Shown here piece after piece: positions 1-64,000 of a DNA stretch of 64,000 nucleotides. The position numbers and the translations under genes are program-made. The notes below the pieces were generated by a model. That model saw only the letters and a program-made list of their open reading frames with translations, did no database searches and was not told the DNA's origin. The stretch spans positions 1,302,001-1,366,000 of the forward strand of contig NZ_CP027783.1 of the NCBI RefSeq assembly GCF_003795125.1, in the 5' to 3' direction. The DNA is from Tetragenococcus osmophilus. Lineage in GTDB: Bacteria; Bacillota; Bacilli; Lactobacillales; Enterococcaceae. Position 1 is the first letter of the stretch, and every line of letters starts with the position of its first letter.

Positions 1-1599
1 GGCTCCACTCAAGACTCAGGTGAAAGTGAGGGAGGAGAAGGCGCTTCTGGTACTTCTGGAAACGAATATACCTTTATTGAAAGACAAGAAATGCCAACAG
101 CGGATATATCTCAAGCAACAGATACCGTTAGTTTTTCTGCATTAAATAATATCTACGAAGGAATCTATCGTTTAGACGAAAATGATGAGCCTCAACCTGC
201 CGGGGCAGCTGAAGAAGCAGAAGTTTCCGAAGATGGACTAACTTATAATATTCAATTACGTGAAGATGCGACTTGGTCAAATGGGGATCCAGTTACAGCA
301 GATGATTATGTTTATGGTTGGCAACGAACTGTAGATCCAGAAACGGCTTCAGAATTTGCTTATATGTTTGAACCGGTTGAAAATGCAACCGATGTAAACA
401 ATGGGGATGCCGATCTTGATGAATTAGGAATTGAAGCGGTTAACGATCATGAATTAGAAATTACATTAGAACAACCGACAGAATATTTTGATAGTTTGTT
501 AGCATTCCCATCGTTCTTCCCGCAAAATCAAGAAGTCGTAGAAGAAAACGGCGATGATTATGCTCAAACAAGTGAAAATATGGTATACAATGGCCCGTTT
601 GTCTTGGCTGATTTTGACGGCCCTGGTTCAGATACCGAGTGGGCGTACGATAAAAATGAAGACTACTGGGATGCAGACAATGTTTCCTTAGATCGTGTAA
701 ATGTCAATGTGGTTAAAGAAGCATCAACGGCTTTGAATTTATTCCAAGACGGTCAAGCAGATGAAATTACATTAAGTGGTGAATTAGCACAGCAAATGGC
801 TAATGACCCAGATTATCTCACGGTTCCTCAGGCATCTACTTTTTATATGGAGATGAATCAAGACGATGAAGATTCACCATTTAACAATGAAAACTTCCGT
901 AAAGCCATCTCTTATGCGATTGATCGTGAATCTTTAGTTAATTCAATTTTGGCTGATGGATCGATTGAACCTTCTGGCTTAGTTCCAAGTGATATGAGTG
1001 AAAACCCGGAAACGGGCGATGATTTCACTGAAGATGCTGGTAGCCAGATAGAGTATGATCCAGAACAAGCACAAGAATATTGGGAACAGGCTCAAGAGGA
1101 ACTAGGAGAAGAAGTGGAAGTAGATATCTTAGCAGATGATACAGATGGTTCTCGTCGAGCTCAAGAATTTCTACAAGAGACGATTCAAGATAACTTGGAT
1201 GGTGTAACTGTTACGTTAAGTCCGGTACCTTTCTCGGTTCGCTTAGACCGTTCAACTTCTGGTGATTTTGATATGGCCCTAAGTGGTTGGGGAGCTGATT
1301 ATTCTGATCCAAGTAGTTTCCTTGATCTATTCCAAACAGATGGGTCAAATAACCATGGGAACTATAGTAGTGAAGAATACGACCAACAAATCGAAGAAGC
1401 AACGGGTGAAAATGCGAACGATCCGGAAGCGCGTTGGAACAACTATGTAGAAGCTGAAAATATTATCATGGATGAACAAGGCGTCGTTCCATTGTATCAA
1501 AATGCTGAAGCTCATCTAAGAGCAGATAGAGTAAACGGGGTTGTTTCTCATGCTGCGGGCGCACAGTATGATTTTAAGTGGGTAACAGTAGACGAATAA
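1..1599 (+). CDS. oppA: Oligopeptide ABC transporter substrate-binding protein OppA (5' end outside window)
   Basis: The reading frame is open from base 1 to the stop at 1597-1599, so the signal peptide and lipobox lie upstream of the window. The first 20 or so visible residues are a Gly/Ser/Glu-rich linker, typical of the stretch that follows the lipidated cysteine in these lipoproteins. The rest matches the SBP_bac_5 (OppA) fold, including the segments EDGLTYNIQLREDATWSNG and FRKAISYAIDRESLVNSIL. It would capture extracellular peptides and deliver them to OppBC. The protein is very rich in Asp and Glu, which fits a salt-adapted surface. oppB follows after a terminator and an antisense gene, so oppA can be transcribed separately and in excess of the transporter. 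Confidence 0.93.
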   Translation, partial: GSTQDSGESEGGEGASGTSGNEYTFIERQEMPTADISQATDTVSFSALNNIYEGIYRLDENDEPQPAGAAEEAEVSEDGLTYNIQLREDATWSNGDPVTADDYVYGWQRTVDPETASEFAYMFEPVENATDVNNGDADLDELGIEAVNDHELEITLEQPTEYFDSLLAFPSFFPQNQEVVEENGDDYAQTSENMVYNGPFVLADFDGPGSDTEWAYDKNEDYWDADNVSLDRVNVNVVKEASTALNLFQDGQADEITLSGELAQQMANDPDYLTVPQASTFYMEMNQDDEDSPFNNENFRKAISYAIDRESLVNSILADGSIEPSGLVPSDMSENPETGDDFTEDAGSQIEYDPEQAQEYWEQAQEELGEEVEVDILADDTDGSRRAQEFLQETIQDNLDGVTVTLSPVPFSVRLDRSTSGDFDMALSGWGADYSDPSSFLDLFQTDGSNNHGNYSSEEYDQQIEEATGENANDPEARWNNYVEAENIIMDEQGVVPLYQNAEAHLRADRVNGVVSHAAGAQYDFKWVTVDE

Positions 1600-1626
1600 T
1601 TTTTATGGCGATTTTATGATAAAATA

Positions 1627-1667
1627 GACTGAGACAATAGCTGCTAAATAGCAGTGTCTCAGTCTTT
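1627..1667. terminator. Bidirectional terminator between oppA and the DUF3899 gene
   Basis: A perfect 10-bp stem, GACTGAGACA with TGTCTCAGTC, encloses a smaller CTGCT/AGCAG hairpin and is followed by TTT on the plus strand and TATTTTAT on the minus strand. It can end oppA transcripts from the left and the convergent DUF3899 gene from the right. Confidence 0.85.
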
Positions 1668-1672
1668 ACTAC

Positions 1673-2008
1673 TTAAAAAGCTGCTAACAATAACGCTAGC
1701 AAGCTTAATAAAAATAATATTCCTGCAGGTTCCAGCCAAAAACGAAAGCTAGTACGGCCGACTTCTGACAATTTCATACTTTCTTTTTTTGTTTTTTTAT
1801 TTCTTTTCTTGAAAGCTCGTTGAAAATTATCGAAAAATCCGGAAGAAAAGACCCAAAGAAATCCGCCAATAATTAGAAAAAACAAGGTGAATAGAAATAA
1901 ATTATTGGACAAAACAGTAAAGGAAAATTCGTTTTGAATGATTGTAAGTAATAGGCTGACTAACAGACTGGCTAGGCTGATAATCCAAGAACTTTTTTTT
2001 ATTTGCAT
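1673..2008 (-). CDS. DUF3899 family small membrane protein
   Basis: A 111-residue protein with two hydrophobic segments near the N-terminus (about residues 8-25 and 35-55), a strongly basic middle (KKRNKKTKKE) and a hydrophobic C-terminal segment. The motif SGFFDNFQRAFKK followed by a basic patch fits DUF3899, a Firmicutes membrane family of unknown function. The minus-strand ribosome site AAGGAAG lies just before the start. It is transcribed against the opp genes and sits between oppA and oppB, so it interrupts an otherwise co-directional transporter locus. No function can be assigned. Confidence 0.7.
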   Translation of the reverse strand: MQIKKSSWIISLASLLVSLLLTIIQNEFSFTVLSNNLFLFTLFFLIIGGFLWVFSSGFFDNFQRAFKKRNKKTKKESMKLSEVGRTSFRFWLEPAGILFLLSLLALLLAAF

Positions 2009-2097
2009 GGTAGCTTCCTTTCTTAATGATAAAAATATAGAGATAGGTTTAATGTATAAAAATATTGTTGAGAAGTCAAAAATTAGGGGGGAAAAAC

Positions 2098-3039
2098 GTG
2101 AGTGATTTTGTAAAATATTTACTGCAGCGTGTGTTTTTTATGGCAGTGACATTATGGTTGATTGCCACCATTACTTTTTTTATGATGCAGTTTTTACCTG
2201 GAACACCATATACCAATGCTGAACGATTAACTCCAGAGCAAATTGCTCTTTTAAATGAGCAAATGGGGCTTGATCAGCCAGTAATCGTGCAATATGGAGA
2301 ATATTTACTAAACCTTCTGCAAGGAGACTTTGGAATTTCTTTCCAATTTAAGAATCAACCTGTAGCTAACCTTTTAGGTGATCGGATTGGACCTTCTGTT
2401 CAATTAGGACTTCAAGCTATTGGATTTGGAACAGTATTTGGGATTATTTTAGGTACAATTTCAGCAATGAAGCAAAATACTTGGGTGGATACATTAAGTA
2501 CTTTAGTGGCTATCTTAGGTCGTTCCATTCCGAACTTTGTGTTTGCTGTTTTATTGCAATACATCTTTGCTATTAGACTAGAAATTCTACCAATTGCTCA
2601 ATGGGATAGTTTTGCCTATACGATTCTACCAACTTTAGCTTTGGCAATGTCACCATTAGCGGATTCGGCTCGTTTTATACGGACCGAAATGGTAGAAGTA
2701 CTACACAGTGATCAAGTCGAATTGGCTAAATCAAAGGGATTAAGTCGTTGGGAAAGAGCTTTTAAGCATGGATTGCGTAATAGCCTCATCCCTATTTTGA
2801 CTTTGCTTGGTCCCTTAGCCGTAGCATTAATGACGGGTTCACTTGTTATTGAGAACATTTTTGCAATCCCTGGAATTGGTGATCAGTTTGTTAAGTCAAT
2901 TATGACCAATGATTATCCGACAATTATGGCAGTGACGATTCTTTACTCTACACTGTTAGTGACGATTATCTTTGTGGTTGACGTACTATATGGCATTATA
3001 GATCCTCGTATTCGTATTTCAGAAGGGAGTCGTGGATGA
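2098..3039 (+). CDS. oppB: Oligopeptide ABC transporter permease OppB
   Basis: A 313-residue membrane permease of the BPD_transp_1 family. It has an N-terminal membrane anchor, the typical MQFLPGTPY segment, and the EAA loop near LAKSKGLSRWERAFKHGLRN that contacts the ATPases. I chose the GTG start at 2098 because the strong ribosome site AGGGGGGAA lies 5-6 bases before it. An upstream in-frame ATG at 2065 lacks such a site. It forms the peptide channel with OppC. Its stop overlaps the start of oppC by four bases (ATGA), which suggests translational coupling. Confidence 0.93.
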   Translation: MSDFVKYLLQRVFFMAVTLWLIATITFFMMQFLPGTPYTNAERLTPEQIALLNEQMGLDQPVIVQYGEYLLNLLQGDFGISFQFKNQPVANLLGDRIGPSVQLGLQAIGFGTVFGIILGTISAMKQNTWVDTLSTLVAILGRSIPNFVFAVLLQYIFAIRLEILPIAQWDSFAYTILPTLALAMSPLADSARFIRTEMVEVLHSDQVELAKSKGLSRWERAFKHGLRNSLIPILTLLGPLAVALMTGSLVIENIFAIPGIGDQFVKSIMTNDYPTIMAVTILYSTLLVTIIFVVDVLYGIIDPRIRISEGSRG

Positions 3040-4082
3040 TGGAAGATAAAAATTATACAAATGACCAATTAGCTCAAATCCCAGCCTCTGAGTTTGAACC
3101 GTTGGAAAAAAATACGACTGTCGAACGAGAAGCTATTACGGCTCCTTCATTGAGTTTTTTACAGGATTCATGGCGCCGTCTGAAGAAAAATAAGGCGGCT
3201 GTGATTTCAACAATTTTTCTTTTGATTGTATTATTAATTTCAGTAGTGACTATTTTTGCTTCTCCCCATGATCCTACTGAACAAAATGCAAGTTATATCA
3301 ATCTACCTCCTAAAATTCCGGGAATTGATATCAATGGGTTAAACGGAGTTTCTGAAGTTGGGGGCCAAATGGTTGATCGGTACGAAGCTGCTGATGTTCC
3401 TGATGATGTTCATTTTTATCTTGGAACAGATGCGCTAGGAAGAGATTTATTGAGTCGTTTGTTCATGGGCGTAAGGATCTCCTTATTAATTGCTTTTATT
3501 GCAGCTACATTGGATATTATTTTTGGTGTGACCTATGGGGTTATCTCTGGACTATTAGGTGGTAGAGTCGATAATGTTATGCAGCGAATAATAGAAGTTC
3601 TATCCGGAATTCCGAATTTAGTGGTAATGATTTTGATGTTAGTTGTATTTAATCCTGGTATCTTTTCTATTATAGCAGCTATGGCCATTACCAATTGGAT
3701 ACCTATGGCTCGTATTGTTCGAGCTCAAACGCTTAAGTTAAAAGACCAAGAGTTTGTTTTAGCGGCAACGACATTAGGAGAAAGCAAGTCTAAGATTGCT
3801 TTTAAACATGTTTTACCTAATATTTCTAGTGTGATTGTTATTCAAATGATGTTTAGTATTCCAGAAGCAATCTTTTTTGAAGCATTTCTAAGTTTTATTG
3901 GTATAGGGCTAACGCCTCCAACTGCTTCTCTTGGTACGTTGTTAAATGAGGGTTATAAGACATTTATGTTCTTACCTTATCAAGTGGTAATCCCCGCTGT
4001 TGTTCTTTCAGTCATTATGATTGGCTTTAACTTATTAGCTGATGGGCTACGTGATGCGTTTGACCCGCAGATGAAGGAGTGA
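3036..4082 (+). CDS. oppC: Oligopeptide ABC transporter permease OppC
   Basis: A 348-residue permease and partner of OppB. An N-terminal cytoplasmic tail of about 50 residues (OppC_N) precedes the first membrane segment. An extracellular loop follows, containing LGTDALGRDLLSRL, the usual OppC signature, and then the permease domain with the EAA loop at LAATTLGESKSKIAFKHVLPN. The start overlaps the oppB stop. oppD follows immediately, so OppB, C, D and F are translated from one message. Confidence 0.93.
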   Translation: MMEDKNYTNDQLAQIPASEFEPLEKNTTVEREAITAPSLSFLQDSWRRLKKNKAAVISTIFLLIVLLISVVTIFASPHDPTEQNASYINLPPKIPGIDINGLNGVSEVGGQMVDRYEAADVPDDVHFYLGTDALGRDLLSRLFMGVRISLLIAFIAATLDIIFGVTYGVISGLLGGRVDNVMQRIIEVLSGIPNLVVMILMLVVFNPGIFSIIAAMAITNWIPMARIVRAQTLKLKDQEFVLAATTLGESKSKIAFKHVLPNISSVIVIQMMFSIPEAIFFEAFLSFIGIGLTPPTASLGTLLNEGYKTFMFLPYQVVIPAVVLSVIMIGFNLLADGLRDAFDPQMKE

Positions 4083-4084
4083 GT

Positions 4085-5146
4085 ATGGTGAAAAAAATTT
4101 TAGAAGTAAAAGATTTAGAAATCTCATTTACTACCTTCGCTGGAAAAGTTCAAGCGATTCGAGATGTAAGTTTTGATTTGCATGAAGGAGAGACACTTGC
4201 GATTGTAGGGGAATCTGGTAGTGGTAAATCTGTTACAACCAGAAGTATTATGGGACTCTTATCTAGTAATGCAGTTGTAGAAAATGGCGAAATCGTATTT
4301 AATGGCGAAGATATCCTGAAAAAATCCGAGAAACAAATGCAAAAAATTCGAGGAAAAGATATTTCTATGATTTTTCAGGATCCGATGACTTCACTTGATC
4401 CGACAATGAAAATTGGCAAACAAGTTGCTGAGTCTTTATTGAAGCATACAAAAGTTTCAAAAAAAGACGCTTTACAAAAGGCTTTGGAACTTTTAGAACT
4501 TGTGGGGATACCTAATGCTAAGAATCGGTTAAAAAATTACCCGCATCAATTTTCTGGTGGCCAACGTCAACGGATCATCATTGCAGTTGCTTTAATTTGT
4601 TATCCAGAAATATTAATTGCAGATGAACCGACGACTGCTTTAGACGTCACTATTCAGGCTCAAATTTTAGAACTACTAAAGGATATTCAGCAAAAAGTAA
4701 ACTCTTCCATTATTTTTATTACTCATGACTTAGGAGTAGTTGCTAATGTTGCAGATCGAGTGGCTGTGATGTACGCTGGAAAAATTGTGGAAATTGGAAC
4801 TGCTGAAGAAATCTTTTATAATCCGCAACATCCGTATACTTGGGGATTATTAGGCTCTATGCCAACTTTGGAAGGAACAAGCGATCGGTTATATGCCATC
4901 CCTGGAACCCCTCCAGATTTATTAGAACCTCCTGTTGGGGACGCTTTTTATCCTAGAAACGAATATGCGATGAAAATCGATACAGAAAAGCAGCCTCCAT
5001 TTTTTGAATTATCAAGTACCCATAAAGCAGCGACTTGGTTATTAGCGCCACAAGCGCCTAAAGTAGAGCCTCCGCAAGAGATTTTAAATCGTTGGGAAGA
5101 ATTTAGGCAGAAAAATCAAAATCAGCCGGAAATGGAGGAAAGTTAA
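4085..5146 (+). CDS. oppD: Oligopeptide ABC transporter ATP-binding protein OppD
   Basis: A 353-residue ATPase. Walker A is GESGSGKS, the signature is FSGGQRQR, Walker B is LIADEPTTALD and the H-loop is THDLGVV. The C-terminal oligo_HPY extension is present, but the cysteines that often bind an iron-sulfur cluster in this family are absent (GDAFYPRNEYAMK), as I recall for lactococcal OppD. I place the start at ATG 4085, five bases after AAGGAG. The earlier GTG at 4079 overlaps that ribosome site. It powers peptide import together with OppF. Confidence 0.93.
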   Translation: MVKKILEVKDLEISFTTFAGKVQAIRDVSFDLHEGETLAIVGESGSGKSVTTRSIMGLLSSNAVVENGEIVFNGEDILKKSEKQMQKIRGKDISMIFQDPMTSLDPTMKIGKQVAESLLKHTKVSKKDALQKALELLELVGIPNAKNRLKNYPHQFSGGQRQRIIIAVALICYPEILIADEPTTALDVTIQAQILELLKDIQQKVNSSIIFITHDLGVVANVADRVAVMYAGKIVEIGTAEEIFYNPQHPYTWGLLGSMPTLEGTSDRLYAIPGTPPDLLEPPVGDAFYPRNEYAMKIDTEKQPPFFELSSTHKAATWLLAPQAPKVEPPQEILNRWEEFRQKNQNQPEMEES

Positions 5147-6105
5147 TGAGCAAAGTTTTATTAGATGTAAAAAACTTAAAACAATATTTTAATGAAGGCC
5201 GTAAAAATGAAGTTAAAGCGGTCGATGATATTACTTTTCATATCTATGAAGGCGAAACATTTGGTTTAGTTGGTGAATCAGGTAGTGGAAAATCTACTAC
5301 TGGACGAACCATCATTCGTTTGAATCGACCAACTGGAGGTACGGTGGAATTTGATGGCAAAAACGTCATGGATTTAAATGGTAAAAAAGACATGAACGCT
5401 TTTCGTCGTGATGTTCAAATGATCTTTCAAGACCCTTATGCTTCTTTAAATGGACGGATGAAAGTCCGCGATATTATTGCTGAGGGGATTGATATTAATG
5501 GATTGGCAGAGTCAGAAAATCAACGAAATGAGCGAGTTAATGACCTTCTAAGAACAGTGGGACTAAACCCTAACCACGGTACTCGTTATCCTCACGAATT
5601 CTCTGGAGGACAACGGCAACGAATTGGGGTTGCACGCGCTTTAGCTGTTGATCCTAAATTTATTATTTGTGATGAACCTATTTCCGCACTGGATGTTTCA
5701 ATTCAAGCTCAAGTGGTTAATTTATTACAAGATCTGCAAAAAGAACATAATTTAACTTATTTATTTATTGCTCATGATTTGTCTATGGTTAAACATATTA
5801 GTGATCGTATTGGTGTAATGCATGATGGGAAATTGTTAGAAGTAGGTACGAGTGATGACATATATTATTATGGTGTTCATCCTTATACAGAAAGTTTGCT
5901 TTCCGCTATTCCATTGCCGGATCCTAATTATGAACGGACGAGAACAAGAATTAAATATAGTGGTGAGCAAGATGATCCAAATGTTAATAGACAGATGATA
6001 GAAATCGAAGCTGGTCATTATGTTTATGCAACAGAGGAAGAAAAAACAAAGTACCAAGAAAAACTTGCAAATAAAAAGGCCACTGCTGATAAGCAAGCTA
6101 TGTAG
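5146..6105 (+). CDS. oppF: Oligopeptide ABC transporter ATP-binding protein OppF
   Basis: A 319-residue ATPase, the second nucleotide-binding subunit of the Opp importer. Walker A is GESGSGKSTTGR, the signature FSGGQRQRIGVARA, Walker B FIICDEPISALD and the H-loop IAHDLSMVKHI. The start overlaps the oppD stop by one base and is preceded by GGAGGA. The 60 bases after the stop contain no clear terminator, so transcription can continue into the TnpB-derived gene downstream. This matters for the feedback model of that locus. Confidence 0.94.
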   Translation: MSKVLLDVKNLKQYFNEGRKNEVKAVDDITFHIYEGETFGLVGESGSGKSTTGRTIIRLNRPTGGTVEFDGKNVMDLNGKKDMNAFRRDVQMIFQDPYASLNGRMKVRDIIAEGIDINGLAESENQRNERVNDLLRTVGLNPNHGTRYPHEFSGGQRQRIGVARALAVDPKFIICDEPISALDVSIQAQVVNLLQDLQKEHNLTYLFIAHDLSMVKHISDRIGVMHDGKLLEVGTSDDIYYYGVHPYTESLLSAIPLPDPNYERTRTRIKYSGEQDDPNVNRQMIEIEAGHYVYATEEEKTKYQEKLANKKATADKQAM

Positions 6106-6165
6106 CTTCATTTTATATTTCATAAAGTAAGACAAGTTTTTTAAAGGCTCACAGAGGTGAACTTA

Positions 6166-7131
6166 GTGAAAGTATTAAAGGGTTATAAATTTCGTATTTA
6201 TCCAAATGAAGAGCAAATACAATTCTTTATTCAGACTTTCGGTTGTGTACGATTTACTTATAATTGTTTACTATGTGCACGGAAGGAGTCTTTACAAAAG
6301 AGAAGCTATGAAACAAAACTTTCTCCAGCACATTTAAAAAAAGACTATCCGTTTTTGAAACAAGCGGATAGTCTAGCTTTAGCTAATGCGCAACGCAATT
6401 TAGATCGTGCTTTTAAAAATTACTTTAGCAAAAGAATGGGTTATCCAAAATTTAAGACGAAAAACAATACTTGGCAGTCTTATACAACCAACAATCAAAA
6501 AAATACGATTTATCTGGTGGGAAAACAATTGAAGTTGCCCAAGTTGAAATCACTAGTCTCTGTGAACTTGCATAGGGAAGTTTTTGGAGAAATAAAGTCA
6601 GCAACGATATCTGCAAAAAATAATCAGTTATTTTTTGTGTCCCTTCTTTGCTTGGAAGAAGTGTTTCCTTTACCAAAAACTGGAAAGGCCATAGGAATAG
6701 CTTATTGTCCTAAACATTTAGTCCAATTAACTTCGGATAGGTCTTTGCCGGTGTACGAGTGCAAAGGAGTTCAACATCGATTAAAAAGGGCTAATAAAAA
6801 ATTGGAGCTTCGTGCAAAAGTAGCAAAGAAACGTGCGGTAGTGGTTAAGCAAGCAAAAAACTACCAAAAACAAAAACATAAAGTACAAAAATTAACTGTG
6901 AAAAAAAATAATCAAAAAAGAAATTATATAGATCAGTTAACTCATCTTTTAGTCCATGAATATGATTCTATTTATTTGGAAGAAAATCCCCATTTTATCG
7001 ATAATACTCATTTTTTAGAAGCTGATTGGCATCATTTTTTGCGTACTATTCGTTATAAAGCGCACTGGTATAATAAGAAATTGATATTTGTTGAAGATGT
7101 CAAAAAATTTGATGAATTTGTTATGAACTGA
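6166..7131 (+). CDS. TnpB-like nuclease-dead protein (TldR candidate) next to oppF
   Basis: A 321-residue homologue of IS605-type TnpB. The N-terminus (YKFRIYPNEEQ, then VRFTYN) is the usual helix-turn-helix start of the family, and the middle aligns with the core of TnpB. The nuclease is broken. The first RuvC aspartate, normally in GIDLG, is alanine here (GIAYC, codon 179, GCT). The RuvC-II glutamate is kept (IYLEEN, about residues 272-273). The protein stops at KKFDEFVMN, before the zinc finger and the last RuvC aspartate. The rest of the frame is intact over more than 300 codons, which argues against recent decay. I see no tnpA beside it. The start at GTG 6166 is chosen because AGAGG lies eight bases upstream. 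This fits the oppF-associated TldR group of RNA-guided repressors; an inactive transposon remnant is the alternative. Confidence 0.8.
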   Translation: MKVLKGYKFRIYPNEEQIQFFIQTFGCVRFTYNCLLCARKESLQKRSYETKLSPAHLKKDYPFLKQADSLALANAQRNLDRAFKNYFSKRMGYPKFKTKNNTWQSYTTNNQKNTIYLVGKQLKLPKLKSLVSVNLHREVFGEIKSATISAKNNQLFFVSLLCLEEVFPLPKTGKAIGIAYCPKHLVQLTSDRSLPVYECKGVQHRLKRANKKLELRAKVAKKRAVVVKQAKNYQKQKHKVQKLTVKKNNQKRNYIDQLTHLLVHEYDSIYLEENPHFIDNTHFLEADWHHFLRTIRYKAHWYNKKLIFVEDVKKFDEFVMN

Positions 7132-7219
7132 AAGGGACGTCAGGGATCGCCTAGGTTATAGAAAAAATCTTAAGATTTTTGTTTCTAGGAATATTGTTCA
7201 CTAATTATAAAGAACCGTA
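7050..7219 (+). ncRNA. Predicted guide RNA (omega-RNA-like scaffold plus short guide) for the TldR
   Basis: In TnpB systems the guide RNA overlaps the 3' end of the gene and runs past the stop codon, with the guide at its 3' end. Here the bases after the stop hold a conserved-looking segment (GGGACGTCAGGGATCGC). A hairpin follows, closed by CCTAG 7150-7154 with CTAGG 7185-7189 and containing a perfect inner stem, 7163-7170 with 7173-7180. The likely scaffold end is at GTTCAC (7201), which leaves TAATTATAAAGAACCGTA (7202-7219) as the guide, directly before the terminator. An alternative is that the guide starts right after the hairpin at 7190. The 5' end at 7050 is a rough estimate. Confidence 0.6.
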
Positions 7220-7253
7220 AAGGGAACTGGATGTCTCATCCAGTTCCCTTTTT
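7220..7253 (+). terminator. Strong intrinsic terminator closing the opp-TldR-guide RNA transcript
   Basis: A perfect 14-bp stem (AAGGGAACTGGATG with CATCCAGTTCCCTT) with a TCT loop is followed by a T-run. It starts directly after the presumed guide and so would define the 3' end of the guide RNA. Confidence 0.92.
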
Positions 7254-7300
7254 ATGGGAGCTTTATATGAATGTTAACCTTATGGAAATTAGTCCAATTG

Positions 7301-7329
7301 TTGCCATCAGTATAAATTTACGTTATACT
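7301..7329 (+). promoter_or_regulatory. Sigma-A promoter of the M-box/mgtE transcript
   Basis: TTGCCA at 7301-7306 and TATACT at 7324-7329 are separated by 17 bases. Transcription would start near 7336, just before the M-box. Confidence 0.75.
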
Positions 7330-7346
7330 GAATTTGAAATAAAAAT

Positions 7347-7558
7347 AACCTGTTAGGTGAGGTTACTATACAGAGGAACGCTACTGCCCGGAAATATCGA
7401 AAGATGCCAACGTGGTTAACAAAAACATCCGACCTAAGGAGTTTTTAATGTAGCTGGGTTTCCCCCTAGGCTGTATTGAGCCAAAACTCAACGAAGAGGT
7501 GTGCTTTGCAGTTGAATATATAGCAATGTAAACACGCTTTTAGTAGCGTGCTTTTTTA
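7347..7558 (+). promoter_or_regulatory. M-box (ykoK) magnesium riboswitch with terminator
   Basis: The leader carries the conserved M-box blocks in order: GTTAGGTGAGG, then CGCTACTGCCC, then GATGCCAACG, then CCGACCTAAGG, then AATGTAGCTGGG, and finally AACTCAACGAAG. A terminator, CACGCT/AGCGTG with CTTTTTT (7533-7558), follows. A competing TTGC/GCAA pairing just upstream could act as antiterminator. In this family Mg2+ binding favours termination, so mgtE is expressed when Mg2+ is low. Confidence 0.93.
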
Positions 7559-7684
7559 TTATGTAAGTCTTTGCTCTGACTGATAAGTTGTTTTTGGTAA
7601 GATCAGATGATATCGAGATTGGGTGAAGAAAGCAGCCTTGTCCTAACTGGTTCTTAACATGATGGAAGGAGAGATAAAAATAAA

Positions 7685-9046
7685 ATGCAAGAGCTCAAGT
7701 TAGATAAAAGCCAATATTACGAAGCAATTTATCAGGCGGCAAAAGAAAATGATCGTAAGCTATTTCGTAAATTATTCTTACGTCTGCACGACCGTGACCA
7801 ACATGAAGTCTATCATTTATTATACCCTGAAAAAAAGCAGAAAATCGCTAATTTTTTAACACCAGAAGAGTTTTCCGAATTGTTTGAATGGATGGCTATT
7901 GAAGATCAAGAATACGTAGTTTCTCATTTTCCTGAATCATTTGTGGCTAAATTATTCAATAAACTACCTACAGATGATGTAGTGAAGTTTTTAAAACAAA
8001 CGCCTAATATAGATAGACAGTATTTATTAGATTTGATGAATGAAAAAGAAAGGACAAGAGCCACAGAACTATTATCTTATGAGCCAGAAACTGCTGGTTC
8101 CATAATGACCAAAGAATTTGTTTCAGCGAACCAAAATCAAACGTCAAGCGAAGTTATTTCTTTTATCCGAAAAATGGGAAATAAAGCAGAAACAATCTAC
8201 TATATTTATGTATTAGATGATGCAGCGAATTTAGTTGGTGTCTTGTCTTTGCGAGATTTGATTTTGTCTTCAGAAGATGAGATGGTAAAAAACGTGATGT
8301 TTAATCAAGTCGTTTCAGTACCTGTGGATATGGACCAAGAAGAAGTTGCTCAGGTGATTCAAAATTATGACTTACTTGCAGTGCCAGTGCTCAACAATGG
8401 TGTTATGTTAGGAATTGTTACTGTTGATGATGTTATGGATATTCTAGAAAGTGAGGTAACAGAAGACTTTCAAGAATTTGCTGCTATTCGTCGGAATGAA
8501 GATGAACCTAAAGAAGAAAATGCTTTTCAAACAGCTAAACAACGTGCACCTTGGATTGTTATTCTGATTTTTTTGGGTATGCTTACAGGTAGTTTGATTA
8601 GTTTCTTTGAAGAAACATTAGAATCTGTTGTATTATTGGCGGCTTTTATTCCTATGATTATGGATACAGCTGGTAATGTGGGGACCCAATCTTTAGCTGT
8701 TTCTGTTCGTAATTTGACTGTAGAAAAAGAAGAAAAACCTAGCTTTTGGCAAACGTTAAGAAAGGAGTTTGGCGCAGGCATACTAATTGGCCTTGCTGCA
8801 GCAGCTGCGCTTTTCCTTGTTGCCGTTCTTTTTTACCAAAATTTAGTTTTAGCATTTATTGTTAGTGTTTCAGTGTTAATCACTATATCATTTTCTACTG
8901 TAGTAGGAGCGATTATTCCTGCGATTGCAGTGAAGCTAAAAATTGACCCGGCAGTAGCTAGTGGTCCTTTTATTACAACTACAAATGATGCTTTAGGGCT
9001 AATGATTTATTTTACGATTGCTACTAGCTTATTACACGTACTCTGA
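7685..9046 (+). CDS. mgtE: Magnesium transporter MgtE
   Basis: A 453-residue Mg2+ channel. An N-terminal MgtE_N helical domain (about residues 1-130) is followed by two CBS repeats (about 135-255) that sense cytosolic Mg2+. The C-terminal part has five membrane segments and includes the conserved DTAGNVGTQSLAV stretch of the pore. AAGGAGA lies about 12 bases before the ATG. The gene stands alone behind an M-box riboswitch, so its expression should follow cellular Mg2+. Confidence 0.95.
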   Translation: MQELKLDKSQYYEAIYQAAKENDRKLFRKLFLRLHDRDQHEVYHLLYPEKKQKIANFLTPEEFSELFEWMAIEDQEYVVSHFPESFVAKLFNKLPTDDVVKFLKQTPNIDRQYLLDLMNEKERTRATELLSYEPETAGSIMTKEFVSANQNQTSSEVISFIRKMGNKAETIYYIYVLDDAANLVGVLSLRDLILSSEDEMVKNVMFNQVVSVPVDMDQEEVAQVIQNYDLLAVPVLNNGVMLGIVTVDDVMDILESEVTEDFQEFAAIRRNEDEPKEENAFQTAKQRAPWIVILIFLGMLTGSLISFFEETLESVVLLAAFIPMIMDTAGNVGTQSLAVSVRNLTVEKEEKPSFWQTLRKEFGAGILIGLAAAAALFLVAVLFYQNLVLAFIVSVSVLITISFSTVVGAIIPAIAVKLKIDPAVASGPFITTTNDALGLMIYFTIATSLLHVL

Positions 9047-9071
9047 TCGTTTTTCTATAATCTAATGACAA

Positions 9072-9140
9072 AGGACATATCTTTCTTTTAACAATGTTTA
9101 TTGATTTTACGTTGTTAAAGGAAAAATATGTCCTAGTTTT
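9072..9140. terminator. Bidirectional terminator between mgtE and the Nudix gene
   Basis: AGGACATAT at 9072-9080 pairs with ATATGTCCT at 9126-9134, with an internal TTTAACAA/TTGTTAAA stem. T-runs lie on both sides. It serves two convergent genes. Confidence 0.75.
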
Positions 9141-9154
9141 ATAATAAAGGTCGT

Positions 9155-9976
9155 TTAATTCTCGCGAAAATCTTCTTTTAATCGATAAAGTTTTGAAGGT
9201 CGGCCTACACCCGCAGGTCGCTCGCCAACTTCTTCTAAAAAGTCTAGCAGGCTTTTTTTGAAATTGGAATGATCAATAGAACGATAATCTACGCCTAGAA
9301 ATTTAGCAAACACTTTGCGTGCTTCTGTAATGGTGAAAGTTTCTCCCAAAACTTGAAGTACTTGAGGTTCATGGGCCATTTTGTTAGCAATACGATTAAA
9401 AGCCTTAATGATAATCTGATTGTGATCAAAAGCTAAATCATCTTTACCTAGTGATTTTTGAGTTTGTAGGTCAAGGATGATCTCTATTTCTCCACTTGTT
9501 AGATATAATTGATTGTCTTTACGTTCTAAAGTAAACCAGCGTGCTTGGTTGGCGTTATCACCGGCAGAAAGTATTGCTTCTCCAATAAACGCTAGGTAAC
9601 TAACGGTAATAACCCAACCCCGCGGATCACGACCAGGCGTACTAAATGTATGTAGTTGTTCGATATTTTTAGCAGAGATTGTAACTCCTGTCTCTTCTTT
9701 TGTTTCGCGAATAACACTGTCCCCTGTTGATTCGCTGGCGGTAATAAATCCACCTGGCAATGCCCAGGAATTACGATAAGGATTTCCTCGCCTTTGAATT
9801 AAAAGAACTTTGATTTGATCAGTACTTTTATTATAGCATAACAAAACCATATCAACTGTGACCGAAGGGTTTTGGTAGATCGGATGTTCTTGTTTTTTGT
9901 ACCATTCTAAGAATTCTTGTTCGCTTGCGACATGTTGGTAATAATCTTGTTCTTCTTGCTTAGAAGCAAATTCCAT
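9155..9976 (-). CDS. Nudix-domain protein with C-terminal winged helix, NrtR-like
   Basis: A 273-residue protein. The Nudix domain lies at about residues 35-165 with a complete Nudix box (G-x5-E-x7-RE-x2-EE-x-G), so hydrolysis of an ADP-ribose-type substrate is possible. The C-terminal third ends in GRPSKLYRL, the winged-helix tail seen in NrtR-type regulators of NAD metabolism. No NAD biosynthesis gene is adjacent, so the regulatory target is unknown. An alternative is a plain ADP-ribose pyrophosphatase. It is a single gene between a shared terminator and a small membrane protein gene. Confidence 0.8.
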   Translation of the reverse strand: MEFASKQEEQDYYQHVASEQEFLEWYKKQEHPIYQNPSVTVDMVLLCYNKSTDQIKVLLIQRRGNPYRNSWALPGGFITASESTGDSVIRETKEETGVTISAKNIEQLHTFSTPGRDPRGWVITVSYLAFIGEAILSAGDNANQARWFTLERKDNQLYLTSGEIEIILDLQTQKSLGKDDLAFDHNQIIIKAFNRIANKMAHEPQVLQVLGETFTITEARKVFAKFLGVDYRSIDHSNFKKSLLDFLEEVGERPAGVGRPSKLYRLKEDFREN

Positions 9977-10054
9977 AACTTTCCCTCACTTTAACCAAAC
10001 ATATAAAATTAAATATTTGTTGATATTTTAGCATAACTTTTATGACATATGTCT

Positions 10055-10327
10055 TTAATAAAAGATAAAAAATAGGACTAAATTAAAGAAAAATAAAAGC
10101 AAATAAAAAAGCGCAAGTTTTCGATTCTTTTGTACTTGTCGTAGTCCTATCCAAAAAAGAGCAAGTAAAAGCAATATGCGTAAAATTAAGACGACAGGTA
10201 AAAAGAATGTTAACCAGTCTTGAACGTTCATAAAAGCATAGATTTGTGTGTAAAAATTACAAAATAAAGTATGCAAAATTGTAAGTATAAAAAAGATAAA
10301 GACGTGTTGTTTTTGTTTTTTTGTCAT
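10055..10327 (-). CDS. Small membrane protein of unknown function
   Basis: A 90-residue protein with three predicted membrane segments (about residues 8-28, 38-62 and 70-90) and basic loops. AAAGGAG is placed six bases before the start on the minus strand, which supports real translation. I do not recognise the family. An ISLre2-type element has landed about 90 bases upstream and could have altered its promoter. Confidence 0.6.
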   Translation of the reverse strand: MTKKQKQHVFIFFILTILHTLFCNFYTQIYAFMNVQDWLTFFLPVVLILRILLLLALFWIGLRQVQKNRKLALFYLLLFFFNLVLFFIFY

Positions 10328-10417
10328 AAATACTCCTTTAAAAATTAGCTAACGTTATTATAGCAAAAGTTTACTACAACTCAAAAAAATACTTTTATAG
10401 CTAAGAAAATAACGAAT

Positions 10418-10426
10418 CATCATTGA
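10418..10426. repeat. Left copy of the 9-bp target duplication of the ISLre2-type element
   Basis: CATCATTGA at 10418-10426 recurs at 12068-12076, exactly outside the two ends of the element. Confidence 0.9.
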
Positions 10427-12067
10427 CTAAGTGTAAAATTTATTGAGGTATCCTCTAGACGAATAAAAAAGAAACCGTTACTCTATTCATTGGGCTAACA
10501 GGCACTAATGAACAAAGGCGGTTTCTTATGGATTCTATTGTAACAGATTTAGTGGAAGTAATGAAGAAGGAAACGAATTTTTTAGCAAGAGAAAGAGCCA
10601 TGATGATCTTTTTTACAAAACTTATAGCCACGATCACACAATTGGCTTTTCAAACGCTCGATAAAGAAATTTGTGCGCAATGTAAAAAAGAAGGTTTTCG
10701 CGTCGATCGCAAGAGCGAGAGAACCATCACTTTTTTGTTTGGTCCCGTGACCTATGTTCGTCGGCGAATGAAAAATCAAGCCAATGACATTCGTTACCCC
10801 TTAGATGAATTTCTAGGGATTCGAAAAGGTCTTCGTTATAGTTCGCTGGTTCTGCGAAACGTGGCTCAATTAGGCAGTAACATGGTCTATCGTCATGTTT
10901 CTCAAGCGATCGACTGTTTAACTTCTTGGCAGATGAGTCATCAAAATGTGCAACAATTGGTGGTTAAAACGGGCGAATTCATCCAAGCCAGAAGCACGCA
11001 TGAAAGTCGTTATGAGGGCGTGATCCCCAAGAAAAAAGTGCCCTATTTATATCTGGAAGGAGACGGCGTAAAGATCAACGGACAGAAGAAACAATCCCTT
11101 GAAGTTCACCGTTTTCAAGTGTGTGAAGGCAGCCAGAAAGTCGGCAATCGCTCGGAAATGATCGCCCCGCACTTTGTGAGTCATCTGAATCGGCAAAAAG
11201 CATACAAAGAAATGATGGCCTATCTTCAAGCCTATTATGATTTAAGTCATACCGTGGTCATTTCCAATAGTGACGGCGGTTCGGGTTATGAAAAATCGGT
11301 GTTTGATGAACTGGCTTTAGGTTGTTTGCGTCATGAACACTTCCGTGATCGATACCATGTCCACCGGAAAATCAAGGAACGAATGGCTTTTGTTCCCCAG
11401 CTCCAACATCGAATGATACGAGCGATTGAACATTATAATTGGCAAGCAGTCCAGCTTGTTTTAGATACTTCGGAAAGCTTGATTGAAGAAAAGGAGGCCG
11501 AAGCGTTAGAACATTTACGTTTACTGCATCACTACCTTCAAAGAAGTTGGCCTTATTTAAAATCATTGAAAGCACGAGGAATCAGGGACCCTAAAGCTTG
11601 TATTGGCACGATCGAAAGTACCCATCGGAAAATCACCTATCGCATGAAGCGCCAAGGTCGTTTGTGGACAACAACTGGGGCCCAAGCCATGATTCGTGTC
11701 ATTGATAGTTTAAGAAACCAAGAATTGGAAGGTTGGTTGAACCAATACGAAGCCCTTCCGAATGATGTGGTTGTCCAGGAAAAACGTTGGCACGCTATGA
11801 AACGTTGGGTACAGAAAAAGCCTCGTTTCCAAGCCCATGAAGGTGCATTTAAAGGACAGATTGGCGAAGGAAAAGCGAAAAGTGCGCCTTTAGGCCAATT
11901 CGCCAAAGGATTAAATCAATTACTAATGACCCCGAGTTATCTCTAATAAAAACTTGTTTTTGTTAGAGATGATGAGGGCAAACCGAACGAAAGTGAGGTT
12001 GAAAGATAACTTTGTGTCTGCCCCAAAGACGGTTTTTTTATTCAACCTCAATAAACTTGACACATAC
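10427..12067 (+). mobile_element. Complete ISLre2-family insertion sequence
   Basis: The 1641-bp element has imperfect 23-bp terminal inverted repeats, left 10427-10449 and right 12045-12067, with about 19 of 23 matches and the common core TTTATTGAGGT. It is flanked by a 9-bp direct repeat. It holds one intact transposase gene. The right end carries an outward-facing TTGACA (12057-12062), a consensus -35 box pointing toward metG. Confidence 0.93.
10528..11946 (+). CDS. ISLre2 family transposase
   Basis: A 472-residue transposase of the ISLre2 (UPF0236) group. The N-terminus and the RTITFLFGPVTYVRRRM segment, the SNSDGGSGYEKS block (probable catalytic Asp) and the C-terminal ESTHRKITYRMKRQGRLWT stretch are typical of the family. 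The frame is intact and full length, so the element may be active. Codon use is less AT-rich than the neighbours, as expected for an acquired element. Transcription probably depends on a promoter inside the left 100 bases. Confidence 0.93.
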   Translation: MDSIVTDLVEVMKKETNFLARERAMMIFFTKLIATITQLAFQTLDKEICAQCKKEGFRVDRKSERTITFLFGPVTYVRRRMKNQANDIRYPLDEFLGIRKGLRYSSLVLRNVAQLGSNMVYRHVSQAIDCLTSWQMSHQNVQQLVVKTGEFIQARSTHESRYEGVIPKKKVPYLYLEGDGVKINGQKKQSLEVHRFQVCEGSQKVGNRSEMIAPHFVSHLNRQKAYKEMMAYLQAYYDLSHTVVISNSDGGSGYEKSVFDELALGCLRHEHFRDRYHVHRKIKERMAFVPQLQHRMIRAIEHYNWQAVQLVLDTSESLIEEKEAEALEHLRLLHHYLQRSWPYLKSLKARGIRDPKACIGTIESTHRKITYRMKRQGRLWTTTGAQAMIRVIDSLRNQELEGWLNQYEALPNDVVVQEKRWHAMKRWVQKKPRFQAHEGAFKGQIGEGKAKSAPLGQFAKGLNQLLMTPSYL

Positions 12068-12076
12068 CATCATTGA
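12068..12076. repeat. Right copy of the 9-bp target duplication of the ISLre2-type element
   Basis: CATCATTGA, identical to 10418-10426. Finding it exactly at the outer edge of the inverted repeat fixes the element's boundary and shows transposition into this site. Confidence 0.9.
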
Positions 12077-12104
12077 AAAAGGTAGAACAGGTCAAGTAAA
12101 ATTA

Positions 12105-12113
12105 TGTTATACT
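12105..12113 (+). promoter_or_regulatory. Extended -10 promoter of metG
   Basis: TGTTATACT is a TGn-extended -10 box about 40 bases before the metG start. No good -35 lies 17 bases upstream, which is common for extended -10 promoters. Confidence 0.5.
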
Positions 12114-12125
12114 ATAAAAGTATGA

Positions 12126-14168
<2,043 letters not shown>

Positions 14169-14267
14169 TTTAACTTTGATAAGGTCTACATCTGTATAAT
14201 AAAAGGATGAATTCCCAGCTTATCAAGAGAGCTAAAATAGAACTACGTAAGAATTTAATATGAAGAA

Positions 14268-14310
14268 AAAAGGCCTCAGCAAACTTATGAAAGTTTGTTG
14301 AGGCCTTTTA
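14268..14310. terminator. Bidirectional terminator between metG and the P-type ATPase gene
   Basis: AAAAGGCCTCAGCAAACTT pairs almost perfectly with AAGTTTGTTGAGGCCTTTT around an ATGA loop, and it is flanked by A and T runs. Confidence 0.9.
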
Positions 14311-14373
14311 TTCAAGCTTTTATATTTGATACGGTTAATAACATAGTTTTTGTCTATTATATATCATCAAAAA

Positions 14374-17019
14374 TTATTTTCTGAAGAATTTATGATAAAT
14401 AACTTTGACAACTTCCATCATAAAGATAGCAGCTAATGAAAGTCCGGCCGCTATTGCCCATACATCTATTCCAAAAGAATTTGGAATAGAAAAGATGGTT
14501 CGTAGTCCAGGTAAAATTGTTATGACATAAAGTGTTAAACAGAAAGCAACAGCAGCTAATACATATTTATTTGTGGTAAAACCAACACCTAAAATCGTTT
14601 GTTGGTTTGAACGTGCCGCAAAAGTTTGTAAAGTTCTAGACAAAATCAAAGTTGTAAATGCCATGGCAACCCCCATTTCATTGCTGTATTGTAAACCAAT
14701 TTGATGAGAGACGATAACAGCAATTCCGATAATCGAGCCGCGAGTAAGTACTGAACGTAATGTTTCACCAGCAAAAATACCTTCATTGACTGAACGAGGT
14801 TTTCGATCCATGATGCCTGGTTCTGAATTTTCCATTCCAAGTGCAATAGCAGGTAGCGAGTCGTTAACTAAGTTAACGAAAAGCAATTGTAAGGCAGTAA
14901 ATGGATTGGGTAAATCTAATACAACAGCAAATAAAATCGCAATAATCGCTCCAAGATTTCCACTAAATAAATAAGCGATAGCTTTTTTTATATTATCGAA
15001 GACCGTTCTTCCGACTTCTACGGCTCTTACAATCGAAACAAAATTATCATCTGTTAAGATCATCGCGGAAGCATCTTTACTAACATCTGTCCCACTACCC
15101 ATCGCAATACCAATGTCTGCTTGTTTAAGAGCAGGGGCATCATTTACACCATCGCCAGTCATTGCTGAAATTTGGTTCTTAGCTTGCCATGCTTCAACAA
15201 TGCGAATCTTGTTTTCTGGAGAAACACGAGCATAGACAGAAATATGTTCCAGATTGTTATTAAGTTCTTCGTCGCTCATTTCATCAAGCTCTTGACCTGT
15301 AACAGCGAAGTCGCCTTCTTCCATTAAGCCGATGTTTTTTCCAATAGCTTCAGCTGTCGTTTTGTGATCTCCGGTAATCATAATGGTCTTCATACCAGCT
15401 GCTTTAGTTTTCTTAATAGCGCCATAAACAACTTCACGAGGGGGGTCAATCATTGCCATTAAACCAACTAAGACAAGCTCGGATTCATCATCAAAACTTA
15501 ATTTCTCTTTTGAAGATGACATTTTTTTATAGCCAAAAGCAAGTACCCGTAATGCTCGACTCGAAAAAGATTCATTCTGATTTATTAGGTAATCATACCA
15601 ATATTGACTTAAAGGCTGTTCTTTTCCATCTACTAAAATATACTTAGCACGTTTAAACATAACATCTGGGCCGCCTTTAGTTAACATCAATCGTTCATCA
15701 TTTACATCATTTAAAGTAGACATTAACTTACGGTCAGAATCAAATGGTAGTTCATCAATGCGTTGATTCGTTTCCCGAATTTTTTTACTTTCTAGCCCTT
15801 GTTTTTGCGCAAAATTGACCAAAGCAATTTCGGTGGGGTCACCAATTTCATTTTCTTCTGTATTTACATAACTATCATTACATAAAACTGATATGTCTAT
15901 TAAACGTTCTTTTGCAAAGGACCATTCAGCTGACTCATTGTCATTATTTTGTGTTTTTTGACTAGGGAGGAAATAATCGACCACGGTCATTTTGTTTTTA
16001 GTTAAGGTCCCTGTTTTATCTGTACAAATGATACTTGTTGATCCTAAGGTTTCTACAGCTGGAAGTTTTCGAATAATAGCGTGTTGTCTTGCCATCTTAT
16101 TCGTACCGACGGAAAGAACAATAGTCACAATGGATTGTAATGCTTCTGGAACGGCAGCAACAGCAATGGCAACGGCAAACATTAATGCTTGTAATAGCTC
16201 TTCTGTCAAGTCAGTAGGCTGATCACCAAACCAAATTCTTGCAGCTTGAACAATAAAAATACCAATAGATAGTAGTAAGATCCAAATTCCCAACTTTTTA
16301 CTAAAACTATCAAGTTTACGTTGAAGAGGCGTTTGTTTCTGCTCAGCTGTATTAAGCATATCAGCAATTTTACCAATTTCGGATTTTGCTCCTGTGGCTG
16401 TAACAACAAAAGTCGCGCGTCCGTTTGTCACAAGAGAACTACTAAAAACAAGGTTTGTACGATCACCAAGAGCAGCTTCTTGTTCAATTACGCCTTCTGT
16501 TTTATCTACAACTTCGGACTCACCAGTCAACATTCCTTCATTTACCTGAAGCGAGCCGTTTTCTATAATTCGTCCGTCAGCTGGAATATAATCTCCTGCT
16601 TCGAGGAAAACAATGTCGCCAGGAACAAGTTCACGTGCAGGAATAGTCTGCTTTTCATTTTTTCGAATAGCTGTAGCAGTAGGCGCCGACATTTGTCTTA
16701 ATGCATCTAATGAGCTTTCTGCTTTTTTCGTTTGAACGACACTGATAATAGCGTTCATTATTAAAACAATCATGATTACAATGGTTTCAATATAGTCCCC
16801 TAATAAAACCTGAACAATTGCGGCAATTAAAAGAATAACCACCATTGCGTCTTTAAAGGAGTCGAAAAATAATGCCCATATGGACTTCTTTTTACCTTGT
16901 TCAATTTCATTAAAACCTTCTGTTTCTTGCCGACGTTTAACTTCTTGTTGTGACAAGCCGCTTTTATCAACGTTTAATTGTTCTAAAACGTCCTTTTTTT
17001 CCTGCTGATAGTAGTTCAT
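14374..17019 (-). CDS. P2-type cation ATPase, probable Mn2+ (Ca2+) exporter
   Basis: An 881-residue P-type ATPase. It has the N-terminal cation ATPase domain, LTGES in the actuator domain, the phosphorylation motif DKTGTLT near residue 336, the hinge MTGDGVNDAPALK, and ten or so membrane segments. M4 reads VAAVPEAL, where calcium pumps usually have VAAIPEGLP. It keeps the ion-binding glutamate but changes its neighbours. A yybP-ykoY Mn2+ riboswitch precedes it, as in front of the YoaB/MgtA-type manganese exporters of lactococci and pneumococci, so manganese efflux is the best inference. The second ATG (17019) has the better spacing from AGGAGA. Confidence 0.88.
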   Translation of the reverse strand: MNYYQQEKKDVLEQLNVDKSGLSQQEVKRRQETEGFNEIEQGKKKSIWALFFDSFKDAMVVILLIAAIVQVLLGDYIETIVIMIVLIMNAIISVVQTKKAESSLDALRQMSAPTATAIRKNEKQTIPARELVPGDIVFLEAGDYIPADGRIIENGSLQVNEGMLTGESEVVDKTEGVIEQEAALGDRTNLVFSSSLVTNGRATFVVTATGAKSEIGKIADMLNTAEQKQTPLQRKLDSFSKKLGIWILLLSIGIFIVQAARIWFGDQPTDLTEELLQALMFAVAIAVAAVPEALQSIVTIVLSVGTNKMARQHAIIRKLPAVETLGSTSIICTDKTGTLTKNKMTVVDYFLPSQKTQNNDNESAEWSFAKERLIDISVLCNDSYVNTEENEIGDPTEIALVNFAQKQGLESKKIRETNQRIDELPFDSDRKLMSTLNDVNDERLMLTKGGPDVMFKRAKYILVDGKEQPLSQYWYDYLINQNESFSSRALRVLAFGYKKMSSSKEKLSFDDESELVLVGLMAMIDPPREVVYGAIKKTKAAGMKTIMITGDHKTTAEAIGKNIGLMEEGDFAVTGQELDEMSDEELNNNLEHISVYARVSPENKIRIVEAWQAKNQISAMTGDGVNDAPALKQADIGIAMGSGTDVSKDASAMILTDDNFVSIVRAVEVGRTVFDNIKKAIAYLFSGNLGAIIAILFAVVLDLPNPFTALQLLFVNLVNDSLPAIALGMENSEPGIMDRKPRSVNEGIFAGETLRSVLTRGSIIGIAVIVSHQIGLQYSNEMGVAMAFTTLILSRTLQTFAARSNQQTILGVGFTTNKYVLAAVAFCLTLYVITILPGLRTIFSIPNSFGIDVWAIAAGLSLAAIFMMEVVKVIYHKFFRK

Positions 17020-17083
17020 TACCATCTCTCCTAATCTTTTCTGTAATCGTTATTGTTCTTAGACGGGAGTTGTCAAAGTGCAT

Positions 17084-17236
17084 AAAAAAGACCTTTACCA
17101 AAAACTTCTGAATATCAAATTTCAGAAACTTTTGGTAAAGGTCTTGCTAACAACGACATTTCACATTGTCAATAATGCCGGAGATATTAAATCTCGTAAT
17201 GACGACATTATTGCCAGAGCTACTCCCCTTATGTAC
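17084..17236 (-). promoter_or_regulatory. yybP-ykoY manganese riboswitch with terminator
   Basis: Read on the minus strand, the leader has AAGGGGAGTAGC, then GTCGTCA, then GTGAAATGTCG, then GCAAGACCTTT, which are the conserved yybP-ykoY blocks. The last block is also the 5' arm of a terminator (17084-17145) that has a long near-perfect stem ending in TTTTTT. Aptamer P1 and the terminator therefore exclude each other. This predicts an on-switch: Mn2+ binding prevents termination and induces the ATPase. Confidence 0.9.
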
Positions 17237-17239
17237 TTA

Positions 17240-17268
17240 AGTTTATGTTTTGTTAGACGAAAAGTCAA
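17240..17268 (-). promoter_or_regulatory. Promoter of the Mn2+ riboswitch-ATPase transcript
   Basis: On the minus strand TTGACT (17268-17263) and TAAACT (17245-17240) are 17 bases apart, directly upstream of the aptamer. The IS1380-type element begins 25 bases further upstream. Confidence 0.6.
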
Positions 17269-17287
17269 TTAAAATTTTCATTAATTA

Positions 17288-17293
17288 AGATAA
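17288..17293. repeat. Left copy of the 6-bp target duplication of the IS1380-type element
   Basis: AGATAA at 17288-17293 recurs at 18974-18979, just outside both inverted repeats. IS1380 duplications are usually 4-5 bp, so one base may match by chance. Confidence 0.75.
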
Positions 17294-18973
17294 CCTGAAT
17301 GATTTATAAATTTTTCCAAGAATGATTTAATCCTTGGTATGCTCATTTTTCTAAAAGTTTAGTTGCTTCACCTTCTGGGTGTACAAAAAGAACGCACTTC
17401 GTGTTATTGTAAAGTCGACAAAACATAACAATAAGGAGTGCGTTCTTATGTCTTTCACTTTACAACAAAAACCATTAATATTCAATTCTCAAAAGAAAAT
17501 TTCTATCACCAATGATGGGGGCGCCTTAACCAATGATGCCGGAATGGTACTGGTTGCCGAATTTTTAAAGAAGATTCATTTTGATCAGTTATTAAATGAA
17601 CGGATTCATATCAACGATCACCGCAAATTTTCGCACCATTCCTGGCTAGAAATCTTGAAACAATGGCTTTATCAATTGATTGCGGGATATTCACGCGATC
17701 GAGATGCCAATAAAGTGCAATACGATCGCCTCTTTCAAGAAGCACTTCAACAAGAAAACCTTAGTTCGCAATCCATGCTTTCGACCTTTCTGCATACATT
17801 AACGACAGAAAATGTGTCGCAACTTGCGCAAGTAGCCAAAGACTTAGCGGATCTATGGTTGGACCATGACAATACACAACACTTGGTGCTCGATTTTGAT
17901 TCCACATCTTGTCCCACCTACGGTAAACAAGAAAAAGCCGAGTTTATCTATCACTATGGTATCAATGGCTATCATCCGTTTGTCGCTTTTGAAGGATTAA
18001 CCGGGCTTGCTTTAGATGTTCGCCATCGTCACGGAAAATCCTATACGTCTACCCATGCCGAAGATTATCTCGAGGAGATGTTAGATCGTTATCAACAGCG
18101 ATCCAGTGATCCTCTGATCATGGTTCGTGGAGATAGCGGATTTGCCAAGCCCGAAATTTTTGCCCATTGCGAAGACCGTCAAGTCCGTTATGTGATCAAA
18201 CTCAAAAGCAACGCCCGTTTGCTCGACCACATTCAACATCAAGTCCTTTATCAAGACGACACCGATTATACGAAAACCGAACAACAATATTTTCTAATGG
18301 ACTATCGGGCGAATAAATGGCGACAATCACGTCGAGTCGCCATGAAAGCCACTCGTCCTGCCGGATCCTTACTCTTTACCGATTTTCAGTTTATCGTTAC
18401 AAACTTTGAGAATCTCGATCCCAAGACGATTTTTCAACTCTATCAAAAACGAGGGAACATGGAAAACTTCATTAAAGAAATGAAAGGCGGCTTCTTTGCC
18501 GAAAAAACAGATAGCACTTCGTTTACAGCCAATCAAGCGCGTTTAGCCTTAAGCTTTATGGCTTACAACATCATTCATTTGATGAAGCATCTAACCTTTC
18601 CTTCGACAGAAAAAGCGACAGTGATCGATACCATCCGTTTTAAACTGTTTCATCTAGCAGGCAGAATGACGGAACATGCACGACAAATCCAGATCCATCT
18701 TTCGAATACGAATGTTTATGACACTTTATTCTGGGACGTTTTGGCCAGAATCCAGCGGCTGAATCTATAAAAATGAGAACAAAAGAAGAAAAAACAGCGC
18801 CTTGATTTTCGCCTTAAAGACTTTCTAGGAAGAAGTATGTTTATTTTTAGGCATAGAAAGCTGTCCAGCACCGTCATCTGCCAAAAAAAGGCAAAAAAAA
18901 GATTCAATAACATCAAAAAGGCTCTTTCATTCGGGACGAAAGTTATCCACAAGCTTTTTAGAAATCATTCAGG
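17294..18973 (+). mobile_element. Complete IS1380-family insertion sequence
   Basis: A 1680-bp element that begins CCTGAATGATTT (17294-17305) and ends AAATCATTCAGG (18962-18973), a perfect 12-bp inverted repeat starting with CCT as in the family. It is flanked by the direct repeat AGATAA. It holds one intact transposase gene. The last 190 bases after the transposase contain no further gene. Confidence 0.93.
17448..18770 (+). CDS. IS1380 family transposase
   Basis: A 440-residue DDE transposase. The N-terminal segment ITNDGGALTNDAGMVLVAEF, the first catalytic Asp in LVLDFDSTSCPTYGKQE, the second in MVRGDSGFAKPE and the C-terminal YQKRGNMENFIKEMK (catalytic Glu) are typical of IS1380. The start at 17448 follows AAGGAG by nine bases. 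A longer frame from 17379 has no such site. The frame is intact, so the element may be mobile. Confidence 0.94.
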   Translation: MSFTLQQKPLIFNSQKKISITNDGGALTNDAGMVLVAEFLKKIHFDQLLNERIHINDHRKFSHHSWLEILKQWLYQLIAGYSRDRDANKVQYDRLFQEALQQENLSSQSMLSTFLHTLTTENVSQLAQVAKDLADLWLDHDNTQHLVLDFDSTSCPTYGKQEKAEFIYHYGINGYHPFVAFEGLTGLALDVRHRHGKSYTSTHAEDYLEEMLDRYQQRSSDPLIMVRGDSGFAKPEIFAHCEDRQVRYVIKLKSNARLLDHIQHQVLYQDDTDYTKTEQQYFLMDYRANKWRQSRRVAMKATRPAGSLLFTDFQFIVTNFENLDPKTIFQLYQKRGNMENFIKEMKGGFFAEKTDSTSFTANQARLALSFMAYNIIHLMKHLTFPSTEKATVIDTIRFKLFHLAGRMTEHARQIQIHLSNTNVYDTLFWDVLARIQRLNL

Positions 18974-19119
18974 AGATAATAGTAATATTTAAGTAATAGC
19001 TCATTAAGTTTTATTCGGAGTTATTATAATAAAAAACGATGCTTTATAGGGATTTCTCCTTTCCTAACTAAGAAAAACAAGGTAGAATAAAATTAAATAT
19101 ACAAGAGGAGAGTTTATTA
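18974..19119. other. Intergenic stretch right of the IS1380-type element
   Basis: It begins with the second target-duplication copy (AGATAA, 18974-18979). It then holds AT-rich sequence with a TATAAT-like box near 19023-19030 and the ribosome site AGAGGAGAG before the GTG start at 19120. I see no gene or strong hairpin in it. Confidence 0.5.
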
Positions 19120-19542
19120 GTGAAACCTAACCCTAATTTTTACATGCAGAAAATAAATCAAATAGTTAAGGATACAGAAGAAATTGGTTCGACCATGGGT
19201 CCACACTTTGAAGAAATTCGTCAATTAATTGATGAGGACCAAGTTTCTGAGCTGACGGAAGAAAAACAATTAGAAATTGTAGAAATCTTTAAAGAAGGAA
19301 CGGCGAAATATCGTGATTTGCTAAAGACACTGTCAGATTTACGTGCACCTGCACGTGTTATTGGTAGCCATAAAAAATTCGAGCAAGCTTATCAGTCTTA
19401 TGTAGATGGTTGCCAAGATATGATTGAAAGCATTATTAATGGAATCGATGTGGAAGCTTTTGATGCTGCTGAGAAAAAACAAGACGAAGCTTCAGACCGT
19501 ATTGCTTTAACATTGCAAAAAATAACAAACCTATTGACCTAA
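19120..19542 (+). CDS. Helical protein of unknown function
   Basis: A 140-residue, Glu- and Lys-rich protein, apparently all helical, without signal peptide, cysteines or membrane segments. It starts with GTG 14 bases after an AGAGGAG site, so initiation may be moderate. I do not recognise the family. The heptad-like pattern suggests a small coiled-coil or four-helix bundle. It stands alone between the IS1380-type element and the Lsa-type gene leader, and nothing nearby suggests a role. Confidence 0.6.
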   Translation: MKPNPNFYMQKINQIVKDTEEIGSTMGPHFEEIRQLIDEDQVSELTEEKQLEIVEIFKEGTAKYRDLLKTLSDLRAPARVIGSHKKFEQAYQSYVDGCQDMIESIINGIDVEAFDAAEKKQDEASDRIALTLQKITNLLT

Positions 19543-19622
19543 TGATTCGGTCATTGTTGTTTGCTACGGTAAGCGATATGTGTTAAGTTAAATTTAATAT
19601 ATATAAAGAGAGGGATCTTCTA

Positions 19623-19634
19623 TTGAAAAATTAA
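19623..19634 (+). CDS. Three-codon upstream reading frame (M-K-N) in the attenuator
   Basis: TTG AAA AAT TAA lies eight bases after AGAGAGGG. Very short leader frames of this kind are known before ABC-F resistance genes in Listeria and related bacteria. Translation is inferred only. Confidence 0.4.
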   Translation: MKN

Positions 19635-19684
19635 GTCGATTAGTTGGAAGCTGCAAATACACTAAATCTTTTATAAAGGGAGTA

Positions 19685-19747
19685 GTGTGTGCAGATTTTC
19701 AAGGTCGGCTAATTTTCTTTGAAGGTCTTTTTGTATGCCTTTTTTGA
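19685..19747 (+). CDS. Second possible leader peptide, 20 residues
   Basis: A GTG start after AAAGGGAG opens a frame for MCADFQGRLIFFEGLFVCLF, which ends inside the terminator's 5' arm. A ribosome on it would cover the antiterminator strand at 19700-19709. It may be the real sensor, or chance. Confidence 0.35.
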   Translation: MCADFQGRLIFFEGLFVCLF

Positions 19748-19812
19748 AATGCCGTCCTTGGAAATAGGATTGGCATTTTTTCTTGCTTTTAAAGCAAACC
19801 GAGGTGAAGATG

Positions 19813-21303
19813 ATGAGTAAAATTGAGATTAAGAATTTAACGTTTGGTTTTGACACTATGGCAAGTTTACTATTTGACCAAGCGAACTTGGTTATTGATA
19901 CTCAGTGGAAACTAGGATTGATTGGTAGAAATGGTCGGGGGAAAACAACCTTACTGCAGTTAATTTTGGGAGAATATGCTTATAGTGGAACGATTAAACA
20001 CCAAGTGGAATTCACGTATTTTCCGCAAAAAATAACTGATAAAACCCAATTAACCTATGATTGTTTGCAGGAATTATCAGTTTTTGCTCTATGGGAAATG
20101 GAACGAGAATTAAATCTATTACAGACAGATCCTGAAATTTTGTGGCGGCCTTTTAGTAGTTTGTCTGGTGGGGAAAAGACAAAAGCCTTACTAGCTTTAT
20201 TATTTGTTGACGATCAATATTTTCCTTTAATTGATGAACCTACTAATCATTTAGACATTACCGCACGTCAACAAGTAGCCGATTATTTAAAAGCCAAAAA
20301 AAGTGGCTTTATTGTGGTTAGCCATGATCGTAGTTTTGTAGATGAGGTGGTAGATCATGTGCTGTCGATTGAAAAAAGTCAACTCATATTATACCAAGGT
20401 AACTTTGCTACTTATGAGCAGCAAAAAGAACAACGTGATCGCTACGAGCAAGAACAAAATCAAAAACTGAAAAAAGAAATCGGACGCTTGCAGCAATCAG
20501 CTGCGGAGAAAGCGGAGTGGTCACGAGGTAGAGAAAAAGACAAGCAAGGCAAACCTACTAAAAAGGGTAGTGGAGCAATTTATGATACGGGAGCTATTGG
20601 CGCTCGTGCAGCTCGCACTATGAAAAGATCCAAGGCCATTGTTAATCGTATGGAAGAAAAAGCTGAAGAAAAGAAAGGTTTGTTACATGATATTGAAGAT
20701 GTCGATTCTTTAACAATGAACTATCAACCTTCTTATCATAAGCAATTACTTAAAGTAGAGGAATTGCAACTTAGCTATACAGAGCAATCGTTGTTTTCTC
20801 CTATTTCTTTTGAAATTGAACAAGGTCAACGTTTAGCCATTCAAGGAGCGAATGGTTCAGGAAAATCTTCAATTATCCGGTTTTTATTAGGCGAATTTAC
20901 AGGGATTGCTAGCGGAGAAGCGACTTTTGCGCATGATTTAAGTATCAGTTATGTACGGCAAAATTATGAAGATAATACTGGGACACTGCAAGAATTTGCT
21001 CAGGCCCATCATTTATCTTATGAAGAACTATTGAATAATTTGCATAAGCTAGGGGTAGAACGTAAAGTATTTGCCAATCGTATTGAAAAGATGAGTTTAG
21101 GACAACGCAAACGAGTCGAGCTAGCTAAATCATTAGCGACACCAGCCGAATTGTTTATTTGGGACGAGCCACTAAATTATTTAGATGTTTTTAATCATGA
21201 ACAATTAGAAGAGGTTATCCAAAGTGTGCAACCATCTATGCTAGTTGTAGAACATGAGGCGACTTTTTTAAAAAATATTGCAACTAAAATGATTTATTTA
21301 TGA
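19813..21303 (+). CDS. Lsa-type ABC-F ribosome protection protein
   Basis: A 496-residue protein with two ABC domains and no membrane segments. Walker A motifs are GRNGRGKTT and GANGSGKSS; signatures are LSGGEKTK and MSLGQRKRVE; the second Walker B region reads WDEPLNYLDVFNHEQLE, a stretch typical of Lsa proteins. An inter-domain linker of about 80 residues carries GSGAIYDTGAIGARAARTMKR, as in Lsa(A) of Enterococcus faecalis. Members displace lincosamides, streptogramin A and pleuromutilins from the ribosome. The start at 19813 matches the MSKIE start of Lsa(A). Expression is probably controlled by the attenuator just upstream. Confidence 0.88.
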   Translation: MSKIEIKNLTFGFDTMASLLFDQANLVIDTQWKLGLIGRNGRGKTTLLQLILGEYAYSGTIKHQVEFTYFPQKITDKTQLTYDCLQELSVFALWEMERELNLLQTDPEILWRPFSSLSGGEKTKALLALLFVDDQYFPLIDEPTNHLDITARQQVADYLKAKKSGFIVVSHDRSFVDEVVDHVLSIEKSQLILYQGNFATYEQQKEQRDRYEQEQNQKLKKEIGRLQQSAAEKAEWSRGREKDKQGKPTKKGSGAIYDTGAIGARAARTMKRSKAIVNRMEEKAEEKKGLLHDIEDVDSLTMNYQPSYHKQLLKVEELQLSYTEQSLFSPISFEIEQGQRLAIQGANGSGKSSIIRFLLGEFTGIASGEATFAHDLSISYVRQNYEDNTGTLQEFAQAHHLSYEELLNNLHKLGVERKVFANRIEKMSLGQRKRVELAKSLATPAELFIWDEPLNYLDVFNHEQLEEVIQSVQPSMLVVEHEATFLKNIATKMIYL

Positions 21304-21337
21304 TTTGTACTTTGTTAACTCATAAAAAGAGGCAAAA

Positions 21338-21387
21338 AAAGAAACCCCCGTATTTTTATTTAATAAAATCAGGGGGCTTCTTTTTTT
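21338..21387. terminator. Bidirectional terminator after the Lsa-type gene
   Basis: AAGAAaCCCCC pairs with GGGGGcTTCTT around an AT-rich loop and is flanked by A and T runs. It serves the convergent lactonase gene as well. Confidence 0.88.
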
Positions 21388-21397
21388 ATTTTAAAAC

Positions 21398-22417
21398 TTA
21401 ATCAAACAATACACATACGCACTCAGGAGCGTAGAAATCGCTACTGATGAGCTTTAGTTCACCTGTTAGCTCATTGCGTTCAAATAATGAAAGATTGTCA
21501 GATTTTTGATGTCCACAGACAATAAATTTCTCTGTAGGGTCTAAATTAAAGTCACGAGGGAAATCTCCTTGGCTTTCTATATTTTGGAGAAAGCTTAAAC
21601 AGTTTCCATCATTGTTAACAGTAAAGACAGTAATTGAATTATGACCACGATTGGAAACATACAAAAATTTACCATCTGATGTAATACGAATAGCTGCTCC
21701 GCCATTAAAATCATGGTAATCTTCTGGTAGGGTAGATATTTTCCCTTCTTGACTAAATTGTCCTGTTGCTTTGTCGTAAGACAAGATTGTTACTGTACTA
21801 TCTAACTCGCCAAAAAGATAAGCATATTTTTCATTTGGGTGGAAAGTTAAGTGACGAGGACCGGTGCCGGCTGGAGCTTCAAATACAGCCACTTCTGTTA
21901 ATTTTCCATCTTCAGAAACATCATAAGTATAAATACGATCAGTCCCTAGATCGCAGACGACAAGACGATTATCAGGAGCTAAATTTGCATAGTGTGCATG
22001 TGCATGATCTTGGTTTTCATGAGGGCCTGTTGGTTCATCATGGTAAACTGCGTCACTTGCTTTTAGCGAACCATCTTCTAAAATTTGATAAACATTAACT
22101 TCACCTTTATGATAATTGGCTCCATATACAAGCTGACGGTCATTATCAACAGCTACGTAACATAAAGGGGCACCTTCTTCAGTAACTGCATTTAAGTAGT
22201 TAAAAGATGGGTCGTAAGCAGCAACACCGCCTTTATCATCTATAGTCGTTACAGTATAAAGATAATCAGCTTTACTTTTAGCTAAATACGTAGGACTTGT
22301 TTCTTTTGCAGCAAGAGTTAGATTCGACAATTTTTTACTTTCTGTATCTAATTGAGCCGAATAGACGCCCTTACTTTCTCCTCTGGTATAAGTTCCTAAT
22401 AATATTTTTTCAAGCAT
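21398..22417 (-). CDS. 6-phosphogluconolactonase, YbhE/Pgl beta-propeller type
   Basis: A 339-residue cytosolic protein of the lactonase (seven-bladed propeller) family. The start MLEKILLGTYT, the block GPHENQDHAHAHYA and GTGPRHLTFHPNEKYAY are typical. It hydrolyses 6-phosphogluconolactone in the pentose phosphate pathway. The start at 22417 follows AAGGAGG. A longer frame upstream is not supported. No other pentose phosphate gene is adjacent, but gluconate uptake genes lie 22 kb downstream. Confidence 0.85.
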   Translation of the reverse strand: MLEKILLGTYTRGESKGVYSAQLDTESKKLSNLTLAAKETSPTYLAKSKADYLYTVTTIDDKGGVAAYDPSFNYLNAVTEEGAPLCYVAVDNDRQLVYGANYHKGEVNVYQILEDGSLKASDAVYHDEPTGPHENQDHAHAHYANLAPDNRLVVCDLGTDRIYTYDVSEDGKLTEVAVFEAPAGTGPRHLTFHPNEKYAYLFGELDSTVTILSYDKATGQFSQEGKISTLPEDYHDFNGGAAIRITSDGKFLYVSNRGHNSITVFTVNNDGNCLSFLQNIESQGDFPRDFNLDPTEKFIVCGHQKSDNLSLFERNELTGELKLISSDFYAPECVCVLFD

Positions 22418-22583
22418 ATGATTCCTCCTTGTAGATTCAACTTCTTTTATTTTACCATAGAACAATCAGAAAAAAATCTGTTTTATTTATGAAAAGTATA
22501 GAAAACAAAATGGAATTGCTTTGGCTAAAGAATTATTGTGGTATAATTCCAATTATAAAGAGGATGCTAGGAGGAAAAGATAC

Positions 22584-22934
22584 ATGCAACAAGGTAGAAT
22601 ATTAAAAGTTGGCGAACAAGCAGTGGATAAAGAAGAAAATATTCTTATTTTCTTTGGTGAAAACATCACAGAAGGATTACGCCCTTATTCAGTTGTGCAA
22701 TCTATCGATGAACCTGAAAAGATTGAACTATCTGTTGGCGATAAAATTCTTTTTGGTCAACAAGAATATCAGGTGACTTATGTAGGTCGATTGGTTAATC
22801 AAAACTTACAAACGATTCAGCATACATCTTTCGTGTTTTCTGACGAGCCACAGGATAAATTAACGAGTAGTGTTTATTTAACACCGGCTAAGTTACCTGA
22901 TATTTCTGCGGGAATGACGATTACTTATTGCTAG
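22584..22934 (+). CDS. GutA-like protein (PTS glucitol/sorbitol IIA family), no other PTS genes nearby
   Basis: A 116-residue protein that fits the PTSIIA_gutA fold (ILIFFGENITEGLRPYS, and the VTYVGRLVNQNLQTIQH segment near residue 75). In E. coli SrlB the phosphorylated histidine lies in the FIHCHG region. The matching stretch here reads VVQSIDE and has no histidine. A role in sugar phosphorylation is therefore doubtful, and no IIB, IIC or dehydrogenase gene is nearby. The start at 22584 has AGGAGG upstream, and a TATAAT box lies at 22542-22547. It is probably cotranscribed with the permease 15 bases downstream. Confidence 0.7.
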   Translation: MQQGRILKVGEQAVDKEENILIFFGENITEGLRPYSVVQSIDEPEKIELSVGDKILFGQQEYQVTYVGRLVNQNLQTIQHTSFVFSDEPQDKLTSSVYLTPAKLPDISAGMTITYC

Positions 22935-22949
22935 AGGAGGAAGGCTTTT

Positions 22950-24128
22950 ATGGATAAAAAAGAAAAACGACCATTCTCTTGGTTTTGGAAATGGTTTTTA
23001 GATAATAAATTTGTAACAGGGTTGTTAATTATTTTCTTAATTTTAATTAACATCAACCTTTTTACTAAAGTATCCTATCTTTTTTTTCCTGTTTGGCAAT
23101 TTTTGGCTATTGTCGCCTTACCTATTATATTAGCAGGAATTTTGTTTTATTTGTTAAACCCAATTGTGAACTTTTTTGAAAAAAGAGGTATTCGGCGAAT
23201 TTACAGCATTATTGGTCTATTTATTTTGGTTGCTGGTTTAATTGCTTGGGGAGTTGTGGTCATTATTCCGGAAATACGTGAGCAAACAACGATGTTTATT
23301 GATCGTTTGCCAGGCTATATTGATACAGCGCAAAACGCGATGGATAACTTCTTTTCTGATCCGGTTTTTGATAAAGTTCAAGATCAAATTACTATTTCAA
23401 GTGAAAGAATTATGTCTTCTATGACAGATATGGTACAAAATCTTTCGAGAACTACTGTACAAAGCATTGGAAACTTTTTTGGTGCCGTTGCCTCCATATT
23501 CATTGCTATTGTTACGATGCCGGTCATTTTATTTTATTTACTAAAAGATGGAAAAAAGATTGCTCCTTACTTTGTTCAATTTCTACCTACGAAGATGCGT
23601 CAACCTACTTTAAGAGTCTTAAGGGAAATGAACCAACAAGTTTCTTCTTACATTCGAGGCCAGCTAACAGTGGCTTTTGCTGTAGCGATTTTATTTATGA
23701 TAGGCTTTTCGATTATAGGTTTAGATTATGCCATTACTTTAGGAGTTATTGCTGGCTTTTTAAATTTAGTCCCTTATATTGGGTCATTTTTGGCTATGGT
23801 ACCAGCAATCTTTCTAGGGATTGTTGGCGGCCCAGTGTTGTTAATCAAAGTATTAGTAGTATTTGCTATTGAACAAGCAATTGAAGGACGTTTAATTTCA
23901 CCTTTAGTGTTAGGAAATCAATTAGCTATTCATCCAGTAACGATTTTATTTGTATTATTGACAGCAGGGCAACTTTTTGGTTTTTTTGGTGTTGTTTTAG
24001 GTGTTCCAGCTTATGCTGCATTAAAGGTAGTCATCACAAATATTTTTAACTGGTATAAGACGATTTCAGGTTTGTATACGGATGAAGAAAAAATTCCAGG
24101 TGACAATACAGAGGAATCAGAGAAATAA
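22950..24128 (+). CDS. AI-2E family (PerM/YdiK-type) transporter
   Basis: A 392-residue integral membrane protein with about eight membrane segments. It has the family's conserved PYIGSFLAMVPA block, the LLKDGKKIAPYF segment and the IEGRLISPLVLGNQLAIHPV motif. Members include AI-2 exporters and Na+/H+ antiporters, so the substrate cannot be named. AGAGGAGG lies just before the start, 15 bases after the GutA-like gene, which suggests one operon. Confidence 0.85.
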   Translation: MDKKEKRPFSWFWKWFLDNKFVTGLLIIFLILININLFTKVSYLFFPVWQFLAIVALPIILAGILFYLLNPIVNFFEKRGIRRIYSIIGLFILVAGLIAWGVVVIIPEIREQTTMFIDRLPGYIDTAQNAMDNFFSDPVFDKVQDQITISSERIMSSMTDMVQNLSRTTVQSIGNFFGAVASIFIAIVTMPVILFYLLKDGKKIAPYFVQFLPTKMRQPTLRVLREMNQQVSSYIRGQLTVAFAVAILFMIGFSIIGLDYAITLGVIAGFLNLVPYIGSFLAMVPAIFLGIVGGPVLLIKVLVVFAIEQAIEGRLISPLVLGNQLAIHPVTILFVLLTAGQLFGFFGVVLGVPAYAALKVVITNIFNWYKTISGLYTDEEKIPGDNTEESEK

Positions 24129-24131
24129 AAA

Positions 24132-24162
24132 AAACGCTGCAGTATACAAACTGCGGCGTTTT
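24132..24162. terminator. Bidirectional terminator
   Basis: AAACGCTGCAGT pairs with ACTGCGGCGTTT (one T-G pair) around an ATACAA loop, with A and T runs outside. Confidence 0.88.
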
Positions 24163-24167
24163 TACCA

Positions 24168-24458
24168 TTAAGCGGCCGCTGTTTTCAAAGCCTTCATTCC
24201 ACCGATTACGTGAATTGCTTGGAAACCTTGGTTGTTTAAAAATTCAGCAATAATTTCAGAACGTCGTCCTGAGTGGCTGAGAATATAATAAGTTGTATTT
24301 TTATCTAGTTCATCCAAACGGTTGGGTAAGCTAGTTGTTGGCATAGAGATCGCTTCTGGTAGATGATTTTCCTTATAAGCGCCTTTATCTCGAATATCCA
24401 AAATAGCAATAGGCTCTCCAAGCAATGAACGAAAGTCTTGTATGGTAATTGATTGCAT
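24168..24458 (-). CDS. Rhodanese-like domain protein lacking the catalytic cysteine
   Basis: A 96-residue single rhodanese domain. DIRDKGAYKENHLPEAISMP is the typical first half. The active-site loop, normally C-x-x-G-x-R-S, reads SHSGRRS, so serine replaces the sulfur-accepting cysteine. It is probably not a sulfurtransferase and may bind or regulate. The start at 24458 (MQSIT) has GAGGGAT upstream. The earlier ATG overlaps that site. Confidence 0.8.
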   Translation of the reverse strand: MQSITIQDFRSLLGEPIAILDIRDKGAYKENHLPEAISMPTTSLPNRLDELDKNTTYYILSHSGRRSEIIAEFLNNQGFQAIHVIGGMKALKTAAA

Positions 24459-24593
24459 ATTATCCCTCATTTCTTTTTTGGATGTCTCTGATTGTAGGTG
24501 TTTTTGGAAGAAATTGCAAGTTTGTAATCTAGAATAAAAAGAAAGTGAAGCTTTTCTTAAAGATTATGAAAGAGAAAAAATTATAGAGATTTA

Positions 24594-24622
24594 TTGGCTG
24601 TACTTGCTTTTTTTGCTAGAAT
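24594..24622 (+). promoter_or_regulatory. rpsO promoter and leader
   Basis: TTGGCT (24594-24599) and TAGAAT (24617-24622) are 17 bases apart. The resulting leader of about 100 bases before rpsO could hold an S15 autoregulatory site; I cannot identify its fold. Confidence 0.55.
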
Positions 24623-24732
24623 CAAGTACAGTATACCTGTGTCTTTTATAGACATAATCCTGTTACTTAGTCTGGCGAATCACCAACGTCTTACTCAGTC
24701 ATAGGAATAAAGGAAAAAAGAGGTGAAAGAAC

Positions 24733-25002
24733 ATGGCAATTTCACAAGAACGCAAAACTGAAATTATCGACCAATTTGCACGTCATGAAGGAGATACTGG
24801 CTCACCAGAAGTTCAAATCGCTGTTTTGACTGCAGATATCACTGCGTTAAATGAACATCTTCGTGAACATAAAAAGGATCACCATTCACGACGTGGTTTG
24901 ATGAAAAAAATCGGACATCGTCGTAACCTTTTGGCTTATTTGCGTAGTAAAGATGTAACTCGTTACCGCGAATTGATCCGAGCTTTAGGCTTACGTCGTT
25001 AA
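24733..25002 (+). CDS. rpsO: 30S ribosomal protein S15
   Basis: An 89-residue protein, full length for S15. It contains [27 protein letters not shown] and the C-terminal [12 protein letters not shown], all typical. It binds 16S rRNA during assembly of the small subunit. AGAGGTGA precedes the start. The pairing with pnp downstream is conserved in bacteria. Confidence 0.98.
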
Positions 25003-25016
25003 TCAGTAGAACAGTA

Positions 25017-25048
25017 AAAGTGAGGTTCTTTTCGGATCTCACTTTTTT
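25017..25048 (+). terminator. Terminator between rpsO and pnp
   Basis: AAAGTGAG pairs with CTCACTTT, followed by TTTTTT. It would limit read-through from rpsO into pnp. Confidence 0.8.
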
Positions 25049-25102
25049 GCTGTGAACCAATAATTAAAGAAATGAAAAAACGAAAACTGTGACTATTGGC
25101 TT

Positions 25103-25167
25103 GGCTTACTACTAACCAAATAAAAGCACTGAAATATTCCAATGTTTTTATTTGTTTAGTAGCAGCC
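25103..25167 (+). promoter_or_regulatory. Long leader hairpin of pnp, candidate RNase III/PNPase autoregulation site
   Basis: GGCTTACTACTAACCAAATAAAA (written in part: arms 25103-25124 and 25146-25167) forms a stem of about 22 bp with few mismatches, ending 27 bases before the pnp start. In E. coli a similar stem is cut by RNase III to allow PNPase to repress itself. Confidence 0.6.
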
Positions 25168-25194
25168 AGAGCGCACAGTGGAAAAGGAGAAATT

Positions 25195-27339
25195 ATGACA
25201 AAACAAGTTTTTGAAACAACTTGGGGAGGCCGACCTCTACAAGTAGAAGTGGGACAACTTGCTAAACAAGCGAATGGCGCTGTTTTGGTTCGCTACGGTG
25301 AAACAGTAGTGTTAAGTGCGGTAGTGGCATCTAAAGAAGCAAAAGGTACAGACTTTTTCCCACTAACCATTAATTATGAAGAAAAAATGTATGCCGTAGG
25401 AAAGATACCAGGAGGGTTTATTAAAAGAGAAGGCCGACCTAGCACTGATGCTACGTTAACGGCTCGTTTAATCGACCGACCTATACGCCCAATGTTTGCT
25501 GAAGGTTTTCGTAATGAGGTCCAAGTAACAAACACTGTGATGAGTGTAGAACAAGACTGTTCTCCTGCAATGGCAGCGATGCTAGGTTCTTCTTTAGCTT
25601 TAACCATCTCAGATATTCCGTTTGATGGTCCTATTGCTGGGGTAGAAGTTGGACGTGTAGATGGTGAGTATATTTTAAACCCAACTGTAGAACAACACGA
25701 ACAATCAGATATCGACTTAACAGTTGCTGGAACGGCTGATGCGATTAACATGGTAGAATCAGGGGCAAAAGAAGTTACTGAAGCAGATATGTTAGGTGCT
25801 TTGATGTTTGGCCATTCTGCTATCCAAGAAATCGTAGCATTTGAAGAAGAAGTTAAAGCAAGCTGTGGTAAAGAGAAAATGGATATTTCTTTGTTACAAG
25901 TAGATGAAGATTTACAAAAAACGATTTATGACGCTTATTATCAAACGATGAAAACGGCTGTTTTAACAGAAGAAAAATTAGCGCGTGAAGACGAAATTGA
26001 AAATGTAAAAGCTACGGTTAAGGAAGCTTATGAAGAACAAATTGCCGCATTAGAAGATGATAAAGCAGAATATTTAGCTCAAGAAGTAGACCAAATCGCA
26101 GAAGACTTAGAAAAAGATGTGGTACGTGAATTAATCACTATTGATAAAATTCGCCCGGACGGAAGAAAAGTAGATGAAATACGTTCTCTTTCTTCCGAAG
26201 TTGGAATGTTACCTCGGACGCATGGGTCAGGGTTATTTACTCGAGGGCAAACACAAGCTTTATCCGTTTGTACTTTAGCTCCTTTAGGTGAACACCAAGT
26301 TATTGATGGTTTGGGTGTGGAAGAATCCAAACGTTTTATTCATCATTATAATTTCCCTAAATTTAGTGTGGGATCAACCGGACGTGCAGGTTCCCCTGGC
26401 CGAAGAGAAATTGGTCATGGAGCTTTAGGTGAACGGGCATTATCTCAAGTTATTCCAAGTGAAGAAACATTTCCTTATACGATTCGTCTGGTAGCTGAAG
26501 TTTTAGAATCTAATGGTTCTTCTTCTCAAGCAAGTATTTGTGCAGGTACCCTTGCTTTGATGGATGCTGGCGTGCCAATCAAAGCCCCAGTTGCTGGTAT
26601 TGCTATGGGATTAGTTTCAGATGGTGAAAATTATACAATTTTGACTGATATTCAAGGCATGGAAGACCACTTAGGCGATATGGACTTTAAAGTTGCTGGT
26701 ACAAAAGATGGTATTACAGCTTTACAAATGGACATTAAAATTCAAGGTATTACTGAACAAATTTTGCGTGAAGCTTTAGCTCAAGCTAAACAAGCACGTA
26801 TGGAAATTTTACAAGAATTAACAACAACAATCGCTCAACCAAGAGAAGAGTTAAGTACTTATGCTCCTAAAATTGAAATGATTTCAATTGATCCTGAAAA
26901 AATCAAAGACGTTATCGGAAAAGGCGGAGATGTCATTAACGGTATTATTGATGAAACAGGAGTGAAAATTGATATTGATCAAGAAGGGAATGTTTCTCTT
27001 GCTTCTTCTGATGCAGAAATGATTAAAAAGGCTGCATCGATTATTAAAGATCTAACTAAAGAAATAAAACCGGGAGAGGTTTATTTAGGTAAGGTTGTCC
27101 GTATTGAAAAATTTGGTGCTTTCGTTAATATTGCTAAAGGTAAAGATGGGCTAGTCCATATTTCGCAGATAGCAAATGAAAGAATAAATAAAGTAGAAGA
27201 CGTTCTTCATGTGGGTGATGAAGTGCTTGTTAAAGTGACAGAAATCGATAAACAAGGACGTATCAATCTTTCTAGAAAAGCTATGTTAAAAGATGATGAA
27301 TCAGATGGCAATAAAGATAATAATAGCGCCAAAAAATAA
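25195..27339 (+). CDS. pnp: Polynucleotide phosphorylase
   Basis: A 714-residue 3'-5' exoribonuclease. Two RNase PH domains (about residues 10-220 and 310-540) with the linking helical domain are followed by a KH domain ([19 protein letters not shown]) and an S1 domain ([14 protein letters not shown]). The start at 25195 has AAAGGAG upstream. Longer frames to 25096 run through the leader hairpin and are not supported. It degrades mRNA in the cytosol. Confidence 0.97.
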
Positions 27340-27350
27340 GTAGAATTTCA

Positions 27351-27394
27351 AAATGCCTTATAAGCGACTAGGGTTTGCTTATAAGGCATTTTTA
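27351..27394 (+). terminator. Terminator after pnp
   Basis: A 15-bp perfect stem, AAATGCCTTATAAGC with GCTTATAAGGCATTT, followed by T. Confidence 0.88.
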
Positions 27395-27466
27395 CAATGA
27401 GAGAATAATGAAATTGTATCTTGGGTAAATGTTACGGTAATAATATATATAATAGGAGAATGATAG

Positions 27467-27877
27467 ATGCGATCGAATTGGCAAAATAAATTAATTCAAT
27501 TTATGCGTGGACGGTATGGATTTTTTGATCCGTTAAATAAGATGCTACTTCTTTTAACTGCTATCTTACTCATAATTAACATCTTTATAACAATTCCCTT
27601 TTTTAACTTCCTGCCTTTGTTATTATTGCTTATTGTCTATTACCGCTTTTTTTCTAAGCGTATCTATGTCCGTTCAAATGAAAATCAGAAGTATTTGCGT
27701 TGGCAAAATAAAATAAAAAACTTCTTTAAGTTAAAAAAAGAAGCTTTTCAATATCGAAAGTCCTATAAGTATTTTCATTGTCCAAATTGTAAAAAAACGC
27801 TGCGTGCACCTAAGGGAAAAGGGAAAATAAAGATTACTTGTTCTCAATGTCATCAGCAATTTGTCAAAAAAGTATAA
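27467..27877 (+). CDS. Membrane protein with C-terminal zinc ribbon
   Basis: A 136-residue protein. Two close hydrophobic segments (about residues 25-60) form a hairpin in the membrane. A basic stretch follows, and the C-terminus holds two CxxC pairs (CPNCKKTLRAPKGKGKIKITCSQC), a zinc ribbon on the cytosolic side. Similar proteins occur widely in Firmicutes, without known function. AGGAGAATG lies before the start. It stands between two terminators as a single gene. Confidence 0.75.
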   Translation: MRSNWQNKLIQFMRGRYGFFDPLNKMLLLLTAILLIINIFITIPFFNFLPLLLLLIVYYRFFSKRIYVRSNENQKYLRWQNKIKNFFKLKKEAFQYRKSYKYFHCPNCKKTLRAPKGKGKIKITCSQCHQQFVKKV

Positions 27878-27891
27878 GTTTAATAATGGAA

Positions 27892-27923
27892 AAAACTGAG
27901 ATAAAATTTTATCTCAGTTTTTT
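27892..27923. terminator. Bidirectional terminator
   Basis: AAAACTGAGATAAAAT and its exact reverse complement form a perfect palindrome ending in T. Confidence 0.88.
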
Positions 27924-27924
27924 A

Positions 27925-28383
27925 TTACGAGCGGACTTCACGCCACATTAATTTTTTTCCAGTTTTTGGGTCTTTTTCACCAGTTAGTGCAAAACGGAAA
28001 GACTCATAAAAAGGAATTGCTTGCTCATTTTTTTGGTGAACACGAATATAGATATGATCTAATTTAAAGCGATCTTCTAAATAAGTTAATACAGCTTGGA
28101 AAAGGGCGTGGCCATAACCTTGCTTTTGTTCATTTTGGTCAATCATGAAGCGGTCAAACAAGATCGTCTTATTCTGTTTGTCCTCTGCTCCGATCATAGC
28201 AAATCCAACGGTTCGATTGTCTACGCACAATGCAATTGGTGTCCAATCGTAAGATGAGTCATAAGCAGCTTCTAAAAGAGACTCAGTATTATCTTCAATT
28301 AACTCTCTTTGGCTAGGGGCTACGGCTAGTTGGGTAATTTTACGCCAATTATTTTGTGTGATCGGTTCCAAATGGTATCTCAT
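27925..28383 (-). CDS. GNAT family N-acetyltransferase
   Basis: A 152-residue acetyltransferase. The acetyl-CoA site is EQKQGYGHALFQAVL (Q/R-x-x-G-x-G/A pattern) and the C-terminal strand is HQKNEQAIPFYESFRF, typical of the SpeG/PaiA-like branch. The substrate is unknown. AGGAGGCG lies upstream of the start on the minus strand. It is transcribed divergently from the suf genes. Confidence 0.82.
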   Translation of the reverse strand: MRYHLEPITQNNWRKITQLAVAPSQRELIEDNTESLLEAAYDSSYDWTPIALCVDNRTVGFAMIGAEDKQNKTILFDRFMIDQNEQKQGYGHALFQAVLTYLEDRFKLDHIYIRVHQKNEQAIPFYESFRFALTGEKDPKTGKKLMWREVRS

Positions 28384-28499
28384 TGAAATCGCCTCCTCTT
28401 TTATATAAAGTATAACAAATGATACCTATTTTTCTAAGTAATTCACTCGATTTTATAAAAAAATTGGGTAATACCGCTTAAACAGTATCTTGTTAATGA

Positions 28500-28528
28500 T
28501 TGAACTTTATTCTCGATTGGTCTACAAT
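28500..28528 (+). promoter_or_regulatory. Promoter of the suf operon
   Basis: TTGAAC (28500-28505) and TACAAT (28523-28528) with 17-base spacing, 36 bases before sufC. Confidence 0.75.
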
Positions 28529-28563
28529 GAATGAGAATACAAAATAAGCTGGGGGAAAAATTA

Positions 28564-29337
28564 ATGGCCGTTTTAGAAATTAAAGATTTACATGTAGCCA
28601 TCGAAGATAAAGAAATTTTAAAAGGGGTAAATCTCACACTTAATACTAATGAAATTCATGCAGTGATGGGGCCTAACGGTACAGGCAAGTCTACCTTGTC
28701 GGCAGCTATTATGGGAAACCCTAATTATGAAGTTACACAAGGGGAAGTTTTATACGACGGGCAAAATGTTTTAGAATTGGAAGTGGATGAACGAGCACGC
28801 TTAGGTTTATTTACTGCTATGCAATACCCAAGTGAAATCCCGGGGATTACAAATGCAGAATTTATGCGCGCTTCGATTAATGCTAAAAGAGCAGAAAATG
28901 AACAAATTCCAGTGATGCAGTTTATTAAAGAATTAGATCAAAAAATGGAATTATTAAACATGCCAGAAGAAATGGCTGAGCGTTACTTAAATGAAGGATT
29001 TTCTGGTGGAGAAAAAAAGCGCAATGAGATTTTACAGTTATTAATGCTAAAACCAACGTTTGCTATTTTAGATGAAATCGATTCAGGGCTTGATATTGAC
29101 GCATTGAAAGTGGTTGCCAAAGGAATAAACGCTATGCGAGGAGAAAACTTTGGAGGACTAATTATTACCCACTATCAGCGTTTATTAAATTATATTACTC
29201 CAGATGTCGTCCATATTATGATGGATGGACGCGTCGTTTTAACTGGTGATGCAGAATTAGCAAAACGGTTGGAAAATGAAGGATATGCGGGGATTAGTAA
29301 GGAGCTAGGGATTAATTATAAGGAAGAAAAAGCTTAA
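28564..29337 (+). CDS. sufC: Fe-S cluster assembly ATPase SufC
   Basis: A 257-residue ABC-type ATPase. Walker A is GPNGTGKST, the signature FSGGEKKRNE and Walker B FAILDEIDSGLD, the last typical of SufC. It drives structural change in the SufBCD scaffold during cluster assembly. It is the first gene of the suf operon, whose start follows GGGGGAA. sufD begins 16 bases later. Confidence 0.95.
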   Translation: MAVLEIKDLHVAIEDKEILKGVNLTLNTNEIHAVMGPNGTGKSTLSAAIMGNPNYEVTQGEVLYDGQNVLELEVDERARLGLFTAMQYPSEIPGITNAEFMRASINAKRAENEQIPVMQFIKELDQKMELLNMPEEMAERYLNEGFSGGEKKRNEILQLLMLKPTFAILDEIDSGLDIDALKVVAKGINAMRGENFGGLIITHYQRLLNYITPDVVHIMMDGRVVLTGDAELAKRLENEGYAGISKELGINYKEEKA

Positions 29338-29353
29338 GGAGGTATCAGAGAGC

Positions 29354-30646
29354 ATGGAAAATCAATTAGTCGATTATCTTGATGCAGTTAATGCTTTTTC
29401 TTCTTATAAAAATGAACCTAGCTGGATGCAAGAAATACGTCAAGAGGCTTTAAAAAAAGCTGATAATTTAGATTTACCTAGAATTGAGCGAGTACGCTAT
29501 GATCATTGGCCATTGTTTACTATTGATGAAAAAAATTTAGCTAAAAACAATGGAAATGTTAATAACTCAACTCCTTTTTTTGAAAAGAAAGAAGGTCCTA
29601 CGTTAGTCCAACGAGATGAAAATGTTATTTTTGAACAACTGTCACAAGAGTTAGTGGCTAAAGGCGTAATTTTTACAGATATATTTACTGCAATGCAAAA
29701 ATATCCAGATTTAGTGAATCAATATTATATGACCACGTCCGTTCACTCTGATGAAGATAAGGTCACGGCTACGCATGCTGCTTTTATGAATGGAGGCTTG
29801 TTTTTGTATGTCCCTAAAAACGTGGTGATAGAACAGCCTATCGAAGCTCTTTTTTATCATAGCGCGGATGTGCCAGCTCATTTTTATAAACACGTGTTAA
29901 TTGTAGCAGAAGAAAATAGTGAGTTTAGTTACCTTGAGCGATTTATAACTGAAAACCATACAGATAAAAAATCCTCAGGAAATATTATTGTAGAAGTGAT
30001 TGCTAAACCAGAAGCTAAAATTAAATTTTCTGGAATAGACCAGTTGGGAAAGAATCTTACTGCTTACATCAAACGTCGTGGATACTTATTAAGAAATGCC
30101 TCCATTGACTGGGCGTTAGGCGTTATGAATGAGGGAGATGTTATTGGCGATTTTGATTCTGTTTTAGAAGGTGAAGGTTCCCATGCAGAAGTAAAGGCGG
30201 TGGCTATTAGTGCAGGGAATCAGAATCAAGCTATTGATACGCGAGTAACCAATAAAGCAGCTCATTCAATTGGGCATATCTTACAACATGGAGTGATTCG
30301 CGATCGTGCTGCGCTCACTTTTAACGGAATAGGTCACATTTTGCAAGGAGCAAAAGGTTCAGATGCCCAACAAGAAAGCCGAGTGTTGATGCTTTCTAAT
30401 AAAGCGCGTGGCGATGCCAATCCTATTTTATTAATTGACGAAAACGAGGTTACAGCTGGGCATGCGGCTAGTGTAGGAAGAGTAGATCCTGAAGAGATGT
30501 ATTATCTAATGAGCCGTGGTTTACCCAGAGAAGAGGCAGAGCGATTAGTGATACGAGGCTTTTTAAGCTCAGTGTTAACAGAAATCCCAATAAAAGAAGT
30601 AGAAAAAGAGTTGCTCAGTGTTATTGAAAGGAAGTTAGATGCATGA
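29354..30646 (+). CDS. sufD: Fe-S cluster assembly protein SufD
   Basis: A 430-residue protein of the SufB/SufD family. The C-terminal beta-helix core has ARGDANPILLIDENEVTAGHAASVG, the SufD form. The weaker N-terminal domain and the lack of conserved cysteines distinguish it from SufB. It forms the scaffold with SufB and SufC. The start has AAGGAGG upstream, and the stop overlaps the sufS start. Confidence 0.93.
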   Translation: MENQLVDYLDAVNAFSSYKNEPSWMQEIRQEALKKADNLDLPRIERVRYDHWPLFTIDEKNLAKNNGNVNNSTPFFEKKEGPTLVQRDENVIFEQLSQELVAKGVIFTDIFTAMQKYPDLVNQYYMTTSVHSDEDKVTATHAAFMNGGLFLYVPKNVVIEQPIEALFYHSADVPAHFYKHVLIVAEENSEFSYLERFITENHTDKKSSGNIIVEVIAKPEAKIKFSGIDQLGKNLTAYIKRRGYLLRNASIDWALGVMNEGDVIGDFDSVLEGEGSHAEVKAVAISAGNQNQAIDTRVTNKAAHSIGHILQHGVIRDRAALTFNGIGHILQGAKGSDAQQESRVLMLSNKARGDANPILLIDENEVTAGHAASVGRVDPEEMYYLMSRGLPREEAERLVIRGFLSSVLTEIPIKEVEKELLSVIERKLDA

Positions 30647-31878
30647 TAAATGTTGAAAAACTACGTCAGGACTTTCCAATTTTAGCGCAAAATGTTAATG
30701 AAGAATCGCTGGTGTATTTAGATAACGCAGCAACTACTCAAATGCCAGATCCCATTTTACAAACGATGAAAACATATTACCATAAAGACCATGCTAATGT
30801 TCATCGTGGTGTTCATACTTTAGCACAACGAGCAACTGAGAAATACGAAACTGCAAGAGAAAAAGTACGTCAGTTTATTCATGCAAATGAAATAGCAGAA
30901 GTACTCTTTACGAAAGGAACAACTTCTAGCTTGAATTGGTTGGCAAGAAGTTTTGGCGATCGTTTCATAAATGAAGGAGATGAAATTGTTCTTTCTTATA
31001 TGGAACATCATTCCAATATTGTGCCTTGGCAACAATTGGCAAAAAGAAAAAAAGCTGTTCTAAAATATATTTCTTTGACCGAAGACGGTTTTTTGGATAT
31101 GGAAGACGCTAGACGACAAATTACTGAAAAGACAGCTATTGTTGCAATTGCTCATGCTTCTAATGTATTAGGTGTAATAAATCCAATTGCTGAATTGACA
31201 GAATTAGTTCATAAACATCAAGGCGTTATTGTCGTAGACGGAGCGCAAGCGGTTCCTCATATGCCTGTTAATGTCAAAGAATTAGATGTGGATTTTTATG
31301 CTTTTTCTGGACATAAGATGCTTGGGCCTACAGGTATCGGCGTTTTATATGGGAAACGATACTGGTTAGAACAAATGGAACCTGTAGAGTTTGGTGGAGA
31401 AATGATTGATTTTGTTTATCTGCAAGAAAGTACTTGGGCTGAGTTGCCTTGGAAATTTGAAGCAGGTACACCAAATATTGCAGGTGGCATTGGTTTAGGT
31501 TCTGCGATTGGTTACTTAAACGAGATAAGTCTTGAAGAAATTTATCATCATGAAAAAGAACTAATCCACTATGTTTTGCCTCGGCTAGAAGCAATTGAAG
31601 GCTTAACAGTTTATGGTCCCTCTGAGCCAGTGGACCATACAGGGGTGATTGCTTTTAATTTAGATGGGCTGCATCCACATGATTTAGCAACAGCTTTAGA
31701 TATGCAAGGTGTTGCAGTCCGAGCTGGACACCACTGTGCACAACCTCTTTTAAATTATTTAGATACGATGGCAACTGCACGAGCAAGTTTTTACTTATAT
31801 AATACAAAAGACGATGCTGACCGTTTAATTGAGTCCATTAAAGAAGCAAAGGAGTTTTTTAGACATGGCTCTTTCTAA
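30643..31878 (+). CDS. sufS: Cysteine desulfurase SufS
   Basis: A 411-residue PLP enzyme that takes sulfur from cysteine. The lysine that binds PLP lies in FSGHKMLGPTG, and the active cysteine in RAGHHCAQPLL, as in type II desulfurases. It passes the persulfide to SufU. The start overlaps the sufD stop by four bases and the end overlaps sufU by 14 bases, so the three proteins are translationally coupled. Confidence 0.95.
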   Translation: MINVEKLRQDFPILAQNVNEESLVYLDNAATTQMPDPILQTMKTYYHKDHANVHRGVHTLAQRATEKYETAREKVRQFIHANEIAEVLFTKGTTSSLNWLARSFGDRFINEGDEIVLSYMEHHSNIVPWQQLAKRKKAVLKYISLTEDGFLDMEDARRQITEKTAIVAIAHASNVLGVINPIAELTELVHKHQGVIVVDGAQAVPHMPVNVKELDVDFYAFSGHKMLGPTGIGVLYGKRYWLEQMEPVEFGGEMIDFVYLQESTWAELPWKFEAGTPNIAGGIGLGSAIGYLNEISLEEIYHHEKELIHYVLPRLEAIEGLTVYGPSEPVDHTGVIAFNLDGLHPHDLATALDMQGVAVRAGHHCAQPLLNYLDTMATARASFYLYNTKDDADRLIESIKEAKEFFRHGSF

Positions 31879-32305
31879 ATTAGAAAATTTATATCGACAA
31901 ATTATTTTAGACCATTCGAGTCACCCTCATAACCATGGAGTATTAGAAAATTTTAGCCAATCTACAGAAATGAATAACCCAACTTGTGGTGATGTTATTC
32001 ATTTAGAGCTGCAACTCAAAGATGGGATGATCGAAGAAATTGCTTTTTCCGGACAAGGGTGTTCAATTTCAACAGCGAGTGCTTCAATGATGACGGAAAT
32101 TGTTAAAGGACAGACAGTTGAAAAAGCAACCACTTTAGCAGAAGAATTTTCTTTATTAGTGCAAGGAAAAGAGGTAACAAATGTCGAAGAACTAGGGGAT
32201 GCTGAGATCCTTCAGGGTGTTTCTAAATTTCCTGCTAGGATTAAATGTGCTACACTTCCTTGGGAAGCTTTAAAAAAAGTGATAGCCAATTCTGCTCAAA
32301 AATAA
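31865..32305 (+). CDS. sufU: Zinc-dependent sulfur transfer protein SufU
   Basis: A 146-residue protein with the zinc ligands C41, D43, C66 and a cysteine near 128 (NPTCGD, GQGCSIS, IKCATLPW), as in Bacillus SufU. It accepts sulfur from SufS. AAGGAG lies upstream of ATG 31865. In related bacteria sufB follows directly. Here it does not; only the sequence AAAGGAGATGACTCAAACG at about 32321-32340 looks like a ribosome site and start, and a stop follows within a few codons. Confidence 0.93.
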   Translation: MALSKLENLYRQIILDHSSHPHNHGVLENFSQSTEMNNPTCGDVIHLELQLKDGMIEEIAFSGQGCSISTASASMMTEIVKGQTVEKATTLAEEFSLLVQGKEVTNVEELGDAEILQGVSKFPARIKCATLPWEALKKVIANSAQK

Positions 32306-32420
32306 TAGAGTAGAGTTGATAAAAGGAGATGACTCAAACGTATTTCTAACAAAGACCATCAGGTTATAAAATGTTTAGAAAAAATGAAAAGCTTTGTAAT
32401 GATGCTTAGGAGGAGAGAAT

Positions 32421-33122
32421 ATGAGCGAATTAAATGAATTATTACATGCAGCACAAAAAATCGTATTTTTGACTGGAGCTGGTGTTTCGACGGCTTCAGG
32501 GATTCCCGATTATCGTTCAAAGAATGGATTATACTCTACAGGCGGCTCTCCAGAATATTTATTAAGCCATGATTGTTTGGTTAATGAACCCGAAAAACAT
32601 TATGAGTTTGTGAAAAACAATATGATTCATACAGATGCCCAACCAAACGTTATTCATGAAAAAATGGCTGAATTTACTCGTAATAATAAAGCAGATATCA
32701 TCACGCAAAATGTGGACGGCTTACATCTTGCCGCTGGAGCTGACGCGCAGCATTTGGTTGAATTTCATGGTAATATTTATCATATTTATTGCCAAAAGTG
32801 TGGTCATACTGTTTCATTAGATGAATATTTAACAAGTATGTACCATAAAGATTGCGGAGGTATTTTACGTACAGATATCGTCTTATATGAAGAAGCCATC
32901 GATATGCAAAAGGTTGAAAAAGCTGTTACAGCAATCAGTCAAGCAGATTTGCTTGTTGTGGTGGGAACTTCTTTTGTTGTCTATCCTTTTGCAAGCTTAG
33001 TTCAATATGCTGGCCCTGATACGAAAATGGTGGCTGTTAACCGTGATGCTATTACACTCCCTCCAAAAGGGAAAATGATCACAGGAGACGCAGTAAAAGA
33101 ATTTGAACAAGTTGAAATTTAA
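32421..33122 (+). CDS. Sirtuin (NAD-dependent protein deacylase, SIR2 family)
   Basis: A 233-residue SIR2 protein. NAD-binding motifs are LTGAGVSTASGIPDYRS and TQNVDGLH, and the catalytic His is in EFHGN. The zinc site has CQKC, then HKDC, so one histidine may replace a cysteine. The sequence LYEE stands where FGE is usual, a form I associate with lactic acid bacteria. It would remove acyl groups from lysines. AGGAGGAG precedes the start. It lies where sufB would be expected, but has no link to Fe-S assembly. Confidence 0.88.
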   Translation: MSELNELLHAAQKIVFLTGAGVSTASGIPDYRSKNGLYSTGGSPEYLLSHDCLVNEPEKHYEFVKNNMIHTDAQPNVIHEKMAEFTRNNKADIITQNVDGLHLAAGADAQHLVEFHGNIYHIYCQKCGHTVSLDEYLTSMYHKDCGGILRTDIVLYEEAIDMQKVEKAVTAISQADLLVVVGTSFVVYPFASLVQYAGPDTKMVAVNRDAITLPPKGKMITGDAVKEFEQVEI

Positions 33123-33148
33123 TAGTGTGTGATCTCCCGTTTTTAATT

Positions 33149-33193
33149 AGCCGAAAAATTCCTTTTGAAAATAAAGGTTTTTTCGGCTTTTTA
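33149..33193 (+). terminator. Terminator after the sirtuin gene
   Basis: AGCCGAAAAA with TTTTTTCGGCT encloses CCTTT/AAGG and ends in TTTTT. Confidence 0.82.
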
Positions 33194-33305
33194 TTTTAAG
33201 CGATGAATATAAATAAAAAGGTACAAATTAAAATAAGGCTTAGTAACCGTTTCATTTTTTGCTATAATAAATTTAATAAACTTTAACACTTAAGGAGTTT
33301 TGCCC

Positions 33306-35045
33306 ATGATAAAAAAGCTTTTAAGTTGTGTAGGGAGCTATCGAAAAGCTACTTTGTTAAGTATGTTTCTTGTTATTTTTGAATCATTTATAGAAATTCT
33401 TATTCCTACTTTAATGGCAGTTCTTATTGATAGAGGTATCTCGCAACAAGAAATACCAGTTGTTTGGAAAATAGGTGGCTTATTAATTTTATTAGCACTT
33501 ATTGGGCTATTTATAGGGGCTCTATCTGGACGTTATGCGGCTATAGCCTCAGCTGGATTTGCTAAAAATTTGAGAAGGACAGTATTTTTTAATGTGCAAA
33601 AGTTTTCTTTTTCAAATATTGATAAATTTACTGCGCCTAGTCTGATTACTCGTATGACGACAGATGTCACGAATTTACAAAATGCTTACCAAATGTTGGT
33701 GCGTATTATGATAAAAAGCCCTGTTCAATTTACTTTTGCTATTATTATGTCTGCCTTAATTAATCCAAGTATGGTGCTTATTTTTCTTGGTATAGCACCA
33801 TTTTTAGCGGGAACATTAATTTTTATTGGACGGAAAGTGCACCCTATTTTTGAACGTGTCTTTCGAAGCTATGATCGTTTAAACAATATTGTACAAGAAA
33901 ACTTGCATGGAATACGAGTAGTAAAATCTTATGTACGTCAATCCTTTGAGATCAATAAATTTCAAGGGATATCTCAAACAGTTTATAAGCGTTTTTCTAA
34001 AGCAGAAAAATTATTAGCGTTTAATCAACCCTTAATGCAGTCGGCGGCTTATATTTGTATTTTACTTATTTCTTGGGTGGGCGCTCATTTAATTGTGAAT
34101 CAAACAATGACTACAGGAGAACTATCTAGTTTGTTTGTTTATACTTTTCAAATATTGATTAGTTTAAATATGTTTTCTATGGTTTTTGTTATGTTTTTGA
34201 TCTCTCGGGCTTCTGCTGAGCGAATCGTAGCAGTTATGAATGAAGAAAGTGATTTAAAAAATAATCACGTAGCTTTACAAACAGTTGCTAATGGGGACAT
34301 TTATTTTAACCATGTAAGTTTTTACTACCCAACAAACACACAACATCCTGTATTAAGCGATGTTTCCTTTACTGCTTATAAAGGAGAAACGATTGGAATC
34401 GTTGGGGGTACAGGTAGCTCTAAGACAACACTTGTTCAGTTAATTCCACGTTTGTACGATGTAACGCAAGGCCATATTGAAGTAGCAGGTACAGATGTAC
34501 GCGATTATGATATAAAGACGCTTAGAGAAAATATAGGGGTTGTTTTACAAAATAATGTATTATTTTCTGGCACAATTTTGGAAAATGTTCGCTGGGGAAA
34601 CCCTCAGGCATCTGAACAAGAAGTTCGAAATGTTTGTATTATGGCTCAAGCAGATGAATTTATTCAAGAGTTACCAGCAGGATATCAAACGTATATTGAA
34701 CAAGGTGGATCGAACGTTTCTGGTGGACAAAGACAGCGCTTATGTATAGCTCGTGCATTATTGAAAAAGCCCAAAATTTTGATTTTAGATGATTCGACAA
34801 GTGCTGTTGATACAAAGACAGAGTCACAAATCCTTTCTACATTTAGAACCAACTTGCCTTTTACAACAAAATTCATTGTTGCTCAACGAATTACTTCGGT
34901 TCAGGAGGCAGATAAGATTCTGGTGTTGGATCACGGCCAGATTACAGACATTGGTACACATGAGGAATTGTTAGAAGAAAGTTCGATTTATCAAGAGATT
35001 TATGAAGCACAGACGAAAGGATTTGGTGAGGCAAATGCGAAATAA
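33306..35045 (+). CDS. Heterodimeric ABC exporter, subunit with degenerate ATP site
   Basis: A 579-residue half-transporter: six membrane segments (about residues 10-310) then an ABC domain. Walker A is GGTGSSKT, where the conserved glycine before lysine is serine. The Walker B region reads LDDSTSAVD (Asp for the catalytic Glu) and the H-loop is AQRITS (Gln for His). Such changes mark the degenerate half of LmrCD/EfrCD-type multidrug exporters. ATG 33306 lies eight bases after AAGGAG. The partner gene overlaps its end. The substrate is unknown. Confidence 0.88.
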   Translation: MIKKLLSCVGSYRKATLLSMFLVIFESFIEILIPTLMAVLIDRGISQQEIPVVWKIGGLLILLALIGLFIGALSGRYAAIASAGFAKNLRRTVFFNVQKFSFSNIDKFTAPSLITRMTTDVTNLQNAYQMLVRIMIKSPVQFTFAIIMSALINPSMVLIFLGIAPFLAGTLIFIGRKVHPIFERVFRSYDRLNNIVQENLHGIRVVKSYVRQSFEINKFQGISQTVYKRFSKAEKLLAFNQPLMQSAAYICILLISWVGAHLIVNQTMTTGELSSLFVYTFQILISLNMFSMVFVMFLISRASAERIVAVMNEESDLKNNHVALQTVANGDIYFNHVSFYYPTNTQHPVLSDVSFTAYKGETIGIVGGTGSSKTTLVQLIPRLYDVTQGHIEVAGTDVRDYDIKTLRENIGVVLQNNVLFSGTILENVRWGNPQASEQEVRNVCIMAQADEFIQELPAGYQTYIEQGGSNVSGGQRQRLCIARALLKKPKILILDDSTSAVDTKTESQILSTFRTNLPFTTKFIVAQRITSVQEADKILVLDHGQITDIGTHEELLEESSIYQEIYEAQTKGFGEANAK

Positions 35046-36897
35046 CACTACTTTAGTTCCCCTGTTACGCATTCTTAGTTATATCTGGCGGGATTACAAA
35101 CTAAATTTGATGTTTGTTATTCTTTTTGTCTTACTAAGTACCGGAGCAAATACGATAGGTTCTTTATTTATTCAAAGTGTTGTAGATGATTATATCACAC
35201 CACTTTTGACTCAAATGAATCCAAATTACACTGGACTTTTAAAAATTATACTCGTTATGGGATTTATTTATTTGATTGGTGTCATATCTGCGCTTTTATT
35301 TAATCGAATAATGGTAACGGTAAGCCAAGGAACACAAATGAATATTCGTAATGATATGTTTGCTAAAATGCAAACTTTACCTGTTCGTTTTTTTGATGAA
35401 AATGCTTCTGGCGACATTATGAGTCATTATACGAATGATATTGATACTTTACGACAGATGATTTCCCAAAGTATCCCTCAGGTTTTTCAAGCTGCAACTC
35501 AGATGTTAGGTGTTCTTATTGCGATGTTAACTTTAAATATTCCGCTTACTTTTGTCGTTTTATTTACCGTTATTTTAATTTTTCTTGTGGTTAAAAAAAT
35601 TGCTGGATTAAGTTCTCGCTATTTTGTTTATCAACAGCGTTCTTTAGGAGAAGTAGATGGGTATATTGAAGAAATGACATTTGGTCAGAAAGTAGTTAAG
35701 GTTTTTACTCACGAAGAAGAATCTAAAGAAGGATTTGTTCAAAGAAATGAGCAATTATTTCGAGATACTTCAAAGGCAAACCAATTAGCTAATATTTTAT
35801 TACCTATCATGATTAACTTAGGAAATTTACAGTATGTTTTAATTGCGTTGGTTGGAGGGATTTTATCGATTGAAGGCTACATTACTTTATCAATTGGTAC
35901 TTTAATTGCTTTTTTACAACTAAGTAGAAGTTTTAGTGGACCGTTAAACCAAATCTCTCAGCAAGTTAATTTTATTGTTATGGCTTTAGCAGGAGCTGCA
36001 CGGATTTTTGAATTGATTGATACTCAGCCGGAGGAAGATACTGGAGAGGTCACTTTAGTTAATGTTTATCAGCAGGATAATCAACTAAAAGAAAGTTCTT
36101 CTCGTACAGGAAATTGGGCTTGGAAACAGCCCCTGTCAGATGGAAGAAATCTTTATACTAAGGTAAAAGGAAAGATTGATTTTGAAGATGTATCTTTTGG
36201 GTACAAAGGAGATCAAATAATTCTTCAAGATATTTCTCTACATGCTCAGCCGGGGCAAAAAATCGCGTTGGTAGGAGCAACCGGAGCTGGAAAGACCACA
36301 ATTACGAATTTACTTAATCGATTTTATGATATTAACCAAGGGGAAATTTTTTATGACGGTATTGATATCAAAAAAATAAAAAAAGCAGATTTACGGCGTT
36401 CATTAGGTATGGTTTTACAAGATACAAATTTGTTTAGTGGTAGTATTAGAGAAAATATTCGTTACGGTAATTTAGAGGCGACTGACAAAGAAGTTATAGA
36501 AGCTGCGAAATTAGCCAATGCGGATCACTTTATTGAGGATTTGATGGATGGCTACGATACAGTCATTAGTGGGCAAGAATCGAATTTATCTCAAGGTCAA
36601 CAACAACTATTATCCATTGCTCGAGCAGCTTTAGCCAATAATCCTGTCCTGGTTTTAGATGAAGCAACCTCAAGTATTGATACATTGACAGAAAAACTTG
36701 TGCAAAATGGAATGGATTCGTTAATGCAAGGAAGGACAGTTTTTGTTATTGCCCATCGCTTATCAACAATTCAAAATTCTGATGTTATTATTGTCTTAGA
36801 CCATGGTCGTATTATCGAACGCGGAACACATCAACAATTAATTGAAAATAAAAAAATCTATTATCAGTTATATACTGGAAAATTAGAATTATCCTAA
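35035..36897 (+). CDS. Heterodimeric ABC exporter, catalytic subunit
   Basis: A 620-residue half-transporter with six membrane segments and a canonical ABC domain: Walker A GATGAGKTT, signature LSQGQQQL, Walker B LVLDEATSSID and H-loop AHRLST. It carries an extra stretch of about 40 residues (near residues 345-385) between the membrane and ATPase parts, a form seen in LmrD-type subunits. It pairs with the preceding degenerate subunit. The start is uncertain: ATG 35035 is chosen, with GTG 35026 and ATG 35002 as alternatives. Confidence 0.9.
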   Translation: MRNNTTLVPLLRILSYIWRDYKLNLMFVILFVLLSTGANTIGSLFIQSVVDDYITPLLTQMNPNYTGLLKIILVMGFIYLIGVISALLFNRIMVTVSQGTQMNIRNDMFAKMQTLPVRFFDENASGDIMSHYTNDIDTLRQMISQSIPQVFQAATQMLGVLIAMLTLNIPLTFVVLFTVILIFLVVKKIAGLSSRYFVYQQRSLGEVDGYIEEMTFGQKVVKVFTHEEESKEGFVQRNEQLFRDTSKANQLANILLPIMINLGNLQYVLIALVGGILSIEGYITLSIGTLIAFLQLSRSFSGPLNQISQQVNFIVMALAGAARIFELIDTQPEEDTGEVTLVNVYQQDNQLKESSSRTGNWAWKQPLSDGRNLYTKVKGKIDFEDVSFGYKGDQIILQDISLHAQPGQKIALVGATGAGKTTITNLLNRFYDINQGEIFYDGIDIKKIKKADLRRSLGMVLQDTNLFSGSIRENIRYGNLEATDKEVIEAAKLANADHFIEDLMDGYDTVISGQESNLSQGQQQLLSIARAALANNPVLVLDEATSSIDTLTEKLVQNGMDSLMQGRTVFVIAHRLSTIQNSDVIIVLDHGRIIERGTHQQLIENKKIYYQLYTGKLELS

Positions 36898-36936
36898 CTT
36901 TTGTAGAAAAAGAAAAACAGAAAGGGTTTTTCTGCG

Positions 36937-37671
36937 ATGCAACTAGATCAAGAAAAGGTACGTAAATTAGGTCAAAGACAAATGATTACGATATTAAAAA
37001 ATGAACTTCCCCCATTTATAAGCTTATTTGCTTATAATATTTCAAAAACAGATATGAGCGTTTATAATCTGCTCTATCAAATAGGAGAGGAAAAACAGAA
37101 TTATTGGCTAACTCTACGATTGGCAGATCACCCCTTATGGCTAAAAAATGCTCAGCAAGTATCGCTTAATCTGGGGTCTCCTGCTGATTTAGTTAGTCTA
37201 CCTGAAAAGATACGAAAGCAAATTTTTGCTGGAGAAAATACAGAAAATTGGTACCAATTAACAAAAAAGGATGTAGCCATTTTACACTTGTTGGATAAGT
37301 GTCAGCAAAACGGGCTGGTATGGGCGGTTCGTTTACCAGAAGGAATTTTTGCTGCGTTTAAAAAGAGACCATTAGACTTACAAACGGATTTTAAAAAAGC
37401 AGAATTATTTTTAACAAACCGAAATAATGTAAATTCTTTGCTTTTACCAGTAAATAATATTGATTTTCAGGAACAATTAGCTAAATTATACGGACAGAAT
37501 TTGTTATTTTCCCAGTTTTCTAGACATCATTTGTTAAAACTTTTACCGACGAACCAATGGATTCAACCAATGTTGGAAAAGGAACCAATAGTTTCTAATT
37601 GGGGACAATTAATAAATTATTATTATGGACAAGAATTTTATCAAAAAATTCAAAGTGCGCTTTCTAGCTAG
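36937..37671 (+). CDS. Protein of unknown function downstream of the ABC exporter
   Basis: A 244-residue, mildly basic, soluble protein without signal peptide, cysteine pairs or membrane segments. I do not recognise a domain. AAAGGG lies ten bases before the ATG. It starts 39 bases after the ABC exporter without a terminator between, so cotranscription is likely. It could be a lactic-acid-bacterial lineage-specific protein. The frame is intact and has normal codon use. Confidence 0.65.
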   Translation: MQLDQEKVRKLGQRQMITILKNELPPFISLFAYNISKTDMSVYNLLYQIGEEKQNYWLTLRLADHPLWLKNAQQVSLNLGSPADLVSLPEKIRKQIFAGENTENWYQLTKKDVAILHLLDKCQQNGLVWAVRLPEGIFAAFKKRPLDLQTDFKKAELFLTNRNNVNSLLLPVNNIDFQEQLAKLYGQNLLFSQFSRHHLLKLLPTNQWIQPMLEKEPIVSNWGQLINYYYGQEFYQKIQSALSS

Positions 37672-37731
37672 ATTTTATTATTAGGGATATGAACGTTATT
37701 TTCTAAATTTTGAAAATATTTAGAAAAAAGG

Positions 37732-37760
37732 TTGACTTATTTTGTCAGAAGAGTTAGATT
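37732..37760 (+). promoter_or_regulatory. Promoter of the T-box/ilvE transcript
   Basis: TTGACT (37732-37737) and TAGATT (37755-37760) with 17-base spacing. Confidence 0.65.
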
Positions 37761-37779
37761 ATTCAGTAAATAATAAACA

Positions 37780-38010
37780 ACGAAAAACATGATGATATGA
37801 CTTTGAGTTGCTAAAAAAAGTTTTAAGGGCTCAAATTATCAAATCAGTGTGGTGAAAATAAATATTTTTACTGGTTACCTATCATTAAAAGGGCTCGTAT
37901 TGCTTATATTAGTTTAGCCGTACGTTAAGGGTTTGACCAAAAGTCAAAACAAAAAAGGTGGTACTGTGGAAACGCCCTATAAAGCAAGAGCTTTGTGGGG
38001 CGTATTTCGT
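37780..38010 (+). promoter_or_regulatory. T-box leader of ilvE
   Basis: The T-box motif AGGTGGTACTGTGG is at 37956-37969. Its AGG can pair with the CCCT at 37975-37978 to form the antiterminator, and that CCCT is also in the 5' arm of a 14-bp terminator (37972-38003, ACGCCCTATAAAGC with GCTTTGTGGGGCGT). A stem III-like hairpin is at 37931-37950, and the base of stem I may be ATGATA/TATCAT. I could not fix the specifier codon. A branched-chain tRNA is expected from the gene controlled. Confidence 0.85.
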
Positions 38011-38051
38011 TGTTGGAAAGTTTTCATTTTTAGTTGAGGAGGATTTTTTAT

Positions 38052-39080
38052 ATGGCAAAACAAAGAGTAGAGGATTTGGATTGGAATAATTTAGGCTTTC
38101 ATTATCGCGACTTGCCTTATCGTTTTAAAGCAGAATTTAAAGATGGTAAGTGGCAAGAAGGTGAATTAATTACAGATGCAACTATGCATCTTTCTGAAGC
38201 ATCAGAGGTACTTCATTATGGACAAGAAATTTTTGAAGGGTTAAAGGCTTATCGTCAAAAAGACGGGAGTATTAATCTTTTTCGTCCAGAAATGAATGCA
38301 AAAAGATTTGAAAATTCGGCCCAAAGAATGGCGATGGAGCCTTTTCCTGCTGATAAATTTGTAGAAGCGGTAAAAGAGGTAGTTCGAGCAAATGAAGAGT
38401 TTGTACCTCCATATGGTACAGGTGGATCGCTGTATTTACGTCCATTTATGATTGGGACAGAACCTATTGTTGGTGTAGCTCCCTCTTCAGAATTTCAATT
38501 CCGTATTTATGCTACCCCAGTTGGTGCATATGTCCAAGGATTGACACCCACTCCTTATCTTATCAGTGATTTTGACCGTGCAGCTTTTGCAGGTACAGGT
38601 CAGGTAAAAACTTCTGGAAATTATGCCGGTAGCTTATATCCTGCGATGCAAGCTAAAAAAGAAGGATATGCGGATTGTTTGTATTTGGATCCAAGAGAAC
38701 ATAAGTATATCGATGAATTTGGCGGTGCTAATTTCTACGGAATTACTAAAGAAGGGCAATTTTTAACCCCTAAATCAGATTCGATTTTGCCATCCATTAC
38801 AAAGCAATCCTTATTTGAAATTGCTAAAAAACAAGGACTAAATCCTCAAGAGACAACAATTGCAGTAGAAGATCTAGATCAATTTGTTGAAGCTGGCGCA
38901 ATGGGGACTGCTGCAGTTATTTCACCAGTTGGTTCTTTAACCTACCATGGGGAAAAATATACTTTTAATAATGAAACAGAAGTTGGTCCTAAAACACAAG
39001 CACTTTATGATGAACTTGTAGGAATACAATTAGGAGATCGACCAGCGCCAGAAGGTTGGATTCAAAAAGTTGAAGTCTAA
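38052..39080 (+). CDS. ilvE: Branched-chain amino acid aminotransferase
   Basis: A 342-residue class IV aminotransferase that interconverts Leu, Ile and Val with their 2-oxo acids. The PLP lysine is in GQVKTSGNYAGSL, and the EVLHYGQEIFEGLKAYR segment is typical. GAGGAGG precedes ATG 38052. A T-box leader controls it, and the next gene, L-HicDH, reduces the 2-oxo acids it makes. A hairpin between the two may reduce read-through. Confidence 0.95.
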   Translation: MAKQRVEDLDWNNLGFHYRDLPYRFKAEFKDGKWQEGELITDATMHLSEASEVLHYGQEIFEGLKAYRQKDGSINLFRPEMNAKRFENSAQRMAMEPFPADKFVEAVKEVVRANEEFVPPYGTGGSLYLRPFMIGTEPIVGVAPSSEFQFRIYATPVGAYVQGLTPTPYLISDFDRAAFAGTGQVKTSGNYAGSLYPAMQAKKEGYADCLYLDPREHKYIDEFGGANFYGITKEGQFLTPKSDSILPSITKQSLFEIAKKQGLNPQETTIAVEDLDQFVEAGAMGTAAVISPVGSLTYHGEKYTFNNETEVGPKTQALYDELVGIQLGDRPAPEGWIQKVEV

Positions 39081-39120
39081 AACGCTAGTAAACAATTTAG
39101 TAAAGGAAGAATCATAGATG

Positions 39121-39165
39121 ATATTATTAGCTCTAATTATAAAAAGAGGGGCTAATAATATTTTA
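39121..39165 (+). terminator. Hairpin between ilvE and the hydroxyisocaproate dehydrogenase gene
   Basis: ATATTATTAGC (39121-39131) pairs perfectly with GCTAATAATAT (39151-39161), followed by TTTT. The T-run is short and the stem is AT-rich, so it may be a weak terminator or an mRNA-processing site. Confidence 0.5.
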
Positions 39166-39188
39166 ATAATGGGACTAGGAGGAAACAA

Positions 39189-40130
39189 ATGGGCCGAAAA
39201 ATAGGTGTGATTGGCATGGGTAATGTTGGTTCTACTGTTGCTCATGATATTATCGCCAAAGGTTTAGCTGACGACTTAGTATTAATCGATATAAACGAAG
39301 CCAAAGTTAACGCCGACGCTTTGGATTTTGCTGATGCTATGGCTAATGCGTCTTTTCACGTAAATTTAACTGTTAATGACTATACGGCGCTAAAAGATGC
39401 GGATGTTGTCATTTCAGCTATAGGAAATATCCAAATGTTGCAAGACAATACCAATAATGACCGCTTTGTTGAATTACCTTTTACTAGTAAACAAGCTGTT
39501 AATGTCGCAGTAAAAATTAAGGAGTCAGGCTTTAACGGAGTATTAGTAGTTATCACGAACCCATGTGATGTAATTACTTCAATTTATCAAGCATTAACAG
39601 AGTTGCCTAAAAATCAAGTTATTGGTACGGGAACTTTACTTGACTCAGCGCGTATGAAACGAGCGGTTGGAACAGTATTTAAAATTGATCCTCGTTCTGT
39701 GGGCGGATATAATTTAGGCGAACATGGGAATTCGCAATTTACCGCTTGGTCCACTGTGAGTGTTCTGGGTAAAGCAATAAATGAACTTGCAAAAGAGCAG
39801 CCCGTTGATTTTGTTGAACTAGATGAGATCGCACGTGCAGGAGGATTTACTGTATTGCATGGGAAAAAATATACGAATTATGGGATCGCTACGGCAGCAG
39901 TTCGCTTAGCTAGTATAATAATTAGTGATGCTCGAGCAGAATTACCTGTTTCAAACTTTCGTCAGGAATACAATACTTATCTTTCTTATCCTGCAATTGT
40001 TGGAAAAAGTGGAATTGTAGAAAGTCTACAACTCGATTTAACTAAAGAAGAGGAACAAAAGCTCGCGCAATCAGCGGAATATATTCAATCAAAACTTGAA
40101 GAAACCAAGACATATTTACAAATAAATTGA
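39189..40130 (+). CDS. L-2-hydroxyisocaproate dehydrogenase (lactate/malate dehydrogenase family)
   Basis: A 313-residue NAD-dependent dehydrogenase. The nucleotide loop is GMGNVGS, the active histidine lies in LGEHGNSQF and substrate-binding residues in ITNPCDV. It is closer to L-HicDH of Weissella (same GTGTLLDSARM and FTVLHGKKYT blocks) than to ordinary L-lactate dehydrogenase. It would reduce 2-oxoisocaproate and related acids made by IlvE and so regenerate NAD+. AGGAGG lies before the start. Confidence 0.85.
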   Translation: MGRKIGVIGMGNVGSTVAHDIIAKGLADDLVLIDINEAKVNADALDFADAMANASFHVNLTVNDYTALKDADVVISAIGNIQMLQDNTNNDRFVELPFTSKQAVNVAVKIKESGFNGVLVVITNPCDVITSIYQALTELPKNQVIGTGTLLDSARMKRAVGTVFKIDPRSVGGYNLGEHGNSQFTAWSTVSVLGKAINELAKEQPVDFVELDEIARAGGFTVLHGKKYTNYGIATAAVRLASIIISDARAELPVSNFRQEYNTYLSYPAIVGKSGIVESLQLDLTKEEEQKLAQSAEYIQSKLEETKTYLQIN

Positions 40131-40147
40131 ACTTAGGAGAGATGCTA

Positions 40148-40894
40148 ATGACAAATGCTAGTAACCTTTATCAAGCTTATAAGGAAAATACACCTTTAAA
40201 TTTAGGTGAACTAGAATTTTCTTCAAAAGATGCGGCATATCAAGTACAAGATGAGGTTCTAAATTTAAAGGCACAAGATGGAGAAAAACTTGCAGGTTAT
40301 AAAATTAGCTTGACAAGTCAAGAAACACAAGACCTTTTTGCTAGTGACTCTCCTTTATATGGAGGTATGACGGATGTCACTATTAAAGATAATATCTCTT
40401 TAAAAGAATATAACCAGCCTCTATTGGAACTGGAATTAGTCTTTTTAGTAGATGAACCGGTATTTGGCAGTGATTCACCTGAGAAAGTATTTGAAAAATG
40501 CCGCGTAGCTCCGGGAATTGAGGTTCCTGATGGTCGTTATAAAGATTGGTTTCCTAAAGCATCTTTATATGAAGTTATAGCTGACGGCGCAGTGAACGGG
40601 GCAATTGTTATAGGTAATCCGCAAAAATTAGCTTACTCAGATGTTGCCGCTATTAAAGCAACATTGACTTTAAACGATAAATTTGTAAAAGAAGGGCCTT
40701 CAACGGAAGTGTTAGGACATCCAGCTAAAGCTGTTTTATGGTTGGCTAAAGAGTTAGAAAAACATGGAAAGAAATTAAAAGCAGGACAGTTTGTTTCTTC
40801 AGGTACTTTTGTTTTACCAGAACCGCTACAACAGGGACACTATCAAGCTGAATTTGAAAATGTAGGTAGTGTTCATTTAAAAGTAACGGATTAA
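40148..40894 (+). CDS. 2-keto-4-pentenoate hydratase-like protein (MhpD/FAH superfamily)
   Basis: A 248-residue protein that fits the MhpD branch of the fumarylacetoacetate hydrolase superfamily: GYKISLTSQETQ near the N-terminus, a metal-site LELELVFLVDEP block and PGIEVPDGRY. The substrate in this organism is unknown; no aromatic degradation genes are near. The start at 40148 follows AGGAGA by seven bases. It lies 17 bases after the L-HicDH gene, so it may act on related 2-oxo or hydroxy acids. Confidence 0.75.
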   Translation: MTNASNLYQAYKENTPLNLGELEFSSKDAAYQVQDEVLNLKAQDGEKLAGYKISLTSQETQDLFASDSPLYGGMTDVTIKDNISLKEYNQPLLELELVFLVDEPVFGSDSPEKVFEKCRVAPGIEVPDGRYKDWFPKASLYEVIADGAVNGAIVIGNPQKLAYSDVAAIKATLTLNDKFVKEGPSTEVLGHPAKAVLWLAKELEKHGKKLKAGQFVSSGTFVLPEPLQQGHYQAEFENVGSVHLKVTD

Positions 40895-40912
40895 AAAATC
40901 AGCAATTATTTT

Positions 40913-40955
40913 GAGTGCTAATTCAAATATCTTTTGAATTAACACTCATTTTTCT
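40913..40955 (+). terminator. Terminator after the hydratase gene
   Basis: GAGTGcTAATTCAA pairs with TTGAATTAaCACTC, followed by ATTTTT. Confidence 0.82.
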
Positions 40956-40981
40956 TTTAAAGACATTTAACAACTAAAATA

Positions 40982-41467
40982 CTATTCTTTGTAATTAGAT
41001 TCAAAATGTTCAATTTCAGGGGAAGCTTCGTCCGTTAAACGGATTTCTAATATAACTTCTCTAGTTTTTTCTTGTGTCGTTTCTTCCCCAAGTATGATGT
41101 ATTTTTGTGGGTCTTCGATGTCTTGGGTGATAGATTTTACCGCACCAGTACTTGTGCGGTCTTCTGTTGTATCAGTATCTAATTGATCACTTTCGAAGGC
41201 TTCTTTTGTCATATATTTTTTAACTTGTTGGTTTCTTTCTTCAATATTGGAAAAGTTTAACCAATTTTCGCCAAAATTTTCTAACAGGGTCTGTGGAGAA
41301 GTTGTCTGCTCAGTAGAATTTGCTGTTGTCGATACTTCGGTTGGAATTTCAGAGGTTTCTTCTAAGAAAAAATCATCATCACGTTGGCTTAAATGCAGTA
41401 GATATAAAACACTAATAACAAAAAGAATGATTCCGGCAATCCATAGTAAAATATGAGCTTTTTTCAT
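40982..41467 (-). CDS. Membrane-anchored extracytoplasmic protein of unknown function
   Basis: A 161-residue protein with an uncleaved signal-anchor at about residues 5-25, a Thr/Ser/Glu-rich linker (about 35-60), and an acidic C-terminal domain outside the membrane. The C-terminal part resembles small conjugation-type or stress lipoprotein domains only in general form. I do not recognise it. AAGGAAGGAG lies before the start on the minus strand. Confidence 0.65.
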   Translation of the reverse strand: MKKAHILLWIAGIILFVISVLYLLHLSQRDDDFFLEETSEIPTEVSTTANSTEQTTSPQTLLENFGENWLNFSNIEERNQQVKKYMTKEAFESDQLDTDTTEDRTSTGAVKSITQDIEDPQKYIILGEETTQEKTREVILEIRLTDEASPEIEHFESNYKE

Positions 41468-41604
41468 AGTCTCCTTCCTTCCTTTTAGAGCTCTTGTTAA
41501 CTCTATTATAGCAATCTCTTTTTGTTTATGATAATAAATTTTTACAAAAAAAGAAGCGAGTGCTAATATAAAAATATATAAAAGAATATAAAGAGAGAAT
41601 GAAA

Positions 41605-43011
41605 ATGATGAAAAATCAACAAAGGAATGTAAGGATAGAAACCGACTCTATAGGCCCGGTTGAAGTTAATGCAGATGTATGGTGGGGCGCACAAACCGAG
41701 CGTAGTCGCCGTAACTTTACTACTGGTGAAAAAATGCCGCTAGTAATTATTAAAGCGCTTTTACAAGTGAAAAAAACTGCGGCTCAAGCAAATGCTGAGT
41801 TAGGTGAATTGGCAGAAAATAAGTCATTAGCTATTATAGCAGCTATTGAAAGATTAAATGAATTGTCCGATGAACAGCTACGTGTTCATTTTCCTCTGGT
41901 TGTTTATCAGACGGGGTCAGGGACTCAAACAAATATGAATGTCAACGAAGTAATTACTTACTTAGCTAATAATAAGAATCCTCTACTTGCAATTTCTCCT
42001 AATGATGATGTAAATAAAGGCCAAAGTTCTAATGATGTTTTCCCTACTGCAATGAATATTGCAGCATTACAAGCAATCAATAAAGTAGAAGAAGCTTGCA
42101 AATATATGATTCAGGTATTAGAAGAAAAAAAGGAAAAGTACTGGCATACTGTAAAAGTAGGTCGCACCCATTTACAAGATGCAACGCCAATTACCTTCGG
42201 ACAAGAACTATCTGGTTACCAAAGCATGGTGAAACACGACTTGCAATTTATTGAAGAAAAGAAACCGCATTTGCGTGAATTAGCTATTGGAGCAACAGCT
42301 GTAGGAACGGGGCTAAATGCTCATCCTGAGTTAGCAGAATTAATCACAACTAAATTAAATACAATCTATCAGGAAAACTTTACAGCAAATACGAATAAAT
42401 TTTATAGTTTAGCTGCTCATTCACAATTAAATGCGATGCATGGAAGCTTAAAAACATTAGCTGAAGACTTGATGAAAATCGCTAATGATCTACGCTTTTT
42501 AGCTTCTGGACCGCGAGCAGGTTATGGTGAATTAACTATTCCAGCAAATGAACCAGGCTCTTCTATCATGCCTGGAAAGGTTAATCCAACTCAAACAGAA
42601 GCTTTAACCATGGCTGTTACTCGTGTTGTAGGCAATGATGTGACAATTGGATTTGCTGCTAGCCAAGGAAACTTTGAAATGAACGTTTATAAGCCCGTTT
42701 TAATCGCGGCATTTTTAGAGTCTGCTGATTTATTGGCAGGAACTATTTCTTCTTTTACTGAAAAATTTTTACAAGGGTTAAAGGCGAATAAAGACTATAT
42801 GAAAGGACAACTTGATCAATCCTTAATGCTAGTGACTGCTCTTACACCTCATATTGGCTATGAAGAAAGTGCTAAGATTGCTCAAAAAGCTGAAAGAAAA
42901 GGAACTACATTAAAAGAAGCAGCGCTAGCTTCAGGAAAAGTTAGCTCTCAAGAATATGAAGCTTGGGTGGATCCGCTAGCGATGACAAAAAGTAAACAAA
43001 CGGATGGTTGA
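41605..43011 (+). CDS. fumC: Class II fumarate hydratase
   Basis: A 468-residue fumarase. Conserved blocks are GSGTQTNMNVNEV, GRTHLQDATPITFGQE and the signature GSSIMPGKVNPTQ with the catalytic serine loop. It interconverts fumarate and malate without an iron-sulfur cluster. There are several possible starts (ATG 41599, 41605, 41608); 41605 has the best spacing from AAGAGAG. It stands alone, without other TCA cycle genes, as is usual in lactic acid bacteria. Confidence 0.94.
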   Translation: MMKNQQRNVRIETDSIGPVEVNADVWWGAQTERSRRNFTTGEKMPLVIIKALLQVKKTAAQANAELGELAENKSLAIIAAIERLNELSDEQLRVHFPLVVYQTGSGTQTNMNVNEVITYLANNKNPLLAISPNDDVNKGQSSNDVFPTAMNIAALQAINKVEEACKYMIQVLEEKKEKYWHTVKVGRTHLQDATPITFGQELSGYQSMVKHDLQFIEEKKPHLRELAIGATAVGTGLNAHPELAELITTKLNTIYQENFTANTNKFYSLAAHSQLNAMHGSLKTLAEDLMKIANDLRFLASGPRAGYGELTIPANEPGSSIMPGKVNPTQTEALTMAVTRVVGNDVTIGFAASQGNFEMNVYKPVLIAAFLESADLLAGTISSFTEKFLQGLKANKDYMKGQLDQSLMLVTALTPHIGYEESAKIAQKAERKGTTLKEAALASGKVSSQEYEAWVDPLAMTKSKQTDG

Positions 43012-43142
43012 TTTATTTTGGCATAAATGAAGTTTGAATTTAAAGGTTGCTTAAGATTAGTTGCATTTTCGTAACTTTTTGTGTTATTTTCAAAGAAGGA
43101 ATTAGCTGGTTACTTTATAAACAGAGGTGGCCTGAAAAAACT

Positions 43143-43186
43143 ATTCCAATAGAGTAAAAGAAAAGTTTTTCTCTGCTGGAATTTTC
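43143..43186 (+). other. Hairpin in the leader of the small membrane protein gene
   Basis: ATTCCAatAGAG pairs with CTCTgcTGGAAT and is followed by TTTC. It may be a weak terminator of fumC or a leader structure. Confidence 0.4.
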
Positions 43187-43215
43187 ATTATTAGATAAGA
43201 AAGAAGAGTGATTTT

Positions 43216-43464
43216 ATGATGTCAACAGGTATGGGGATAATGTCGATGCTTTCACCGATATTGACTTATGTAGCTTTAGCGGCTGGAATATACGCAATTA
43301 TTCGTTTAGCCGTAAGACATGCAATTAATGATACAAAAGAAAAAGAAACAGTAAAAACAAAAGCTGGAGCTTTCTTTACAGGCGTTTGGTTTTGGTTAAT
43401 TGTAGCTGTCGTTGTATTTATCTTATCGATGTCTATGTCGATACTTCCATATATGGGTATGTAA
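43216..43464 (+). CDS. Small membrane protein of unknown function
   Basis: An 82-residue protein with two membrane segments (about residues 10-30 and 52-76) joined by a charged cytosolic loop (NDTKEKETVKTK). GAAGAGTG lies upstream of the start. I do not recognise the family. A strong terminator follows. Confidence 0.6.
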   Translation: MMSTGMGIMSMLSPILTYVALAAGIYAIIRLAVRHAINDTKEKETVKTKAGAFFTGVWFWLIVAVVVFILSMSMSILPYMGM

Positions 43465-43485
43465 GACAAAAAGGTAATATATAAG

Positions 43486-43524
43486 AAGCTGGAGGGTGTC
43501 TTTTATGCACCCTCCAGCTTTTTT
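43486..43524. terminator. Strong terminator
   Basis: AAGCTGGAGGGTG pairs with CACCCTCCAGCTT around a short loop, with a run of T after it. It can serve both sides. Confidence 0.9.
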
Positions 43525-43547
43525 CTCGTTATAAAGCTTCTTTATAG

Positions 43548-44039
43548 CTAACTCCTTTTTAAAAAAGGAAGTTTCTTTCTTAGAAAAGGGACAACCCAAG
43601 AATCAAGTCCGATTTTACCAGCATTAAAGCCAGCCACTAAAATAAAAAATTGGATAAGAATAAATGAAGGGTTGATAGAAACAGTGCCTGCTAATAAATA
43701 ACTGAAATTCATCAGTAAGCCAAAAAAGGCTGCAGCAGTAGTTAATGTACCAAATATTAGCCCTGAACCGACTAGTAATTCACCCCAGGGGACGATAAAA
43801 TCAAATAATTCAATATTAGAAATTACAAATCGGTCCAAAAATTCTGTATACCAAGGATAAGCGTTGCTACCTGTATCATCTAACACAGGGTTTTCGACTG
43901 CTCCGTGAAGCATATCTTGAGCGCTAAACGGACCAACTATTTTTGTCCAGCCAGAAATTGTCCATCGAAAACCTAAATAGATACGTAAGATGGTTACAAT
44001 CCACATCGCAATTTTTGAAGTCCTTAGCCATATTACCAT
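43548..44039 (-). CDS. DoxX family membrane protein
   Basis: A 163-residue protein with four membrane segments. GWTKIVGPFS near the N-terminus and PWGELLVGSGLIFGTLTT are typical of DoxX/thiosulfate-quinone-type proteins, whose function in Firmicutes is unclear. The start at 44039 follows GAGGAG by eight bases. The longer frame begins inside that site. Confidence 0.8.
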   Translation of the reverse strand: MVIWLRTSKIAMWIVTILRIYLGFRWTISGWTKIVGPFSAQDMLHGAVENPVLDDTGSNAYPWYTEFLDRFVISNIELFDFIVPWGELLVGSGLIFGTLTTAAAFFGLLMNFSYLLAGTVSINPSFILIQFFILVAGFNAGKIGLDSWVVPFLRKKLPFLKRS

Positions 44040-44318
44040 AAAAGTTGCTCCTCTCATTTTTTAAGGGTGTTGTTTACATCCAATAAAATTGTCATTACGA
44101 CAACAAAATGGGGGAAGTAAATTTATATTATCGTACCTTTTTTGTCGTTTACTGTCAAATAGTAAGTGGTTTACAATATACAAACTAAGAAAACACTTAT
44201 TGCCTGTCAAAAAGAAGAGATTTCGCTCCGGTTGTTTTTTCTATGGTCTTTTCTTTGCATAGTTAATAATTTTTATTAAAATAGAGTGTGGAGCAAAATT
44301 TCATATCGTGATGATGTC

Positions 44319-44345
44319 ACTGCGTATAAAAGACGCAGTCTTTTT
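44319..44345 (+). terminator. Terminator hairpin inside the gntP leader
   Basis: ACTGCGT pairs with ACGCAGT around ATAAAAG, followed by CTTTTT. It lies between the likely promoter and gntP, so it could be an attenuator. Confidence 0.6.
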
Positions 44346-44368
44346 CCTTTTGATAAAAGGGGGTTTTT

Positions 44369-44382
44369 TAAAAGCGCTTTGT
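44369..44382 (+). promoter_or_regulatory. CcpA-type cre site upstream of gntP
   Basis: TAAAAGCGCTTTGT is close to the cre consensus and has the core AAGCGCTT. It lies 31 bases before the start and downstream of the presumed promoter, a position where CcpA can block elongation. Confidence 0.55.
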
Positions 44383-44412
44383 AAAAAAACATGAAGTTGG
44401 AGGGAATTTTGA

Positions 44413-45744
44413 ATGAAATTATTAATTGTTGCATTAGGCGTAGCCTTTTTGATTTTTTTAATTGTTAAAGTAAAACTAAATACTTTTATTTCTTTAATGG
44501 CTACTTCTTTTTTAGTTGGTCTAGCTTTAAATATTCCTTTAGACCAATTATCTGAAGTCATTACTTCTGGTATGGGAGACCAGCTAGGTGATTTAGCTAT
44601 TATTTTTGGTATGGGATCTATGATTGGTAAACTTGTCTCAGATTCAGGCGGAGGATACCGCATTGCCAATACTTTGATTGATAAATTTGGGAAAAGACAG
44701 ATTCAAATTGCAGTAATCATTGCTTCCTTTATTGTGGGATTGGCATTATTCTTTGAAGTAGGATTGGTCGTTTTACTTCCTATTATTTTTGTTATTGCAA
44801 GAGAATTAGGTATTCCTCTTCTGACTTTAGCAGTGCCAATGGCAGCAACGTTAAATGTGATGCATGGATTTATTCCACCACATCCAGCACCAACGGCCAT
44901 ATCAGGAATTATGAATGCAGATATTGGTCAAGTTATCTTACTTGGCTTAGTTGTGGCAATTCCGACGATTATAGTTTCTGGACCAATTTTTAATTACTTT
45001 TTGCATAAATTTTATCCTAAAGTTTTTCGTATCCAAGAAAAAATTCCTGGATTAGGTGAAGTAAAAGAATTTGAGCTAAGTCAAACACCACCTTTCTGGA
45101 CGAGTGTTAGTACGGCTATGATGCCAGTGATCTTAATTGGTGTTGCGACTATTCTAGGAAACGTTTTATCAGAAGGGCCGTTACAACAAGGTGTGGAATT
45201 TATTGGCGATCCAAATGTTGCAATGCTTTTGTCGTTGTTGTTTGCCATGTATACGATGGGCTTTAAACAAAAACGTTCAATGAAAGAAATTGGTACAACT
45301 GTAGAAGAAGCAGTTACTCAGATCGCAATGATGCTATTTATTATTGGCGGAGGCGGAGCTCTTAAAGAAGTTCTAGTCGAAGGTGGAATTTCTGAATATA
45401 TTTCCTCCTTATTTACTGGTATTAATCTTTCACCAATTTTTGCTGCTTGGTTGGTATCAGCTATCCTACGTGTAAGTTTAGGTTCTTCTACTGTAGCTGC
45501 TATGACTGGGGCAGGACTAGTAGCACCTTTGATTGCACAAACTGGGGTTCATCCTGCATTAATGGTGCTTTCAGTCGGTGCCGGAAGTATTTTTGCCGAC
45601 CATGTTAATGACGCTGGTTTTTGGATGATTAAAGAGTACTTCGGCCTTTCATTAAAAGAAACATTTTTAACTTGGACAACGTTGACTTCTGTACTTTCAG
45701 TAACAGGTTTAATTTGTGTTTATGGGCTTTCACTAATACTATAA
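44413..45744 (+). CDS. gntP: Gluconate permease GntP
   Basis: A 443-residue transporter of the GntP family with about 12 membrane segments. FGMGSMIGKLVSDSGGGYRIA and HGFIPPHPAPTAISG are conserved in gluconate permeases. It imports gluconate with protons. TTGGAGGG lies before the start. gntK follows after 29 bases, and no GntR regulator is adjacent. Confidence 0.93.
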   Translation: MKLLIVALGVAFLIFLIVKVKLNTFISLMATSFLVGLALNIPLDQLSEVITSGMGDQLGDLAIIFGMGSMIGKLVSDSGGGYRIANTLIDKFGKRQIQIAVIIASFIVGLALFFEVGLVVLLPIIFVIARELGIPLLTLAVPMAATLNVMHGFIPPHPAPTAISGIMNADIGQVILLGLVVAIPTIIVSGPIFNYFLHKFYPKVFRIQEKIPGLGEVKEFELSQTPPFWTSVSTAMMPVILIGVATILGNVLSEGPLQQGVEFIGDPNVAMLLSLLFAMYTMGFKQKRSMKEIGTTVEEAVTQIAMMLFIIGGGGALKEVLVEGGISEYISSLFTGINLSPIFAAWLVSAILRVSLGSSTVAAMTGAGLVAPLIAQTGVHPALMVLSVGAGSIFADHVNDAGFWMIKEYFGLSLKETFLTWTTLTSVLSVTGLICVYGLSLIL

Positions 45745-45773
45745 ATGTATAAACAGAAGGGATGATTTAACAA

Positions 45774-47327
45774 ATGGATTATATTATTGGAATGGATATT
45801 GGTACGACGAGTACAAAAGCTGTTTTATATGATTTGAAGGGGACAGTGATCACAAATACCAGTGAATCTTATGAACTTCATCGCGATGCGATGGACATGG
45901 CTGAACAAGAACCCGAAGATATTCTAACAGCAGTAACTACTACTTTAAAAAGGATGATCAGCCAGATTGATTGGAAAAAGGATAGGTTGCGAACAGTTTC
46001 TTTTTCTAGTGCGAACCAAAGTTTGATTGCCTTAGATGAAAATTATCAACCACTAACACGCATTATTACGTGGGGAGATACAAGAGCAGCACCTGCTGCT
46101 AAAAAGATTAAAAATTCAGATCAAGGACAAGAATTATATGAACGTACAGGAACACCGATTCATCCAATGTCTCTATTATGCAAAATCTCATGGTTAAAAG
46201 AAGATGTACCTGAAGTATACAATAAAGCAGCTTATTACTGTGGGATTAAAGAGTATGTTCTTTATCGTTTATTTGGGATATGGCAAATGGATGTCTCTGT
46301 TGCAAGTTGTACTGGTATGTATAATATATTTGAACTCCAATGGGACGAAAAAGCTTTAGAGTTAACAGGCGTTAGTAAGGAACAATTGCCTAAAGTAGTT
46401 GATGCTTACGAACAATTTTCCGGAATGAAAAAAGAGTATGCTACAATTACAGGTTGTCCACAAGATGTTACTTTTGTTCAAGGTGCATTTGATGGGGCCT
46501 TGTCTAATTTAGGCGTTAACGCCATCGATGAAGGTGTGGCAGCTGTCACTATTGGGACATCAGGTGCCATCCGAATGGTTAGTGACCATCCAGTAATCGA
46601 TCCAAAGGGACGAATTTTTTGCTATGCTTTAACTAAAAATTTGTGGGTTATTGGTGGTCCAGTAAATAATGGTGGTGTTGTTTTTTCTTGGGCAAAAGAC
46701 AACTTATTTGACGCTGAAAAAAGTACAGCTGACCTTTTAGGAAAAGACAGTTATGACTTATTGACTGAAGTTGCTTCCCAAGTTCCTGCTGGTTCAGACG
46801 GTTTGTTATTTCATCCATTTCTTGGAGGAGAACGTGCGCCTATTTGGGATGCCAATGCTCGAGGTTCCTTTTTTGGCTTAGCTCAAATGCATACGCGAGC
46901 TCATATGGTTCGTGCTGTTCTTGAAGGCATTGTTTATAATTTATATACCGTTCTTTTAGCATTAGAAGAAGTCCTAGGTCAGCCAGACTCCATTTTAGCA
47001 ACGGGCGGATTTGCTCGTTCGGAATTATGGCGTCAAATGTTATCTGATGTTTTTGAAAGACCAGTAACTATCCCTCAGGCTTTTGAATCATCTTGTTTAG
47101 GGGCCGCTGTTGTGGGTATGAAATCTATTGGCGTGATCGAAGAATTAGCTGAAGTCAAAAACTTTGTTGGCGAAACAACAACTTACGCTCCTAACCCTGA
47201 ACATTTCAATGTTTACCGAGAACTTGTTCCGATTTACATTCGATTAACTCGACAATTGCAAACAGAATATCAAACCATTGCTGATTTCCAACGAAGGTAT
47301 GCAGAAAACGGCGAGGACGCCGATTAA
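45774..47327 (+). CDS. gntK: Gluconate kinase GntK, FGGY family
   Basis: A 517-residue carbohydrate kinase. The phosphate-1 motif is GMDIGTTSTKAVLYD and the C-terminal domain has ATGGFARSELWRQML. In this genetic context it should phosphorylate gluconate to 6-phosphogluconate for the pentose phosphate pathway. It is the second gene of the gnt operon. GAAGGG lies before the start. Confidence 0.93.
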   Translation: MDYIIGMDIGTTSTKAVLYDLKGTVITNTSESYELHRDAMDMAEQEPEDILTAVTTTLKRMISQIDWKKDRLRTVSFSSANQSLIALDENYQPLTRIITWGDTRAAPAAKKIKNSDQGQELYERTGTPIHPMSLLCKISWLKEDVPEVYNKAAYYCGIKEYVLYRLFGIWQMDVSVASCTGMYNIFELQWDEKALELTGVSKEQLPKVVDAYEQFSGMKKEYATITGCPQDVTFVQGAFDGALSNLGVNAIDEGVAAVTIGTSGAIRMVSDHPVIDPKGRIFCYALTKNLWVIGGPVNNGGVVFSWAKDNLFDAEKSTADLLGKDSYDLLTEVASQVPAGSDGLLFHPFLGGERAPIWDANARGSFFGLAQMHTRAHMVRAVLEGIVYNLYTVLLALEEVLGQPDSILATGGFARSELWRQMLSDVFERPVTIPQAFESSCLGAAVVGMKSIGVIEELAEVKNFVGETTTYAPNPEHFNVYRELVPIYIRLTRQLQTEYQTIADFQRRYAENGEDAD

Positions 47328-47377
47328 AATTTGTTGTTTTAAAAAGAATAAATAAAAACGTAAGTGAGGGATAGATT

Positions 47378-48325
47378 TTGGACACAAGAGCAGTTGTTAT
47401 CAATCAATATGGTGGTAAAGATCAGTTAAAAGAAAGTACAGTGTCTTTGCCTAAATTAGAGGAAAATCAAGTTTTAGTTAGTGTTCAAGCAACTTCTATC
47501 AATCCGATCGATTGGAAACTGCGGGAAGGTTACTTGCAACAAAAATATCCTTGGGATTTCCCAATTGTTTTAGGTTGGGACGTTGCTGGTGTCATTGTTG
47601 ATGTTGGCCAAGAAGTAACAAACTGGCAAGTAGGAGATAAAGTATTTGCTCGACCACAGACAACTAGATTTGGCACTTATACCGATTACACCATCGTTAA
47701 TGAAAATCTTTTAGTTTCAATCCCAGATAATACTTCTTATAAAGAAGCTGCAGCAGTTCCATTGGCTGGGTTAACTGCTTATCAAGTATTATTTGATCAC
47801 GGGGAATTAGAAGCAGGGCAAAAAGTCTTGATACATGCTGGTTCAGGAGGCGTAGGAACCTTTGCTATTCAATTAGCTAAACTACAAGGTGCTTATGTTT
47901 ATACTACTGCTAGTAAGAAAAACCATGAATTATTACAATCATTAGGTGCTGATGAAACGATTGATTATCATACGACCGATTTTACTGAAGTAGTATCACA
48001 AGCTGATTTAGTCTTGGATGCTCTAGGTGGGAGTAAAATGCAGCAACAAAGTATGGAAGTACTTAAACCTCATGGTTATTTAATTAGTCTATCTGCCATT
48101 GAAGATCCATCTTTAGCAAAAGAAAAACAAATTAACGCTAAAGGCATTTGGTTAGATGAAAATGGAGAGCAATTGCAAGTGTTAGCAGATTATATGAAAA
48201 ACGATCAACTAAAAAGTGTACTTGCAACTTCTTATCCATTATCTCAAAAAGGAATTTATCAAGCTCATGAACTAAGTGAAACTAATCATGCTGTAGGCAA
48301 AATTGTGATTGATAATGAATCATAA
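47378..48325 (+). CDS. NADP-dependent quinone/alkene-type oxidoreductase (MDR superfamily)
   Basis: A 315-residue medium-chain reductase without zinc ligands. The N-terminal GroES-like part has GWDVAGVIVDVG, and the cofactor loop is AGSGGVGTFAIQLAK. The start is TTG at 47378, eight bases after GTGAGGG. The substrate is not known; relatives reduce quinones or unsaturated carbonyls. It begins 51 bases after gntK and could be part of that transcript. Confidence 0.87.
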   Translation: MDTRAVVINQYGGKDQLKESTVSLPKLEENQVLVSVQATSINPIDWKLREGYLQQKYPWDFPIVLGWDVAGVIVDVGQEVTNWQVGDKVFARPQTTRFGTYTDYTIVNENLLVSIPDNTSYKEAAAVPLAGLTAYQVLFDHGELEAGQKVLIHAGSGGVGTFAIQLAKLQGAYVYTTASKKNHELLQSLGADETIDYHTTDFTEVVSQADLVLDALGGSKMQQQSMEVLKPHGYLISLSAIEDPSLAKEKQINAKGIWLDENGEQLQVLADYMKNDQLKSVLATSYPLSQKGIYQAHELSETNHAVGKIVIDNES

Positions 48326-48331
48326 AAAAAT

Positions 48332-48376
48332 AAAAAACTGGCTATTGCTGTTATTGTTGCAATAGCCAGTTTTTTA
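48332..48376. terminator. Bidirectional terminator
   Basis: AAAAACTGGCTATTG pairs perfectly with CAATAGCCAGTTTTT. It separates two convergent genes. Confidence 0.9.
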
Positions 48377-49654
48377 CTATGATTTGATAGAAGCACTGGA
48401 AACACTATCGACATCTGCGCTTTCAGAAGCACTAGATACACTATCAACTTCTGAAGTCGCTTGTTCTGAAGCTCCGGATACACTATCAACTTCTTCTTGT
48501 TTCTTTGAAGCACTAGAGGTTGCATCGACCTCGACAGTTTCATCTTTGGCTAGTCTTTGCCCTGTTTGTTGTAGATACCAATCAATAATAGGTTGAAAAT
48601 CTAATACATATTCGTTAACACCCATATAATTTCCTGTGTCATCGTGCATTGCTTGGTAACTATGAACTACGTATTTATCTGGACCATGTGTTGGTACATG
48701 GATACGAACAACGTCTTCATTTCCATGACGTAGTTGTGAAAGCACCCATTTGACATTTTTATAAGTAGCAGGTGGATGACAATTTGCTAATGGGTTTCCA
48801 ACTTGTCCAGGTACACGGCCAGCAAACATTTCTTCTTTATCTTCTGTATAGTTATAGAATAAAAATTGATTATTGCTATCAGCAAATGTCAATTCCATTG
48901 GCATTGAAGCAAGTAAGGCATTCAATTGGTTTACCGTTAAGATTCCACGGTTTAGCTTCACATAAGTGTCACCTTGAACTGCATCTATTTTTTCGCTTGC
49001 TTGTTCTACCCAATCTTCAGCAGACATGTCTACGCCTTCAATAGTCGTATCGATTTTACCAGTTGCTTCTAAATCTTCTTCAGCTGATAAATCCTTTTGT
49101 GGTTCGTTGATTGAAGAAACCACTTTAATAAATTTTACAAATTTTTCTAAGCAAGTTTGTAAGAAATCAGTTGTTCCTTGTTCTTTTAAATTATTTTGTT
49201 CGTCAAAAGCTTCTTTTACTTTACCTAAAAGAAATTCATTACCTGGCATCACAATAGCGTTTACCCCAGGAGCTTCTAAAATTTGGCGTAAATGCAATTG
49301 GGCACGTGAAGAACCTTGATCATAGTAAGAAGCGCCTACTAACATAACTGGTTTATTTGAAAGAGGTTGAATCTTAAATGATAACCATTCAAGGACGCTT
49401 TTTAGTCCAGCTGGGATTGTATGATTATGTTCAGGAGTTGCGATGATAACACCATCAGCTGCTAAAATTTTGCGGTTCAGTTTTTGAATAGGTGCGCTAT
49501 TGGTTTGATCGTGGCTTTGATTAAATAATGGAATATCTTTAATTTCTAAAATTTCAATATCTACAAATGACTCGAAATGTTTTTTAATGTATTGCAGTAA
49601 TAAACGATTATAGGAAAAATCAGCGTTAGAACCTACAATTCCAACTAATTTCAT
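48377..49654 (-). CDS. NADPH-dependent FMN reductase fused to a PAS domain and a D-x-x-S-x-A-S repeat tail
   Basis: A 425-residue protein. Residues 1-185 are a flavodoxin-like FMN reductase ([14 protein letters not shown], and [21 protein letters not shown]). After an acidic linker, residues 235-365 match the PAS_10 type found with DUF438 ([13 protein letters not shown] and [13 protein letters not shown]). The tail, about residues 375-425, has four imperfect repeats: [32 protein letters not shown]. They resemble the D-x-x-S/T-G-A-S/T sites where ApbE attaches FMN. A second FMN reductase gene lies 21 bases upstream. There is no signal peptide, so it acts in the cytosol. Confidence 0.85.
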
Positions 49655-49675
49655 AATAAAAAACTCTCCTTTTTT

Positions 49676-50284
49676 CTAAATGGTTTCCCAATTAAAATTT
49701 TTTGCTTCTTGTTTATTGGCTTCATGTGCATTTGTTAGTTGATTTGTAAGGTCAACAAAAACTTGAAAATCTTCGAATAAACCATTGAGTTTTTTCACTT
49801 GCTCGTGTTCGATTAATGCGTTTTCTTCGTCAAACGCTTCTAGTGAATGTCCAAGTAAAAATTCTGAACTAGGCATAATCCGGGCTTTTAGTTCAGGCGA
49901 ATCTAGGATTTGACGTAGGTGAGACTGAGCACGTGAAGAACCAAGTGTTCCATAAGAAGCGCCAGTGATCATGACAGGCTTATCTACAAAAGGATAAATG
50001 CCATAAGAAAGCCAATTTAATGCGTTGGTCAAAGCAGCTGGGATTGAATGATCATATTCAGGTGTGCTAATAATAACCCCATCTGATTGACTAATTTTTT
50101 CGGCTGCATCTTTTACAACTTCTGGTAATTGGTCAGTTTCTGGTTTGTTAAAAAGAGGAAAATCTCGAATTTCCATTAACTCAATACTTACTTTATCTGA
50201 GAAATGCTTTTGCATAAATTGTAATAATTTTCGATTGGTAGAATTATCTGAATTGGTTCCTACTAATCCAATAAAATGGTTCAT
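49676..50284 (-). CDS. NADPH-dependent FMN reductase
   Basis: A 202-residue flavodoxin-like reductase. It is a shorter paralogue of the preceding protein's N-terminal domain (shared VGTNSDNSTNRKLLQ, STPEYDHSIPAALTNALNWLS and GSSRAQSHLRQIL). It lacks the PAS and repeat parts. AAAGGAC lies before the start. It is the first gene of a two-gene minus-strand operon, which suggests tandem duplication followed by domain gain in the second gene. Confidence 0.88.
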   Translation of the reverse strand: MNHFIGLVGTNSDNSTNRKLLQFMQKHFSDKVSIELMEIRDFPLFNKPETDQLPEVVKDAAEKISQSDGVIISTPEYDHSIPAALTNALNWLSYGIYPFVDKPVMITGASYGTLGSSRAQSHLRQILDSPELKARIMPSSEFLLGHSLEAFDEENALIEHEQVKKLNGLFEDFQVFVDLTNQLTNAHEANKQEAKNFNWETI

Positions 50285-50511
50285 AAAAAACGTCCTTTCT
50301 GTCGAATAGTATAGTCGTAACCGCTATACCTTGTTACACTTTTCATTATAAATATTTCACAAAGAAAGTCAATGATTTACTGTTTTTTTGTTATAAAAAG
50401 CGTCATTTCAACGGATGACAATAATGAATTTTTTGTAAAATATAACACAGGAAGACAGCTGTAATAAATTAAGTTTTTTTATAAACTTGCTCTTGTAAAA
50501 AGCGCTTTTAG

Positions 50512-50709
50512 ACTTATGTACTGAAAATGACCCAGTACATAACTTCGATCGACTTATGTACTGAAAATGAATTCAGTACATAGGTTTGGTGAAGTTACGT
50601 ACTGAAAATCTAGTTCAGGACATGAATCTGTTAAACTTATGTACTGAAAAAAGCTTCAGGACATGGATTTTGCAAACTTATGTACTGAAAAAAGCTACAG
50701 GACATAAGT
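50512..50709. repeat. Five tandem hairpin units of about 41 bp
   Basis: Units begin at 50512, 50552, 50593, 50635 and 50676 (spacing 40, 41, 42, 41). Each opens with a form of ACTTATGTACTGAAAA and closes with TTCAGTACATA or CAGGACATAA, so each can fold on itself. The first two are near-perfect palindromes; in units 3-5 CAGTACAT has become CAGGACAT. The rest of the 50285-50781 gap is AT-rich and contains a palindromic AAAAAGCGCTTTT at about 50497-50509. Confidence 0.9.
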
Positions 50710-50781
50710 TTATTGCTGGGCACCCTTAATGATTCAGTGAGTATAGTAAGCAAAGGGATATTATTGAAACAATCAATATCG

Positions 50782-51486
50782 TTACTTTCGGCTTTGTTTT
50801 ATTTTTTCCAAGGATTTTGGTGATAATTTTCCAATGTCCTTTAATTTGGTTTCGATCAAGTCTAATACAATTTCTTGATCTTTTTGATTATTTACATAGT
50901 CATACTTTTCTCTGTCAATGGTTAATAAAAGGGTAGGAGGATAGCCATTTGCCCACTTTTCATAGGCATGATGGACACGATGATAGTAATCTGTTAACCC
51001 GGGCTCACGTTTGGTGCTTTCCATTTCACGACCTCGTTTTTGGATTTCGTTAATGGCGTGGTCCGAATCAATTTTTAAGTAAATAACTAAATCAGGCAAA
51101 CCATTCCAAGGAATACCATTAACATTTGCTTGCATTTCTTGTGATAAGGTAACATATACATTAAAGTCTTCTTCGCCGATTTCGCCATGATCATGTAATT
51201 GAGAAGCCATAACAAAATCAGACTCTAAAGAAGAATCCATGACTGCATTTTGTTGTGTGATAGCTTGTCGTAGTTGTTGGTATCGGAAAGCTAAAAAAGC
51301 GATTTGTAAAATGACTCCATTAGATTTGCGGCTTTTTTCGCCGGAGGAGTAAAATTTCTCCAACATATTTAGAATAAGCCCGTTATTTTCTACATCTTCA
51401 TAGTAAACGGGAGCTTGGAGATCGTTAGCTAAAATTTTTGCTAGTGAGGTTTTTCCAGCGGCAATAGTTCCCATAATGTAAATCAT
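50782..51486 (-). CDS. Deoxynucleoside kinase (dAdo/dCyd kinase family)
   Basis: A 234-residue kinase. The P-loop is GTIAAGKTS, and MDSSLESDFVMA and the LID segment RGREMESTKREPGL fit bacterial deoxyadenosine/deoxycytidine kinases. It salvages deoxynucleosides. The C-terminus is extended by about 20 lysine-rich residues. GAGGGGAC lies before the start on the minus strand. The long gap with hairpin repeats lies just downstream. Confidence 0.85.
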   Translation of the reverse strand: MIYIMGTIAAGKTSLAKILANDLQAPVYYEDVENNGLILNMLEKFYSSGEKSRKSNGVILQIAFLAFRYQQLRQAITQQNAVMDSSLESDFVMASQLHDHGEIGEEDFNVYVTLSQEMQANVNGIPWNGLPDLVIYLKIDSDHAINEIQKRGREMESTKREPGLTDYYHRVHHAYEKWANGYPPTLLLTIDREKYDYVNNQKDQEIVLDLIETKLKDIGKLSPKSLEKIKQSRK

Positions 51487-51841
51487 TGTATGTCCCCTCC
51501 TTTTGTTACTTATTTTCTCAATAGTAGCTAGCTTTTGTCCAGTAGAAAGCGCTAAAATAATGGATGAAAAAAATTTAATAAAATAAATTAAAAAGCTAAA
51601 AGAAAAAGTGTTTTATTTTAATCTAACTTAAGAAATTGTGTTTTATAGCGCCTTTCATGCTGTTAAATTATTCTCTGTTTTCTAATTTTATTAGAAATAA
51701 TTTAGTTTGTGCATTTGTCTAATAGTTGGATTATTGACTAAATAGTGATGGAAAACTAAAATTGAGCTCGTCGTTTCATATAAATGAAGCAAAAATAAGG
51801 GTTCATATCATGAGTATGGATTGAAAATTTGGAGGGTTATC
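51487..51841 (+). other. Divergent regulatory region between the nucleoside kinase and dtpT
   Basis: AT-rich, 355 bases. GAAAGCGCTAAAA (51545-51557) resembles half of a cre site near the kinase start. The dtpT promoter is at 51734-51762 (listed separately). I see no gene. Confidence 0.5.
51734..51762 (+). promoter_or_regulatory. Promoter of dtpT
   Basis: TTGACT (51734-51739) and TAAAAT (51757-51762) with 17-base spacing, 80 bases before the start. Confidence 0.7.
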
Positions 51842-53311
51842 ATGGACTCAAGTAAAAAGGATGCCTCTTTTTTAGGACACCCTCGTGGTCTTTCGACATT
51901 GTTCTTTACTGAAATGTGGGAAAGATTTAGTTATTATGGTATGCGTGCCATCTTGTTATATTATATGTATTATTCAGTTGCAGATGGCGGGTTAGGTTTT
52001 GATCGAAGTACGGCTTCGGCGATTATGTCGATTTATGGTTCGTTAGTGTTTCTATTAAGTGTTGTTGGCGGTTATTTGAGTGACCGCATTTTGGGAAGTA
52101 GGCGTACGGTATTTATCGGCGGCGTTATGATCATGTTGGGTCATATTGCTTTAGCCTTACCATTTGGACAAGCAGCACTTTTTGTTTCTATTATATTAAT
52201 CGTTTTAGGTTCCGGCCTGTTAAAACCTAATATTTCTGAAATGGTCGGAGATTTATATGATGAAAAAGATCTAAGAAGAGATGCTGGATTTAATATATTT
52301 GTTTTTTCTACCAACTTAGGTGCTTTTATCGCTCCACTTTTTGTTGGTTATTTAGGCCAAGAAGTTAACTTTCATTTAGGCTTTTCATTAGCTGCAATTG
52401 GAATGTTTTTTGGTTTATTACAATATGTACTTGGTGGAAAAAAATACTTGCCAGAAGAAACATTAAAAGCACGTGATCCTATTCAAACAGAAGAAATCAA
52501 GCCTTTAATACGTAAAAGTATTTTAGCTATTGCGGCGATCGCTGTATTAGTCATTGCTATGCAAATGGCAGGGATACTAAATATTAACAATGTAATTAAT
52601 TTGATCACTATTTTTGCTGTAGTTATTCCGATTTATTATTTTGTTATGATTATTAGAAGTAAGAAAATTACGTCGACTGAACGCTCGCGTGTGTGGGCTT
52701 ACGTTCCGTTATTTATTGCTTCTGTCCTTTTTTGGTCAATTGAAGAACAAGGTTCAGTTGTATTGGCTTTGTTTGCTGAAGAACGTACATATCTATCGCT
52801 CTTTGGCTTTACAATTCCTTCGAGTTGGTTCCAAACATTGAATCCTTTCTTTATTATGATTTATACGCCGCTTTTTGTTATGTTGTGGACGAAACTGGGT
52901 AATAAACAACCAACTTCTGCTAAAAAATTCACTTATGGTTTATTCTTTGCAGGAATTTCATTCTTGTGGATGATGCTACCAGGGATATTATTTGGCACCG
53001 ACGTTAGAGTTGGCCCTCAATGGCTATTGATGAGTTGGGCGTTGGTCATTATTGGAGAAATGCTAATTTCACCTATTGGACTTTCAGTAACAACTAAGTT
53101 AGCTCCTAAGGCATTCCACTCTCAAATGATGAGTATTTGGTTCTTAAGTGATGCTGTGGCGCAAGCTATTAACGCACAAATCGTACGCTTGTACAGCCCA
53201 GGAACTGAAGTTATGTACTTTGGCGTTGTTGGGGTTGTCACAGTTGTCTTTGGTATATTGTTATTACTTTTGGTTCCACGCATTCAAAGGTTAATGAGTG
53301 GAGTTAATTAA
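51842..53311 (+). CDS. dtpT: Di-/tripeptide proton symporter, POT family
   Basis: A 489-residue transporter with about 14 membrane segments. The N-terminal [18 protein letters not shown] contains the ExxERFxYY proton motif, and [13 protein letters not shown] and a later SIEEQGSVV block are typical of the POT/PTR family. It imports small peptides. GGAGGG lies before ATG 51842. Together with the Opp system it shows strong use of peptides as nitrogen source. Confidence 0.93.
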
Positions 53312-53326
53312 TTAAAATTATTTTTT

Positions 53327-53364
53327 ACTAGCAGTCTTATAGTATTTAAGGCTGCTAGCTTTTT
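53327..53364 (+). terminator. Terminator after dtpT
   Basis: ACTAGCAGtC pairs with GgCTGCTAG, followed by CTTTTT. Confidence 0.82.
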
Positions 53365-53523
53365 GTATTGAGCTATTTATAGAATATAGCCATCCTTTTT
53401 TAGAAGATATAAAAATTTACATTTTTTACGTTGCCTTTTGATATGGAATTTAGCACTCATTTGTTATAATGTAAGTTGGTTTTGAATAATTCAAGTTAAT
53501 TCGTAAATGAAAGAGGGAACAAG

Positions 53524-55239
53524 TTGAGCATCTTTAAAGATTTTAAGCGATATAAAATTCTTATTTTAACCGTACTTATCTTAACTTTTGCCAATACTAT
53601 CGGTGAATTGTTACTACCTAAAATGATGTCACAAATTATTGATATCGGAGTAGCAAATCAAAATATCACTTATATTTTAAGATTAGGGGCAGTCATGATC
53701 GGGGTAACCTTGGTTACCATTGTAGTTAGAGGTTCAGCTGCTTATTTTTCTGCTAAAACATCGATGTTATTTTCAAGAGATTTAAGAAAACGTATGTTTA
53801 ATAAAGTAAACCGAATGACATTTGATGAAACAGAATACTTTAGTATTTCTTCATTAATTACACGTACAACAAATGACGTTGCCCAAATTGAACAGTTGGT
53901 ATTAATGGCTTTGCGTCCTTTAGCCAGGGCGCCGTTAACTTTTATTGGTGGATTATTGATGGCCTTTACTACCAGTGTTCGCTTGTCTTTAGTGGTCTTC
54001 ATTAGTTTACCGTTTTTAGCTATTGTATTATATTTTGTTATTAAAGTTGTAGTCCCTTATTTTCCTCGCTTGCAACAAGCTTTAGACCACATCAATCTTT
54101 TACTCCGTCAACGTCTAACAGGATTAAAGGTTATACGAGCTTTTTCTAGGGATAAACAAGAAGAAGAGACTTTTGAAGAGGCTAATGAAAGATATTATCA
54201 AATTGGCTTAAAAGTTAACAAAGTCATGCAGACGATTAATCCGATCTTAATGCTTATTTTAAATTTAACCATCGTTATTACTCTATTTCTTGGTGCCCGT
54301 TATGTTCAACAAGGGATTATGTCTATTGGGGCATTGATGGCTTTTGTCCAATATATTACCCAAGTACTAAATTCTGTAATTATGGTGACACGTATGATGA
54401 CAATGCTACCTAGAAGTGTAGCTTCTATTGATCGTATTAATGCTGTATTGAATTATCCATCACGTGCAGTAGGCGGCAGTGATGTATTAAACGACCCTAT
54501 CACTTCTGTAGAAGCAAAGGATTTAACTTTTTATTATCCAGACGCTAATCGTCCTGCTTTGAAGCAGTTGAATTTTTCTATCCATAAAGGAGAAGTTTTA
54601 GGTATTATTGGAGGTACTGGTTCAGGGAAATCGACCTTATTGAAATTATTCATGCAATTTTATGATCCTACAGAAGGACAGTTGCTGATTAATGGTCAAC
54701 CAATTGATACGTTAAATCCAGAAAGCGTACGTGAGAAGATTAGTTATGTGCCACAGCAAAATTACTTTTTCTCAGAAAGTGTTCGCGGAAATCTATTCTA
54801 TAGTAATCCAGACGCAACAGATGAACAGATGCTTGATAGTTTAGAAACAGCTCAAGCCACGCAGTTTTTGCCTAGAGAAAAACCACTGGAAAAAACGGTA
54901 GCACGGGGCGGCAGCAACTACTCAGGAGGTCAGCGTCAACGTTTAGCTATTTCTCGTGCGTTAACGCGTCATGCTTCCTTGTATATTTTCGACGATTCAT
55001 TTTCAGCACTTGATTATAAGACCGATTATGAATTACGTTTGGCCTTACAAGGAAAACTTGATGATACTGCGACGATAATCGTGGCTCAAAGAGTTGCTAC
55101 TATTCGTCATGCGAATAAAATTTTGGTATTAGAAAATGGACAAGTGCAAGGACTAGGTTCTCATGATGAATTGATGCGTAATAACCAAATTTATCGGGAA
55201 ATCGCTATTTCTCAAGGAGAAGGAGAGGAGCCTAAATGA
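53524..55239 (+). CDS. Heterodimeric ABC exporter, subunit with degenerate ATP site
   Basis: A 571-residue half-transporter with six membrane segments and an ABC domain. Walker A GGTGSGKST is normal, but Walker B reads IFDDSFSALD (Asp for Glu) and the H-loop AQRVAT (Gln for His), which marks the degenerate site of EfrAB/LmrCD-type exporters. It starts with TTG after AGAGGG. Its end overlaps the partner gene by four bases (ATGA). Drug or lipid export is likely. Confidence 0.9.
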   Translation: MSIFKDFKRYKILILTVLILTFANTIGELLLPKMMSQIIDIGVANQNITYILRLGAVMIGVTLVTIVVRGSAAYFSAKTSMLFSRDLRKRMFNKVNRMTFDETEYFSISSLITRTTNDVAQIEQLVLMALRPLARAPLTFIGGLLMAFTTSVRLSLVVFISLPFLAIVLYFVIKVVVPYFPRLQQALDHINLLLRQRLTGLKVIRAFSRDKQEEETFEEANERYYQIGLKVNKVMQTINPILMLILNLTIVITLFLGARYVQQGIMSIGALMAFVQYITQVLNSVIMVTRMMTMLPRSVASIDRINAVLNYPSRAVGGSDVLNDPITSVEAKDLTFYYPDANRPALKQLNFSIHKGEVLGIIGGTGSGKSTLLKLFMQFYDPTEGQLLINGQPIDTLNPESVREKISYVPQQNYFFSESVRGNLFYSNPDATDEQMLDSLETAQATQFLPREKPLEKTVARGGSNYSGGQRQRLAISRALTRHASLYIFDDSFSALDYKTDYELRLALQGKLDDTATIIVAQRVATIRHANKILVLENGQVQGLGSHDELMRNNQIYREIAISQGEGEEPK

Positions 55240-57005
55240 CGGTAAATTTTTATGAAGTCTATCCAAGTAGTTGGCAAACCGTCAAACGTTTATTTAGTTA
55301 CTTAAAAAATTACAAAAAAATTGTCTCATTGTCTCTTCTTATGACAGTGATTTCTACCATAATGGAAGTATCAGCTCCCATTGTAATGGGAGCCATTTTG
55401 AACCATTTACAAACAGCTATTGCTGAGCAAGTTCCTATGGACTTTAATTATATTGTACAAACGTCTTTATTCTTAGCGGCCTTATATATTCTTTTAGCTT
55501 TGAGTAAGATCGTTGTTGAACGGATGTTGGTCCAACTATCTCAATCATTAATTAAGAATATGCGGACTGAAGTCTCTAGTAAGATTAAAAAAGTTCCTCT
55601 TAGCTTTTTTGATCAGCATTCAACCGGTGATTTGTTAAGTCGTATTACTAATGATGTAGAAGCTATAGGACGTAATGTTCAATTAAGTGTTAGTCAAATT
55701 GTAAATAGTCTTTTAATGTTTTTGGGAATTACTGTTATGATGCTTTATATTAGTCCGCTCTTATTTTTGGTCTTTTTCATTACGGTGCCTTTAAATATTT
55801 TAGCAACTAAAATTATTATGGGGCATTCAAAAAAATACTTTAGAGCAAAGTCAGAACGGCTAGGTGGCATGGTTGGTTATGTTGAAGAGAACTATACGGG
55901 TACTGATTTAATTAAAGCTTACAATTATCAAGATCAATCTAACCAAGAATTTAAAGAGTATAATGACCGCTTATTTGATGTTTCTTATCGAGCTAGTTTT
56001 ATGGCTGGTATATTAAATCCTGTCATGACCTTTATTGGTAACGTTGCTTATGTACTAATCGCAATTGTTGGCGGCTTATTAATTGTTAATGGAACAATTA
56101 TGGCAGGAGATGTTTTAGCTTTTATGCAATATAGTCAAAATATTCGTCGCCCTATTGATGTTATTGCCGAAATGGCGAATACTTTGCAAGAAACAATCGC
56201 ATCTAGTAACCGGGTTTTCCAATTTTTAGATGCTCCAGAAGAAGTGGAAGACACAACTCATAGAATCGAACCACCAATTGAAAAAATCGAAATTGATCAC
56301 GTGGGCTTTGAATATGAAAAAGGAGAACCTGTTATTCAAGATCTATCGCTAACAGTAAATCAAGGCGAAACAGTCGCTATTGTAGGTCATACAGGAGCTG
56401 GTAAGACAACCTTAGTAAATTTGTTACTTCGTTTTTATGATGTAACAAAAAATCGGATTTTAATTAATGGTATTGATATTCGAACGGTACCTCGTGATAA
56501 TTTACGTTCATTCTTTGGAATGGTGTTGCAAGATACTTGGCTAACTCAAGGTACAGTTTACGACAATATTTTGTATGGCAATATTCATGCAACAAAAGAT
56601 GAAGTAATTCAAGCTTCTAAAGAAGCTCATGCTCATCATTTTATCGAAACACTACCTAATGGATATCAAACAGTATTAAATGAAGATGCTACCAATATTT
56701 CTCAAGGTCAGCAACAACTACTTACTATTGCTCGTGCTTTTGTTAGTGATCCGGCAATTTTGATTTTGGATGAAGCAACTTCATCTGTTGATACTCGTAC
56801 GGAACAGTTAATTCAACAAGCAATGGCAAACTTAATGAAGGGACGCACCAATTTTGTTATTGCACATCGTTTGTCAACAATTGTTGATGCCGATAAAATA
56901 TTGGTAATGGATCAAGGAGATATTGTCGAACAAGGAAGTCATGAAGAGTTGCTGGCAAAAAATGGTGTTTATGCGGAATTATACAACAGTCAATTTTCGG
57001 AATAA
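55236..57005 (+). CDS. Heterodimeric ABC exporter, catalytic subunit
   Basis: A 589-residue half-transporter. Walker A GHTGAGKTT, signature ISQGQQQL, Walker B LILDEATSSVD and H-loop AHRLST are all canonical, so this is the catalytic partner of the preceding protein. Lengths of 571 and 589 residues resemble EfrA and EfrB of Enterococcus faecalis. The start overlaps the partner's stop. The next gene begins 21 bases later. Confidence 0.9.
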   Translation: MTVNFYEVYPSSWQTVKRLFSYLKNYKKIVSLSLLMTVISTIMEVSAPIVMGAILNHLQTAIAEQVPMDFNYIVQTSLFLAALYILLALSKIVVERMLVQLSQSLIKNMRTEVSSKIKKVPLSFFDQHSTGDLLSRITNDVEAIGRNVQLSVSQIVNSLLMFLGITVMMLYISPLLFLVFFITVPLNILATKIIMGHSKKYFRAKSERLGGMVGYVEENYTGTDLIKAYNYQDQSNQEFKEYNDRLFDVSYRASFMAGILNPVMTFIGNVAYVLIAIVGGLLIVNGTIMAGDVLAFMQYSQNIRRPIDVIAEMANTLQETIASSNRVFQFLDAPEEVEDTTHRIEPPIEKIEIDHVGFEYEKGEPVIQDLSLTVNQGETVAIVGHTGAGKTTLVNLLLRFYDVTKNRILINGIDIRTVPRDNLRSFFGMVLQDTWLTQGTVYDNILYGNIHATKDEVIQASKEAHAHHFIETLPNGYQTVLNEDATNISQGQQQLLTIARAFVSDPAILILDEATSSVDTRTEQLIQQAMANLMKGRTNFVIAHRLSTIVDADKILVMDQGDIVEQGSHEELLAKNGVYAELYNSQFSE

Positions 57006-57026
57006 GAAATGAATGCGGGGGTACAA

Positions 57027-58559
57027 ATGGAAAATCTCTTAGAAACGTTCACCGAACGACGAGGCGAGCTATGGAGTGAATTGTTAAATCACTTAGGTAT
57101 TTCAGTCATTTCTCTTCTGATTGCAATGCTTATTGCCATCCCTCTAGCTATCTGGGTAGTTAGATATAAAAGAATTGCTGAAGTTGGTTTACAAGTTGCA
57201 GGGGTTTTACAAACGATTCCTTCTTTAGCTTTACTCGGCTTGTTGATCCCTTTGGTAGGTATTGGGACAACACCTTCAATTATCGCCTTAGTCATTTATG
57301 CTTTATTACCTATTTTTCAAAATACGTATTTGGGAATCTCAGAGATTGATCCGGCTATTGAAGAAGCAGCCGATGCCTTTGGGATGTCCAAAATGCGAAA
57401 GTTATTTAAAGTTGAACTACCAATGGCAAGACCGGCTATTGTTTCTGGAATTCGGACTGCTATGGTGTTAATTATCGGAACTGCCACTTTAGCAGCTTTA
57501 ATCGGAGCTGGTGGTTTAGGAACGTTTATTCTTTTAGGGATCGACCGTAATGATATGCCCTTAATCATCATCGGGACGGTTTCTGCAGCGTTATTGTCCA
57601 TTATTTTAAGTTCATTAATTCGTTGGTTTGAACGAGCAAAACCTTGGCAATCAATGATTGGTTTAGCTATCTTGCTGGTGCTATTAGGTGGTGGCGGAGC
57701 TTACTCTGCTTATGCTAATCGGCAACAAACAGTAACTATCGCCGGGAAATTAGGCTCTGAACCTGAAATTTTAATCAATATGTATAAAGAATTAATTGAA
57801 GATGAGGATTCAGATATTAATGTTGAAGTAAAAGCGAACTTTGGAAAGACGTCCTTTTTATATAATGCGGTTAAAAATGACCAAGTTGATATTTACCCTG
57901 AATTTACAGGGACCGTATTAGAATCACTTATTGACGATGAATCCATTGATACACAAGGACTTTCAGAAGAAGAAACCTATTCTCAAGCAAAAGAAAAGCT
58001 CCAAGAACAAGATCAGCTGACATTATTAGAGCCTATGAGCTATAACAATGCTTATGCATTAGCAGTAAAAGATGATTTTAAAGAAGAGCAACAATTAGAG
58101 TCTATTAGTGATCTTGCTAGTATTCAAAGTGATATCCAAGCTGGAATGACTTTAGAATTTATTGATCGTGAAGATGGGTTACGTGGGATTGAAGATCTAT
58201 ATGATTTAGATTTTGAAACAAGTTCTATGGAACCTGCGTTACGTTACCAAGCCATTGATGATGGACGGGTTAATTTGATTGATGCTTATTCTACAGATAG
58301 TGAATTGCGACAGTATCACTTAAGTATATTAGAAGATGATAAAGGTCTGTTTCCAAAATATCAAGGAGCTCCGTTGATGAAAACTGAATTTGCGGATGAT
58401 AACCCGCAAGTAGTAGAAGCTTTAGATCAATTAGGTGGAAAAATTACTGAAGAAGAAATGCAGGAAATGAATTATGAAGTTAATGTAGAAGATCAAGCAG
58501 CAAGTGATGTAGCTCATAATTATCTTGCTGACAATGGTTTGTTAGGAGGGGATGAATAA
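57027..58559 (+). CDS. Osmoprotectant-type ABC transporter: permease fused to substrate-binding domain
   Basis: A 510-residue fusion. Residues 1-215 are a permease of the OpuCB type with about six membrane segments and the EEAADAFGMSKMRKLFKVELP loop. The C-terminal 280 residues are an OpuAC/QAT-type binding domain (KLGSEPEILINMY and DIYPEFTGTVLESL). Ligands in this family include glycine betaine, carnitine, choline and ergothioneine, so the substrate is open. ATG 57027 follows GGGGG by eight bases. The ATPase gene follows with overlap. Confidence 0.88.
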   Translation: MENLLETFTERRGELWSELLNHLGISVISLLIAMLIAIPLAIWVVRYKRIAEVGLQVAGVLQTIPSLALLGLLIPLVGIGTTPSIIALVIYALLPIFQNTYLGISEIDPAIEEAADAFGMSKMRKLFKVELPMARPAIVSGIRTAMVLIIGTATLAALIGAGGLGTFILLGIDRNDMPLIIIGTVSAALLSIILSSLIRWFERAKPWQSMIGLAILLVLLGGGGAYSAYANRQQTVTIAGKLGSEPEILINMYKELIEDEDSDINVEVKANFGKTSFLYNAVKNDQVDIYPEFTGTVLESLIDDESIDTQGLSEEETYSQAKEKLQEQDQLTLLEPMSYNNAYALAVKDDFKEEQQLESISDLASIQSDIQAGMTLEFIDREDGLRGIEDLYDLDFETSSMEPALRYQAIDDGRVNLIDAYSTDSELRQYHLSILEDDKGLFPKYQGAPLMKTEFADDNPQVVEALDQLGGKITEEEMQEMNYEVNVEDQAASDVAHNYLADNGLLGGDE

Positions 58560-59515
58560 TGAGTACAGCAATTGATTTCCAAGATGTTTCAAAATCCTTT
58601 GGTGATACCATGGTCATCCCTGATATGAACCTTTCCATTGCTCAAGGGGAATTATTTGTATTAGTTGGAACTTCTGGGAGTGGGAAAACCACATCGCTTA
58701 AAATGGTGAATCGTTTAGAAGAGCCAACAAAAGGGGATATTTTAATTAGTGGGAAAAAAGCGAAAGATTATCCTCTGCAACAATTACGTTGGTCGATGGG
58801 ATATATCTTACAGCAAATTGCGCTTTTTCCTACGATGACGGTGGCGCAAAATATCGCTGTTATACCAGAGATGAAAAAAGTTTCTAAAAAAGAAATCAAC
58901 CGTTTGGTCGATGAGCTATTAAGCAAAGTGAATTTAGACCCTGAAAAATATCGTAATCGTATGCCAAGTGAGCTTTCTGGTGGTGAACAGCAACGAATTG
59001 GGATATTACGCGCTATAGCGTCAAAACCTGACATTGTTTTAATGGACGAGCCTTTTGGTGCTTTAGATCCACTATCCCGGACTACTTTACAAGATTTAAT
59101 TCTTGATTTGCACAAAGAGTTAGATAATACCATTATATTTGTAACTCATGATATGGATGAAGCCATGAAGCTTGGGGATCGAATTGGTATTATGGGAGAT
59201 GGCGAGTTATTACAAGTAGGGACCCCGAGGGAATTAGCGCAAAATCCTACTAACGATTTTGTTCGAGATTTCTTTCGTTCGGGTGCAGATAAAAGTGTTT
59301 ACCAAGTAACTGTTAAACATGTGGCTCAAAAAGAAGGTTATGAGTCGGCGCCAAATAATGAGAAGAAAGTGAAACAATTACAAGAAGACGCTACATTACA
59401 AGATGTCTTTACTGCTTTAAGTAATCATGATTATATTGAAGTGTTAGATTCTCAACAAACCTCATTGGGGTACTTATCTAAAAGTAAGATCTTTCAATAT
59501 TTGAGTCGAGTGTAA
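58559..59515 (+). CDS. Osmoprotectant-type ABC transporter ATP-binding protein
   Basis: A 318-residue ATPase of the OpuCA/ProV type. Walker A is GTSGSGKTT, the signature LSGGEQQRIG, Walker B VLMDEPFGALD and the H-loop THDMDEAM. A C-terminal tail of about 70 residues has only one CBS-like repeat, shorter than the paired CBS of OpuCA. Its start overlaps the stop of the permease gene. A terminator follows. Confidence 0.9.
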   Translation: MSTAIDFQDVSKSFGDTMVIPDMNLSIAQGELFVLVGTSGSGKTTSLKMVNRLEEPTKGDILISGKKAKDYPLQQLRWSMGYILQQIALFPTMTVAQNIAVIPEMKKVSKKEINRLVDELLSKVNLDPEKYRNRMPSELSGGEQQRIGILRAIASKPDIVLMDEPFGALDPLSRTTLQDLILDLHKELDNTIIFVTHDMDEAMKLGDRIGIMGDGELLQVGTPRELAQNPTNDFVRDFFRSGADKSVYQVTVKHVAQKEGYESAPNNEKKVKQLQEDATLQDVFTALSNHDYIEVLDSQQTSLGYLSKSKIFQYLSRV

Positions 59516-59520
59516 AAAAG

Positions 59521-59602
59521 AAAATATCCGAACTATATAATGTGTTTTGGCAAGATTTACTACAAAATTGCAAGACTCATTAAATATAGTTCGGATATTT
59601 TT
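59521..59602. terminator. Bidirectional terminator
   Basis: AAAATATCCGAACTATAT pairs with ATATAGTTCGGATATTTT around a loop of about 45 bases. It lies between convergent genes. Confidence 0.78.
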
Positions 59603-59605
59603 ATT

Positions 59606-60343
59606 TTAAAGACCTATTAGGGGTTGTAAAATAACGATTTGTCTTTTTCCATGTTTTAATCGGTTTACTTGAGTGAAACTATTGTGCGCGATTCGCTCTT
59701 TTTTATTACAGATAATAGCAACTACTGAATTATTTAAGTCAAGCGTTTGATAAATATTATCTAATAATCGTTTAGTAGGTGATTCTTTACTATCTCCTTG
59801 CCAATGAGTCATATTACCATAAGGCAAGTCGGTTATAACGACATTAACATTTTCAGAAAAAGTAGGACTATCTTTTGTGATGTCCCATTGAAAGCACTGA
59901 CTCTCTTTTTGAGGTGCCCTTGTATCTAGTAACATTGCAGCTAAACGTTTTGCGCTGTTAAGCGCTTCTGTTGATTGTGCCTGTTCGTCTTGGGCTTTGC
60001 TATCTGCTTGTAATGCTTTTATTTTTTGATGTAGGCTTTCGCCGGTGAGAAGATCCAAATTTTTGCGCGCATATGTAAGAGCTTTCTCATCAACATCGCT
60101 GCCATATATTTTTTCTAGGTTGGTACTATAAAGAAAACCAAGAACGGTTAATAGATGGGCTCCACCGCAACAAGGGTCATAAATCGTTAAGTGATCTGTA
60201 TTATTAAGAAAAGATAAGCACCTTGCCATAATCTCGCTTGCAATACGCACAGGAAAAGCAGGGGTTCTAGGAGCGTTGATTAATACCTTATCGCTAGAAA
60301 AATCACTATAATCTTTTTTTAAAGGTTCAAATTTAAATTTCAT
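59606..60343 (-). CDS. AviRa-like 23S rRNA methyltransferase
   Basis: A 245-residue SAM-dependent methyltransferase. The SAM loop is YDPCCGGAHLLTVLGFL, followed by GSDVDEKALTYARKNL, and the catalytic region reads ITDLPYGNMTHWQG. These blocks fit AviRa, which methylates 23S rRNA and gives avilamycin resistance in its producer. The role here is probably rRNA modification. The start at 60343 is preferred, as a longer frame overlaps menG. AAAGAG is a weak ribosome site. Confidence 0.75.
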   Translation of the reverse strand: MKFKFEPLKKDYSDFSSDKVLINAPRTPAFPVRIASEIMARCLSFLNNTDHLTIYDPCCGGAHLLTVLGFLYSTNLEKIYGSDVDEKALTYARKNLDLLTGESLHQKIKALQADSKAQDEQAQSTEALNSAKRLAAMLLDTRAPQKESQCFQWDITKDSPTFSENVNVVITDLPYGNMTHWQGDSKESPTKRLLDNIYQTLDLNNSVVAIICNKKERIAHNSFTQVNRLKHGKRQIVILQPLIGL

Positions 60344-60365
60344 TTTTGCAGACTCTTTTCTAAAA

Positions 60366-61088
60366 CTACTTTTTATTGGCTTTATATCCGATATGTAAAG
60401 CACAAGCTCCAAGCATAAATGTCGTATAAAAGGTATTTATAAACCCAGCTTGTTGAAACATTTGTTTAAGTTCTTTTACATGGACAAACTGTTGGGTGGT
60501 TTGTTGAAGATAGACATAATCTTTGCGATCGTTATGTTTTAATTTAGCAATAGTAGGAACGAGTTTAAAATAAAGATACCAAAAGGGATAAACTAGTTTA
60601 TTTTCTGGTTGAGAAGTTTCTAAACATGCCACCATTCCTCCTGGTCTAACCACACGCTTCATTTCCTTTAATACTTGAGCAGCATCTGGCACATTGCGTA
60701 AACCAAAACCGATGGTTATTAAATCAAAGCTATTATCTTCAAAAGGAAGTGCCATTGCGTCTCCTTGTAATAAAGTTGTTTGCTTATCAACTTTAGCTTG
60801 CTTTATTTTTTTATCAGCGATTTCTAACATGTTTTGACTAAAGTCGAGCCCGACAACTTTTCCTGTGCTTCCGACCGTTTTGGCTAAATCAATGGTCCAA
60901 TCACCTGTCCCACAACATAAATCAAGGGCTTGTTGCCCTGTTGTTAATGAAAGTTTAGTCATGGTTTTTTTGCGCCAACGTTTATGCATTCCTAAAGAAA
61001 TGGCACTATTTGTAGTATCGTAAGTAGATGAAATACGATCAAAAAGCGCCTGCACTTTGGCTTCTGAATTTTTATTAGTGCGAGACAT
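60366..61088 (-). CDS. menG: Demethylmenaquinone methyltransferase
   Basis: A 240-residue UbiE/MenG-type SAM methyltransferase. The SAM site is ALDLCCGTGDWTIDLAK, with GLDFSQNML, and FGLRNVPDAAQVLKEMKRV is typical of UbiE/MenG. It methylates demethylmenaquinone in the last step of menaquinone synthesis. AAGGAGCAG lies before the start on the minus strand. Other men genes are not in the window. Confidence 0.92.
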   Translation of the reverse strand: MSRTNKNSEAKVQALFDRISSTYDTTNSAISLGMHKRWRKKTMTKLSLTTGQQALDLCCGTGDWTIDLAKTVGSTGKVVGLDFSQNMLEIADKKIKQAKVDKQTTLLQGDAMALPFEDNSFDLITIGFGLRNVPDAAQVLKEMKRVVRPGGMVACLETSQPENKLVYPFWYLYFKLVPTIAKLKHNDRKDYVYLQQTTQQFVHVKELKQMFQQAGFINTFYTTFMLGACALHIGYKANKK

Positions 61089-61226
61089 TTTCTGCTCCTT
61101 TAGTTGAATTTATCAGTAAGATTGTACCAAAACTAGGGTAAAACATAAATAAATTAGTTTTAGCTAAACGCATTTTAAAATAGAAGGAAATAAAAATGTA
61201 ATGACCAGTAAACAAATTTGGTTTAA

Positions 61227-62672
<1,446 letters not shown>

Positions 62673-62685
62673 TTTCAAAAGATGT

Positions 62686-62722
62686 AAAAAGGTGGGAAAG
62701 CTTATGTTCCCGCCTTTTTTTA
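62686..62722 (+). terminator. Terminator after the glucosidase gene
   Basis: AAAAAGGTGGGAA pairs with TTCCCGCCTTTTT (one T-G pair), followed by more T. Confidence 0.86.
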
Positions 62723-62811
62723 AATGATAAAATAACATAAATAATTGTTGCAAATGAGATTTATTTGTTGACTCTTTAAGGTTTTCGTTTAGAATAAAAT
62801 AAAAGGGAAAC

Positions 62812-62840
62812 TTGCTGCGCATTCAAATGTATGATACAAT
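62812..62840 (+). promoter_or_regulatory. Promoter of the Ser/Thr/Glu-rich protein gene
   Basis: TTGCTG (62812-62817) and TACAAT (62835-62840) with 17-base spacing. A second possible promoter, TTGACT/TAGAAT, lies at 62768-62795. Confidence 0.65.
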
Positions 62841-62873
62841 TCTGTACGTTTTGCAGAGGAGTTGAACGTAAAG

Positions 62874-63497
62874 ATGAAAAATAAATTTAATCTTCAAGCA
62901 TTACTGATCAGCTGTCTTGCAACATTTATTTTGAGTGTAGCAGTAAAAAATGATGCGAATACTTTTGTCGCTGCACCCTTTCAAACAATTCAAGAAAAAA
63001 TTGCAGATGAATCAAGTGAGGAGCAACCGTCTTCAAGTTCACAGGCATCAAAGAAAGAAACTTCTGAGACAACTTCAAGCACTGAACAGTCTGCAGCTGT
63101 TACAAGTACGAGTTCAAGTTCTATTGAAGAAATAACAGATAGTTCGGAAATGACAACAAGTCAAACGACAACGACAAGTAGTAATTATATGACAGGTGAG
63201 CAGACGTCTGAGACAAGCACTGAACAAATGCAAGAAACAACGGAAACAACAAGTGAATCAAGTGAAACTGTAGGTTCTGAAACACAAGAAGATACAGAAA
63301 CGACTGGAAACGAAACAAGTGAATCTTCGGATACAACTACTGAATCCCCAGAAACAACGGAGACTCTAGAAGACACGGAAACTTCCAAGACACAAGAAGA
63401 ACCCTCCGCTAATTCTTCAGAAGTCAGTGGGCAAGTAACAGAAGAAGAAAACGAAGAGAATGAAGAACCAACAGTTTCTACTGAAGAAGAACGGTAA
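62874..63497 (+). CDS. Secreted Ser/Thr/Glu-rich low-complexity protein
   Basis: A 207-residue protein. The basic N-terminus and hydrophobic stretch (about residues 8-25) form a signal peptide or anchor. The remainder is almost wholly Ser, Thr and Glu, rich in SET/TTE repeats, without a fold or a sortase motif. Such acidic, flexible regions act as wall spacers or may be glycosylated. The ATG at 62874 is 12 bases after AGAGGAG, and a TTG at 62862 is possible. It is flanked by terminators as a single gene. Confidence 0.7.
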   Translation: MKNKFNLQALLISCLATFILSVAVKNDANTFVAAPFQTIQEKIADESSEEQPSSSSQASKKETSETTSSTEQSAAVTSTSSSSIEEITDSSEMTTSQTTTTSSNYMTGEQTSETSTEQMQETTETTSESSETVGSETQEDTETTGNETSESSDTTTESPETTETLEDTETSKTQEEPSANSSEVSGQVTEEENEENEEPTVSTEEER

Positions 63498-63503
63498 TAA
63501 ATA

Positions 63504-63553
63504 AAATAAAGGACGAAAAATCTAGTAGTTATAGATTTTTCGTCCTTTATTTT
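63504..63553. terminator. Bidirectional terminator
   Basis: A perfect stem of about 20 bp (AAATAAAGGACGAAAAATCT and its complement) around a short loop. Confidence 0.88.
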
Positions 63554-63579
63554 GTCTTTATAGTACTATTCGTCTGTCA

Positions 63580-64000
63580 TTAGGACATTTTGAGTAAATA
63601 GTTAGCTGGAAGAAATTCGACCAACCAAATGCCACTTTTGGTAGAATAAAAAGCATAACCATTTTCTGTAGCTTTTAGCGCATAAACATAAAAGACTACA
63701 GGCGTAGCAGCGTGACGACTGCCTATTTTTTTAGCTGTCTCTAGGTTTTCTGATAAATGGACAAACTCACGTCCCATCTTATTTAGTCCCTTGGTTTCAA
63801 TGATTTTTGCAGCTGCTGGGCTTGTACCATGATATAAAATCTCAGGAGGAACGTCAGATTCTTGTAAAGGCAAGACTGAAATACTGTGTCCGTATAATGC
63901 TCTAATGTAGTTACCTTCAATGACATAGCGCTGTCTAGGGCTTTCATTTATGATCTGTTCAATTTGAGCTTGGTCGATTTTTTGTCCGTAATGAGCGTTG
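63580..64000 (-). CDS. kptA: RNA 2'-phosphotransferase KptA/Tpt1 (N-terminus outside window)
   Basis: The frame is open to the window edge. The visible C-terminal 140 residues have RYVIEGNYIRALYGHS, PPEILYHGTSPAAAKII and FVHLSENLETAKKIGSRH, which match the NAD-binding domain of Tpt1/KptA. The enzyme removes an internal 2'-phosphate from RNA using NAD. Its substrate in bacteria is uncertain, as they lack the tRNA splicing that yields such ends in eukaryotes. Confidence 0.9.
   Translation of the reverse strand, partial: NAHYGQKIDQAQIEQIINESPRQRYVIEGNYIRALYGHSISVLPLQESDVPPEILYHGTSPAAAKIIETKGLNKMGREFVHLSENLETAKKIGSRHAATPVVFYVYALKATENGYAFYSTKSGIWLVEFLPANYLLKMS

Follow-up and report, generated by a model that had tools for sequence, protein, structure and literature searches.

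The window, here the whole 64,000-nt stretch of DNA that was analysed (G000:C1:1302001-1366000), derives from a 2.38 Mb genome whose closest named relative is Tetragenococcus muriaticus DSM 15685 (99 % identical). It opens with an oligopeptide transport operon on the + strand, comprising the binding protein gene oppA (1–1599, its 5′ end lying beyond the window), the permease genes oppB (2065–3039) and oppC (3036–4082), and the ATPase genes oppD (4079–5146) and oppF (5146–6105), the last of the opp genes. All five follow from open reading frame (ORF) limits, supported for oppA and oppF by profile matches, for oppB and oppC by orthologues in equal order in other genomes, and for oppD by gene order in other genomes. 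The oppF stop is at 6105, and a gene for a TnpB-like protein, tldR (6166–7131, + strand), begins 60 bp downstream. The initial annotation described this gene as directly following oppF, with no terminator between them and no tnpA, and this holds: scanning the region found no + strand terminator-like stem between oppF and tldR, and no tnpA was seen on reading the ORFs of at least 60 aa listed for positions 1–14000. The promoter scan likewise gave no + strand promoter-like match between the two genes; a separate tldR promoter was considered and rejected, with 23 promoter-like matches in the region where shuffled sequence gave 26.0 on average. Neither of the two small ORFs that overlap the tldR region matched a Pfam family, and a plasmid search with oppA returned no match. 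Downstream lies an M-box magnesium riboswitch (7342–7506; 127 bits), the only Rfam match at gathering scores, upstream of mgtE (7685–9046). Further along, between an NrtR-like NUDIX gene and metG and not adjoining tldR, is a 472-aa UPF0236 family ORF (10528–11946; Pfam PF06782) that is likely a transposase.

The tldR product is a 321-aa, TnpB-like, nuclease-dead protein, read from a GTG start at 6166. A mechanical ORF call opens at GTG 6157, nine bases upstream; the start at 6166, as given in the initial annotation, is preferred because it is preceded by the ribosome-binding site AGAGGTG and fits the family N-terminus MKVLKxYKF. That the frame is TnpB-like was confirmed by the RNA-guided TnpB model NCBIfam NF040570 (153.5 bits, cut-off 100), by Pfam HTH_OrfB_IS605 (55.8 bits, cut-off 21) and by the predicted fold. 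The AlphaFold2 model (mean pLDDT 89.4, pTM 0.56) has as its best structural match the TnpB 8h1j, at a TM score of 0.71. Scores below threshold were obtained for NCBIfam NF038281 (224.2 bits, cut-off 425), Pfam OrfB_IS605 (25.6 bits, cut-off 30.5) and the TNB domain (12.9 bits, cut-off 26.3), and PADLOC and PHROGs matches are to Cas12f/Cas12u, transposase kin or unknown families. The gene is unique in its own genome (one match).

With regard to the nuclease centre, the first RuvC catalytic codon (6700–6702, + strand) is GCT, encoding Ala where the TnpBs of insertion elements have Asp. The Glu is retained (SIYLEENP), and the third RuvC Asp and four zinc Cys are missing through C-terminal truncation, leaving the protein with neither the intact Asp-Glu-Asp centre nor the zinc finger of an active TnpB nuclease. 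This pattern, already read from the single sequence, was borne out in an alignment of 75 rows, made up of 58 TldR-type proteins and 17 TnpBs of insertion elements. The first Asp is missing from 58/58 TldR-type rows, and so relatives with an intact RuvC triad behind oppF, which would speak against a repressor, were looked for and none was present among the aligned rows. The Glu is kept in 36 of the 58, including all 8 Tetragenococcus rows. The insertion-element TnpBs retain Asp and Glu in 17/17 cases, and the third Asp and zinc Cys as well in 16/17. A quick tree with long branches splits 56 TldR-type proteins from the 17 insertion-element TnpBs of the same family (SH-aLRT 99). Within it the Tetragenococcus gene shares both clade and oppF position with enterococcal members, so that the proposed extension of an oppF-associated TldR group to Tetragenococcus is supported; across the family, 37 of the 47 named loci have tldR downstream of oppF.

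A putative guide RNA is encoded at the 3′ end of tldR. Its scaffold (7127–7201, + strand; 5′ limit set at a shared ACTG) overlaps the last tldR codons, ends in GTTCAC and has a 3′ end common to 17 related elements. The predicted guide, TAATTATAAAGAACC, follows at 7202–7216 (+ strand), and an intrinsic terminator at 7220–7253 (+ strand) consists of a 14-bp stem (7220–7250, reported by a consensus scan on the − strand only) and a T-run. The right ends of all 17 related insertion elements read AGTTCAC followed by 17 different sequences, which fits guides set by the insertion site; because GTTCAC directly precedes the guide in each of them, the TldR guide is taken to begin at 7202. In relatives the scaffold conforms to CAGGG-TCGCCTAGG...TTTGTTTCTAGGAA...TTCAC or close variants, overlaps the gene end and is followed by TAATTAT. 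Guide extraction made no use of the guide letters, and recovered TAATTAT in 39/41 regions and 44/47 named loci (overlapping sets, the latter count including two loci missed by the extraction pattern and read by eye); in the remaining five no scaffold was found. Thus, the first seven guide letters are identical in all family members for which a scaffold was found, and most of the family also share AACC at positions 12–15 (window 7213–7216). Covariation within the scaffold is weak (4 of 16 pairs).

Some members depart from this layout. At L221, L227 and L256 (Enterococcus gallinarum, E. canis and Enterococcus sp.) the tldR frame extends into the scaffold, giving a C-terminus of ...RQGSPRG/E, and the scaffold there is therefore partly coding. 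Three named loci (L225, L230 and L260) carry tldR without a scaffold. For two of these, L225 and L260 (E. lemanii and E. alcedinis), the tldR-like genes have neither scaffold nor guide, and a second copy with both occurs in the same genomes (L226 and L229).

In the IS200/IS605-type transposon family, the motif at the left end of an element corresponds to the target-adjacent motif (TAM). TTTAA occupies the left end of 16 of the 17 related elements, the 17th showing no such left end, and on this rule it is read as the TAM. In the source genome, TTTAA followed by six guide letters (TAATTA) occurs at G000:C1:1301850-1301860, 141–151 bases before window base 1. This predicted target lies inside the oppA promoter (TTGATT-17-TACAAT), with the TAM adjoining the −35 box and the seed between the −35 and −10 boxes. 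The site, TTTAATAATTA, is AT-rich and almost palindromic. Just downstream is a CodY-like box, which suggests that a second, nutrient-responsive repressor acts on the same promoter. The guide match after TTTAA is 6 nt in the source genome, with mismatches at guide positions 7, 8, 11, 12 and 15; guide positions 12–15 match oppA in 0–2 of 4 letters. Three further seed matches, two of them 7 nt long, overlap the oppA site without TTTAA, and in 18/34 operons, this one included, a match without TTTAA is longer by one or two letters than the match with it. Due to these longer matches and the near-palindromic site, the strand and exact register of the target, as read from the TAM, are tentative.

The first look for a target was blind to both strand and TAM: a minus-strand copy was noticed first, TAATTAT was then sought before oppA on both strands, and the TAM was read from the elements afterwards, which left a single site in each promoter, in most species on the plus strand. 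Since the seed had been inspected first, the letter-free guide extraction and the count of TTTAA-less matches were made, together with two controls on 34 regions (OppF above 70 %, OppA above 55 %). When the 6-mer was taken at offsets of −100 to +39 along the RNA, an operon's own 6-mer followed TTTAA before oppA in 34/34 at offset 0, and any non-zero offset matched in at most 2 of the 34. In the TAM-blind control TTTAA ranked first among pentamers (34/34), the next reaching 15.

The initial annotation proposed an opp feedback switch with its target still missing, and the predicted site in the operon's own promoter would supply it. Altogether, 46 opp operons were examined, with the site scored within 450 bp before an oppA frame. 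It is present in all 38 operons with tldR behind oppF (37 genomes, two of the operons being a divergent opp operon) and in none of the eight without tldR, the latter having oppA, B, C, D and F matches in order and neither a tldR match nor a scaffold found in the stretch. One genome with a split tldR (G056) was counted as tldR-bearing, and for tldR-less genomes with more than one OppA gene, the one heading oppBCDF was used. The count omits five regions in which no OppF reached 45 % (G036, G044, G022, G049 and G034); G022 is represented by its opp operon. A search of 21 genomes for control operons included 10 in which no OppA gene matched at 1e-60, namely three that have tldR (G034, G036 and G044) and seven that were unusable as controls (G009, G014, G015, G025, G031, G050 and G053). 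Amongst 30 OppA-like genes in further genomes (G049 being assigned from coordinates), three have the site, all heading tldR-bearing operons, and 27 do not. All 39 named loci with an oppA match have the site, as does each of 9 Tetragenococcus genomes. After TTTAA, eight of these nine match the guide over 6 nt and the other over 7 nt, with 6–8 nt elsewhere, and in seven genomes (g9/g3) the TTTAA site is on the opposite strand. On a tree of Opp proteins there are four changes each of tldR and site, which agree in 3/3 independent pairs; with 3–4 independent losses, a sign test reaches only p 0.25. The predicted operator and its putative repressor thus appear to have been gained and lost together.

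Three other explanations deserve consideration. The gene may be a functionless, decaying transposon remnant that by chance came to rest behind oppF, as its truncated C-terminus, the loci with tldR and no scaffold, and a number of broken copies could suggest: tldR is split into two ORFs in G056, carries two stops in G044:C83 and is reduced to remnants in G050. Frequent broken copies, which would have told against function, were looked for, and these few are what was seen. Decay sits poorly with a dN/dS for tldR of 0.03–0.25 in 16 of 17 pairs (the computable ones), indicating purifying selection, although this value exceeds that of oppF in 14 of the 16, several pairs approach saturation at synonymous sites and the value for the closest pair is based on six changes. 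It is also at odds with a single clade found mostly behind oppF, with a guide seed that is invariant wherever a scaffold exists, and with a target retained and lost together with tldR, and we regard it as very improbable. The notion that TTTAATAATTA serves a protein regulator as its operator, or is an element of the promoter, and resembles the guide by chance draws on its AT-rich, near-palindromic character within the promoter spacer. Orthologous tldR-less oppA promoters, however, keep promoter-like boxes and, in 7/8 cases, the CodY-like TTCTGAAAA (found also in 32/34 tldR-bearing promoters), and it is the target site that they are missing. Together with the offset and TAM-blind controls, this leaves such a coincidence scarcely credible.

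A third possibility is that TldR is a working RNA-guided DNA binder with its main target elsewhere, the oppA site being secondary. TTTAA plus TAATTA occurs at six sites in the genome on both strands, against 17 for a backward control; spread over the 4.77 Mb of the two strands combined, six sites give a chance expectation of approximately 0.0009 per 350 bp (both strands). Amongst the five sites other than that at oppA, one (G000:C1:270963) has TTTAA with an 8-nt guide match, TAATTATA, just upstream of a glyoxalase-family gene. Guide letters 8–15 are partly conserved and poorly used at oppA, orphan copies near metG retain the same guide, and longer matches without TTTAA exist: those inspected in the source genome include ones of 14, 13, 12 and 11 nt, three of them inside open frames and the 13-nt match just upstream of a start codon. 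Against this, the glyoxalase site aligns with none of the 4 sites in the sister genome G002, nor with the sites read in other relatives (30 of 56 in all), the remaining four TTTAA sites are inside open frames, and the oppA site recurs in all 9 genomes of the genus. A main target elsewhere is accordingly unlikely, if less so than the two preceding explanations.

Targets for the full-length guide were also sought, and rejected. Amongst the matches listed for 31 genomes, TTWAATAATTATRANNAACC with up to 3 mismatches occurs about as often as its backward control. In the source genome TAATTATAAAGAACC with up to 3 mismatches has at least 334 places, against at least 286 for the control, and with 2 mismatches at most the counts are 23 and 31; the sole exact match is the guide itself and two have one mismatch. 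The 23 places do not include any of the six TTTAA sites, and TTTAA precedes none of the five that were inspected.

Additional copies and sites were observed in several genomes. L231–L234 and L240 hold orphan copies of tldR that retain the guide seed, no opp genes being found in the stretch. The three that were inspected have GNAT genes upstream, and two have RlmN upstream as well; that at L231 has RlmN and GNAT genes upstream and NrtR-like NUDIX and metG genes downstream. At L226, L229, L247, L097 and L116, tldR is also located behind a second, divergent opp-like operon (OppF approximately 50 % identical), in which the site precedes the oppA-like gene on the other strand and, in two that were read, stands just before a TTGACG box. 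A second TTTAATAATTA site occurs approximately 1.9 kb past the first at L211 (position 3418), L239, L248 and L249, that at L211 being located in the oppA–oppB gap, on the minus strand. In G034, the sole OppF found at 1e-80 (50 % identity) is encoded in an operon having a site with a 9-nt match approximately 216 bp before the likely oppA start, with no tldR in the stretch examined; this site is a lead for TldR action in trans.

The reading we favour, and hold to be very probable on the sequence comparisons above, is that TldR is a TnpB without a nuclease centre that would carry as its guide RNA the 3′ end of the transcript encoding it and bind the promoter of its own operon, exerting negative feedback on peptide uptake. 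Here we infer that opp, tldR and the guide RNA would form a single transcript, that the guide RNA, processed from the 3′ end of the tldR message, would load TldR, and that the resulting complex on the oppA promoter would block RNA polymerase. A steric block is suggested by the TAM adjoining the −35 box and the seed lying between the boxes. As tldR and its guide share the strand of oppF and come after it without an intervening promoter-like match, negative feedback is the simplest circuit: rising opp transcription would yield more repressor and thereby restrain peptide uptake. For the family as a whole, it is rather more probable than otherwise that opp operons share an RNA-guided autoregulatory loop, with an 11-bp operator (TTTAA plus a 6-nt seed), a guide formed by the 3′ end of their own message, and operator and repressor gained or lost jointly. 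The site would be on the opposite strand in g9/g3, and orphan tldR copies, kept by some species, could act in trans on a second, divergent opp operon.

TldRs, as nuclease-dead TnpB-like repressors, were reportedly described by Wiegand et al. 2024 (Nature), including an oppF-associated group in enterococci. The present gene resembles that reported group in its nuclease-dead TnpB, its 3′ guide RNA, the lack of tnpA and its position behind oppF in Enterococcaceae; it differs in being a Tetragenococcus member, and in that its predicted oppA-promoter target is derived here from sequence with gain and loss controls. With IS200/IS605 TnpB nucleases (8h1j, 8bf8 and 8iaz) it has in common the predicted fold over residues 1 to approximately 310 and a scaffold 3′ end shared with related elements, but lacks the catalytic Asp residues, zinc finger and transposase, and has a fixed guide rather than guides set by insertion site. 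Amongst other TldRs, the fliC-associated protein of Enterobacter prophages similarly uses a TAM and 6-nt seed for RNA-guided promoter repression, here only predicted; its mapped seed is 6 nt and 6-nt guides suffice for repression (PMC13418256). That protein is phage-borne and silences host flagellin in trans (PMC13418256), whereas the Tetragenococcus gene lies on the chromosome and has its predicted target in the operon that carries it. The csrA-associated TldR is likewise chromosomal and linked to its targeted gene family, but targets sites within fliC frames and has its guide RNA cut by RNase III (PMC13418256), in contrast to the predicted promoter-spacer site in Tetragenococcus.

TldR proteins and the oppF group were thus already known, and the Tetragenococcus member is new; the oppA target and its evolutionary test may already be in print. 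A literature search whose reach did not extend to Wiegand et al. 2024 found no paper that joins TldR, oppF and TnpB, none on TldR in Enterococcus and none combining nuclease-dead TnpB with oligopeptides; for Tetragenococcus and TnpB it gave two unrelated titles. If the favoured reading is true, an everyday nutrient transporter of lactic acid bacteria would be under RNA-guided negative feedback. A domesticated transposon nuclease would then have given rise to a CRISPRi-like circuit whose target is short enough to evolve in the manner of a protein operator. This feedback can be tested directly, also in Tetragenococcus food strains, thanks to the matched operons that have or lack tldR.
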